Under the pieces are notes generated by a model, which worked only from the letters and a program-made list of their open reading frames with translations, had not been told where the DNA came from and did no database searches. A DNA stretch of 38,334 bases. It comes from Candidatus Uhrbacteria bacterium (lineage in GTDB: Bacteria; Patescibacteriota; Patescibacteriia; UBA9934; GWF2-40-263). The translations under genes were made by a program, and so were the position numbers. Location of the stretch: NCBI GenBank assembly GCA_016235605.1, contig JACRJW010000034.1:1-38334 (forward strand), in the 5' to 3' direction. Below, piece after piece: positions 1 to 38,334 of the stretch; positions within the stretch are counted from its first letter, which is position 1; the number at the start of each line of letters is the position of its first letter.

Positions 1-1
1 A

Positions 2-133
2 TACAATTATCGAGGAGTTTCCAAATATCATTTTCCGATGTATCTTAAAGAAGTGGAGTATCGCTTCAACCATCGCAACGACAATTTATTCAAACTATTT
101 ATGAGTATCTATTTTGGTTACGTTTCGCCCTAA
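2..133 (+). mobile_element. C-terminal fragment of an IS1595/ISXO2-like transposase, truncated by the window edge
   Basis: Frame from base 2 reads YNYRGVSKYHFPMYLKEVEYRFNHRNDNLFKLFMSIYFGYVSP*, resembling the C-terminus of ISXO2-like DDE transposases (YRGVS..HF..YL.E...R.N.R). Confidence 0.75.
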
Positions 134-157
134 TTACCAAAAATTAAAGACCCCTTT

Positions 158-271
158 GTCTTGGTGCCACTTCCTTGAGAGGCCACACCCGTTCCCATCT
201 CGAACACGGCCGTTAAGCTCTCAGGGGCCAATGGTAGTGCGATTGCGCGAGAGTAGGTAGGCGCCAGGACA
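158..271 (+). rRNA. rrf: 5S ribosomal RNA
   Basis: Conserved 5S core (ccacacccgttcccatctcgaacacggccgttaagc...ggccaatggtagtgc...gcgagagtaggtaggcgcc). Terminal helix gtcttggtgcc/ggcgccaggac extends into cccctttgtc/gacaaagggg followed by a T run. Confidence 0.95.
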
Positions 272-381
272 AAGGGGTTTTTTGATTTAAGATTTACCTA
301 CGTCTCGGTGGCTTTCCGACCTCCAGAGTTTCGTATCTCATTCAATTTTCAACAATCAATTAATTGCATTACAATGTTCGC

Positions 382-501
382 ATGGAACCTGAGGCAAAAA
401 AACCCTGTTACCTCTGCCAGATGTTCAAGACGGTTTTTGTTTTTACCTTTGGGGTGATGGTTGGCCTGGTGGCAGCGGTTATTTTTGGCGCCACGCGTTG
501 A
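382..501 (+). CDS. Small 39-aa single-pass membrane protein, hypothetical
   Basis: MEPEAKKPCYLCQMFKTVFVFTFGVMVGLVAAVIFGATR*: N-terminal CxxC plus one hydrophobic helix. Below the ORF-track length cutoff. TACAAT just upstream. Confidence 0.45.
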   Translation: MEPEAKKPCYLCQMFKTVFVFTFGVMVGLVAAVIFGATR

Positions 502-533
502 TCATGCTCGCCCAGGGCTGTCAATCTTGCCAA

Positions 534-571
534 AAAAACCGCAGAGTTTATGATGTCTGTGGTTTTTTCTT
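534..571. terminator. Bidirectional Rho-independent terminator-like hairpin
   Basis: aaaaaaccgcaga...tctgtggtttttt inverted repeat with A/T flanks. Confidence 0.7.
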
Positions 572-613
572 CTCACGACTAACGACAAGCTACAACCTAC
601 CGACCTCCTCATT

Positions 614-1372
614 ATGACCTTTCGATTCATCATCCTGGCCGCTGGCAAGGGAACGCGCATGAAGTCTCCCATTCCCAAAACCTTGACGCCCATTGGCGGT
701 AAGCCTATTTTGCAACACTTGTACGAGTCTATGCAGGCCTCAGGCGTCGACGGTGTTCCTGTCATTGTCGTGGGGCATGAACGTGAACAGCTGTGCTCAC
801 AGTTTGGTGGAGTGTGTGAGTACGTCGTCCAAGAAGAACAGTTGGGGACCGCACACGCGGTGAAGGTTTGTCGCGAGGTTGTCAATGATGCGGACGCGAT
901 TATTGTGCTCTACGGCGATCATCCGTTTGTCTCCGCCCGGACGCTTCGTGATCTAGCGCTGCTTCATGAAAACAAAAAGAGCGTGCTCACCATGATGACG
1001 ACCACGGTCCCGTCGTTTGAAGGATGGTATAGCGCCTACTTGCATTGGGGGCGTATTTTGCGAGACGTCCATGGACATATGATCGGCTCTCGAGAATACA
1101 AAGACGCGATGGAATCTGAGCGAGAGATCCGAGAAGTGAACCCATGCTTTTTCTGTTTCGAAACGAAGTGGTTGTGGGAGAATATCGGTCAGGTGAAAAA
1201 TCTGAATGTGAAACGGGAATATTATTTAACCGACTTGGTTGAGCTCGCTGTAGCGCAGGGCCATGAGATCGCCAGCATGTCGATTCCGCCTGAGGAGGCC
1301 GTGGGCATAAACACACCAGAGGAGCGTGAAATCGCGGAGGCCGTCCTCGCCAAACGTCATGTCAGCGCCTAA
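614..1372 (+). CDS. Nucleotidyltransferase, GlmU N-terminal domain-like (UDP-N-acetylglucosamine pyrophosphorylase type)
   Basis: LAAGKGTRMKSPIPKTLTPIGGKPIL motif and NTP-transferase fold residues. 252 aa, no left-handed beta-helix acetyltransferase domain. Confidence 0.85.
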   Translation: MTFRFIILAAGKGTRMKSPIPKTLTPIGGKPILQHLYESMQASGVDGVPVIVVGHEREQLCSQFGGVCEYVVQEEQLGTAHAVKVCREVVNDADAIIVLYGDHPFVSARTLRDLALLHENKKSVLTMMTTTVPSFEGWYSAYLHWGRILRDVHGHMIGSREYKDAMESEREIREVNPCFFCFETKWLWENIGQVKNLNVKREYYLTDLVELAVAQGHEIASMSIPPEEAVGINTPEEREIAEAVLAKRHVSA

Positions 1373-1922
1373 ATTGATTATCATTGGCGGCGCGCCTGCA
1401 ACAGGAAAAAGTGTGTTGGCAGAGCGCGTGGTTGAAGCAACGGGATTTGTCCGCGTGTCAAAAGATCTCCTGAAGGAACATCTTTTTGATGTGATCGAGT
1501 ATCGAGATCGTGAGTGGTCGCGCGAGCTTGGCGCCTTGGCGTTCCCTCTATTCATGGGGATCGTGGAGATGTATTTGAAACGTGGAGAATCTGTCATCAT
1601 GGATAATCCATTCATCCACTGGGCGGACTTGGAATGGTTTCGCCGGTTTGAAAAAAAGTACGGCGTCGAGTTCATCCAAGTGCATCTGACGGCGGATCCT
1701 GCCGTGTTACGTCGGCGTTTTATCGAACGCGCGCACATGCATCGACATCCGGGCCACAACGATGCCCTCGAAGACGTGTTGGAAGAATTTGAAACCAAGT
1801 GGTTCAACAAATCGTTCCTTCCCCTGCCGCTTTCAGGCAAAACAAAAATCGTAGACACGACGGATTTCGGTTCCGTGGACTATGATGAAATTCTGAAGTG
1901 GGTTTTATCGGGTGTCGCCTGA
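1359..1922 (+). CDS. P-loop ATPase/kinase (AAA/zeta-toxin-like fold), hypothetical
   Basis: IIIGGAPATGKSVLAERVV Walker A. ATG at 1359 overlaps the end of the upstream gene; the 1326 start in the track is less likely. Confidence 0.75.
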   Translation: MSAPKLIIIGGAPATGKSVLAERVVEATGFVRVSKDLLKEHLFDVIEYRDREWSRELGALAFPLFMGIVEMYLKRGESVIMDNPFIHWADLEWFRRFEKKYGVEFIQVHLTADPAVLRRRFIERAHMHRHPGHNDALEDVLEEFETKWFNKSFLPLPLSGKTKIVDTTDFGSVDYDEILKWVLSGVA

Positions 1923-2234
1923 GCCACCAATAACTCCGCGTTCTTTTCTTGATTGCAGCTTTTCCTTGTTGGCGAGCGCTATGCTATCGAGATCAAGATC
2001 AAGTTCGCTTGCGATGGCCGCCACGTACCACAGAACATCACCGAGTTCGGCCTTCAAGATTTCACGAAATTCTTCCGTGACCTCTCCCCCGTGATCTCGC
2101 ATGACTTTTTTGATCTTGTTGAGCACCTCGCCTGTTTCGCCTCCAAGTCCAAGCGCCGGATAGTACAAATTTTTTCCCGCGTCTGGATACAGAGCCGTCG
2201 TCTTGGCAAACGCTTGATAGTCAGAGAAATTCAT
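1905..2234 (-). CDS. MazG-like nucleotide pyrophosphohydrolase
   Basis: LGLGGETGEVLNKIKK...EELGDVLWYVA-type signature (ETGEV..K, ELGDVLWY). Confidence 0.85.
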   Translation of the reverse strand: MNFSDYQAFAKTTALYPDAGKNLYYPALGLGGETGEVLNKIKKVMRDHGGEVTEEFREILKAELGDVLWYVAAIASELDLDLDSIALANKEKLQSRKERGVIGGSGDTR

Positions 2235-2324
2235 AGATCACTATTTTATCATATCTACCCTTGTCGTTGACCACGGATAAGTCATTCGGTACCATACTAT
2301 ATGTAACTTTTAACGTAAACTCTT

Positions 2325-2603
2325 ATGTCTCACAAATATGATCTGCTTGCTCGTGAAGAGGTTGTCTCCATTCGCGGAATTCAAAGAAACCCTTTGCAAG
2401 CTCTGAAAGGATTTACCCGCGTGATCCGTGGTTCAAAGACAATTGGATTTTTTTTGTCGAATGAAGAGATGGACAATTTGTTTGAGGATCTTGAGGCTGC
2501 AGCCAGCCATGAATTGTGTTCGCGCGTGAAGGAAGCACGCAGATCTCTGAAAAAATCTGACCTCGTTAGCCTAGAGAATGTCGCAGCCATGTATGGGGTT
2601 TGA
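2325..2603 (+). CDS. Antitoxin-like protein of a type II toxin-antitoxin pair
   Basis: 92-aa ORF immediately upstream of and overlapping a RelE/ParE-like ORF; Phd/RelB-like size and position. Confidence 0.6.
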   Translation: MSHKYDLLAREEVVSIRGIQRNPLQALKGFTRVIRGSKTIGFFLSNEEMDNLFEDLEAAASHELCSRVKEARRSLKKSDLVSLENVAAMYGV

Positions 2604-2858
2604 ATTGGTTTTGCATAAAAAAGCTTTAAGAGATCTCAGTCATCTGTCGCCTGATATTGCTGGAAGGATCATCGAAAAGCTTCGTTGGTTTGCTCAACAA
2701 GATTCAATACTCCCCTATGCTGTCAGGATGAAGAATTCGGCGTCTGGAGACGTTCGTTTTCGTATGGTGAGTATCGAGCGATCGCCTTAGTTGAAGTTCA
2801 CATTGAAAGGATTGTGATCCTGTCAATTGGTCACCGACGCGAAATTTATCAAAGGTGA
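2593..2858 (+). pseudogene. RelE/ParE-family toxin disrupted by a -1 frameshift near 2760-2763
   Basis: MGFELVLHKKALRDLSHLSPDIAGRIIEKL...SGDVRFR, then in the other frame YGEYRAIALVEVHIERIVILSIGHRREIYQR*, a typical RelE C-terminus. Restored by adding one T (cgt ttt cgt [t]at ggt). Confidence 0.8.
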
Positions 2859-2859
2859 T

Positions 2860-4131
2860 ATGCGCTTCATCGTCGACTGGCATGTGCATTCAAAATATTC
2901 TCGAGCATGCTCGAAGGAATTGGTGTTGCCGACGATTGCGAGTTGGTGTGAACGGAAAGGAATCGATATTGTGGCAACCGGTGACTGGACGCATCCGGAG
3001 TGGTTCAAACATTTGCAAGAGAATCTTGTGGAAGTGCGACAAGGAATTTATTCCCTTCGTCCAGCAACCAGCTACCAACGAGCTGCTATCCATTTCATGC
3101 TCGTGACCGAGCTTAGTCAGATTTACAAAAAAGGCGACAAGACACGACGCATTCATAACCTTGTCTTTTCTCCCTCTTTGGAAACGTGTGAGAACGTGAA
3201 TGCAGAACTTGCGCGGCGAGGATTCAATCTGAAAGCCGATGGCCGGCCAATTCTTGGAATCGACTCGGAGGATCTCTACAAACTTTTGAAAGACATCGAC
3301 GAGCGAATTATCGTGGTTCCAGCGCACGCGTGGACGCCGTGGTATGCGATTTTTGGGAGCAAATCCGGTTTCAACGCGATTGAAGAATGTTTTGGCGAGA
3401 TGAGCAAGGAGATCTACGCCATTGAAACAGGACTTTCGTCAGATCCAAGAATGAACTGGCAGTTGTCGCAACTCGATTCTGTCGTGATGGTTTCCAATTC
3501 CGATGCGCACTCACCACGCAATCTTGGACGCGAGGCAAATGTGTTTGAGTTTGATACACCACCGACCTACGATGAGTTTGTGCGCGTCCTGAAAGAACAA
3601 GACGCTACGCGATTCAAGTACACGATCGAATTTTTTCCCGAAGAAGGCAAGTATCACTTCGATGGCTGTGCGGCGTGTGGGTTCTCGTGTGATCCAAAAG
3701 AATCGAGACGTCAGGGTGGGCGCTGTCCGTCTTGCAAGCGTCCGCTCACGCTTGGAGTGCATCATCGTGTTGAGGAGCTTGCTGATCGTGATGCCCAATC
3801 GGTTGCCTCCCGAAAGATTCCTTTCAAATCCATTGTCCCGCTCGCGGAGATTCTTGCGGAGTGCTATGGCGTGAGCTCTGTCTCTTCCAAAAAAGTTGAA
3901 GAGGAGTATCTGCACCTCACGAAGGATCTTGCCAATGAGTTCACGCTTTTGCTCGATACGCCGATAGCGGACATTGAACGATTTGCCCATGCGCCGTGTT
4001 TGGCACAGGCCATCGGTCGTGTCCGAGCTGGACAGGTCGAAATCAAACCAGGGTACGATGGCATCTATGGGACCGTCCGCGTTTTTGGGGGAGATGGACC
4101 TCCACAGCCAAAACAATCAAACTTGTTGTAA
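2860..4131 (+). CDS. PHP-domain nuclease, Endonuclease Q-like
   Basis: MRFIVDWHVHSKYSRACSKEL...GIDIVATGDWTHPEW...SNSDAHSPRNLGREA, plus zinc finger CAACGFSCDPKESRRQGGRCPSCKRPL. ATG at 2860 follows the toxin stop directly. Confidence 0.85.
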   Translation: MRFIVDWHVHSKYSRACSKELVLPTIASWCERKGIDIVATGDWTHPEWFKHLQENLVEVRQGIYSLRPATSYQRAAIHFMLVTELSQIYKKGDKTRRIHNLVFSPSLETCENVNAELARRGFNLKADGRPILGIDSEDLYKLLKDIDERIIVVPAHAWTPWYAIFGSKSGFNAIEECFGEMSKEIYAIETGLSSDPRMNWQLSQLDSVVMVSNSDAHSPRNLGREANVFEFDTPPTYDEFVRVLKEQDATRFKYTIEFFPEEGKYHFDGCAACGFSCDPKESRRQGGRCPSCKRPLTLGVHHRVEELADRDAQSVASRKIPFKSIVPLAEILAECYGVSSVSSKKVEEEYLHLTKDLANEFTLLLDTPIADIERFAHAPCLAQAIGRVRAGQVEIKPGYDGIYGTVRVFGGDGPPQPKQSNLL

Positions 4132-4137
4132 AACAAA

Positions 4138-4172
4138 ATACTCCCCGTCGCGTCAGGGAGAGTATTTTTTGA
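4138..4172. terminator. Terminator hairpin between EndoQ-like gene and micro-ORF (bidirectional)
   Basis: aaaatactccccgtcgcgtcagggagagtatttttt inverted repeat. Confidence 0.7.
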
Positions 4173-4176
4173 AAAC

Positions 4177-4248
4177 TTACGAGCGCTTCTTGGACTTCTT
4201 TGCGGCCTTGCGCTTTGGTGCGCGTCTCTTAGCCTTCTTTTTTGCCAT
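4177..4248 (-). CDS. 23-aa Lys/Arg-rich micro-protein
   Basis: MAKKKAKRRAPKRKAAKKSKKRS*. Strong Shine-Dalgarno ggaggtgatt 11 nt upstream of ATG; terminator hairpin directly downstream. Confidence 0.65.
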   Translation of the reverse strand: MAKKKAKRRAPKRKAAKKSKKRS

Positions 4249-4418
4249 AGTGAGTTCTGAATCACCTCCCTCACCTCGCTTGCGCGAGACAAGTCAGAAC
4301 CTTGTTGGTTCCTCCTGAGGTGGAATGTTAACGTGCTCGATCGAGCACTGCACACAAATTAAAGTCGTGCAGTAGATGTCGTCGACGAAAGGACGCGCTT
4401 GCGGCGAGCGATGGATGT

Positions 4419-4447
4419 ATTGTAAAGCAAATATTTTTTTGCAACAA
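4419..4447 (-). promoter_or_regulatory. Candidate sigma70-like promoter for the micro-ORF transcript
   Basis: Minus strand TTGTTG-17 nt-TACAAT. Confidence 0.5.
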
Positions 4448-4547
4448 GAGGAGAAGAGAATTTTTTTTGTCGTGTAATCATGATGTGGGGTCGTGAGGAA
4501 TTTTTTTCGACATGCGTCATTTTGATTCGTTCAAACGCCTAGTGACT

Positions 4548-5858
4548 TCATGATTCCAAAACGTTTACCGGTGCGCCGACCTGCGCCCACTCATAGATCC
4601 ACTTCATGTCTTCCAAGGACACGTTCACACAACCATGGCTCATCGGGTGACCGAAATTGTTGTGCCACGGCGCATAGTGAATGTAGATGTGCGGATAGAA
4701 CCGCAAGTTATACGGAACCCATCCCAAATCGTAGTTGTACGGACTCCCATCTCCGTAAAACCAGGCGTAGTGGACGAGCGGAAGTTTGGCTAAAATACGG
4801 TGATTTCCAAGCGGAGTGGTGTTATTTTTTCCACTGGAGATGAGAAAACTATTTTGCAAAATGCCTTCCTCCCAGGCGTACAAACGTTGCTGGGAAATAT
4901 CGACGACAATGCTCTGTGGATCTGTTGAAGATGCAAATAATTTTCGCCCTTGGCTGTAGATGACCTGTGTTCCATCTGTAGCGAGTATGAGACTTCCGTG
5001 TGCGACATCGAGTGACTGCAAGGTATCTTGCGTGAGGTCATACAGGAGTCCGCCGTCCGTTGTTGAGAGGACGACCTGATCGTTGAAGACGACCAGAGAC
5101 ATCACGCCAAGCGCATTGAGAGGAAAAATTTTTTCCTCTGTCACCGTGGGTGAGCTGTGGATAACTAGATGCTTCACGGTCGGTGTTTGTGTGTGCTGTT
5201 GCGCGACGATGAGTTCACCATCATACACGGTGCCCACAAGACCTGATCGGTCACTTTCATGAAACGCAAAAAAATTTTCTGTCATCTGCATATCCCCAGC
5301 GTCCCAACTCCACACACGGACGTGAGGACCACCACCGGGGCCAGGAAGCGTCACGAGTTCAGCCGTGCCGTCTCCCGTCAGATCGCCACAGGCGAGATTC
5401 ACTCCCGCCCGAAACGATTCTTCGTACGCAAAAAATCCTCCTCGATCGATCGCCTCTCCCATCGCGTTCCAGACACGAACGTGCGGACCGCCTCCGCGTT
5501 GCGGCGCGGTGACGATTTCATTGACGCCGTCGCCGGTGAGATCGCAGGCAATGACATTCACGCCCACTCCCAAGGTCGATGCGTAGGCGAGGAAACTTCC
5601 AACCTGCGAACCGTCTTGTCGCAAGACCATCACGCGCGGCTCAGACCCAAGTCCTGCTCCCACGATGATTTCTGGGATGCCGTCTGTCCCAAGATCTGCA
5701 AGTGCCAGACTCACCCCACCCACGTCATCGCCCACAGGGAATGCAAATAAAGTCTTTCCGTCAAAAGATTTGATGGTGACCGATTGAGGATGGGAGGCAA
5801 GAGCGATTCGCCCAGGTGAGACCAGAAGAGCGACAACAGTGATCAGAACCAGGAAGCG
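4548..5858 (-). CDS. L,D-transpeptidase (YkuD) with N-terminal FG-GAP/beta-propeller-like repeats, secreted
   Basis: Signal peptide MRFLVLITVVALLVSPGRIALA; repeated DLTGDGxxEIVTxPxxGGGPHVRVW units; YkuD motif HGCVNVSLEDMKWIYEW. Start placed at MRFLV because the longer ORF runs into the tRNA. Confidence 0.88.
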   Translation of the reverse strand, partial: RFLVLITVVALLVSPGRIALASHPQSVTIKSFDGKTLFAFPVGDDVGGVSLALADLGTDGIPEIIVGAGLGSEPRVMVLRQDGSQVGSFLAYASTLGVGVNVIACDLTGDGVNEIVTAPQRGGGPHVRVWNAMGEAIDRGGFFAYEESFRAGVNLACGDLTGDGTAELVTLPGPGGGPHVRVWSWDAGDMQMTENFFAFHESDRSGLVGTVYDGELIVAQQHTQTPTVKHLVIHSSPTVTEEKIFPLNALGVMSLVVFNDQVVLSTTDGGLLYDLTQDTLQSLDVAHGSLILATDGTQVIYSQGRKLFASSTDPQSIVVDISQQRLYAWEEGILQNSFLISSGKNNTTPLGNHRILAKLPLVHYAWFYGDGSPYNYDLGWVPYNLRFYPHIYIHYAPWHNNFGHPMSHGCVNVSLEDMKWIYEWAQVGAPVNVLES

Positions 5859-5893
5859 CATACCCACGTATGATAACAAAAAACCGCACAGGA

Positions 5894-5969
5894 TGGTGGA
5901 CCAATGGGGATTCGAACCCCAGACCCCCGCCTTGCAAAGGCGATGCTCTACCAACTGAGCTATTGGCCC
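5894..5969 (-). tRNA. tRNA-Ala (TGC)
   Basis: GGGCCAATAGCTCAGTTGGTAGAGCATCGCCTTTGCAAGGCGGGGGTCTGGGGTTCGAATCCCCATTGGTCCACCA: full cloverleaf, anticodon TGC, encoded CCA. Confidence 0.97.
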
Positions 5970-6037
5970 ATCAACCTGTGTGGCTTTTTGGACGGCGCAA
6001 TCGTATCAATGTTGAAGGCCCATGTCAACCGCATCGT

Positions 6038-6066
6038 TTGACAAAACCGCCGGTTTCCTGTATCTT
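6038..6066 (+). promoter_or_regulatory. sigma70-like promoter
   Basis: TTGACA-17 nt-TATCTT upstream of the 6106 gene. Confidence 0.7.
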
Positions 6067-6105
6067 TTTTCAGTTCTGAGGAATGTTCCTCGGACAGGAG
6101 GCTGA

Positions 6106-7509
6106 ATGTTTACGCACTACCACCCCCTCAAAGGGGTTTTGCTGCTGTTCACCTCGATGCTCGTGCTGATCCTCTGGGTGCGCGCGTGCGACACGACGGA
6201 GAAATCCGCCAACAAGATCGATCCCTTCGCCTCACCGCTTCCTGTGATTGCAGTGGCGATCGACGGCCACACCGCATTCGTTCCGCCTGGCCCACCGCGC
6301 CTGAGGGACGTCCCTGTCCATCTGCAGGACGCCATCCGCATGGGAGTGGCGCGTGTCACTGCGGCGCGACTCGACAAGGAACAATGCGTGCCTTCCCACA
6401 TCCTCCAGCTGGGCTGGAGACGGTGCTTGGGTGACTACCTTGTCGCGGCCGTGGACGAGGACAACTCCTTGGAGGTGATCGAGGTCTACGGCGGCAAGCC
6501 TTCGCGTCCAGGCTTTACCGTCGCGTGCGAGCGTGAGGGGGCGTGCGATGGCGGCGTGAATCCTCCGTTCATCATCTCGACGCCGCCAGGCTGGACAGTG
6601 GTCGCGATCCGCACAGCCGTGCTGGACAAGGACGGGACGGACGGCATCGGAGCGGCTGTCTACATCCCGTACTCCACGCGCCTCAACGACCAGGAGCTTC
6701 GCACCGCCGGAGTGGAATACTTGCGCGACGCGGTCTTGGCCGCGTTCTACGAGTTGCGTGCCAAGGACGTGCGGAGCCAGTTTATTCCAGGCAAGTACGT
6801 CACCGACTTCGGCACGCCGGACCACGTGATCGCGCTCATCTTGACCGAGCAGATGTACTCGGACAAGTGGTTTGCCGATGGCGGCGATGTGGAAAGGCTC
6901 GAGATGCTCGATCGCGCGCTGGTCACCTTGGGGCTCAATCGCTGGCGGAGCTACCAGTACACGGCTTCCTGGGCTGGAGCCCGTGGGATCGGACAGATCG
7001 TTGGCGATCCCTACAAGGCGATCCGCAGCCAATATCCGCGTGCGGAACTCCCTGCGGATTCGATCAAGGGCCGCACAGACCATCACACCAGCATCAAGGC
7101 GATGATTGCGCATACGGACGCGGAGCTTTGGACATTCAAAGGTGATGAGGAAGCCGGCCATCGCGCGTTCCTCCTTGGCAACGACTGGGAGCGTCAACTG
7201 GTCTTCGCCGCCGGTTACAACGCGAATGTCGCCACCGTGCATCACGTGATCCACGAGTGCAAGCAGCGTTGGCGTGAAAATGGCTGTGGGGCAACCTGCG
7301 CCACGGATGCCAAGACGTGCGTCGAGCTTCCTGAGGAGACGCGTCTGTACCTCACGAAGTACGAATGGATCTACAAGGTCCTTTTCGACGCTGACTTCCG
7401 TGGCAAGGTGGAGGCTCAGGTTTGGCCAACACTCGCCGATCAGGCGCGTGCACGAGAAGTCGAATACGAACAACGCCACCCGAAGGTGGCGAGCTCGGCG
7501 GCGAACTAA
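6106..7509 (+). CDS. Membrane-anchored divergent lytic-transglycosylase-like (SLT fold) protein
   Basis: N-terminal TM/signal anchor; ILTEQMYSDKW, GARGIGQI (compare GA.GLMQ), AAGYNANVATV (compare AAYNAG), ETRLYLTKYEWIYKVL. SD aggagg before ATG. Confidence 0.65.
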   Translation: MFTHYHPLKGVLLLFTSMLVLILWVRACDTTEKSANKIDPFASPLPVIAVAIDGHTAFVPPGPPRLRDVPVHLQDAIRMGVARVTAARLDKEQCVPSHILQLGWRRCLGDYLVAAVDEDNSLEVIEVYGGKPSRPGFTVACEREGACDGGVNPPFIISTPPGWTVVAIRTAVLDKDGTDGIGAAVYIPYSTRLNDQELRTAGVEYLRDAVLAAFYELRAKDVRSQFIPGKYVTDFGTPDHVIALILTEQMYSDKWFADGGDVERLEMLDRALVTLGLNRWRSYQYTASWAGARGIGQIVGDPYKAIRSQYPRAELPADSIKGRTDHHTSIKAMIAHTDAELWTFKGDEEAGHRAFLLGNDWERQLVFAAGYNANVATVHHVIHECKQRWRENGCGATCATDAKTCVELPEETRLYLTKYEWIYKVLFDADFRGKVEAQVWPTLADQARAREVEYEQRHPKVASSAAN

Positions 7510-7521
7510 GATTCGTCGCTT

Positions 7522-8508
7522 TTAAATTTGATTTGGCGGTCGTTTGCCGTTCAAGAAAGCAAGGATATTTTGTGCAGCCGTACGGCTCATGGCTTGGCGT
7601 GTCTCAACGGTGGCAGAGGCGGTGTGCGGAGTAAGAATGACGTTCCAGGCGTGTTGCAAATATTGTGCGTCGTTTTTGCGTCTAGCGAATGCTGGCTCTC
7701 CTTCAAAGACATCGAGCGCGGCGCCGGCAATGTGTTTTGATCTGAGAGCTCGCACGAGCGCGGCGGAGTCGACAATGGGACCGCGAGCCGTGTTGATCAG
7801 GAAGGCTGTGGGTTTCATGAGAGCGAACGCGGCGTCGTTCATGAGATGGTGTGTTGTTGGTAGCAGAGGGACGTGAAGGGAGACAAAATCAGATTCGCGC
7901 AGGAGCTGTTCTTTTGATCTGAATTTTGCGCCAAAGGATTTTTCAAAATCAGCGTTTCGTTTCACGTCTGTGTACAGGATCTTCATGCCGAATCCACTTG
8001 CAAGTCGGCGCGCAACCATCGTCCCGATGTTGCCAGTACCGATGAGGCCGAGCGTTTTTCCCATGAGGTCTGTGCCCAACAAGAGCTCTGGCTCCCAGCC
8101 TTTGTATTGTCCAGAACGCGTGAAATGATCTGACTCGACAACGCGATGAGCGAGGGCGAACATGAGAGCGATCGTATGCTCTGCAACTGTTTCGGAGATT
8201 TGAGGGCAGGCTGCATTGGTCACCGTAATGCCACGCTTCTTCGCTTCAGCAAGGTCGATATTGTCGAACCCAACCGCGTAGTTGGCGATCATCTTGAGCG
8301 ACGGCCCGGAGTATTCCATGACCGCCTTGTCGATTTTTTCCGTGAGGATCGAGAGGATGATGTTTGCTCCTTTCACACCGCGCAAAAGTTCTTTTCGCGT
8401 GATGACGCGATTCTTTGGAAAGACGGTGAGCCTTACGTGCTTGCTGGCTTTGAGGAGCCTGATTCCCTCATCAGGAATCTTTCTAGTCACGAAAACGTTG
8501 TACATCAT
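7522..8508 (-). CDS. D-isomer-specific 2-hydroxyacid dehydrogenase
   Basis: LIGTGNIGTMVARR Rossmann motif; NTARGPIVDSAALVRAL; DVFEGEP. Confidence 0.93.
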   Translation of the reverse strand: MMYNVFVTRKIPDEGIRLLKASKHVRLTVFPKNRVITRKELLRGVKGANIILSILTEKIDKAVMEYSGPSLKMIANYAVGFDNIDLAEAKKRGITVTNAACPQISETVAEHTIALMFALAHRVVESDHFTRSGQYKGWEPELLLGTDLMGKTLGLIGTGNIGTMVARRLASGFGMKILYTDVKRNADFEKSFGAKFRSKEQLLRESDFVSLHVPLLPTTHHLMNDAAFALMKPTAFLINTARGPIVDSAALVRALRSKHIAGAALDVFEGEPAFARRKNDAQYLQHAWNVILTPHTASATVETRQAMSRTAAQNILAFLNGKRPPNQI

Positions 8509-9476
8509 AAAACGGTGATCTTGATTCGTTGTTTTTTGAGCGCGTTGGGCCAGGTTTTCAAAATGCCTTTCTTGGCGCCGAAGTGTTGGATGACGGACTC
8601 GGCGTTGAGCGTGCCGATTCGCAGGGCGTCTTTGAGGTCTTCTGTCTTCATGAGGCCTGCCACAAATCCTGATCCAAACGCGTCGCCCGCTCCCGTTCTT
8701 GAGATTCCCTTTACGCCGCTTGTCCCTGCATGCGCCATCCAGCCATCGCGATAGACGGTTGAACCGTTCGTGCCGTCTGTCACGAGGCGCACCGTGCCGT
8801 CTGCGTGCAAGAGTTCAAAGATTTTTGCAGGGTTTTTTTTGCCTGTGAGGAGCTTGGCTTCTTCCATGTTCATAATGAGTACTGCGATGAGTGGCAAGAG
8901 TTGCTTCACGCTCGTGAGTCCCCCCTTGAGTTCAGCCTCTCCAGGGTTCCACGCGATTTTTACACCTGCTTTCTGTGCGTCCACGAGGATGCGTTTTACA
9001 AGAGGGAGATTACCGCCCAAGGACGTGAGATAGATCCAGCGTGTTGCCTCAAAGATTGATGCGGGGATATCAGACGGCGTGAACGCGGAGCTGGTTCCGC
9101 GGTGTACCAGAGCCGTCCGTTCGCCGTCCTTCATGGTGAGAAGTGTTGAGTACGCAGTTTCCCCACCTTTGATTCGGCGAACCAAGTGCGTACTGACGCC
9201 TGAGCGTGTGAGATCTTCGATGACGTCTTTTCCGGGAGAGTCGTCGCCGATGCGACAGATGGTCGCCACGCGAAACCCAAGCGAGGCAAACGTCGCGGCG
9301 GCATTGGTTGCCCCTCCACCTGTGGTCAGCACCAACTCTTCAACTTCAATTTTTGATCCAAGCGCCACACACTCTCCGGCGCCGGTTCCAAACTTGCGGG
9401 ACTTGAGCGCGATAAATTTATCTGAGACGAGAAACACATCTCGTGTGGCCGCGCCGATGGTGATGAGGTCGTACAT
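8505..9476 (-). CDS. PfkB-family carbohydrate kinase
   Basis: GGGATNAAATFASLG and RTGAGDAFGSGFVAGLM signatures; 4-nt overlap with downstream gene. Confidence 0.92.
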   Translation of the reverse strand: MYDLITIGAATRDVFLVSDKFIALKSRKFGTGAGECVALGSKIEVEELVLTTGGGATNAAATFASLGFRVATICRIGDDSPGKDVIEDLTRSGVSTHLVRRIKGGETAYSTLLTMKDGERTALVHRGTSSAFTPSDIPASIFEATRWIYLTSLGGNLPLVKRILVDAQKAGVKIAWNPGEAELKGGLTSVKQLLPLIAVLIMNMEEAKLLTGKKNPAKIFELLHADGTVRLVTDGTNGSTVYRDGWMAHAGTSGVKGISRTGAGDAFGSGFVAGLMKTEDLKDALRIGTLNAESVIQHFGAKKGILKTWPNALKKQRIKITVL

Positions 9477-9478
9477 AG

Positions 9479-10402
9479 TTATGCTTTTCCTACGCAGCCC
9501 AGCATTTTTATCTTCTGTCTCACGACTTTCATCATCAACTCCTTGGCAGGTTTCAAAATCTCACGTGGATCGATGACCTCTGGCCGCTCTTTGAGGAACT
9601 TGCGGATGCCGGCGTCAAACGCCAGGCGCAAGTCTGTGTCTACGTTTACCTTGCGGACACCAAGCATGACGGCTTTGCGTACCGCAGAATCCGAGACGCC
9701 TTTGGCGCTTGAAATTTCGCAACCGTACTTGGTACAGATTTTTTTGATGTTTGCTGGCACGCCTGAGGCACCGTGCAGGACCAGAGGAACACTCACGCGC
9801 TCCGCGATTTCTTTCAGCCGTCCAAAGTCGAGTCGTGATTCGCCTTTGAATTTGTACGCGCCGTGCTTGGTTCCCACAGCCACGGCAAGCGCGTCGCAAT
9901 GCGTTTGTCGCACAAACTGTGCCGCTTGTTTTGGATCGGTGAGCTGTGCGTCGCGTTCTTCCACAGAAACAAAATCTTCAATGCCAGCGATCGCCCCGAG
10001 TTCTGCCTCGACACTGATACGACGCTTGTGGGCGACGGCGACGATTTTTTTTGTTTGCCTGACGTTCTCCTTGAACGGCAAAGAAGATCCGTCAAACATC
10101 ACACTCGTGTACCAACCATTCTGGATGGCCTCCATGACCAGATCAAAATTCTTTCCGTGGTCGAGATGGAAGACGACAGGCCGTTTTGTTTTCTTGGCCG
10201 CGATGTGAGCGAGAGCGGCGAGTTCTTCCATCCCGGCGTACTCGATCGCCCCTTCGCTTGTCTGAACAATCACCGGCGCGCGTTCACTCTCAGATGCATC
10301 CATGATCGCTTGCAGCGTCTCAAGGTTGTTCACATTAAACGCGCCCACGGCATAGCGACCCCGATCAGCTTTTGCAAGGACATGGGTAAGAGTGACGAGC
10401 AT
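9479..10402 (-). CDS. fba: Class II fructose-bisphosphate (ketose-bisphosphate) aldolase
   Basis: YAVGAFNVNNLETLQAIMDASE; VVFHLDHGKNF; VSVEAELGAIAG; LVLHGASGVP; KVNVDTDLRLAF. Confidence 0.93.
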   Translation of the reverse strand: MLVTLTHVLAKADRGRYAVGAFNVNNLETLQAIMDASESERAPVIVQTSEGAIEYAGMEELAALAHIAAKKTKRPVVFHLDHGKNFDLVMEAIQNGWYTSVMFDGSSLPFKENVRQTKKIVAVAHKRRISVEAELGAIAGIEDFVSVEERDAQLTDPKQAAQFVRQTHCDALAVAVGTKHGAYKFKGESRLDFGRLKEIAERVSVPLVLHGASGVPANIKKICTKYGCEISSAKGVSDSAVRKAVMLGVRKVNVDTDLRLAFDAGIRKFLKERPEVIDPREILKPAKELMMKVVRQKIKMLGCVGKA

Positions 10403-10408
10403 AGATGA

Positions 10409-10759
10409 TCAAGAGAGAGACAAAGATAATGCGTGGCAAAGAGCGCGATTCAACTGTTCGATGAGTTTTTTTGAAAGGCTGCCTACTTCTCCTAGGACGA
10501 TAGTCTTGTCGAGAGTCGCGAGTTTGTCGCAACGGATGGTCGACGGTGTTTTGAGGCCTGTTTTTTTGAAGTCTGCATGTGTCTTTGGGAGGATGACGTG
10601 GGAGGGTGATGCCCGAAAAGGAATGGATGAGATGAAGGCCACGATCGTGTCAGAACCGTTTTTGGACACACGCGAGACAATGACAGCCGGGCGAATTTTC
10701 TGAGAGGAAAGATCCGTAAACGGAAAGGGAACGAGAATGATTTTTCCACGCTCAAACAT
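10409..10759 (-). CDS. PemK/MazF-family toxin
   Basis: RGKIILVPFPFTDLSSQKIRPAVIVS; CDKLATLDKTIVLGEVGSLS. Confidence 0.9.
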   Translation of the reverse strand: MFERGKIILVPFPFTDLSSQKIRPAVIVSRVSKNGSDTIVAFISSIPFRASPSHVILPKTHADFKKTGLKTPSTIRCDKLATLDKTIVLGEVGSLSKKLIEQLNRALCHALSLSLS

Positions 10760-10764
10760 AAACG

Positions 10765-11013
10765 TCAGTATGTTTTTATGAGGTCCCTGCGTGTGTAGAT
10801 ATCCGGTTCGTCTTCAAGAAAATCGAATCCACCACCGTATTGGTTCATGTTTGTCATCTCGTCCAGCATGAGGTTTGTTGAGTCGGGAAACCGAATGAGA
10901 AGAACTTCTGCCTTGTTTCGTTTTCCAATAGCGATAGAGCGTCGTGTACGGTGAACGGCTCCGATAAGTTGAGAAAGGTGTTGTCTCGCTGACGTGGTGG
11001 TGATGACATTCAT
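10765..11013 (-). CDS. Phd/YefM-like antitoxin
   Basis: MNVITTTSARQHLSQLIGAVHRTRRSIAIGKRNKAEVLLI, directly upstream of the MazF-like toxin. Confidence 0.8.
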   Translation of the reverse strand: MNVITTTSARQHLSQLIGAVHRTRRSIAIGKRNKAEVLLIRFPDSTNLMLDEMTNMNQYGGGFDFLEDEPDIYTRRDLIKTY

Positions 11014-11029
11014 AGGTATGATGCTATTA

Positions 11030-11044
11030 TGTACAAATTGTACA
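11030..11044. promoter_or_regulatory. Perfect palindrome upstream of the TA operon (candidate autoregulatory operator)
   Basis: TGTACAA-A-TTGTACA located 17 nt before the antitoxin ATG. Confidence 0.6.
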
Positions 11045-11075
11045 AGTAAGAGGCAGTGATGTCAACCACGCGTCT

Positions 11076-12047
11076 CTAAACGGTTGTTACGTTAAAGGCT
11101 GGTTTGGCTTTCAGGCGTTTGCGAATTTCCGTGGCTGAGAGAAGACCCTTCGTGGGGCCAACGTATCCAACAACCGACGCGGCATTCACCGATCCCCAGC
11201 GCAGTCCTTCCGAGCACGACTCTAGAGACATGACGGCACCCAAGTAGCCTGAGGCAAAGGCGTCACCGGCGCCGGTGGCTTCGATGAGCTTGCCGGGGAA
11301 CACAGAGCAATAGTTGAGATCACGTCCGCCGTATTCGTAGGATCCATGCGGGCCGTCGGTAATAATGACGTGTTTGGGACCAAATTTGTACAAGGCGCCG
11401 GCAAGCTTGTGCACCTCCAGAGATTTTGAGCCTGTGAGGATCTGCGCCTCTTCTCGATTTACGAACAAGACCTCGAGATGCTTTAAGAGTGCATAGAGGG
11501 TCGACGTGTGTTCCTCCACTTGGATGCTCCCTGGATTCATCGCAATGTGAACGCCGTCTTTTTTTGCGTAGGCGATGAGTTGTTTGTAGATCTTCTCGTA
11601 TCCCTCACCCATCTCTCCTACATACAGCCATCCAGGTTTGGGGAACGCCTTTGGGAGGTGATATTCATGTTTGATATGTCCCGTGAGGATCGTCTTTTCG
11701 CCCTTGTAGTTGAGCACAACCGAGAAGGTACTCTTTTCTCCTTTTGCTATTTCGATCAAAGATGTGTCGACGTTTTCCCGTGCGAGCACTTCCATGGCCA
11801 GTGGTCGTGTGGTGTCCTCGCCCATCACCGAGAGCACCGCCGTCTTTTTTTTCATGCGCGCGAGACCGACCGCCACGTTGGGCGCCGAACCGGCGATTTG
11901 GGAATCAACAACCTGTACGTCGATCTTCGCGCCGTAATCTAAACAGAGCTTGGCTTCAGGCATTTTCAGGCAACACTGTGCCCCATTGCCGTCCAAGACG
12001 ACGAAGGTGTCGAGTTTGATGTCACCGATGGTGATGAGGTTGTACAT
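11076..12047 (-). CDS. PfkB-family carbohydrate kinase (second copy)
   Basis: GSAPNVAVGLARMKKKTAVLSVMGED and EATGAGDAFASGYLGAVMS; N-terminus MYNLITIGDI parallels MYDLITIGAA of the 8505 gene. Confidence 0.92.
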   Translation of the reverse strand: MYNLITIGDIKLDTFVVLDGNGAQCCLKMPEAKLCLDYGAKIDVQVVDSQIAGSAPNVAVGLARMKKKTAVLSVMGEDTTRPLAMEVLARENVDTSLIEIAKGEKSTFSVVLNYKGEKTILTGHIKHEYHLPKAFPKPGWLYVGEMGEGYEKIYKQLIAYAKKDGVHIAMNPGSIQVEEHTSTLYALLKHLEVLFVNREEAQILTGSKSLEVHKLAGALYKFGPKHVIITDGPHGSYEYGGRDLNYCSVFPGKLIEATGAGDAFASGYLGAVMSLESCSEGLRWGSVNAASVVGYVGPTKGLLSATEIRKRLKAKPAFNVTTV

Positions 12048-12050
12048 AGG

Positions 12051-13202
12051 TTAGTTCTTTCTTTTCCACTTTGCTGGTGCATGTGAGAGGGCTTTTTCCA
12101 TGATCGTCTTCTGCATCTTCACAAGTTTTTCTTGTGCCGCCAGGACATGCGCTGGAATTTCTGGAACTTTCTCACCATGTTTGCGGCGCACAACGCGATC
12201 AACAGCCAGGGCAATAAACTCGGCGGTGAGTCCCAGACCTTCTTGGATTTCGCGCGGAGTCCCAGACTCACCGAATCGATCTTGGACGCCGATCCGCTCC
12301 AGGGGAACAGGAGTTGTGAGTGCGAGAGTCTCGGCAACGGCGCCTGCCAGCCCGCCCGCCGCTTGAGCTTCCTCGACCGTGACGATCGCTCCTGTTTCTT
12401 TTGCCGCGCGGATGATCATCTTCACGTCCAAGGGTTTCACGGTGTGCATGTTTATGACGCGACACTCGATGCCGAACTCTTTTGAGAGACGCTCGGCTGC
12501 CAGTAAGGCTTCATACAACAGGGGACCTGCGCCGATGATCGTCACGTCAGTTCCCAACCGATATGTTTCTGCACGTCCCATTTTGAACGGCGTCTTTACG
12601 GTGGTGAAGATAGGCGACTTCTCGCGAGCGAATCGGAGATAGCATGGGCCACTCAGTTTGGCTACGGCCACCGTAGCCTTGCGTGTCTCAATCGCGTCAC
12701 AAGGGACGAACACGCACATGTTTGGCATGACTCGCATGATCGCGATGTCTTCGATCATCTGGTGTGTGGCGCCGTCAGGGCCCACCGAGACTCCAGCATG
12801 CGCGCCAGCGATTTTGACATTCGTGTTATTGAGCGCGACGGTCGTGCGGATTTGTTCCCAGTTGCGGCCTGGAGAAAAACAGGCATAGCTTGCGATAAAC
12901 GGCACCTTGCCCGCCATCGCCATCCCGGCCGCGATAGATGCCATGGATTGCTCGCTTACACCCATCTGCACAAACCGATCCGGGAAGGCTTCTTTGAACG
13001 GGAGGACGCGGGTAGACTCTGTGAGGTCAGCGCACAGGACGACGACGTTTTTGTCCTGTCGTCCAGCTTCAATCAAACCCTCGCCGAAGCCGTTGCGTGT
13101 CGGAACCTGTTTCAATTTTTTCTCATCAAACAAATCGCGGACAAGCCACGCCTCGCGGTTGATGCCTGTTTTTTGCTGCTTAGAAGGATTTGACGGATAC
13201 AT
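12051..13202 (-). CDS. Transketolase, C-terminal subunit
   Basis: VVVLCADLTESTRVLPFKEAFPDRFVQMGVSEQSMASIAAGMA; GPDGATHQMIEDIAIMRVMPNM; VEEAQAAGGLAGAVAE. Start likely at MYPSNPS. Confidence 0.93.
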   Translation of the reverse strand: MYPSNPSKQQKTGINREAWLVRDLFDEKKLKQVPTRNGFGEGLIEAGRQDKNVVVLCADLTESTRVLPFKEAFPDRFVQMGVSEQSMASIAAGMAMAGKVPFIASYACFSPGRNWEQIRTTVALNNTNVKIAGAHAGVSVGPDGATHQMIEDIAIMRVMPNMCVFVPCDAIETRKATVAVAKLSGPCYLRFAREKSPIFTTVKTPFKMGRAETYRLGTDVTIIGAGPLLYEALLAAERLSKEFGIECRVINMHTVKPLDVKMIIRAAKETGAIVTVEEAQAAGGLAGAVAETLALTTPVPLERIGVQDRFGESGTPREIQEGLGLTAEFIALAVDRVVRRKHGEKVPEIPAHVLAAQEKLVKMQKTIMEKALSHAPAKWKRKN

Positions 13203-13440
13203 AGAGATATGGTAGCTTATTTGTATCACCACGAAGAAGACCCCTGTGCGGTTCCGTCCGCATCGGGGGCTTTTTCTTTTCGAAGCTCTAAGAGTGGACG
13301 CATTCGTGATTGTCCGAGGTAAGTGCTATTTTGTTGCTCCTTTTTCACATCTGTATTTTCTTCTCAGTCTCTTTGTTCCTTATTATCCAAGCCAGATGAT
13401 CAGGACAAGTGGCATACTGGTGACAATCATAGCAAATCGC

Positions 13441-13469
13441 TTGACAAAAACCCAATTTTTCTGTATTGT
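13441..13469 (+). promoter_or_regulatory. sigma70-like promoter of the DGR target gene
   Basis: TTGACA-17 nt-TATTGT. Confidence 0.75.
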
Positions 13470-13559
13470 TGGTTCGTTCCAATCTAAGCATCCGGCTTGG
13501 AATTTGGGGCAAGACGTGCCTCTGCGCTCCGGCGCGACATAGGCACAACAGGAGAAGTC

Positions 13560-14297
13560 ATGGAAGCCATGATCGAGTTGGCGCTCCGGCGCCAGGCTGA
13601 AGAAGCACTGGCCCACGCTCTCGCGAACCCGGCGAAGTCCGAGATCGCGCGCGTCGCGTACCAGATGGTGATCAACGGCCAGACCGAGGCCGAGGTGCGC
13701 GCGTCGAAGGTGCACACGCCCAAGGTCGACCTCGCCGAGGAACGCCGCGTCGCTCTGGAGGCGAATTTCCGCAAGCGCGGGTTTGAGATCTCGGTTCCCA
13801 AGCCGAGCGTCTCCAACACCACGCTCAAGCGGTGGCGTCGCGAGGGACGAGAGTTGTTCTACCGTCCTGCGACCGCCCTCATGAGCTACGCCGCGTGGAT
13901 GTCCGCCCACGGCCAGGCCAAGCACTGGACTGTGGTCAACGAGAGCGACCGCGCGAAGGTCGGTTGGGAAGACGGAAAGGCGGGCTACTGGTTCACGACG
14001 CAGATCGTCCCTGCCTGCCCCCAGCTCAACACGAGCTGGAACGACCTCACCGCCTCGACGAAGCTCCTCTGCCTCGAGGAGTATGTGATCGTCTACTGGA
14101 CACACCACGACCTCACGGGTATCTGCATCGACGTCAGTACCTGGTGCTGGCTCCGTACGCGCTTCGGTCGGTGCGCCCTCAATGCCATCGTCACTGACGG
14201 TGAGGTGGGGGTCTCTAGGGACGATCCCGACAGCCTCTCGGTCCCGTATGCTTACGAAGGTGGCCGCGCCGTGGAAGTGGTCAAGAATGCTGCTTGA
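13560..14297 (+). CDS. DGR target (variable) protein; C-terminal variable-repeat region
   Basis: SD aggag then ATG at 13560. The last ~40 codons (RFGRCALNAIVTDGEVGVSRDDPDSLSVPYAYEGGRAVE) are a mutated copy of the TR at 14625-14746. Confidence 0.88.
   Translation: MEAMIELALRRQAEEALAHALANPAKSEIARVAYQMVINGQTEAEVRASKVHTPKVDLAEERRVALEANFRKRGFEISVPKPSVSNTTLKRWRREGRELFYRPATALMSYAAWMSAHGQAKHWTVVNESDRAKVGWEDGKAGYWFTTQIVPACPQLNTSWNDLTASTKLLCLEEYVIVYWTHHDLTGICIDVSTWCWLRTRFGRCALNAIVTDGEVGVSRDDPDSLSVPYAYEGGRAVEVVKNAA
14156..14277 (+). repeat. DGR variable repeat (VR), 122 bp
   Basis: Aligns without gaps to 14625-14746 (offset 469); 16 mismatches, 13 at TR adenines. 3' end is an identical GC-rich tract (ggtggccgcgccgtggaag). 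Confidence 0.93.
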
Positions 14298-14306
14298 ACC
14301 TTGACC
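14279..14306 (+). promoter_or_regulatory. Inverted repeat immediately 3' of VR (candidate DGR homing hairpin/cruciform)
   Basis: GGTCAAG-14 nt-CTTGACC beginning 2 nt after the end of TR/VR identity. Confidence 0.5.
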
Positions 14307-14368
14307 CCCTGCCCTGCTCTTGCTACCAACCGGTACTAGAGTAGGGCTATTAATTTTGCTTTGAATTT

Positions 14369-14377
14369 TGCTACAAT
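14369..14377 (+). promoter_or_regulatory. Candidate extended -10 promoter for the TR RNA
   Basis: TGCTACAAT about 250 nt upstream of TR; no clear -35. Confidence 0.35.
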
Positions 14378-14624
14378 CATTTTGGTGAAGGTTCGTAGAC
14401 TGACAAGCAGAAACTTGTCGGTTACCAACATCCTACTGTCACCCACGAGCATCCGGTTCAAAATGACCGGAGAAGTCGGTTACGGTGAGTAAACAGTTGA
14501 ACCACTTCGTGCCGTTTCTAAGATGGATCGCCACTGGGTCTGTCCGTCCGAATACATTTCCGGATCCCGGAATTCAGGAGGTGACCCACGGGTTCCCTCT
14601 GGTGAGTAAGGAAGGAAGCGGCGC

Positions 14625-14746
14625 AACGCGCTTCGGTCAGAGCGCCCTCAATGCCAACGACAACGACGGTGAGGTGAGGGTCAACAGGAACGATCCCGAC
14701 AACCTCTCGGTCCCGTATGACAACGAAGGTGGCCGCGCCGTGGAAG
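14625..14746 (+). repeat. DGR template repeat (TR), 122 bp
   Basis: Adenine-containing (AAC/GAC-rich) copy of VR: aacgcgcttcggtcagagcgccctcaatgccaacgacaacgacgg...gacaacgaaggtggccgcgccgtggaag. Confidence 0.93.
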
Positions 14747-14756
14747 CCGTCAACTG

Positions 14757-15131
14757 TTAAGACACGAGACCCAACCGGCCTCGTGTCTTCTTTCGCCAGC
14801 CTCCAAGCATACGTCCAATTTCCATGAGCTGGTTTTCCCGGTAGATGTAACCCTCACGTTTATAAATTCCTAGGTCATACGTGAGACGTACGAGGATTTT
14901 CACAAGGTCGAGTGTTCGTTGCAGTCGGTCGAGTAGGACGAGACGTTCAGGGATCGGTAGAGAATTTGCTTCCCAGATTCCTTCGATGAGTTGAAGTGTA
15001 CGCATTTTTAATGTTTCACCAACGGCGTGCCGTTCTGTTTTTGGAAACCTGATGACGTCAGTGTGCAGAAGCTTGTACCATTCATACAATTTATGAACCA
15101 ATCCGAATTCTTCACCGGGAAACCCAGTCAA
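14757..15131 (-). CDS. avd: Avd-like DGR accessory protein (four-helix bundle family)
   Basis: GLVHKLYEWYKLLHTDVIRFPKTERHAVGETLKMRTLQLIEGIWEA...LDRLQRTLDLVKILVRLTYDLGIYKREGYIYRENQLMEIGRMLGGWRKK, typical of the Avd/23S-IVP four-helix-bundle family; adjacent to TR and RT. Only a TTG start in the present frame. Confidence 0.82.
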   Translation of the reverse strand: MTGFPGEEFGLVHKLYEWYKLLHTDVIRFPKTERHAVGETLKMRTLQLIEGIWEANSLPIPERLVLLDRLQRTLDLVKILVRLTYDLGIYKREGYIYRENQLMEIGRMLGGWRKKTRGRLGLVS

Positions 15132-15150
15132 CCATCGATCGAATTCGGTC

Positions 15151-15161
15151 GGGGGGGGGGG
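15151..15161 (+). repeat. Homopolymeric G tract (11 G) at the Avd/RT head-to-head junction
   Basis: ggtc-GGGGGGGGGGG-tacttc. Confidence 0.95.
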
Positions 15162-15208
15162 TACTTCAAAGGCATACCTTATTTAAGGATGTCATTGCGC
15201 TAGAAAAT

Positions 15209-16210
15209 TTGTTTGAAGCTTGGGAGGTATTCCATCGTGGGAAAATGGCCAAACAAGATGTCCTGGATTTCTCCATGAGGCTTGAGGACGAATTATTTGA
15301 CCTAGCGCACGACCTTGGAAACGGATCGTACCATCATGGCTGGTATGAGCGATTTTACATTCACGACCCCAAGCGCAGGTATATAAGCAAAGCAAGTGTG
15401 CGGGATCGAGTCTTACACCAAGCGCTTGTTGGCGTGGTGGAACCGATGTTTGATCCAACCTTCATTTTCGATTCGTTTTCTTCTCGTAAAGGGAAGGGGA
15501 CACATGCGGCGATTGACCGTCTTGAAGATTTTTTAAGACGCGGATCTCGCAATGGCTCGAACACGATTTATGCGCTCAAATGCGATGTATCGAAATTTTT
15601 CGATTCGATACAGCATGATGTGCTTATGGGGATGCTCAGACGGCGTATCATCGACGAACCGTTGCTAGGACTTGTAGGGCAGGTCGTTACAAGTCACACG
15701 TCTCATCAAGGAACGTCGTGCGGGCTTCCACTTGGGAATGTCACAAGCCAACTTTTTGCGAACATCTATCTCAATGGATTCGACCATTGGGTGAAGGAGC
15801 ACCTGAGGGTACGATGGTACATTCGGTTTTGTGATGATTTCATTTTGCTTCACGAGAGTCGTCAGTTCTTGGAATCAGCCATTGTGCAAATTGACTCGTA
15901 TCTATCGCAACATCTCCATCTACAGCTTCATCCGTATAAAGTTTCTCTTCGGACATATCAGCAAGGCATCGATTTTCTTGGTTGGGTGTTGAGGCCAAGT
16001 GTACGTACGATGCGAACGAAAACGTGCAGGCGCCTATCTCACCGTGTGGATGGTCTGGTGTCACAGTATAGAGAAACAGGAACCCTACAAGAGCGTTTCA
16101 GTGAGACCGTCCAGTCTTGTTTAGCGGCCTTTGATCACGGTCAGGGATTTAGGAATCAGGAGCGACTCATTCATTCAGTAAGACAGATGAAGTTTAAGAA
16201 TCTTCAATAG
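15209..16210 (+). CDS. DGR-type reverse transcriptase
   Basis: RDRVLHQALVGVVEPMFDPTFIFDSFSSRKGKGTHAAIDRLEDF; YALKCDVSKFFDSI; GLPLGNVTSQLFANIYLNGFDHWVKEHL; RFCDDFILL; GIDFLGWVL. The frame is open upstream to 15056; TTG 15209 is the first standard start codon in frame, but homology-like sequence (HTLFKDVIALENL) precedes it. Confidence 0.93.
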   Translation: MFEAWEVFHRGKMAKQDVLDFSMRLEDELFDLAHDLGNGSYHHGWYERFYIHDPKRRYISKASVRDRVLHQALVGVVEPMFDPTFIFDSFSSRKGKGTHAAIDRLEDFLRRGSRNGSNTIYALKCDVSKFFDSIQHDVLMGMLRRRIIDEPLLGLVGQVVTSHTSHQGTSCGLPLGNVTSQLFANIYLNGFDHWVKEHLRVRWYIRFCDDFILLHESRQFLESAIVQIDSYLSQHLHLQLHPYKVSLRTYQQGIDFLGWVLRPSVRTMRTKTCRRLSHRVDGLVSQYRETGTLQERFSETVQSCLAAFDHGQGFRNQERLIHSVRQMKFKNLQ

Positions 16211-16211
16211 G

Positions 16212-17129
16212 TTACTTTTTTCGTAATCGAGCCACGCCTTTCCAGATAATCCAGACAATAAATGCAAGTGGCACACCAATCCCTACACCCACGATCACGA
16301 TCCAGATGATTGCTTCTACCAACCACTGCGCCAAGCTCACCACCGCCTGCGCGGCTTGCTTTACGGTCGTTCCAGGGCGGAAGACTTTGCCGCCGACTTT
16401 GATGACTGGCTCCTCATCGAGGTTCACGGTGATCGTCGAGAAGTCAGTTTGCGAATCGAGGTACTGGATCTGGCCGGTGAGCGATTCGATGTTGCCGCGG
16501 ACGGTCGTGAGCGCATTTTCGATCTGGAGGATTTCCTCTACGGTTGTGGCAGAACCCAAGATTTCTCTATAGCGCACTTCTTGCGCTTGGGCATTTTTGA
16601 GTCGAGCGGACAGATCAATGTACTGTTCAGTGACGTCTTGCGTTCCGACAAACTCTTCTTCCACGACGAGCGCTTCAGATTTCAAGGCTTCAACACTGCT
16701 ATCAAACTGATCGGCTGGGACGCGGATAATCACGTATCCTGACAGCGTGCCGTCTTCATGTTCAGACACGGATGAGGACTGGACGTAGCCGCCTTTTTCC
16801 TCAGCGAGCGATTTCACAGCGGCGGAACTCTCCTCGACATCCAAGACGATGAGCGAGAGGTCGCCGGTCTTGATGATCTTCTGGTCTATTTCGGCGGCGA
16901 GAGCGTCGTCACGTAAGAGCTCACCTCCTGGCATGATAGCTTTTTCACCGTAGTCGCCTACAAAAGACGTCGATGAGTCTGTCACGGCCTGTTCGTAGAA
17001 TTCAGGAGACGAAGTTGTATAGATCGGACGCACTCCCGTGAAGTATTGCGCCACCGACCAGACCAAAGCGACGACGCCGACGATGGCCAGGACACGTGTG
17101 ATCCATGGCAGAGATTTTTGGATGGACAT
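16212..17129 (-). CDS. DUF4349 domain membrane protein
   Basis: N-terminal TM; IIKTGDLSLIVLDVEESSAAVKSLAEEKGGYVQSSSVS...IIRVPADQFDSSVEALKS; C-terminal TM helix. Confidence 0.87.
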   Translation of the reverse strand: MSIQKSLPWITRVLAIVGVVALVWSVAQYFTGVRPIYTTSSPEFYEQAVTDSSTSFVGDYGEKAIMPGGELLRDDALAAEIDQKIIKTGDLSLIVLDVEESSAAVKSLAEEKGGYVQSSSVSEHEDGTLSGYVIIRVPADQFDSSVEALKSEALVVEEEFVGTQDVTEQYIDLSARLKNAQAQEVRYREILGSATTVEEILQIENALTTVRGNIESLTGQIQYLDSQTDFSTITVNLDEEPVIKVGGKVFRPGTTVKQAAQAVVSLAQWLVEAIIWIVIVGVGIGVPLAFIVWIIWKGVARLRKK

Positions 17130-17132
17130 AGA

Positions 17133-18032
17133 TTACTCATGTTCGCTTATGATTTTTCCTGAGAGCGTACGAAGCTGGTTGATGGCCAAATGGGCCTCTT
17201 GTCCAGGGCTTGGAGGTTTGCCGTGCCAGAGAAAGTCGTGCTCCATGAACTGCACGCCATAACCCGGAATGGTATCAGCGATGATGATGGTTGGTTTTTC
17301 ACTCACGCCATGAGCGCGTTCAACGGCTGTCACAAAATCACGAATCGAGTTGCCGGCACAGTGCTCCACGTTCAAGTTGAAGGCTTCAAATTTTGCCGCG
17401 AGCGGTTCAAGCGGCATGATTTCCTCGGTCGTGCCGTCGATCTGGATGTTGTTACGGTCGATCACGAACGTGCAGTTGTAGAGTTTGTTGCGCGAAGCAA
17501 ACAACATCGCCTCCCACGTTTGTCCAGCCGCGAGTTCGCCATCACTCATGAGGCAGTACACGCGCCAAGGTTTGCGATCCAGTAGAGCCGCGTACGCGAG
17601 CCCAACCGCTTGTGACGATCCTGACCCAAGCGGTCCCGACGTCGTCTCGACGCCCGGAAGTTTTTCTCGCTCAGGATGTCCTTGCAAAGGTGAACCCAAC
17701 TTACGCAGGGTCATCAAAAGTTTTTTGGGAAAGTAGCCGGCATGCGCCATCGCGGCATAGCGGATGGGACAGATGTGGCCGTTACTGAGGATCAATCGGT
17801 CACGGTCTTTCCATTCAGGATGTTTTGGATCGTGGACGAGGACATGAAGATAGAGCGCGGTGAAGATATCCGCCATGCCAAGCGGTCCAGCCGAGTGGCC
17901 GGAGCCTGCTTCCACAAGCATATCAATGAGGTCCTCGCGGATGAGTTGCGCCCTCTCCTCGAGCGCCTTGAGTTTTTTGTCGTGCAGATGCAAAGGCTTG
18001 CGAACCTTGGGACCTTGCGTGAGGTTGGGCAT
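17133..18032 (-). CDS. Transketolase, N-terminal (TPP-binding) subunit
   Basis: AGSGHSAGPLGMADIFTALY; DRLILSNGHICPIRYAAMAHAGYF; GPLGSGSSQAVGLAYA; MSDGELAAGQTWEAMLFAS. Confidence 0.93.
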   Translation of the reverse strand: MPNLTQGPKVRKPLHLHDKKLKALEERAQLIREDLIDMLVEAGSGHSAGPLGMADIFTALYLHVLVHDPKHPEWKDRDRLILSNGHICPIRYAAMAHAGYFPKKLLMTLRKLGSPLQGHPEREKLPGVETTSGPLGSGSSQAVGLAYAALLDRKPWRVYCLMSDGELAAGQTWEAMLFASRNKLYNCTFVIDRNNIQIDGTTEEIMPLEPLAAKFEAFNLNVEHCAGNSIRDFVTAVERAHGVSEKPTIIIADTIPGYGVQFMEHDFLWHGKPPSPGQEAHLAINQLRTLSGKIISEHE

Positions 18033-18058
18033 AGATAGGGACAGTTTAGCACAAATTA

Positions 18059-18084
18059 AAAACCAGAGCCGAGGCTCTGGTTTT
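18059..18084. terminator. Rho-independent terminator for the downstream minus-strand gene
   Basis: AAAACCAGAGCC-GA-GGCTCTGGTTTT near-perfect inverted repeat. Confidence 0.75.
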
Positions 18085-18088
18085 ACCG

Positions 18089-18904
18089 TTATTCGACGGT
18101 GATCGTCGCGGTCATGCTTGAATGATATTTACAGTAGTAGTCATAATCGCCAGCCTCATCAAAGTAACGGGTGAAGTGTTTACCAGAGGCGAGCGTTCCG
18201 GTTCCCCAAGAACCATCTTCTGCGCTTGCGGTGTGCTTGTTATTCCCTTCGTTCACGAAGCGGACGGCCGTACCAGCGTCGATGGTGAGGCTTTCATCAC
18301 TGTAGGCATTGTCGGAGATCGTGATGGTGACGTACGCCTTGAGGTCCTTATCGGTATCGATGGAGTCGGCTTCGGCTTGTTCAGCGTCTGGATCAAATTG
18401 CGAGGCCATCTCAAGGGCCGAACCCATGGTGTAGTTGCTAAAGAACCCATCTGGGACGTCATCGATCTGTTTGTTCCAGGTTGACCCGTAGAGATCTTCA
18501 GCGACTCCCTCTGATGGAATGCTCATGATCTCCCCGCCCGCGCCAACGACATAGACGGTTGGATCAGAGTTGATCTTGATCATTTTCACACCCGGCTTGT
18601 AGGTGACGTTGCCGCCGATCTGGATGGTAGCCATGTCAGCGTCCGAGAGCCAGACCACATCATCAAAATTTCCGTACCACGTAAAGAACGTTTTATCGTT
18701 GGGGAACACGTAGCGGAATCCATCCAAGCCGTAGTAGTACACGGCGGAAAATGACTCTCCACGGATCAGGTCCCCAGGTTGTAAGTCTTCTGGGCTCGTG
18801 AGCGAGGTGGCTTGGGCTGACGGGACAAGGCTCGAGAGGGCGAAACTCGTCGCAAGAGCGACGATGGTGAACGTGACTGACAAAAAAGTAAGTCGTTTTG
18901 TCAT
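18089..18904 (-). CDS. Secreted protein with C-terminal cupredoxin/plastocyanin-like domain, copper ligands retained
   Basis: Signal peptide MTKRLTFLSVTFTIVALATSFALSSLVPSAQA; NKHTASAEDGSWGTGTL...GDYDYYCKYHSSMTATITVE (H, C, H, M arrangement). Confidence 0.8.
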   Translation of the reverse strand: MTKRLTFLSVTFTIVALATSFALSSLVPSAQATSLTSPEDLQPGDLIRGESFSAVYYYGLDGFRYVFPNDKTFFTWYGNFDDVVWLSDADMATIQIGGNVTYKPGVKMIKINSDPTVYVVGAGGEIMSIPSEGVAEDLYGSTWNKQIDDVPDGFFSNYTMGSALEMASQFDPDAEQAEADSIDTDKDLKAYVTITISDNAYSDESLTIDAGTAVRFVNEGNNKHTASAEDGSWGTGTLASGKHFTRYFDEAGDYDYYCKYHSSMTATITVE

Positions 18905-18951
18905 AAAGCCATGAATAAAAATGAATGAATGGTTTAATGATAGCATTTTTC

Positions 18952-19794
18952 CTATTCCTCGACAATAACCGCGCCTTCGAAGATATTGCGATCGTCGTCT
19001 TTTGAGTAGTAGTTCCAGGTTCCGTTTTCGCGGAAGTAATGCGTGTAATGACGCCCAGGCTTGAGTGTTCCCGATCCCCACACACGATCCCATTCGGTTA
19101 CCGTGTGGTTCTCGGAATCGTTATTGGTCCAACGGATCGCTGTGCCTGCGTCGATCGTGACGGTTCTTTCACTGTATCCTTCCTCATCGATGTCGATCTC
19201 CAGAGACGGTTTGATGTCGCGGTCATCATCGATATCTTGGGCGTCTTGTTCCTCGACGTCTGGATCGTACTGGGATGAGAGCTCGATGTCCTCACCAATT
19301 TCGTAGTTTCCAAAAAAGCCATCAGGGATGTCGTCGATGTTTTGGTTCCAATCGTCTCCATAAAGTTCACTCGCGACTTCTTCAGATTCAATGCCGCGCA
19401 AAATTCCTCCAGCGCCAACCGCATACACTTGCGGACTGGAATTGATTTTCACCATTTTGATTCCCGGCTTGTAGGTGACGTTGCCGCCGATTTCGATGGT
19501 GGCGAGATCTTCATCTGTGAGCCAGACGACATCGTCAAAATTTTCGTACCAAGTGAAGTAAACTTTGGAGTTGGGGAACACATAGCGCAGGCCGTCCTCG
19601 GCATAGTAGTAGACCGCGGAGAAACTCTCGCCACGAATGAGATCGCCTGGGGAAAGGTTGTCAGGGGCGACCGTGGCGGCGTGAACAGGAAGGGCAAAGA
19701 GAACCAAGATGAGGACGATGGCGGCTCCCCTTCTTTTGAAGAGCCTGTCCCGAGCTTGTCGAGGGAAGGGGTTGGGGGTGGTTATGTGGCTCAT
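18952..19794 (-). CDS. Secreted paralog of the 18089 gene with degenerate cupredoxin-like domain
   Basis: Shares PGDLIRGESFSAVYYYxxDGxRYVFPNxKxxFTWYxNFDDVVWLxDxDxATIxIGGNVTYKPGxKMxKIN; C-terminus GTWNYYSKDDDRNIFEGAVIVEE lacks Cys, second His and Met. Confidence 0.78.
   Translation of the reverse strand: MSHITTPNPFPRQARDRLFKRRGAAIVLILVLFALPVHAATVAPDNLSPGDLIRGESFSAVYYYAEDGLRYVFPNSKVYFTWYENFDDVVWLTDEDLATIEIGGNVTYKPGIKMVKINSSPQVYAVGAGGILRGIESEEVASELYGDDWNQNIDDIPDGFFGNYEIGEDIELSSQYDPDVEEQDAQDIDDDRDIKPSLEIDIDEEGYSERTVTIDAGTAIRWTNNDSENHTVTEWDRVWGSGTLKPGRHYTHYFRENGTWNYYSKDDDRNIFEGAVIVEE
19744..19765. repeat. Interspersed short repeat (CCCTCGACAAGCTCGGGACAGG type)
   Basis: Resembles the widely dispersed 'STSSGQA'-encoding palindromic repeat; lies inside the annotated N-terminus of the 18952 gene. 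Confidence 0.5.
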
Positions 19795-20465
19795 AGATGT
19801 GTGATGGCTTCGTTGAATGACTTGAGTGTACCAGTTGGATCGCTAGATTTGAAGATCGCTCCGCCCACACACAACCGATTTGCGCCAGCTTTTACAAGCA
19901 TCGGAATCAACTCTGCTGTGACGCCGCCGTCTACTTCGATCATGAGATCAGGTCGATGCGCGCGAGCTTGAGCGATTTTTTCCAGGATGAATTCGAGACT
20001 CCCGCCGTGTTCAGGATCGCCAAATGGCTGACCTTGGCGCCCCGGGTGGACGCTCATAATCGTGAGCTGATCTATTTGATGGAGCACTTCCTCTATTTCC
20101 TTCAGTGGTGACTCAGGATTCAGCGCCACGCCGACCTGGAGTTTCAACTCGTCACGGATGAAGCCTGTGACCGCACCAGCTGGGCGGTGCATCTCAGCTG
20201 AGATGATCGCTCGCTTGAAGGTCGGAACATATTTTTTCCATGCCTCAATGATGGGGATTGGATTCTCGACCATCAGATGTAACTCTATCTCAACATCTGT
20301 TTTGATCGCGCCAATACGTTCACCATCAAACCAGGATGTGTTGGGAAACAGTGAGCCATCCAGCACATCAACTTGAATCAACCGGCAGTCGTTTTCGACC
20401 AGCCGAAGGTTTCTTTCAAACTCACGTTCAGATTCTACTAAAAAGGCAGGGACGATTTCGATCAT
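19791..20465 (-). CDS. rpe: Ribulose-phosphate 3-epimerase
   Basis: CRLIQVDVLDGSLFPNTSWF; ELHLMVENPI; LTIMSVHPGRQGQPF; IEVDGGVTAELIPMLVKAGANRLCVGGAIF. Confidence 0.9.
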   Translation of the reverse strand: MIEIVPAFLVESEREFERNLRLVENDCRLIQVDVLDGSLFPNTSWFDGERIGAIKTDVEIELHLMVENPIPIIEAWKKYVPTFKRAIISAEMHRPAGAVTGFIRDELKLQVGVALNPESPLKEIEEVLHQIDQLTIMSVHPGRQGQPFGDPEHGGSLEFILEKIAQARAHRPDLMIEVDGGVTAELIPMLVKAGANRLCVGGAIFKSSDPTGTLKSFNEAITHL

Positions 20466-20926
20466 AGACCAAACTCAGCGTTTTCGATTTCCTCCACCTT
20501 TTTCAGCCTTCGCACGTGGCGATCTTGGGAACTGAAGTCCGTGGAAAGCCAGGTGTCGACGATGGCCTTGGCTTCTTTTTTATTGACGTGGCGTCCTGGC
20601 AGGCACAGGACATTACTGTTATCGTCGGTACGTGACGTTTGTGCAACCTCTTTGTTGAAGCCGGTTGCCGCGCGCACGCCTTTTACTTTGTTGGCAACGA
20701 TGCAAATGCCTTGGGCGTTCCCGCAGATGACAATTCCATGTGCATTCCCATCGGTCGCTACGCGCTTAGCCACCGCATAACCGAAGTCTGGGTAGTCGTC
20801 GTCGTGCACCAGATCCGCATTTCCCATGTCTACAACTTTGTGGCCTTTTTCTTTGAGGTGCGCTTCAAGCGCTTCCTTAAGTTCCCAGCCGGCATGGTCA
20901 GCACCGATGTAGATGGTTGGTTTCAT
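20462..20926 (-). CDS. rpiB: Ribose-5-phosphate isomerase B
   Basis: IYIGADHAGWELKEALEAHLKEKGHKVVDMG; GIVICGNAQGICIVANKVKGVRAA; 4-nt overlap with rpe. Confidence 0.93.
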   Translation of the reverse strand: MKPTIYIGADHAGWELKEALEAHLKEKGHKVVDMGNADLVHDDDYPDFGYAVAKRVATDGNAHGIVICGNAQGICIVANKVKGVRAATGFNKEVAQTSRTDDNSNVLCLPGRHVNKKEAKAIVDTWLSTDFSSQDRHVRRLKKVEEIENAEFGL

Positions 20927-20988
20927 ACGAGGTTGATTCTAGCACAAACGATTGATTTTTCCTTGCACTCTTGGCATACTCATCACGT

Positions 20989-23841
20989 ATGAATTTTCCT
21001 GAACGCGAGCTCGAGGTGTTAAAACGCTGGGAGCGAGACGAGATTTTTAAGAAGACGCTTGAGAAGCCTGCGCCTAAGGGTCCTTTTGTTTTTTATGATG
21101 GCCCACCGTTTGCCACAGGTCTGCCGCATTACGGTCACATCGTGGCAAGTGTGATGAAAGATGTCGTTCCTCGGTTTTGGACGATGCGTGGATATCACGT
21201 GGATCGAAAATGGGGATGGGACTGTCATGGTCTTCCTATTGAGAACATCGTTGAGAAAAAGTTTGATTTGGGATCCAAAAAAGCGATTGAGGATTTTGGC
21301 GTGGCAAAATTTAATGATTCCTGCCATGCGGAAGTGATGACATATGCGAAGGAATGGAAGACTGTGATTCATCGTCTTGGACGTTGGGTCGACATGGAGA
21401 ACGATTACAAGACCATGGACCTTTCGTTTATGGAGTCGATCTGGTGGGTGTTTAAGACTCTGTGGGATAAGGGCAACATTTATCAAGGACACAAACCGAT
21501 CCACATCTGTCCTCGGTGTGAAACGGTTCTTTCAAAGTTTGAAGTGAATCAAGGGTATCAGGACGTGAAAGACATATCGGTTGTTGTAACCTTCCCGATC
21601 ACAAGCGGAGTCTATGAAGGAGTAAAGATTCTTGCCTGGACGACGACTCCGTGGACCTTGCCAGGAAACGTATTGCTCGCCGTGCACCCAAAGATGGTCT
21701 ACACGCTCGTTACTTCTGAGGGTGTGCGTTACTTCGTTGCAAAAGAATTGATTGAGAAGGTTTTTGCTGGAAAGGAATATCAAGTAAATGAAGAGATGAA
21801 TGGTTCAGATCTCATCGGCGCCACGTATGAGCCGTTGTTTCCATTCTTTAAGGATCACGAAGGTGCATTTCGTGTAGTGGCGGGAGATTTTGTAACAGCA
21901 GAGGAAGGAACAGGCATCGTCCACATCGCCCCTGGTTTTGGGTCAGACGATTATGATCTTGGGAAGAAAGAAGAGGTGAAACCGATTTTTCATGTCCTCA
22001 TGAACGGGCATTTTGTGTCCGAAGTCGCTGAGCCGCTCGCAGAAGCCGGTTATGCGGTTAAAGATGTTCCGGTGAAAAAAAAGGGCGACACGATGTCCGT
22101 GGATATTGAACTCGTTAAAGCTCTCGCACATGCAGGACGATTATTTGCGAAGCAAAAATTTGAGCACAGTTATCCGAACTGCTGGCGATGTGACACACCG
22201 CTCTTGAATTACGCGACGTCTTCTTGGTTTGTACGAGTTGAATCTAAGGTGCCGGAACTCATGAGAAGCGCGCAGATGATTCGTTGGGTTCCAGAGCATA
22301 TCAAGGACGGTCGATTCGGAAAGGGACTTGAGGGTTCTCCAGATTGGTCCGTATCTCGCTCCCGTTTTTGGGGCACACCGCTCCCAATTTGGAAAAGTGA
22401 GGATGGAGAGTTCCATGTCGTAGGCTCCGTTGCTGAACTTCAATCGTTGACCGGCAAGACCATTACGAATCTTCATAAGCAGTACGTTGATGCTCTGACG
22501 TTTGAGAAAAATGGCAAGACGTTTACCCGTATTCCAGAGGTGTTGGACTGCTGGTTTGAGTCTGGGTCCATGCCCTATGCGCAGCTGCACTATCCGTTTG
22601 AAAATAAAGAACGGTTTGAAAAAGGATTCCCCGCGGAGTTTATTGCCGAGGGGGTCGATCAAACGAGTTTGTGGTTTCATAAACTGCACGTGATCGCAAA
22701 TTTGTTGTTTCACAAGCCCGCCTTCAAGAACGTGATCGTGAACGGGATTGTTTTGGCTGAAGACGGAAAAAAGATGAGCAAGCGTCTGCGCAATTATCCT
22801 GACCCCATGGAAGTGATGGAGAAATATGGTTCAGATTCCGTGCGCTACTACTTGATGTCGAGTCCTGTCGTGCAGGCAGAGAATTTACGGTTTAGCGAAA
22901 AGGACGTGACAGAAGTATCTCGCCGGTTTGTGAATATTTTTCTGAATGTTGTTTCTTTTTACCAGCTGTACAAGCATGAGAAACACGGCGAAGGACGTTC
23001 GTCTCATGTGTTAGATCGCTGGATCCTGGCGCGTCTTCATGAAAGTTTGAAGCAAGAAACTCAAGCGATGGAAGCCTATGATCTCCAAGCAGCCGCGCGT
23101 GTCTTGCAAGTTTTCGTCACGGATCTTTCCACGTGGTATGTCCGTCGATCGCGGGAGAGGATGAAGACGGAAGGACACGATCGTGAGCAAGCTCTCGCGA
23201 CACTCCGTATGGTCTTGGAAACGTTTGCCAAGATGTGCGCCCCCTTCACGCCGTTTTTGGCCGAGATGGTGTTTGGGGATGTGGGACACGAGACGTCCGT
23301 TCACATGGAAGACTGGCCTGCGCATGACGACACACTCATCGACGAAGCCGTCCTAGAAGAAATGGATCGCACGCGTTCGATTGTTTCCAAAGCCCTCGAG
23401 CGTCGCTCAGAAGCGGGCATCAATGTCCGTCAGGTTTTGGGTGGCATGACCGTGATGGTTCCCTCGGGGGAGATGGCAGAAGAGTATCAAGATCTTGTCC
23501 GCGATGAGGTAAACGTCAAATCGATCGAGGTGAAGAAAGGGGAGAACGGCGTGGAGCTTGATCTCACGATGACGCCAGAGCTTGTTCGTGAAGGAACCGT
23601 GCGCGAGATCATCCGGCGTGTGAACGATTTGCGCAAAACTTCTGGGCTCACCATCGAGGATCGGATTGCGCTGTACGTGTCGGGTGAACCGGAGATCCTG
23701 AAAGCCGTTCAGGAGCATCAAGATCTGCTCTTGCGGGGGACCCTCTCGACTTCTGTGCACACACAGGGAGCTGTGCCTGAAATTTCCACTGCCTTTCGTG
23801 TGAATGAGTTCGACATCACCGTTGGATTTGCTATCATGTAA
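20989..23841 (+). CDS. ileS: Isoleucyl-tRNA synthetase
   Basis: PPFATGLPHYGHIVASVMKDVVPRFWTMRGYHVDRKWGWDCHGLPIE; ...LAEDGKKMSKRLRNYPDP. Confidence 0.97.
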   Translation: MNFPERELEVLKRWERDEIFKKTLEKPAPKGPFVFYDGPPFATGLPHYGHIVASVMKDVVPRFWTMRGYHVDRKWGWDCHGLPIENIVEKKFDLGSKKAIEDFGVAKFNDSCHAEVMTYAKEWKTVIHRLGRWVDMENDYKTMDLSFMESIWWVFKTLWDKGNIYQGHKPIHICPRCETVLSKFEVNQGYQDVKDISVVVTFPITSGVYEGVKILAWTTTPWTLPGNVLLAVHPKMVYTLVTSEGVRYFVAKELIEKVFAGKEYQVNEEMNGSDLIGATYEPLFPFFKDHEGAFRVVAGDFVTAEEGTGIVHIAPGFGSDDYDLGKKEEVKPIFHVLMNGHFVSEVAEPLAEAGYAVKDVPVKKKGDTMSVDIELVKALAHAGRLFAKQKFEHSYPNCWRCDTPLLNYATSSWFVRVESKVPELMRSAQMIRWVPEHIKDGRFGKGLEGSPDWSVSRSRFWGTPLPIWKSEDGEFHVVGSVAELQSLTGKTITNLHKQYVDALTFEKNGKTFTRIPEVLDCWFESGSMPYAQLHYPFENKERFEKGFPAEFIAEGVDQTSLWFHKLHVIANLLFHKPAFKNVIVNGIVLAEDGKKMSKRLRNYPDPMEVMEKYGSDSVRYYLMSSPVVQAENLRFSEKDVTEVSRRFVNIFLNVVSFYQLYKHEKHGEGRSSHVLDRWILARLHESLKQETQAMEAYDLQAAARVLQVFVTDLSTWYVRRSRERMKTEGHDREQALATLRMVLETFAKMCAPFTPFLAEMVFGDVGHETSVHMEDWPAHDDTLIDEAVLEEMDRTRSIVSKALERRSEAGINVRQVLGGMTVMVPSGEMAEEYQDLVRDEVNVKSIEVKKGENGVELDLTMTPELVREGTVREIIRRVNDLRKTSGLTIEDRIALYVSGEPEILKAVQEHQDLLLRGTLSTSVHTQGAVPEISTAFRVNEFDITVGFAIM

Positions 23842-23912
23842 ACATTCCGTGGACAAATCGTTTAGCCAAAGCTAAACAGAGCCTTATTTTTTGTCCTGAT
23901 TCCACGGAGCGT

Positions 23913-24683
23913 ATGCCTGTGGATTTCGTAAAGCTCCTCACAGACCTTGGTCTCACGCCAACGGAGACGCGTGTGTATCTGGCCTCGCTCAAACTTGGTC
24001 CCACGTCGGTCCAAGAGATTGCCAAAGTGGCGAGACTTTCTCGTACCGCAACCTACGACGTGATCGCGGCCTTGCAAGAGCGCGGCCTCATGTCGACGTT
24101 TGAACGCGGGAAGAAAAAATATTTTTCTGCCGAGGAACCTGAGCGAGCCGCCGCGTATTTTAAGAGTCGTACTCTGGAGCTGAGGGAGAAAGTTGAGATG
24201 TTTACCCGCTCACTTTCGGAAATGAAAATGCTCTCAGGTGGAGAGCGACCGACCGTACGGTTTTTTGATGGAAGGGAGGCTCTCCATGCACTATTTGCCG
24301 ACCTTGTTTCTGTGCATCCAAAAGAGCTTCTTGAGCTTTCGAATGTTGATTCCGTATATGAGCATCTTGATCCAAAAGTATTTCTGGAGGCACGCAAGGC
24401 ATTAGACGAATCGAAGGTGAAGATTCGCATGTTGTTCAAGGGAGTGCAGAGGAATCCTCGTCCTGGCGCCGAGTATTGTCGTTTGCTTCCAGAGTTTGGG
24501 GATTTTAGTGGAGAGATCTGGATCTATGAGAATCGTGTGGCGTTTGTTGAATTCGTAGGAAAGATGATAACGGTTATCATCGAGAGTAAAGGGTTTGCCG
24601 ATATGGCGCGGACGCTGTTTCGAGCCGCGTGGTCGATTTGTTCTGCACAGCCATTTCACCAACAGGATAGATCATCAATTTGA
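23913..24683 (+). CDS. TrmB-family transcriptional regulator
   Basis: LLTDLGLTPTETRVYLASLKLGPTSVQEIAKVARLSRTATYDVIAALQERGLM winged HTH. Confidence 0.85.
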   Translation: MPVDFVKLLTDLGLTPTETRVYLASLKLGPTSVQEIAKVARLSRTATYDVIAALQERGLMSTFERGKKKYFSAEEPERAAAYFKSRTLELREKVEMFTRSLSEMKMLSGGERPTVRFFDGREALHALFADLVSVHPKELLELSNVDSVYEHLDPKVFLEARKALDESKVKIRMLFKGVQRNPRPGAEYCRLLPEFGDFSGEIWIYENRVAFVEFVGKMITVIIESKGFADMARTLFRAAWSICSAQPFHQQDRSSI

Positions 24684-25085
24684 AAATCCACCGTTGCTCT
24701 ACGAGCAACGGTGGGCAGGTCGACCCTGCATGAGTCGGCTTGCGTTGAAGCCTCTCAGGGGGGGGACGATTTGCGTTTGGGCGAGCTGAGCCAGCTCAGC
24801 TGGGCGTTGCGCTCCCCCGGATCCGGCTCTGCCGTGCTGGCCAGAGCCGGACACAGGGATCATCACGTTCGTTCATCCGCCCATGGGTGCCTCCAAGCTA
24901 GATCTAGACGATCCTCACCGCGCCATCGGCAACGGGAGCGTCGTCGAGGGGAAAAAGGTCGGTGTCCGTCTGGAGAGCCGTCTTCTTGTTGATGCCGGCT
25001 CGCTCGGTGACGTTTTTCAAGATCTACCCCATCGGGTTTGGCTCATGTTCGAGCCAGGTAGTTCTCTGACTGCGGACATTGTCCA

Positions 25086-25129
25086 CTTCTTGTTCTTTCC
25101 AGCTCTGCTTCTTGTTCTTTCCAGCTCTG
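25086..25129 (+). repeat. Perfect 22-bp tandem duplication
   Basis: (cttcttgttctttccagctctg)x2. Confidence 0.9.
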
Positions 25130-25367
25130 GGCGGGTATGGCGATCACGTGTTCATCTCAGTCCGCTCCTGAAGTTGCGGATCACTACAATGTAGCAGCCT
25201 GCAGAAACCGTCAGAACCACACAATCTATCAGAGATTGGATTCTTTGTCAAGCCTTGACGGACGACTTTTCTAAGTAGAGATTTATTGCCTACTGAATTT
25301 GTGAACTTAAATATAACAGAATAAAGAGCTAAATTTAGCTATAGATTAGACTCAAGATCGTATACTC

Positions 25368-25655
25368 TTGACAGAAAAATCATCCCATGATAGCCTTGTC
25401 AGTTCGATGATGTCAGCAGTCACGGACAAGAATTTCCATTGGAGGATTCAAAAGATTTGGCCCATCTGGATGATTCGTCCCCCAGCGAGTCGCTCATCAT
25501 GGGTCAAATCTTTTGGTTTAGAAAACCGGCTCGCAAGGAGCCGGTACGTAGCGATGCCCAGAAGATGGGCGATGTCACTTGCCGGCGCTAGGCCGACCGC
25601 TGGCGGGTAGCGTTAGCTACCCATTCTCTCTCCCGTGCGGGAGTGCCTTTTTCAG
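25368..25655 (+). ncRNA. Putative structured noncoding RNA (about 250-290 nt) with promoter-like -35 and terminator-like end
   Basis: TTGACA at 25368; long stem 25450-25514 (AAAAGATTTG...CAAATCTTTT); hairpins 25526-25544 (CCGGCTC/GAGCCGG), 25556-25570 (GCCCA/TGGGC), 25605-25622 (GGGTAGC/GCTACCC), 25630-25643 (CTCCC/GGGAG) followed by cctttttc. Confidence 0.55.
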
Positions 25656-25774
25656 TTGCGGGATCAGATCCCCAAGCATCACACAAGCGAATTCTTGCAT
25701 GTTGCGTTACCCATTCATGGCACCCTCCTCACCACTATCCTACGAAAAATTTCTTTCCTGTACAATACGATCGT

Positions 25775-26641
25775 ATGACGTTGAAGAAAACAGTGTTGAT
25801 CATTCCACCCAACGATGCCGAGGCCGTGATGATCCAGAAGATTGCTGAAAAGCTTCAGCTCCCCATAATCGTGTCAAAGCAAAGCCACGGAGCATCGCTG
25901 GATAAAGGCCATGACTATGTTGCCGATGTGAAGGCCGGTGGCTACACGCAGGTCATTGTGGTTGAGATGCCAGGGGTCAAGGCAGAGGCGAAGCTGTGCA
26001 AGCTCGGTGTGAAGGTGTCGATCATTGACCATCACCACTACACAGGATTGAGTCGCGCGCATGATGCTCGTGGGAAACTCCTCCCATCATCGCTCGAACA
26101 ATTTTTAAAAATGTTCAAGGTGACGGATGCACGGCTCAAAGGGTGGGGCTTTGTTCCTCGACTCGTGCGCGGCATCGGCATCCAGGACCGTGGGTATGTG
26201 TGGTCCTTGCAAGATGAAGGCTACTCGACTTCAGAGATTAAAAAGGTCATGGAATTCCATGACCGGCTTATCGCGCATTTGCGCAATCCTGCGTCCGATG
26301 CGCGCAAAGATCGTCTTGCCATGGATGCCTGGAAGCGAAAAAAGAAGTGGAGAGAATTTTGGATTATTTCAACGCGTGCGGACGTCCAGTTGCGGCCAAA
26401 GCTCTCACGAATCGTCGTGGAAGAAATCGGTCAACCTACATCAATGATTATTGTCGAACATGGACGCGGACTCATCTACGTCCAAGAATCTCCCTATGCT
26501 CTGCATCTGTTTGAACGATTCGGTGGCTTTACCTTTGGGCTTGACCGCAACTGGGGCTACCGCAATGACGGGAAAAATAAAGTCACTCTTCAGGACGTGA
26601 AACGGGCGATCGAGACCGTTCATCACAAACGAGGGAGCTGA
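25775..26641 (+). CDS. DHH-like phosphoesterase-type protein, hypothetical
   Basis: Conserved-looking VSIIDHHHYTGL motif; ATG at 25775 preferred over 25643, which falls in the ncRNA terminator region. Confidence 0.6.
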   Translation: MTLKKTVLIIPPNDAEAVMIQKIAEKLQLPIIVSKQSHGASLDKGHDYVADVKAGGYTQVIVVEMPGVKAEAKLCKLGVKVSIIDHHHYTGLSRAHDARGKLLPSSLEQFLKMFKVTDARLKGWGFVPRLVRGIGIQDRGYVWSLQDEGYSTSEIKKVMEFHDRLIAHLRNPASDARKDRLAMDAWKRKKKWREFWIISTRADVQLRPKLSRIVVEEIGQPTSMIIVEHGRGLIYVQESPYALHLFERFGGFTFGLDRNWGYRNDGKNKVTLQDVKRAIETVHHKRGS

Positions 26642-26643
26642 CT

Positions 26644-27228
26644 ATGAAACCTTTTTTGATCGGGCTTGCAGGGCTTTCAGGAGCAGGGAAATCGACCCTT
26701 GCAGAACATTTGGAGGCGCAAGGCGGTGTGAAGCGTTTCCGATTTGATGCGTACTACAAAACAAAAGCCGATTGTCCAAAACTTGATGACGGACGCCTGC
26801 ATTGGGACCTTCCGGAGAGTTTGTATCTGGATGAGGTCTATGAGGTGTTGTGTGACCTGTGTGATGGCAACGACATTTTTCTTCCTATCTACAACCGGCG
26901 TTTGTGTGAGCGAACGGGGAAGATGCTCTACAAATCCGCGCCGGTGATTTTTGCCGAGGGTCTCCAATTATTTTCTGACGCGCGCATCCGTGACTTGTTT
27001 GACTTACGTTTGTGGCTTGAGATCGATGAGGAGACCGCGCTCGCCCGGCGACTTCAACGTCAGCCGGACTACGATGTGAGCTACCATCGAGCCGTTGCGC
27101 TTCCCGCTCAAAGGGAGCTTGTTTTGCCCCTGCGCGCGCATGCCCACGGCATCATCGACGGTTCTCAGTCCATAAAAACGGTTACGGAAACGGCGGACGA
27201 GATTATTCGACGCTTTCTTGGGGTTTGA
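26644..27228 (+). CDS. Uridine kinase-like P-loop NTPase
   Basis: IGLAGLSGAGKSTLAEHLE; FDAYYKTKADCPKLDDGRLHWDLPESL; PVIFAEGLQLF. Confidence 0.8.
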   Translation: MKPFLIGLAGLSGAGKSTLAEHLEAQGGVKRFRFDAYYKTKADCPKLDDGRLHWDLPESLYLDEVYEVLCDLCDGNDIFLPIYNRRLCERTGKMLYKSAPVIFAEGLQLFSDARIRDLFDLRLWLEIDEETALARRLQRQPDYDVSYHRAVALPAQRELVLPLRAHAHGIIDGSQSIKTVTETADEIIRRFLGV

Positions 27229-27255
27229 GACAAAGTCGCGTAAAATAGAAAAGCT

Positions 27256-28446
27256 ATGTGGCGGTTTGAATCAACGCACACACAACAAAAAGAAACGGAA
27301 TATCTCGATGCCGTGATCGAGAGGATTGAGGCTGACGAACATGTGCGCAGCCATGCCAAGGCGATCCTTGACGGGGTGAGCGCACAGGAACCGCTTGTAT
27401 CGCAGAGTCTTCTTACGCCGCAAGACGTGCGTTACCACGCCGAGGGTCCCAACATGCGCGATCACCTCACGCTTATGCTCATGGTCCTCACTTGTGTGGA
27501 AGAAGAGAAGCTCCATCTCATCGACATCGAAGAGTTTCGGCGGCTCAAGGGTTATGAGGGGGAGATCCAAGAACTTGAAGACACGCTCAAAGAGCAGGCT
27601 GCGTTCTTTCAGGTCTTTATTCTTGCCCACGACGTGTGCAAGTGGGTGAGCCTCAGTTTCACCTCGACAAAAGAACCCGAGACGTTTTTTGAGTCGCCCA
27701 GCCTTGAAGAAAAATTGAAACAGCGCATGGCGTATCTTGAATCTTACGAAGCGTTTGCTCACAGCCACGTGGGGAAATCTCCACGAGAGATTCAAGCGCA
27801 GTTTTATCTTGCGCATAAAATCGACGTGCACTATCACAACCATGCCCGGCACATCCATGCGCGTGTCTATCAAGAGTTGCTTGACCGTTTGTGCCAGGCA
27901 CATGGACTCACGGAACGCGATCGAGCGCTCTTGGAAGACCTCGTGAGCCATCACATGGAGTTTGGGAGTGATTTTGACGTAGTGCGTCCAAAGCGCATTG
28001 AGCGCTATGTGCATCTGGCCACCAAGCGCGGGTTTGATGCAGACGACTTCATTGATCTCATGCAAGGCTGCCAGTTTTTGGACGGCGTGTGTGGATCCAA
28101 GCGGCTGGGGCCTCGTGGATATTTCCATGATCCACTTCTTCTCATCAACTGTTTGAAGAGTGAACAGGAGTATGCTCCGTGGCGGCGCGCACAAAAAGAA
28201 CGGGAGCGAGTGGAAGAGGAAGGTCGTGCACGCAATCGGCTCCTCAAAGAGGTCGGGTTGGACGGCGTGGCGCTCATGGATGTTTTACACATGGAACCAG
28301 GGCGCGCGTTTGGTTTGGCTCTGCGCAGGATCCAGGCGGGCATGCTGGGAAAAGCTGAGATGCCGACGTTCGGGGCAAAGATCGATCAGGAAATCGAAAA
28401 GCGTGTCGCACAGTTTTATCAGAAGGCGTTTAAGAAAGGAGAGTAA
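27256..28446 (+). CDS. Hypothetical protein, possible HD-domain-like
   Basis: FILAHDVCKWVSL, HYHNHARHIHARVYQELL and LVSHHMEFGSDFD His/Asp clusters; co-directional with ruvA. Confidence 0.5.
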   Translation: MWRFESTHTQQKETEYLDAVIERIEADEHVRSHAKAILDGVSAQEPLVSQSLLTPQDVRYHAEGPNMRDHLTLMLMVLTCVEEEKLHLIDIEEFRRLKGYEGEIQELEDTLKEQAAFFQVFILAHDVCKWVSLSFTSTKEPETFFESPSLEEKLKQRMAYLESYEAFAHSHVGKSPREIQAQFYLAHKIDVHYHNHARHIHARVYQELLDRLCQAHGLTERDRALLEDLVSHHMEFGSDFDVVRPKRIERYVHLATKRGFDADDFIDLMQGCQFLDGVCGSKRLGPRGYFHDPLLLINCLKSEQEYAPWRRAQKERERVEEEGRARNRLLKEVGLDGVALMDVLHMEPGRAFGLALRRIQAGMLGKAEMPTFGAKIDQEIEKRVAQFYQKAFKKGE

Positions 28447-28448
28447 GT

Positions 28449-28994
28449 ATGATGAGTTTCATCCGTGGGAGCGTGTTGCATCATGGCGTCGGCTATCTTT
28501 TGGTTGAGTGCCAAGGTTTGGGATACAAGATTACGATGCCAGAGTCTGTGGCGCACGAGTTTGGCGGCAATGTCCAGATGTATCTTCACGAGGTCGCGCG
28601 CGATGACGGTCGTGAACTGTTTGGGTTTCGATCGGTTCTCGAGCTCGAATTTTTTTGGAAGTTAATCAGCGTCTCAGGAGTCGGTCCCAAGAGTGCGCAG
28701 AAGATTGTCTTCTCCGATTCCGTTGAGCGCGTGAAAGGAAAAATTATGGCAGGGGATCTTTCAAGCCTCACGGACGTGCCTGGCATCGGCAAGAAGACCG
28801 CGCAGAAAATTATCTTGGAACTCAAAGGCGCGCTCGTTGACGAGCCTGGTGTGGCGTCGATGGATGCAGACGCGATTGAGGCGCTGGTTGGTCTTGGTTA
28901 TTCGCGTCGCGACGCACAGGCCGCGCTCTCTGGCATCCAAGAGCAGACAACAGATGATCGCATCCGTGCGGCGCTGAGGAGACTGAGTCGGTAG
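28449..28994 (+). CDS. ruvA: Holliday junction DNA helicase subunit RuvA
   Basis: MMSFIRGSVLHHGVGYLLVECQGLGYKI; LISVSGVGPKSAQKI; LTDVPGIGKKTAQKIILELK. Confidence 0.95.
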   Translation: MMSFIRGSVLHHGVGYLLVECQGLGYKITMPESVAHEFGGNVQMYLHEVARDDGRELFGFRSVLELEFFWKLISVSGVGPKSAQKIVFSDSVERVKGKIMAGDLSSLTDVPGIGKKTAQKIILELKGALVDEPGVASMDADAIEALVGLGYSRRDAQAALSGIQEQTTDDRIRAALRRLSR

Positions 28995-29017
28995 GTCGCA
29001 AGACGTGAGCCTCGTTT

Positions 29018-29953
29018 ATGTTGGAAAAAAATGCGTGGAACCGATTTGTTCTTGAGCACGGCCCGCGGTCGGGTCGGTTTTTGCAATCGTGGGAGTGGGG
29101 GGAGTGCCAACAGGCAATGGGAGAGACGGTCCGTCGGGAGGTTTACGAGGAACAAGGAAAAGTTGCGGGCGTTGGTCAATGGATTGATCGCAAGGTTCCA
29201 CTGTTTGGTGGGTATCGTTTTTGTCCTAAGGGTCCGATAGGTCCTATGCGACTCACATCCGATCAAATGTTTTTGCGCGTTGAACCACAGACAGACGAAT
29301 TTCTCTCTCATGCAAAAAAATCGATCGACGTGAATCCAGCGCACACGCTCATCACCGATCTGCGGCAGAGTGAAGACGAGCTGCTCGCTCACATGCACGA
29401 GAAGACACGCTACAATATTCGTGTGGCGACGCGGCATGAACTCGTGATCGATTTGCACCACGGGTCGTTGGACGATGTCTGGCCGCTGTTTCGTGAGACG
29501 TCACAGCGCGGTTCCTTCAGGCTCCACATCAAACAGTATTACGAATCCATGCTCCAGAATCTTCAAGGATCCAGCTGTTCCGTCTTTTGCGCGGTTGCTC
29601 AAACATCGGGCGCGCCTCTTGCTGCCACCATCATGGTAGACTTCGGTGACACGCGGACGTATCTCCACGGCGCGTCCTCAAATGGACATCGCAATTTTAT
29701 GGCGCCGTATCTTCTCCATTGGGAGCTGATGCGTGACGCCAAGTCATGCGGTCAGCGTTTCTATGACTGGTGGGGCGTGGCCCCCCAGAGTGCTCCACCA
29801 AATCACCCTTGGACTGGCATCAGCCGTTTCAAGCGTGGCTTCGGTGGCGAGGAAGTCGCTTCGCCAGGAACCTACGATATCGTCCATCAGCCATTTCGCT
29901 ATCAACTCTATTCTTTGAGCCGTGCATTCGCCAGGACGATTCGTCACCTATGA
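29018..29953 (+). CDS. FemAB/FemX-like peptidoglycan aminoacyltransferase
   Basis: FLQSWEWGECQQAMGE...MHEKTRYNIRVATRHEL...YDWWGVAPQSAPPNHPWTGISRFKRGFGGE. Confidence 0.9.
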   Translation: MLEKNAWNRFVLEHGPRSGRFLQSWEWGECQQAMGETVRREVYEEQGKVAGVGQWIDRKVPLFGGYRFCPKGPIGPMRLTSDQMFLRVEPQTDEFLSHAKKSIDVNPAHTLITDLRQSEDELLAHMHEKTRYNIRVATRHELVIDLHHGSLDDVWPLFRETSQRGSFRLHIKQYYESMLQNLQGSSCSVFCAVAQTSGAPLAATIMVDFGDTRTYLHGASSNGHRNFMAPYLLHWELMRDAKSCGQRFYDWWGVAPQSAPPNHPWTGISRFKRGFGGEEVASPGTYDIVHQPFRYQLYSLSRAFARTIRHL

Positions 29954-30873
29954 TCCAATCCCTTGTCGTTATCATTGGCTTGATCGTGTTTGAAGTCGTG
30001 AGTTCCATCGATAACGCCATCGTAAACGCACATGTCCTCAAGACCGTGCCGGAGAAATTCCGGAAGTTCTTTTTGCTCTGGGGACTCTTGCTCGCCGTAT
30101 TCGTCATGCGCGGCCTTTTGCCTTTTGTGATTGTATGGCTTGCGAACGCTGATCTTTCCTTTGCCCAGATTTTGGATCTCGTCCTTTCGGACCCACAAAA
30201 AATGGAAGTCGCCCTTGTGCACTCTAAACCATTTTTGCTTCTAGGCGGCGGTGTGTACCTCTTCTTTGTTTTTTTGGCCTGGCTGTTCCTGGAAGAAAAA
30301 AAGTACGCCTTTTTTGTCGAGCATTTTATTCATCGACAGGGCGTCTGGTTCTACGCGATCTCTTCGTTGTTTATCACCCTCATCATTTATTTTTCTTCCA
30401 CTTCCAGTCCCGCGATGGCCCTTGCCGCGTCGATCGGTGCGACGGCCTTTTTTCTCACCGATGGCTTTCGTAAGAATGCTGAGGAGAAAGAAAAACAACT
30501 GGAGAGCCATCACATGAGCGCATGGAGTAAGCTCCTCTATCTGGAGGTCCTCGATGCGTCGTTTTCGATCGATGGCGTGATCGGCGCGTTTGCGTTTACC
30601 ATGGCGGTTCCCCTCATCTTGATCGGCAACGGGATCGGCGCGTTTGTCGTGCGTGAGTTCACGGTGAAGGGGATGAACGTGATTTCAAGATTTGCGTATT
30701 TGAAAAATGGCGCGATGTATTCCATTGGGATGCTTGGGGGACTGATGGTGCTTGAAAGTTTTGGACGCGAGGTTGCTTTTTGGGTGGCTCCGCTCAACAC
30801 GGTTGCACTGCTCATCGTCTTTCTGTACCTTTCTGTACGTGAGATGAAGATGGCTGAAAAATCCAACGTATGA
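29950..30873 (+). CDS. DUF475/TerC-like integral membrane protein
   Basis: FEVVSSIDNAIVNAHVL; LYLEVLDASFSIDGVIGAFAF; multiple TM helices. ATG at 29950 overlaps the FemAB stop. Confidence 0.87.
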   Translation: MIQSLVVIIGLIVFEVVSSIDNAIVNAHVLKTVPEKFRKFFLLWGLLLAVFVMRGLLPFVIVWLANADLSFAQILDLVLSDPQKMEVALVHSKPFLLLGGGVYLFFVFLAWLFLEEKKYAFFVEHFIHRQGVWFYAISSLFITLIIYFSSTSSPAMALAASIGATAFFLTDGFRKNAEEKEKQLESHHMSAWSKLLYLEVLDASFSIDGVIGAFAFTMAVPLILIGNGIGAFVVREFTVKGMNVISRFAYLKNGAMYSIGMLGGLMVLESFGREVAFWVAPLNTVALLIVFLYLSVREMKMAEKSNV

Positions 30874-31538
30874 AAACTGTCTTGATCACTGGTGTGGGCA
30901 AAGGCATTGGCAAAGCGCTCAAGGAGAAATTTTTGGACGAAGGCTATTTTGTCATCGGGACATTTTTTACTGGAAGACCGGATCCACAGGAGCATCTCAA
31001 AGATTTCTCTCTCGATCTGAGTAACCCTGCTTCGATCGCGTCGTGTGCTACAGCGATCACGAATTTTGGTCGGAACATCGACATTTTGATCAACTGCGCT
31101 GGCGTGCTGAAAGACGAAGATGAAACCAGCGTCGTCGCTGACAAACTGCGGGAGACTCTGGAAGTGAATCTCATTGGCACGATTGATTTTACACAGAGAC
31201 TTCTTCCGATCATGCAAGACAAAGGACATATCGTGAACATTTCCTCGACCGCTGGATCACTCATGCTCACGGGGAAACACGCCAGCCACCTTGAAGGCCG
31301 TTATCCCGCTTACAAAATTTCCAAAGCCGCACTCAACATGTACACCGTGACGTTGGCGAAGCAGTTGGATGGACAGGTCACGGTTTCCTCTGTGCATCCT
31401 GGATGGGTGAAGACGGACATGGGCGGCGAGGATGCCGATCTTACGCCTGAGCAGTCCGCAGAGGGGATCTACAACGTGGCCGTCTCACGTCCGCCAACCG
31501 GAGGCTTTTGGTTTGCCGGGGAGAGCGTTCCTTGGTAG
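30870..31538 (+). CDS. Short-chain dehydrogenase/reductase
   Basis: VLITGVGKGIGKAL; NCAGVL; IVNISSTAGS; YPAYKISKAALN. Confidence 0.93.
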   Translation: MKTVLITGVGKGIGKALKEKFLDEGYFVIGTFFTGRPDPQEHLKDFSLDLSNPASIASCATAITNFGRNIDILINCAGVLKDEDETSVVADKLRETLEVNLIGTIDFTQRLLPIMQDKGHIVNISSTAGSLMLTGKHASHLEGRYPAYKISKAALNMYTVTLAKQLDGQVTVSSVHPGWVKTDMGGEDADLTPEQSAEGIYNVAVSRPPTGGFWFAGESVPW

Positions 31539-31550
31539 GGTTTTCATCCT

Positions 31551-31627
31551 GCACCCGTAGCTTAGCTGGATAAAGCGTTTCCCTCCGAAGGAAGAGACCA
31601 GAGGTTCGAATCCTCTCGGGTGCACCA
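31551..31627 (+). tRNA. tRNA-Arg (CCG)
   Basis: GCACCCGTAGCTTAGCTGGATAAAGCGTTTCCCTCCGAAGGAAGAGACCAGAGGTTCGAATCCTCTCGGGTGCACCA: cloverleaf, anticodon CCG, encoded CCA. Confidence 0.96.
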
Positions 31628-31636
31628 GAGAAAATT

Positions 31637-31664
31637 AAAAGCGATTTCGTTCGAGGTCGCTTTT
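31637..31664. terminator. Terminator hairpin after tRNA-Arg
   Basis: AAAAGCGA-tttcgttcgagg-TCGCTTTT. Confidence 0.65.
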
Positions 31665-31704
31665 GGTATGGAAAAGCGCATCCAGTGGATGCGCGGCGTT
31701 GGGG

Positions 31705-32100
31705 CTAGATCGTCCCGGTCGGGGACACGAGGAACTTCGCTGCCTGGATGATCCAGGCCGACGAGGAGGCGAAGAAGAAACCCATGACGATCTTGTGGCC
31801 GAGCGGCCATTGCACGAAGTCGAGCAGCGGGGTGTTTGTCCCCTGCGGCCACCAGTTGTGTTTGGTCGTGATGATGAGGGCGGCTACCATCCAGACCGCG
31901 CTGTTCGCGATCTGTGCGTCCACCAGCCCGAGATAGGCGTAGAAGTCGGAGCCGTCGAGGATGCCGTGCGTGGTGAGGAAGGTGAACATCCCGATCGACG
32001 GGAGTCCCATCATGATGGCCATGATCAGACCTGCCACGGTCAGGATGAGGAGCTCTGGAAGCTGCGAGCGCTGGGAAGGGAGGGTGAGAGTTGAGGTCAA
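31705..32100 (-). CDS. Small multi-spanning membrane protein, hypothetical (TTG start)
   Basis: LLILTVAGLIMAIMMGLPSIGMFTFL..., ANSAVWMVAALIITT, IVMGFFFASSSAWIIQAAKFLV hydrophobic segments; terminator hairpin gcgcatcc/ggatgcgc downstream. Confidence 0.65.
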   Translation of the reverse strand: MTSTLTLPSQRSQLPELLILTVAGLIMAIMMGLPSIGMFTFLTTHGILDGSDFYAYLGLVDAQIANSAVWMVAALIITTKHNWWPQGTNTPLLDFVQWPLGHKIVMGFFFASSSAWIIQAAKFLVSPTGTI

Positions 32101-32221
32101 GATACTTCCTTTGACGTGTCATGGAATGAGTCCGGCTGATCCTGCCGTAGGAGTCTGTAACGACGATTCAAGCTACATCAGAATGAGAAATCTGTCCAGG
32201 GGCACGTTTGCTACCACAATT

Positions 32222-32572
32222 CTAAAACAAAATTGATTTTCTATTGATATTGATTGACTGAACCGTTCGTTCTTTCTTTTTGGCGTTTTCCGTGTAGGAA
32301 ATGATCACCAGACGGTCGCCAAGATAAAAATGGCACTCGCTGAGTTTCACAGAGTGACTTCTTCCAAGAACTTTCGACGGGCGCAAAAGTTGTTTGATCG
32401 ATAGAAATAAAGAATCGAACAGAGATTGAGCAGAGAGCTCGTACTGTTCGAGAATAATTTTTTCGAACCAAATACCCGTGTCGGAGAATAGTTCGCGATA
32501 ACCTCTGCGGTAAGCATCTACGTAGATCAACATTTCCGTTACGGCCGCTTCACTAAACCGAACGAGAAACAT
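32222..32572 (-). CDS. Hypothetical 116-aa protein, possibly toxin-like (RelE/ParE-like C-terminus)
   Basis: Ends ...CHFYLGDRLVIISYTENAKKKERTVQSI; preceded by an overlapping small basic ORF as in TA operons. Confidence 0.5.
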   Translation of the reverse strand: MFLVRFSEAAVTEMLIYVDAYRRGYRELFSDTGIWFEKIILEQYELSAQSLFDSLFLSIKQLLRPSKVLGRSHSVKLSECHFYLGDRLVIISYTENAKKKERTVQSININRKSILF

Positions 32573-32708
32573 ATGCTTTTGACGTTTTGGCTTTCAGCGA
32601 AAAAGCCGTTTTTTTGACCGTGCGTAATTCGCGTTGAAGCGTCGCAACAGACTCTTTGATTTTTTTGTTCACGACGGTCTGTGCTTCGTCGAAAGAATAA
32701 GTCTTCAT
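32553..32708 (-). CDS. 51-aa small basic ORF overlapping the 32222 gene start (candidate antitoxin)
   Basis: MKTYSFDEAQTVVNKKIKESVATLQRELRTVKKTAFSLKAKTSKAYVSRSV*; 20-nt overlap with downstream start. Below the ORF-track cutoff. Confidence 0.55.
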   Translation of the reverse strand: MKTYSFDEAQTVVNKKIKESVATLQRELRTVKKTAFSLKAKTSKAYVSRSV

Positions 32709-32822
32709 ACCATCATAACGTAGCATGTGGTTTGTCTGGGGTCAATCGACCTCAAAGTCGCTTTTGGATTAGAAAAGCCGTACAGGATCCGAGAAGGATG
32801 CGACTGTACGGCAGCGGGGGAG

Positions 32823-33254
32823 CTAGTCGACGAAGCGCAGGCGAATTCCGTAGTCGGTTCCGATCAGCTCGACGGCTTGGAATACGTCGTCGGCACCGCC
32901 ACGGACAGCCTGGACGATGCCCACCAGGTAGTCTGGCACGGCCTGGACCTGGATCATCTGCGCGATCTCGTTCATGAAACCATGACCGAAGTGGATGACT
33001 CCGCGAAATCTGTCGGGATGCGCGGTCAGGTAGGCCCTCACAGCAGGACGAGCGGCCATGATCGGAAACCCGACTTCTGGGTCAGCCCATGCTTCGTTCC
33101 ACAGGTGTCCCTGTGAGAAGGCGAGCGACGAGAGGACGAAACTCTCGATCTCTGGCAGTACCAGGATCCTGGGCTCCGGCATGGAGGAGCGCCTCCAGCC
33201 CTTTGGCGCATGGCGGTCGATTGCGGTGATCAGCTGTTCACTAGTGTGTCTCAC
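32823..33254 (-). CDS. Hypothetical 143-aa protein (GTG start)
   Basis: SD ggaggt before GTG; TTGACA-17-TAGTCT promoter upstream; strong terminator hairpin gccgtacag/ctgtacggc + TTTT downstream. Confidence 0.7.
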   Translation of the reverse strand: MRHTSEQLITAIDRHAPKGWRRSSMPEPRILVLPEIESFVLSSLAFSQGHLWNEAWADPEVGFPIMAARPAVRAYLTAHPDRFRGVIHFGHGFMNEIAQMIQVQAVPDYLVGIVQAVRGGADDVFQAVELIGTDYGIRLRFVD

Positions 33255-33271
33255 GAAACCTCCAGGGGAGG

Positions 33272-33300
33272 AGACTACAACACAAGTGGCTAATTGTCAA
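33272..33300 (-). promoter_or_regulatory. sigma70-like promoter for the 32823 gene
   Basis: Minus strand TTGACA-17 nt-TAGTCT. Confidence 0.65.
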
Positions 33301-35122
33301 CCACCACGCCTTCTCCCTTTGCAAAGTCGTCCTCAGGAAGTTCACTTGTGAGTTCGCTCAAGGACTCACTGAGCGATTCGTTGGTCACGGTATCTTTTGC
33401 TTCAAAGCTCGTCGTGTTGGCTAATTTCACAAATCGTCCAACGTCTCCCGCGTCTGGATGAATCAATACATCAAACCACGCTCCCGCATGGCCGACGGTG
33501 ACAGGCATCTTGCTGATCGACCAGGTGACAAGCCGTGTCGTTGCATTGTAGCTCACGGTTCCAATGTCCGTGTCTGTGTTATCCAGCCATGTGACATCCT
33601 GGGGAATGGTCGTAGACATCTTCACTCCCGAGAGCGTGTGCAGAGAGTTAGTGACATTCAAGTAGACACGGTAACTGGTCGTCTCACCGACCTTAGGTGG
33701 CAGGGGACCGCTCCCAATCGCGCTTCCACTTTCAGAGTAGTAACGCGCTTGTGCATTCACTCTGACGTCTGAGTTCAAAGAGACCGTGATCGGTGTGGCG
33801 TCCAGGATCCGTGTGCTCGTCACGTTACCGACTTTTCCAAGCGTGAGCGTCACGGTGATGGTAAAGGCATCGGCATCTCCTAGATTCAGCTCAGAGGACA
33901 CAGGAAGCAAAAGGTCGATGACGCTGGAATCGTCAGGATCGAGTTTTTTGAGAGATGAGATCGCGCTTTGGTCCCAGGAAATGGTGTTGCCACTGCGCGA
34001 TCCGTCCCCGAGGTCGGCGCGGCTCCAATCAATCGGCACCGCCCCGTTTTGTCCTGTCAGGTTCATGTCAAACGAAAGATCCTCAACCGTTTCTTCACTC
34101 GCGTTTTCGTAATCGATGGAGATGCGAAGCGAATCTCCCACTTGTGCGTTTTGGTTTTCATTTGAACCGTTTACGATGACCGAGAACGCGACCGATCCGC
34201 CCAAGACGTCGGTCACCACTTCTTGTGTGGCTTGTGGGAGCGTGAGCTCGTCATCCACGAATCCGACACTCACAGAAACTTTTTGTTCGCCAGAAGCCGT
34301 GGAAGTAAATGAACCTTTCAAGGTGATAGCCTTGAGTTCTCCCGGGGCAAGCGTGAGGATGTTCCAGGACGTTTCGTTTTCTCCCAGAGCCGGATCGGAC
34401 TGCGAAAGCGAAAAATCTTGCGGCAGGTTTGGTGTGACACGTAAGTTGTACACGGGTTCACTTCCGGTGTTCTGCACGTTCACCACATACTCAGACGTGT
34501 CGCCAGCCAGGGCTTTTTCAGGACCCGTGAGCGAGAGGGCAACAACCGAATCAACAATCTCGACTTTGTGCGTGGCGATGTCTTGGAAATCGGAATTGAA
34601 GTTTGCGGGTTTATAGGTATAGAGCGCCTGCAGCCGCTGTGAGCTCGGGACTTCGGAAAGGAAGACGCCACTCACCGTGATCTTGCCGTCTGATCCTGCG
34701 CTCACGGATCCGATCGTCCATTCGCCGCTTTCGTCAGGTTCAGGGACGCTTGAGAGCACGTGGAACGAGTCGGGGACGTTTAGTTTCATTTTGAGGCTGG
34801 CGATCGGAACGGAGCCGGTGTTTTCGTATATGAAGGTGAACGAGCTCGGTTCGCCAGATTTTACTTCGTCAGGGCCTTCCACCGTGAGCACCAGCGTTTC
34901 GTTATCGTGGAAAAATCCTTGCGAGAAAAGAAAAAAGCCGCCCCACGCGATGGCCGACAGGAATCCAAACAGGAGGATCAATTTTATGAGGAGTCTCGTG
35001 AATCCAGATCGCCCTGCGCGATCGAGTTTGGTGAGGTTGGGGATGTGCCCATCTCGCGTGTAGATCGATCGCAACTCTTGTTTGATTTCGCGCGAGCTGT
35101 GGCGTTTGCGGCGTACCATCAT
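33290..35122 (-). CDS. Membrane-anchored protein with DUF11/CARDB-like Ig-type repeats
   Basis: N-terminal cytoplasmic basic region + TM; repeated 'YENTGSVPIASLKMKLNVPDSF', 'VQNTGSEPVYNLRVTPNLPQDF' units. Confidence 0.75.
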   Translation of the reverse strand: MMVRRKRHSSREIKQELRSIYTRDGHIPNLTKLDRAGRSGFTRLLIKLILLFGFLSAIAWGGFFLFSQGFFHDNETLVLTVEGPDEVKSGEPSSFTFIYENTGSVPIASLKMKLNVPDSFHVLSSVPEPDESGEWTIGSVSAGSDGKITVSGVFLSEVPSSQRLQALYTYKPANFNSDFQDIATHKVEIVDSVVALSLTGPEKALAGDTSEYVVNVQNTGSEPVYNLRVTPNLPQDFSLSQSDPALGENETSWNILTLAPGELKAITLKGSFTSTASGEQKVSVSVGFVDDELTLPQATQEVVTDVLGGSVAFSVIVNGSNENQNAQVGDSLRISIDYENASEETVEDLSFDMNLTGQNGAVPIDWSRADLGDGSRSGNTISWDQSAISSLKKLDPDDSSVIDLLLPVSSELNLGDADAFTITVTLTLGKVGNVTSTRILDATPITVSLNSDVRVNAQARYYSESGSAIGSGPLPPKVGETTSYRVYLNVTNSLHTLSGVKMSTTIPQDVTWLDNTDTDIGTVSYNATTRLVTWSISKMPVTVGHAGAWFDVLIHPDAGDVGRFVKLANTTSFEAKDTVTNESLSESLSELTSELPEDDFAKGEGVVVDN

Positions 35123-37779
35123 AGCGTTTCAAGAAGGGCGGCAAAAAGTTGGTCGGTGTCGTTATCGATGTCTGTGCCTTCAGAACTCCACAAGACATTC
35201 ATGTCCTCTGGTGTGGTCACGTGGACGGTAGTCGTGCGATCGATCACGCCAGATTGTTTTTGCACAGTGAGGGTGTACTCGTGTGTTTGTGGCAACCCGA
35301 CAAGGGATTTCACGGAGGCGATCAGTCCAGCACTCTGCGCCAGTGCTTGAATCGTGAACGGGAGTTTGTAGCTGAAGGTAACCTTTGACGTAGAACCAGG
35401 GCTCGTCTGGACCCAGTTTCCAAAAACGGTTTTGCCTTGTTCCTCCATGACCGTAGTGCCAGAATCGGGGTCGACACTTTGGGTGAGGACAGAGTACGTC
35501 AGGTCATCATCCAGAGTCCAATCTTCCAGAGGTGGATTAAATAGGGAAATGTCTGGCGGACTGAAGCCTTCTGCGTTCAACAACTCTGAACCCTTGGGAA
35601 CATAGACGCGAAGATAGTCGACGTTATTTACACCGGTAAACAGAAGTCCCTGCAAGCCAAAATGGGTGCGTGAGATCGTCGCGGTATTCACGATAGAACC
35701 GTCCTTTTGCACATTGACCGCGAGATCCACCTGTTCCTGGATCACTCCGTCGGTTTTTCCACCACCCAAGTTTGTATCCACGACCATGAGGTAATCCCCA
35801 TCGGTTTGTTTCACTTCACCACCCCAACCACGAGTGAGAACCTCACGTTGTAAATCTTCACTTTCCAGGTAGAGCTGGAGATCTTTTTGTGCGAGTCCCG
35901 CTTTGAGAAAATCAAGCGAGGCCAGGAAATCTTCGGATGTTTTTTCGATCGCGCGGTCAACGAGTTTTGGGGCGAGATCTCCAATGAAGGCCTTGGGGGT
36001 ATTTTCAACGCGGTCGTATTCCATCTCCACGATGCGCTGGGCTTCAAAGATAAAATTTTCTTGGGTGATCGTGCGTCCGTATTCCGGCATCTCGATGGGG
36101 CCCAAGAGGCCGATAAGATCCGCCACGAACGTCGCGTTCACAGCGAGCACGCCATCCACGCTTCCCCCGCCCGCATCCTGATAAAATTGGATAAGCTGTC
36201 TGGCGCTTGTAGGAAAATCTGGAAACCAGTTAGCGTCTTGGAATTCCCATCGGGCGGAGAGGAGTTGCAGGGGTTGTGGAGCCATCAGATTTTCTTGGAG
36301 CGCCCCTTGTAACGCATAGGAGCCACCGCCGGGGACATCCATGTGTTCAATCACGCCGTCGTGGACTTTCACGTCCGCAAAACTGCCGATGAAACCGCCT
36401 GTGGGACGGATCTCGGTGTTGTTTTGAAAGACGATCAGATAGCGTTTACTGCCTTGTGCGCCCAGCAATTGTTGAGCCAGGGAAAAGAAGGATTGAAATT
36501 CGTCGATACCGGAGAGGAGTTTTGGGAGGGTCGTGGTGAGGAGTGTGACGTCGGATTGGTACGGTGTCGGGATCGCCGAGAGGTCAATTTGTTCAAGGGC
36601 TTTTTGCGCGCTCACGAGGTGTGGAGTGGCAGAGCTCACGTAGGCTTCCAGGAGATTCAGTCGTGAGATCGGCGTCGGGTTTACTTCTTGTTCGATCGCG
36701 GAGTAGCCTTCCGAGAGCCGCCCTCCAGCGATCGCGAGTTCGCTTCCAGCCGCGATGAGCGCCTCTCCGGTTTTGTAACTTTTTTGCGTGAGGGGAAGGA
36801 CGGTGAGCAGCAAACGTGTTCCGGCGCCCAACTCTTGGAGCGTTTGTGCCGCTGAATCAAACCGTTCACTCGAGAGGCTGAAGTTCGATTGGGCGTTTTC
36901 ACTTTCCCGTTTGAGCGCGGCGTGTGCGGCGTCCGAGAGCAGGTTCACCGCCTCGGCCCCTTGTTGCTCAAGGGCCGTTTTTGTCTCGCGCAGGTTCTGG
37001 ACGACGTTCATGGCATGCAAGGGGAGCACAAATAAAAACGACACAGCGACAAACGAGGCAACCGCGCGATGCCAAGAGGAAAGGGAGTAGGTTGTAGAGA
37101 GTAGGTTGTAGAGAGAAGAGGGAAGTTTAAATTTCCAAAAGGGTCTGGGAGCGTCTGCTGATTCAGCTTCGGTTTGTAGTTCCTCAAGATCCACGAGATC
37201 GGCTTCCGCAGCAGCCTCGTCTTCTGGAAAATCAAACAGCGCAAAAATATCTTCTGGGACTTGCGCAGGAAGAAACGTCTCGTGTGAGAATGGAGTGATT
37301 CGCGAAGGGTCAAACGCAAGAGCGTGCTCTTGTGGTTTGTGGTCACTCGTCCACTGGACGTGGATGTTTGTCGGGCTCACCTTGGGCAAGGGAAGGGAAA
37401 ATCGGGACCAGCCATGTGAGCTCATCACTTCCTCCGTGAGTTGGTCCATGAGTTCGTTTGGTGAAAGAGACAGATCTTTTGACAAATCTGGCGTCGTTAC
37501 TGGCGTCATCATCAGGTTCACGTGGACGCGCTGCGTTGATTCCTCGATGTGTGCGTCTTCGTGGATGGGTTTGAGTGAGAGGACGAAGGGCGACGTTGTG
37601 TGTTTTGCACTCTGTTCAATGTGTGGTCGCGTTGGGAGGTGATACGGGTTCACGAGCTGCTCACTCTTGGTGATTTTTCGAGTGCGTGAAACAGGCGTCT
37701 TTTTTTTAGAGACGGGAGTCTGTTTTCTTGCCGAGCTTTTTTTAAGAGGTTTCTTTTTGGTCACATGAGTCGTAGACAT
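35119..37779 (-). CDS. DUF4012 domain-containing membrane protein
   Basis: RYLIVFQNNTEIRPTGGFIGSFADVKVHDGVIEHMDV...SARWEFQDANWFPDFPTSARQLIQFYQDAGGGSVDGVLAVN; start placed at MSTTHVTKKK. Confidence 0.88.
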   Translation of the reverse strand: MSTTHVTKKKPLKKSSARKQTPVSKKKTPVSRTRKITKSEQLVNPYHLPTRPHIEQSAKHTTSPFVLSLKPIHEDAHIEESTQRVHVNLMMTPVTTPDLSKDLSLSPNELMDQLTEEVMSSHGWSRFSLPLPKVSPTNIHVQWTSDHKPQEHALAFDPSRITPFSHETFLPAQVPEDIFALFDFPEDEAAAEADLVDLEELQTEAESADAPRPFWKFKLPSSLYNLLSTTYSLSSWHRAVASFVAVSFLFVLPLHAMNVVQNLRETKTALEQQGAEAVNLLSDAAHAALKRESENAQSNFSLSSERFDSAAQTLQELGAGTRLLLTVLPLTQKSYKTGEALIAAGSELAIAGGRLSEGYSAIEQEVNPTPISRLNLLEAYVSSATPHLVSAQKALEQIDLSAIPTPYQSDVTLLTTTLPKLLSGIDEFQSFFSLAQQLLGAQGSKRYLIVFQNNTEIRPTGGFIGSFADVKVHDGVIEHMDVPGGGSYALQGALQENLMAPQPLQLLSARWEFQDANWFPDFPTSARQLIQFYQDAGGGSVDGVLAVNATFVADLIGLLGPIEMPEYGRTITQENFIFEAQRIVEMEYDRVENTPKAFIGDLAPKLVDRAIEKTSEDFLASLDFLKAGLAQKDLQLYLESEDLQREVLTRGWGGEVKQTDGDYLMVVDTNLGGGKTDGVIQEQVDLAVNVQKDGSIVNTATISRTHFGLQGLLFTGVNNVDYLRVYVPKGSELLNAEGFSPPDISLFNPPLEDWTLDDDLTYSVLTQSVDPDSGTTVMEEQGKTVFGNWVQTSPGSTSKVTFSYKLPFTIQALAQSAGLIASVKSLVGLPQTHEYTLTVQKQSGVIDRTTTVHVTTPEDMNVLWSSEGTDIDNDTDQLFAALLETL

Positions 37780-38334
37780 GCAGGATTTGCTCGGCCATTT
37801 TTTTCCAAGAGTAGCGTTTGATTTGTTCGAAGGCTTTTTTTCTGAGGGTCTCTTGAAGTGAAGGATCTTCAAAGACTTTTCTGATTGCCTGCGTGATCTT
37901 TTCAGGATCTTTTGGATCGAAGTACACAGCAGCCTCACCAAGAATTTCTGGTAGAGAGCTTGTGTTGGATGCCGCAACTGGAACCCCGAAGCTCATTGCC
38001 TCCAAAGGCGGAAGGCCAAAGCCTTCGCACTTGGAAGGGAACACGTAGACAGATGCTTGACGGTAGAGCGCTGCGAGATCTTGATCGGTTGGATTTAGGA
38101 CGAACCGGACGTGATTCTCGAGGTTAAGACGGCCGACTTCTTTTTGGAGTCGCTCGTAGAAGACATCGCCACGGCCAGAGAGGACAAGATGAACGTTTGG
38201 ATGTGACTTATGGAAGAGAGAGAAGGCACTGAGGAGCGTCTCGAGGTTCTTGTGCGGATAGGCATTACCGACGTAGAGGAGAAAGGGGCTCCCAGCCAGG
38301 ATTCTCGCCAAAAACACGGGGTCGTCTTGCGTTG
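37742..38334 (-). CDS. Glycosyltransferase family 4/group 1 (partial; N-terminus beyond window)
   Basis: PFLLYVGNAYPHKNLETLLSAF; ALYRQASVYVFPSKCEGFGLPPLEAMSFGVPVAASNTSSLPEILGEAAVYFDP. Confidence 0.9.
   Translation of the reverse strand, partial: TQDDPVFLARILAGSPFLLYVGNAYPHKNLETLLSAFSLFHKSHPNVHLVLSGRGDVFYERLQKEVGRLNLENHVRFVLNPTDQDLAALYRQASVYVFPSKCEGFGLPPLEAMSFGVPVAASNTSSLPEILGEAAVYFDPKDPEKITQAIRKVFEDPSLQETLRKKAFEQIKRYSWKKMAEQILHVYDSCDQKETS

Follow-up and report, generated by a model that had tools for sequence, protein, structure and literature searches.

The window, by which we mean the whole stretch of DNA analysed here (38,334 nucleotides), is an entire 38 kb contig of a 1.2 Mb draft genome. 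The sequence-only reading had proposed that it carries a complete diversity-generating retroelement (DGR), and a target gene, a variable repeat (VR), a template repeat (TR), an avd gene and a DGR-type reverse transcriptase (RT) are indeed all present within 13560-16210. Judged from its sequence, this segment is a genuine complete DGR in Patescibacteria (CPR), in a Candidatus Uhrbacteria-type lineage. Its genes and repeats are arranged as follows.

13441..13469, plus strand: promoter-like site of the target gene (TTGACA-17-TATTGT, sigma-70-like), conserved in the sister species
13560..14297, plus strand: DGR target gene, 245 aa, with no recognised N-terminal domain and with the VR as its C-terminus
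14157..14284, plus strand: VR, from the ungapped direct repeat and its mismatch pattern
14626..14753, plus strand: TR, from the ungapped direct repeat and its mismatch pattern
14757..15175, minus strand: avd, start ATG 15175, 138-139 aa only at a tract length of 9 or 12
15093..16210, plus strand: RT, with ATG 15093 before the tract and the conserved part at 15209-16210
15151..15161, plus strand: G11 tract, in the overlapping 5′ ends of RT (plus) and avd (minus)

The VR and the TR are ungapped, 87% identical and 469 nt apart from start to start. This spacing is the one given in the sequence-only reading; the repeats measure 128 nt here and 122 bp there. As also claimed, one repeat forms the 3′ end of a coding gene: the VR closes the target frame, with the stop codon 13 nt past it. 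Over positions 14154-14270, 13 of the 18 mismatches fall at the 29 TR adenines (hypergeometric P 4e-6) and none falls at a VR adenine. The sister genome carries an orthologous DGR with the same target, the same 469-nt repeat spacing and a different VR, in which 18 of 21 mismatches are at TR adenines. At 32 positions both TRs have an adenine; the VRs of the two species differ at 20 of these and at 15 of the 97 others (odds ratio 9.1, P 9e-7), whereas none of the 32 adenines differs between the two TRs. The adenine-directed signature therefore holds both within the window and between two species, and the divergence of the VRs at TR-adenine columns indicates that adenine-directed rewriting has most likely gone on since the species split. 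The window VR also contains three C-to-T changes away from adenines, at 14195, 14216 and 14252. In each case the C adjoins adenines (AAC or ACA) and is kept in the sister VR; these changes could be slippage-type RT errors or later drift.

The neighbours of the DGR match in the sister species (split transketolase genes, a DUF4349 gene and a kinase gene). In both, the DGR and the DUF4349 gene lie between the C-terminal and N-terminal halves of the split transketolase (12051-13232 and 17133-18032 in the window). The nearest named relative is the Candidatus Uhrbacteria genome nzgw366, of the same genus, with an RT 79% identical.

Position 13441, where the segment singled out in the sequence-only reading begins, falls on the -35 box of what looks like a good sigma-70-type promoter, 13441..13469 being a candidate promoter of the target gene. 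An ortholog of the target 71% identical is found in the same genus (L003:3344-4087) and none beyond it among the 379 other genomes of the phylum that were sampled; over this sample the target family is narrow. The target has no match in Pfam, and no lectin fold can be assigned to it from Pfam or from its AlphaFold model, which is of low confidence (pLDDT 45). Profile comparison gave no kinship to the other DGR targets of the family. An NCBIfam acyltransferase match (9e-4), far below the cutoff, was taken as chance.

The RT matches Pfam RVT_1 (1.2e-23) and, with end-to-end coverage, the phage family phrog_1423 (5e-103). The best solved structure is 8ub7 (123 bits, 1.5e-34), which we take to be the BPP-1 DGR RT, the entry itself being labelled only 'Reverse transcriptase'; the next one is a group II intron RT at 73 bits. 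By score the RT is thus closest to a DGR RT, as the sequence-only reading had it, 8ub7 standing far above the group II intron RTs; on this measure there is no sign of a grouping with group II intron or retron RTs. The Avd-like open reading frame was also correctly recognised (Pfam bAvd 8e-11, above the cutoff; PHROG Avd 7e-17; NCBIfam Avd 7e-16, below the cutoff of that model), but its strand had been left unstated. The frame at 14757-15131 lies on the minus strand and extends to ATG 15175, so that avd is head-to-head with RT and tail-to-tail with the TR.

For comparison of this layout, about 40 related loci were gathered within the same family, and a further 60 elsewhere in the class. The VR precedes the TR in every VR/TR pair found among the collected loci, and wherever both genes can be read in a Patescibacteria locus, of the same family or of another, avd runs opposite to RT, whereas it is collinear in BPP-1 and in Leptolyngbya. 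The genome itself has two further DGRs of the same layout. The first (L033, on contig C36) has a target of about 914 aa with an AAA_5 domain; in the second (L034, on contig C30) 22 of 25 mismatches are at TR adenines and the RT is in two frames. It had been suggested that the layout might not be an established one, and an inverted avd, a putative 5′ RNA scaffold and a G-tract common to avd and RT were found. The predicted elements of the RNA are listed below.

14372..14377, plus strand: candidate -10 box (TACAAT) of the DGR RNA, a consensus match only
14384..14625, plus strand: 5′ leader of the DGR RNA, noncoding, with an inferred 5′ end
14487..14627, plus strand: match of covariance model R2 (RNA core, helices P1-P3), 21.3 bits, E 0.0047
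14492..14500, plus strand: leader strand of helix P0 (AACAGUUGA), from the unconstrained minimum free energy (MFE) fold
14509..14519, plus strand: 5′ strand of helix P1, MFE fold
14614..14624, plus strand: 3′ strand of helix P1, MFE fold, abutting the TR
14750..14758, plus strand: 3′ strand of helix P0 (UCAACUGUU), spanning the 3′ boundary of the TR
14759..14789, plus strand: hairpin directly after P0, terminator-like with a weak T-run (z -3.8), overlapping the antisense avd end

Between the target stop codon and the TR, the noncoding sequence is 88% identical to that of the sister, compared to 76% for the N-terminal part of the target and 77% for RT. The leader folds better than its shuffles (z -4.1), and -10-like boxes are found at about -225 to -285 from the TR in most loci of the family. 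RNAalifold analysis of the 17 loci with alignable leaders gave three helices, P1 (12 bp), P2 and P3, in which 18 of 24 pairs have compensatory changes. In an alignment of 47 loci, which was fitted to the structure, 23 of the 24 pairs have double (compensatory) changes, with 359 double-change cells compared to 98 ± 10 after shuffling and at most 115 in slid controls. A first covariance model, built from the 17 loci, found matches in 38 of the 73 sources unused in its training. A second, class-wide model (R2) was trained with the window excluded. Its best match in the window, at 14487-14627, ends at the start of the TR, and the next best scores 1.8; the score of the window's own RNA is modest (E 0.0047).

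The RNA core was detected in 86 of 380 genomes of the phylum, 73 of these outside the class, and as predicted by the models it is phylum-wide. RNA and RT occur together in 120 of the 129 RNA-positive genomes (odds ratio 83, P 7e-55). At gathering score Rfam gave no family in the DGR region of the window, and its only matches in 13300-15250 and in locus L066 were weak and at chance level. The RNA model had no match in the Leptolyngbya, Paraflavitalea and BPP-1 loci, the three taken from outside the phylum. Stand-alone leader RNAs in RT-less genomes were considered and rejected. Eight of nine were checked: some keep TR/VR or avd/RT fragments, one is at a contig end, and the others are remnant-like or have no recognisable DGR parts nearby. 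In loci L164-L171 the leader RNA is found without a full RT nearby; several of them are decayed or truncated DGRs, some with TR, VR or avd/RT fragments. In L142 and L139 the RNA model marks the likely position of a TR where no VR/TR pair was found; the target gene may therefore lie at a distance or on a different contig.

In the unconstrained fold of 14384-14790, residues 14492-14500 of the leader pair with 14750-14758, enclosing P1 and the TR, and the hairpin follows directly. This outer helix, P0, was analysed by scoring the leader from -160 to -80 relative to the TR with the TR end (-6 to +12) of the same locus and with those of all the others, using ungapped local complementarity with permutation and window controls. 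Whole-duplex scoring of leader and TR end with RNAduplex had given a weak signal, because long loops are allowed, and was dropped in favour of this measure. Cognate pairs outscore non-cognate ones with a z of 9.0 (n=28), an exploratory value, as the windows had been chosen after inspection of the first 30 loci. With windows unchanged, the other families of the class gave a z of 11.0 (n=55), and the use of one locus per family gave 5.6-7.5. Control windows are near zero (|z| about 2.6 or below), and scoring with VR ends is much weaker (6.5 compared to 14.3). P0 forms in the MFE folds of 65% of loci, against 21-39% with swapped tails; it is absent from the MFE fold in the remaining 35%, and the best scores vary. 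The reversed-tail control is above null (z 2.3-3.7), so part of the P0 signal may be due to composition. Since the tails are poorly alignable, the covariation of individual P0 pairs in a single alignment is moderate. As for the hairpin, a generic terminator scan of the window did not call it, while terminator-like hairpins with a T-run are found within 70 nt after the TR in 70 of 85 loci, compared to 4.8 expected.

These data can be read in another way. The element could be an ordinary DGR whose genes are merely rearranged, with priming still 3′ of the TR and the leader an unrelated regulatory RNA, for example a 3′ UTR element of the target gene or a regulator of avd/RT. A priming spacer on the 3′ side is the arrangement established for BPP-1 (PMC12875486). 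The leader lies downstream of the stop codon of the target gene, and some of it could share a transcript with that gene. However, the space 3′ of the TR is short, usually closed by the hairpin described above, and then runs into antisense avd. Moreover, the leader core abuts the TR and co-occurs with RT, the leader pairs with the TR 3′ end and not with target or VR sequence, and a -10-like box is located inside the spacer. We thus hold a regulatory RNA with 3′ priming to be quite unlikely and prefer a leader that serves as a priming scaffold. Such a scaffold would act from the 5′ side, which would give the RNA a retron-like topology.

The second unusual feature is the G-tract. The RT and avd starts are on opposite sides and strands of G11, and both genes would therefore be read through it. 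In the window, avd and RT are full-length at 9 or 12 G and truncated at 10 or 11. At G11 both genes are thus predicted to be off, and at G9 or G12 on. Most of 101 loci have a G-tract where avd and RT meet, whereas the window's own genome has runs of at least nine G at only five places, three of which are its three DGR junctions. Avd and RT need the same length class of the tract in 19 of 20 unambiguous loci (P 1e-8), and in 40 of 42 against 23.6 expected. Current tract lengths put 11 of these 40 class-sharing loci in the on state and 29 in the off state. The lengths, taken from draft assemblies, where those of homopolymers can be wrong, range from 7 to 12 in 57 loci and up to 15 in the 101-locus set. 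Close relatives differ in length: the window has 11 and its sister 10, and L104, L106, L108, L112 and L113 have 8, 9, 9, 10 and 9, respectively. Both on and off lengths, with the tract within the coding frame, are found among relatives.

A group of related RTs (L045-L050 and L071) has a G9-G12 run inside the frame, at the break point. Of six RTs in the subgroup with an in-frame tract, five have a broken frame; the G12 copy (L048) is intact. Programmed ribosomal frameshifting was considered for the split RTs and rejected, since the splits are at poly-G runs and tract-length phase fits better; the split RTs of L034 and L072 have no run at the break.

The tract could instead be a promoter or DNA-structure element between divergent genes, both proteins starting downstream of it. 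Its position would suit this role, its length could tune promoter spacing, and the RT has possible TTG starts past it (for example TTG 15209). Yet the frames from the starts on both sides are open through the tract at the same length modulo 3 in the 19 of 20 loci mentioned above, and a non-coding tract gives no reason for a common length class, all the less as this class itself varies between loci (0, 1 or 2). The related RTs that carry the tract inside the frame, intact only in the G12 copy, also argue for a coding role. A promoter or structural tract is accordingly very unlikely. We favour a coding tract: since avd and RT have a common length class, slippage should switch both together, and the pattern is, at the sequence level, the one that slipped-strand phase variation of the two DGR proteins together would leave. 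Switching within populations would follow from it.

An off state in the window may alternatively reflect decay, the element being an inactive DGR. G11 puts both genes out of frame, and 5 of the 18 core VR mismatches (14154-14270) are off TR adenines, a proportion that most relatives do not reach. But apart from the frame RT and Avd are intact, and the TR adenines are fully conserved with the sister (0/32) while the VRs differ at 20 of the 32. Furthermore, the sister likewise has an off length class (G10) and still shows 18 of 21 mismatches at adenines. Decay of the window element is thus a minor possibility beside a switched-off but intact one.

Taken together, the locus is probably a DGR of a Patescibacteria type, in which a 5′ RNA scaffold primes through P0 and a G-tract switches RT and avd on and off. 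The DGR RNA would run from the promoter through leader and TR to the hairpin, and through P0 the 3′ end of the TR would fold back on the leader. From a 2′-OH of the leader, RT-Avd sitting on the leader core would start the cDNA within the TR 3′ end; the core would thereby position cDNA priming, the task of the 3′ spacer in BPP-1. The adenine-mutated cDNA would then replace the VR. Slippage of the G-tract would shift RT and avd out of frame together and render the mutator phase-variable. For the DGRs of Patescibacteria at large, we lean, with somewhat less confidence, towards a permuted guide RNA with a retron-like fold-back and, in many of them, a single G-tract that makes hypermutation phase-variable.

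Detailed knowledge of how DGRs work comes from a single phage system. If our reading is true, a large lineage of cells that keeps its RNA scaffold on the opposite side of the template would show which parts of this mechanism are essential, namely the helix that sets the start site, and which can be moved. It would also link DGRs to retrons. The on/off tract common to both genes would answer the question of how a cell restrains a permanently encoded mutator, with few cells diversifying at random and most not. The predicted RNA would also be a searchable marker of DGRs where the RT or VR has been lost or sits on a different contig.

DGRs of CPR/Patescibacteria belong to RT clade 2 in the parts consulted of Roux et al. 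2021 (PMC8144416), and CLec-AAA targets are noted for them in those of PMC10907252. The window's element resembles the DGRs described in these passages in host group, in the presence of several DGRs per genome and in targets without recognised domains, and L033, with its AAA_5 target, recalls the CLec-AAA DGRs. The same passages describe neither an inverted avd nor a 5′ RNA scaffold nor a G-tract switch, of which an earlier description is possible. No paper in the literature searched reports a single tract that switches a hypermutation system through two genes. Novelty is judged here against that literature, and an earlier account of these CPR DGR features may exist. The poly-G/C contingency loci of Neisseria, Campylobacter and Helicobacter are alike in having a 5′ coding tract, lengths near 8-12 and a frame set modulo 3. 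In the present DGR, by contrast, a single tract lies in two overlapping genes of opposite orientation, and what it would switch is a hypermutation system.

The BPP-1 element (mtd-avd-TR-Sp-brt; AY029185) shares with the window the RT family, Avd, an ungapped VR/TR pair with adenine-directed differences, a VR at the 3′ end of the target, and VR and TR 3′ ends that differ in an IMH/IMH*-like manner. In BPP-1, however, avd points the same way as brt and is placed between the two repeats, whereas here it is inverted. BPP-1 has a structured 144-nt spacer 3′ of the TR, whereas here a structured, covarying element is 5′ of it; no BPP-1-type structured priming spacer was found between TR and RT in the window, where the hairpin and antisense avd are located instead. 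BPP-1 has no G or C tract of at least 7 and no match to the RNA model. It does show a comparable short complementarity, between Sp 48-58 and TR end 119-129 (the second best of the scan), near the priming adenine, which we take to be spacer nucleotide 56. The BPP-1 primer is an internal adenine of the 3′ spacer (PMC12875486). The simplest reading of both systems is that there is one start-site helix, for which BPP-1 would supply the second strand 3′ of the TR and the present element 5′ of it. In retrons (msr-msd), a structured RNA 5′ of the template is folded onto the template 3′ end and primes from a 2′-OH (PMC8867640). The RNA topology inferred here is alike, whereas the RT is DGR-like and is accompanied by Avd, a TR/VR pair and adenine mutagenesis.

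Follow-up and report, generated by a model that had tools for sequence, protein, structure and literature searches.

A diversity-generating retroelement (DGR) in an Uhrbacteria-like genome of the Patescibacteria is very probably phase-variable, a run of eleven Gs (G11) serving to switch avd and the reverse transcriptase (RT) gene together by slipped-strand mispairing; this reading rests on reading frames and on comparison of related loci. The locus lies within a window of 38,334 nucleotides (the whole stretch of DNA that was analysed) and is a complete DGR, with a target gene, a template repeat, an opposite-strand avd and an RT gene. At a broader level, cellular Patescibacteria DGRs are likely to be contingency loci of second order, with a single repeat that holds avd and RT in the register opening them jointly, so that targeted hypermutation would be turned on or off as one; related lineages use a tract in the middle of the RT gene. 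The features of the locus are:

13441 to 13469, + strand: promoter-like site TTGACA-17-TATTGT, upstream of the target gene (consensus scan, weak)
13560 to 14297, + strand: DGR target gene (open reading frame), 245 aa, with the VR at its 3' end
14156 to 14277, + strand: variable repeat (VR), from alignment with the TR
14625 to 14746, + strand: template repeat (TR), from alignment with the VR
14757 to 15175, − strand: avd, intact body 14757-15131, ATG start at 15175 out of frame at G11
14759 to 14789, + strand: 13-bp inverted repeat 3' of the TR, at the avd end (arms 92% complementary, 5-nt loop)
15093 to 16210, + strand: DGR RT gene, conserved body 15209-16210, proposed ATG at 15093 out of frame at G11
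15151 to 15161, no strand assigned: G11 homopolymer, proposed to switch avd and RT (basis: the frames at each tract length, and repeats recurring and enriched across 182 loci)

The accessory protein of a DGR was recognised in Avd, which matched the Pfam family bAvd (PF22296, 8e-11, above the cut-off) and the PHROG 'Avd protein of DGR' (phrog_3206, 7e-17). The RT matched PF00078 (1e-23) and phrog_1423 (5e-103), and its residues 175-181, LGNVTSQ, fit the DGR motif [LIVM]GxxxSQ. Its best solved relative is PDB 8ub7_A (1.5e-34), deposited under the title 'Reverse transcriptase', which we take to be the BPP-1 DGR RT. The closest named RT comes from a Candidatus Uhrbacteria MAG (79% identical), the window's genome is assigned to the same genus as a Candidatus Uhrbacteria record, and no GenBank phage RT was more than 60% identical. 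The bodies of the two genes are 79% (RT) and 89% (avd) identical to those of the sister locus L037, and both are otherwise open and conserved. The genome of the window holds three DGR RT loci, on contigs C8, C36 and C30. The third of these, L039 (G000:C30), has an RT (2747-1910, minus strand) frameshifted at motif 4, where there is no repeat, and an avd tract that is in frame; this RT may be dead or misassembled.

The sequence-only reading had claimed adenine-directed mutagenesis, on the basis of 16 mismatches over 122 positions between 14156-14277 and 14625-14746, 13 of them at TR adenines. Recomputing the alignment gave the same figures, and the claim is upheld: with Avd and a DGR-type RT adjoining the repeats, a DGR that mutates the 3' end of a target gene is the right interpretation. 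The even spread of mismatches over the four template bases that had been set in advance as the contrary pattern was clearly absent. In the ungapped alignment (offset 469; identity 106/122), the changes from TR to VR were A>T (6), A>G (4), A>C (3) and C>T (3); given 31 As in the TR, finding 13 of the 16 mismatches at A has a hypergeometric P of 6e-7. Strict similarity begins at 14160/14629 and holds up to 14277/14746, beyond which the copies diverge, as had been noted. The GC-rich 3' block GGTGGCCGCGCCGTGGAAG likewise does not differ between the TR and VR copies, and this shared tract would be compatible with a putative IMH. The VR spans the last codons of 13560-14297, so that it occupies the 3' end of a protein-coding target. 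Throughout the whole 1.2-Mb genome TR and VR match only each other, and no further VR for this TR was found.

Each of the three non-A changes of the window VR is a C>T whose immediate 5' neighbour has undergone A>C (AC->CT, in AAC, AAC and GAC codons), a detail that the sequence-only reading had not picked up. Across the 153 loci, among 182 related ones described below, in which an A-biased TR/VR pair was found, the C was altered in 4 of 32 cases where it followed an A>C, compared with 26 of 1761 where the A before it had any other outcome (Fisher P = 0.002). Of the four altered Cs, three are in the window VR itself. The RT may have produced the AC->CT changes by a tandem or slippage error. 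Mismatches at TR A numbered 2558 of 2713 in these 153 loci, a share inflated by the search, which demanded at least 70% of mismatches at A.

The target protein had no Pfam or PHROG match. Its homologues are 71% identical in G002 and about 46% identical in G068 and G038. The variable domain of DGR target proteins usually, if not universally, has a C-type lectin fold; this fold was sought with a structure model of poor confidence (pLDDT 66), which had no PDB match at E ≤ 0.001. Two genes of the target family are present in G068, L250 (G068:C18:5537-6265) and L247 (G068:C82), one of which adjoins a TR and an RT; the gene away from TR and RT may be diversified in trans. The promoter consensus scan gave 3 matches in the region against 2.0 expected by chance. 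The TR stretch contains no other recognisable gene, and the hairpin at 14759-14789, where the convergent avd ends, may act as a terminator or belong to the DGR RNA.

avd and RT are antiparallel and their 5' ends overlap by 83 bp, with G11 inside the overlap and the upstream RT ATG within the antisense avd coding sequence; the starts of both proteins are those proposed from the reading frames. The tract is read as poly-Pro codons in avd and poly-Gly codons in RT. On translation, G9 or G12 leaves both genes at full length (RT 371/372 aa, Avd 138/139 aa), whereas with G10, G11 or G13 avd and RT both stop within 36 codons. The length of the tract thus moves both genes in and out of frame, and since lengths 9 and 12 open both and 10, 11 and 13 close both, a single slip would toggle the whole mutagenic system. 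As assembled, with G11, the element reads as OFF, although the VR bears the marks of past activity; these frames come from one assembly, in which the length of a homopolymer may be off by one. The sequence-only reading took in neither the tract nor the out-of-frame state of avd and RT. The window's genome has five tracts of at least nine Gs, three of them at its three DGRs. The remaining two, G9 tracts on contigs C38 and C105, were considered as further DGRs and dismissed, as no DGR genes lie there. A MutS_I domain was not found in this genome; its absence would favour instability of such tracts.

The RT relatives were drawn, with their flanks, from 147 related genomes and from a 389-genome sample across the phylum, yielding 182 distinct loci, a few of which (L181-L184) were taken from named records. 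In 180 of the 182, avd runs antisense to RT; the clade thus typically has an inverted avd, in contrast to BPP-1 and the same-strand IMG/VR loci. A simple-sequence repeat is present between -600 and +1150 of RT in 147 of the 182 loci, and in 140 it falls in one of two hot spots, the avd/RT start and the RT interior between motifs 3 and 4. Over the 97 nt that precede the RT body repeats reach 6.46/kb, compared with 0.84/kb in the mid-RT zone and 0.02-0.04/kb in the flanks; the rest of the RT body has no repeat in any of the 182 loci. As expected of phase variation, slippage-prone repeats such as G11 are therefore greatly enriched over background in or near the 5' coding region. The repeat units vary at the same place (G, C, GA, CT, GT, ATTG and pentamers), and a quick tree of RT N-terminal parts implies at least 44 changes of tract type. 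Thirty-five loci have no repeat that reaches the set length; G6-G7 is present in six of them.

Length and ON/OFF state also differ among relatives, as they do in phase-variable genes: the tract is G11 in the window, G10 in the sister L037 and G13 in L056. Of the 117 loci with a tract at the start, 35 have an open avd and 80 a closed one that a shift of one or two bases would open, and all three frame classes are present (45/28/24), which argues against one fixed shift. By a hand count over 42 genomes of the family, about 32 of 139 tracts of at least nine Gs are at DGR avd/RT sites. Two genomes of one genus, G008 and G026, have 19 and 17 such tracts, several of them clustered away from DGRs; these are candidates for other phase-variable genes.

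At the second hot spot, some RTs are split over two frames, with the break at a poly-G, (GA)n or (CT)n repeat between motifs 3 and 4. In these loci (L044-L053, L067, L087, L110 and L201-L244) the repeat lies in a variable loop of the RT, and it would switch RT alone. The mid-type RT is in frame in 13 cases and out of frame in 15, two of the in-frame cases being AT runs that merely encode a motif; some loci were picked for a split-looking RT, and mid-type tracts are over-represented in the sample for that reason. Two readings of the split genes, as a conserved RT of two subunits or as the outcome of fixed programmed frameshifting, were rejected because the breaks fall at repeats and all frame classes occur. 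The exceptions are L039 and L054, a plain frameshift and a nonsense mutation.

If the two genes share one switch, avd and RT should open at the same tract lengths. Where the RT start is forced across the tract, the length class that opens avd and RT is common to both in 64 loci and discordant in none; in 3 further loci of this set an ATG is missing on one side. In control loci, where an RT ATG follows the tract, the class is common in 5 and not in 9. With unique opening classes, 38 loci agree against 0 (P = 7e-19; Fisher against the control, 8e-6). The agreement could have been an artefact of antisense frame openness, an explanation that we discarded since the control loci with their own ATG, although few, do not agree. 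The codon-coincident antisense phase is used in 34 of the 38 loci and may favour joint openness to some extent. Sixteen of the 64 two-gene loci are open in assemblies, near the third expected of a random frame. In 35 tract-bearing loci the RT has its own ATG, and only avd would be switched. Between the tract and the gene body, substitutions by codon position in close pairs, which are non-independent, were 166/108/275 for avd and 221/200/312 for RT; this third-position excess is supportive of coding on both sides of the tract.

Four other explanations were weighed against a DNA-level switch. With transcriptional slippage or programmed frameshifting, a constant share of the RT and Avd made would be full-length while the DNA stayed unchanged. 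Long homopolymers can indeed provoke slippage, and at any one time the majority of loci are out of frame (avd in 80 of 115); however, all three frame offsets are found, many loci are exactly in frame, and tetra- and pentanucleotide or long GA and CT repeats are unsuited to one-base polymerase slippage, which makes this explanation very unlikely. We consider it very unlikely that the DGR is constitutive and the G tract an incidental spacer, translation starting at TTG codons at 15131 (avd) and 15209 (RT). Such codons exist in the window and an RT ATG follows the tract in some loci, but a start at TTG 15209 would drop conserved residues ahead of LFxAW and the third-position substitution excess extends past the TTG starts. 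Nor would a spacer account for the roughly 200-fold enrichment of repeats with differing units at the same place, for the joint register of avd and RT, or for the tracts within RT between motifs 3 and 4.

A single repeat between divergent genes that sets promoter spacing by its length, as proposed for hifA/hifB, is a known design (PMC2651432). Here the tract lies inside conserved coding sequence of avd and RT, the joint codon register is kept, and mid-RT tracts would be unable to space an RT promoter, so that we find this explanation highly improbable. The same low probability attaches to a dead element, in which avd and RT would be decaying pseudogenes and the tract a chance frameshift or a fault of assembly. 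In its favour, neither gene is in frame in the window assembly, and the RT of the sister DGR on G000:C30 is broken at a point with no repeat. Against it, the bodies of RT and avd are otherwise open and conserved, nearly all loci have their break at the repeat, and a quarter of the two-gene loci, the 16 of 64, are currently open.

The locus resembles the DGR of Bordetella phage BPP-1 (mtd-avd-TR-brt) in its VR at the 3' end of the target, TR, Avd and DGR-type RT, as well as in the adenine-directed differences and the GC-rich 3' end common to TR and VR. It differs in that avd, located between TR and RT, is on the opposite strand and overlaps RT at their 5' ends, with a slippage-prone tract in the overlap; BPP-1-like IMG/VR loci, with a same-strand avd, are without such a tract. 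Among 80 IMG/VR loci, none of those with a same-strand avd had a tract at the avd/RT place, and of about 17 close loci, mostly with an antisense avd, only 3 did (Fisher 2e-7 against the cellular loci). A search of the 80 for length variants found no near-identical pair bearing a tract. The switch thus seems to be a feature of the chromosomal DGRs of Patescibacteria, the IMG/VR contigs being viral by database label. Roux et al. 2021 assign the DGRs of Patescibacteria to clade 2 (PMC8144416); these Patescibacteria/CPR elements are cellular and from the same phylum as the window. The window locus surely belongs with them, and by its phylum would fall in clade 2. The main text of that paper mentions neither frameshifts, homopolymers nor Avd (PMC8144416).

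The tract itself is akin to the SSR contingency loci of Haemophilus, Neisseria and Campylobacter, which also have G8-G13, di- or tetranucleotide tracts in 5' coding regions and all frame classes. What those loci switch is for the most part surface structures and restriction-modification genes, whereas here a targeted mutator would be switched. The pilin genes hifA/hifB of H. influenzae are likewise two divergent genes under one repeat, a (TA)n thought to change promoter spacing (PMC2651432); in the window, by contrast, one tract is decoded as codons by both genes on opposite strands. In the open-access literature, to which the search was confined, we found no description of a phase-variable DGR or of a DGR with slipped-strand mispairing. 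Provisionally, the repeat-controlled start of avd and RT is a new element in a DGR that otherwise belongs to a known kind. Taken by itself, the TR/VR finding is correct and ordinary; on present evidence, the surrounding switch merits specialist attention.

Under the phase-variable DGR that we favour, avd and RT would be transcribed divergently, with the one G11 in their overlapping 5' ends decoded on both strands, and replication slippage would alter the length of the tract. Both proteins would be made at the open lengths alone. By analogy with BPP-1, an RT-Avd complex would then copy the TR RNA with errors at adenines, and the cDNA would replace the VR. One slip would suffice to switch the system because retrohoming by BPP-1 in E. 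coli requires both bRT and Avd (PMC12875486). OFF cells would retain a working VR, and rare ON cells would diversify it anew.

A single repeat setting the frame of two opposite-strand genes is a rare arrangement. To our knowledge, how cellular DGRs avoid wrecking useful target proteins is an open question. If the model is true, a built-in stochastic ON/OFF switch would answer this problem of target protection, most cells being frozen while a few mutate, and it would also account for the many broken-looking RT and avd genes in assemblies.

Follow-up and report, generated by a model that had tools for sequence, protein, structure and literature searches.

A G tract between divergent avd and RT genes as a likely phase-variation switch of DGRs in Patescibacteria

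Introduction

Diversity-generating retroelements (DGRs), which mutate a protein of the cell that carries them, and phase variation are each well known. Roux et al. 2021 described a DGR clade 2 that is restricted to Patescibacteria and has lower-than-average activity, without reporting a switch (PMC8144416); phase variation, homopolymers, frameshifts and slippage are not mentioned in the main text of that study. Contingency loci of Neisseria, Haemophilus and Campylobacter use poly-G and dinucleotide switches. No report joining DGRs with phase variation was found in the open-licence PMC literature searched (preprints not included).

Here we describe a DGR locus of Ca. Uhrbacteria and its relatives. 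The window, i.e. the whole stretch of 38,334 nucleotides that was analysed, is contig G000:C8 of a fragmented 1.2-Mb MAG with 8% contamination. The locus shares reverse transcriptase (RT), bAvd, a template repeat (TR), an A-biased variable repeat (VR) and its presence in Patescibacteria with described DGRs, including those of clade 2 (PMC8144416). RT homology and the fold of Avd are shared with the BPP-1 type of DGR, but in the locus of a BPP1-species phage (L336) there is no repeat close to RT, and the neighbouring genes are on the RT strand. The annotation of two further phage records puts avd on the same strand as RT, whereas the two genes are divergent in 159 of the 160 class loci whose 5′ sequence was long enough. 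The split RT of Quimbyvirus (PMC8008677) is similar in that a DGR RT is distributed among several frames and VR continues to change; it differs in belonging to a Bacteroidetes phage, in that programmed frameshifts were invoked, and in that no repeat is mentioned in the relevant sections. Features in common with contingency loci are a repeat in the 5′ coding part, a random register and a gene that is intact on either side. Those loci switch a surface structure or a methylase, whereas the genes concerned here make a targeted mutator and, in the subclass of the window, one tract would serve two genes on opposite strands.

Loci and samples

RT homologues were present in 43 of 72 genomes of the order and 166 of 380 genomes of the class. 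Once duplicates had been taken out (L163 in favour of L164), the class set comprised 177 distinct RT loci; it left out L018 and L019, which are outside the phylum, as well as loci found via G patterns. It consisted of the best-scoring listed matches only and thus not of every match in the 166 matching genomes. Eleven loci were set aside, either without the RT N-terminus or with less than 110 nt of 5′ sequence, leaving 166 evaluable. Sixty-four phylum loci were kept apart from the class statistics; many of these had been picked for a match split near residue 175 and are enriched for broken frames. An avd anchor was obtained in 105 of the 106 class loci with a 5′ repeat, and 103 of the 105 were used in the start-codon count. 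Each genome provided one consensus tract length, without read data.

The DGR of the window

A locus was regarded as a DGR on the basis of an RT match, a match of the accessory protein Avd and TR/VR differences at adenines. All three criteria were met and the window carries a complete DGR, with a VR-containing target, TR, avd on the minus and RT on the plus strand (Table 1); its activity in mutagenic retrohoming is inferred. Of the 128 positions compared between TR and VR, 17 differ; in TR, 12 of these are adenines and 5 are C. The RT exceeded the cut-off of its Pfam family and was matched by phage DGR RTs. No DGR RT family of NCBIfam matched the RT of the window, the best match being a group II RT under its cut-off. 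Avd was recognized by PF22296 (bAvd, 42.5 bits, cut-off 40) and remained under the cut-off of NCBIfam DivGenRetAVD (58 bits, cut-off 80). A structural model of Avd, built from two sequences, had a pLDDT of 85.6 and four long helices forming a helical bundle, and its matches included PDB 4dwl and 8ub7 (E 0.05–0.3, TM 0.64–0.69). The prolines encoded by the tract fall in the low-confidence N-terminal tail of this model, so extra residues would be tolerated there. A Pfam search with the target gene yielded no match. Its start is more likely ATG 13560, preceded by AGGAG, than the listed TTG codon, as judged by eye.

Table 1. Positions of the DGR features in the window (n, number of G in the tract)
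Feature	Position	Strand	Remarks
DGR target gene	13497..14297	+	listed start TTG 13497
VR	14157..14284	+	at 3′ end of target gene
TR	14626..14753	+	87% identity to VR
avd	14757..15149	-	divergent from RT; frame open across tract; alternative start TTG 15131
Predicted RT N-terminal extension from ATG 15093	15093..15150	+	in RT frame only if n is a multiple of 3; within avd, opposite strand
11-G tract	15151..15161		C tract on avd strand, codes for prolines; proposed phase-variation repeat
Predicted Avd start, ATG 15175 to tract	15162..15175	-	in avd frame only if n is a multiple of 3
DGR RT, conserved part	15182..16210	+	no start codon between tract and TTG 15209; PF00078 84.2 bits, above cut-off

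The tract separates the 5′ ends of the divergent genes avd and RT. The original prediction, made from the sequence alone, had claimed an 11-G tract at this junction, an RT frame that is open back to 15056 and has no ATG, GTG or TTG ahead of TTG 15209, and RT-like residues upstream of that codon. All of this held: the tract has exactly 11 G, and the upstream residues LFKDVIALENLFEAW align with the N-termini of homologues. The claims that one additional G joins plus-strand ATG 15093 to RT and minus-strand ATG 15175 to Avd were likewise confirmed, with MNQSEFFTGKPSQPSIEFGRGGGVLQRHTLF... and MPLKYPPPPTEFDRW... as the respective products; the RT peptide quoted at the time was only partly correct, having one G (glycine) too many. 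The caveat that neither ATG has a clear Shine-Dalgarno sequence agrees, for the avd ATG, with the absence of such a motif in all loci inspected (0 of 84).

The hexamer TACAAT at 15085–15090, 2 nt ahead of ATG 15093 and also present in the related MAG L017, is a possible −10 box for RT within avd. The window contains a second G run (8 G, 24758–24765), located 3′ of a gene (23913–24683) with weak TrmB-like matches.

Tracts in the own genome and its relatives

The same locus was recovered from the MAG Ca. Uhrbacteria nzgw366 (L017) with about 81% identity and 10 G at the tract position. Tract length was the sole gap in the 1,199 aligned columns. Runs of at least 8 G occur at about ten sites of the 1.2-Mb genome to which the window belongs. 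This genome has three DGR RT loci, all with 9–11 G just 5′ of RT, and three of its five tracts of at least 9 G are those at the DGR RT genes, which is above chance. The 15 family genomes for which tracts were listed have 57 tracts of at least 9 G, 20 of which were at an RT, and 20 of 24 RT loci had one.

The remaining two tracts of at least 9 G in the own genome are 9 G at C105 (6468–6476), adjoining a gene that we take to be pyrophosphatase-like, and 13 C at the end of contig C38 (1–13), where the assembly may have broken. The RT copy on contig C30 (L012/L108) has a 9-G tract 5′ of RT and, in addition, a frameshift at about codon 195 without a repeat, possibly reflecting a pseudogene or an assembly error. 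Five order-level genomes (G002, G014, G017, G019, and G020) contain many more tracts of at least 9 G away from DGRs; further phase-variable genes are a possible explanation.

Repeats across the class and phylum

Between avd and RT, in the 110 nt preceding RT residue 1, a repeat was present in 106 of the 166 evaluable class loci, as G8–15 in 99 and as GA of 8–20 units in seven. Ten loci had a repeat within RT and 50 had none; ten of the latter have 6–7 G at the usual tract spot. The 106 repeats lie in 18,260 bases 5′ of RT, compared to three repeats in 424,090 flanking bases, i.e. about 820-fold fewer per base. On the RT tree (166 rows) the label for a 5′ repeat changes at least 25 times, and repeats are clustered, yet frequently lost or gained. 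The phylum-level loci agree; CT and GT repeats also occur 5′ of RT, and GA repeats in the middle of it. Some repeat was found in 46 of the 64 (counted by hand), two of which have just 5 units. One of the genomes with a repeat at the homologous place is a single contig (G439). The position is kept and the repeat unit (G, GA, CT, GT) is not, as expected if selection favours a mutable reading frame. No repeat was found in 12 phage DGR loci or in L019 (Bacteroidota), used as outside controls, and the outside control L018 has 8 G at 556 nt 5′ of the RT match. Relatives of the RT were not found in viral contigs.

Dinucleotide repeats, mostly GA, occur in place of the G tract 5′ of RT in L045, L118, L197, L202, L216, L221, and L237, and within RT in L211 and in phylum loci including L279, L282, L286, and L303. 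Two loci that lack a repeat of any kind at the usual places have a G tract in another position near the element (L166, 11 G at −378 from RT; L227, 9 G at +1032), possibly as another switch position.

Register of avd

Reading avd upstream in three registers, exactly one register reached an ATG in 84 of 105 loci, two in 19 and none in two. By a simpler count, 105 of 105 loci have at least one register with an avd ATG, compared to 48% in shuffled sequence. In 49 of the 84 loci, this ATG precedes RT residue 1 by 1–10 nt. The avd ATG at a conserved position is thus real, and its actual use as a start codon is inferred.

A gene that is always read should be in frame, a programmed frameshift should show a single offset, and a freely slipping tract should distribute the register in thirds. 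At the assembled tract lengths, avd was in frame in 26 of the 84 loci, one unit short in 28 and two units short in 30; a stricter set was likewise near-uniform (27/25/33 of 85, p = 0.54). The control loci differed: every one of the 35 repeat-free loci had an in-frame ATG for avd (30 determined by script, five by eye), and avd was in frame in all eight loci with a repeat within RT. Mid-RT repeats themselves had offsets of 0, 1 and 2 in 8, 13 and 5 of 26 cases, respectively, in a sample biased to split matches. At the assembled length, 41 of 103 repeat loci offer no in-frame ATG, GTG or TTG whatsoever for avd.

Two genes at one tract

RT lacks an ATG, GTG or TTG 3′ of the tract in 27 of 105 loci, including the window, and its ATG is located 5′ of the tract within avd on the other strand. 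Twenty-six of these loci have an avd ATG, and in all of them a register that opens RT also opens avd (hand count); where both registers are unique, agreement was 13 of 13. The registers also agreed in 13 of 20 loci in which a separate RT start exists 3′ of the tract (26 of 33 overall), and antisense geometry therefore accounts for part of the 13 of 13. Whether a single tract controls both avd and RT in the subclass of the window is, on these numbers, a question on which we are evenly divided. We hold the general repeat switch to be much more likely than this double switch; for either, slippage, expression and the effect on mutagenesis are inferred.

A dual-coding constraint on the RT/avd overlap was considered and not supported, as no third-position signal was detected between the window and L017 (14 of 19 in the overlap vs 60 of 93 elsewhere), in a comparison that was underpowered.

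Signs of reversibility

The frames on both sides of the repeat remain intact in out-of-frame loci. Of the 28 loci in which avd is out of frame, 26 have kept a TR/VR pair whose differences are mostly at adenines, as have seven of eight with avd in frame. Phase variation calls for a hypermutable repeat where length alters the frame and for length variation between close relatives, and both criteria were met: the repeat is so placed, and tract length differs in eight of 12 pairs of close relatives and is equal in four. One of these pairs has 15 vs 7 G with 93% identical flanks, and also has a local deletion. MutS_V was undetected in 40 of 41 family genomes, including the own genome, and was detected in 11 of 14 control genomes; slippage should thus be frequent in these organisms.

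Discussion

The comparison of loci establishes the repeat and the conservation of its position, along with the registers, the repeat-free controls, the intact flanking frames and the TR/VR pairs. The reading that best unites them, and which we consider likely, is that the tract is a contingency repeat setting the reading frames of the DGR by phase variation; slippage within a population, start-codon use and loss of mutagenesis are inferred. Slipped-strand mispairing would add or drop G in the tract. Whenever n in the window is a multiple of 3, ATG 15175 would be joined to avd and ATG 15093 to RT, and the two divergent genes would be ON at the same time; with n = 11, as assembled, neither would be in frame. 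Targeted mutagenesis of the VR gene would consequently be mostly OFF in the consensus population. This inference is firmer for RT than for Avd, because a start at TTG 15131 is possible for Avd and would leave its helical core intact. For most relatives carrying a 5′ repeat, the switched gene would be avd, with RT having its own start 3′ of the repeat, and in others RT would be switched by a G or GA repeat within it. Avd is required for DGR activity in Bordetella phage BPP-1. The phase-variable control of the retroelement that had been proposed in the original prediction is thus supported and much strengthened, and is unproven in the absence of reads and expression data.

The main rival is recoding, by which slippage of RNA polymerase or the ribosome yields some in-frame RT or Avd at every tract length and a dangerous enzyme is held low and constant. 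It is favoured by the retention of TR/VR pairs in OFF loci and by the DGR RT of Quimbyvirus, which is encoded in three overlapping frames that were read as programmed frameshifts and is accompanied by A-specific VR changes (PMC8008677). However, a programmed frameshift requires one fixed offset, and this criterion failed since all three offsets were seen at both 5′ (26/28/30) and mid-RT (8/13/5) repeats. Transcription is not known to slip on GA repeats, which here reach 20 units, and this also speaks against recoding. We therefore regard recoding as unlikely, while transcript slippage on G runs is possible and not excluded. Alternatively, the tract could be part of an untranslated leader, with Avd starting at TTG 15131 and RT at TTG 15209 and tract length being irrelevant in the window. 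Both TTG codons are in frame and the helical core of Avd starts after TTG 15131, but an RT starting at TTG 15209 would lose the conserved residues FKDVIALEN, 41 of 103 repeat loci have no in-frame avd start at all at the assembled length, and it would remain unexplained why a repeat is maintained there or within RT. This explanation appears very unlikely.

The G run could also act as a DNA or RNA structure, such as a G-quadruplex, for the DGR RNA or for promoters. The stretch between TR and RT is on the RNA that a DGR requires, which is a point in favour of such a role. A G-quadruplex or other sequence-specific element is nevertheless ruled out by the GA, CT and GT repeats that substitute for the G tract and by the mid-RT repeats that occur instead, and we consider a structural role all but excluded. 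The same grade applies to assembly error or decaying pseudogenes. The fragmented and contaminated MAG, the 13 C at the end of contig C38 and the RT frameshift without a repeat on contig C30 would be compatible with it. A sequencing or assembly artefact, including the two-colour artefact feared in the original prediction, is ruled out by repeats at the homologous place in many independent genomes, including one assembled as a single contig, and decay is ruled out by the open frames on either side of the repeat and the persisting TR/VR pairs.

Phase variation by the repeat, the preferred reading, has consequences for annotation and for the interpretation of DGRs. An RT or avd gene of these genomes that is split or has no start is not necessarily a pseudogene or an assembly error. 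A mostly-OFF switch would directly explain the lower-than-average activity of clade 2 (PMC8144416); membership of the window in this clade is untested. The reading is testable in existing metagenomes by relating repeat length to VR diversity. A bolder version could as easily prove wrong as right, namely that targeted hypermutation is a phase-variable, bet-hedged trait across Patescibacteria, with mutating and non-mutating cells existing together by means of a repeat in avd or RT, plus a double switch by a single slip in the subclass of the window.

If the contingency reading is true, a bacterium without detectable MutS would time an error-prone enzyme by an error-prone repeat and thereby place the evolution of one protein under stochastic control. 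In this uncultured, ultra-small bacterium and many of its relatives, cells with hypermutation switched on would then occur beside cells with hypermutation switched off.
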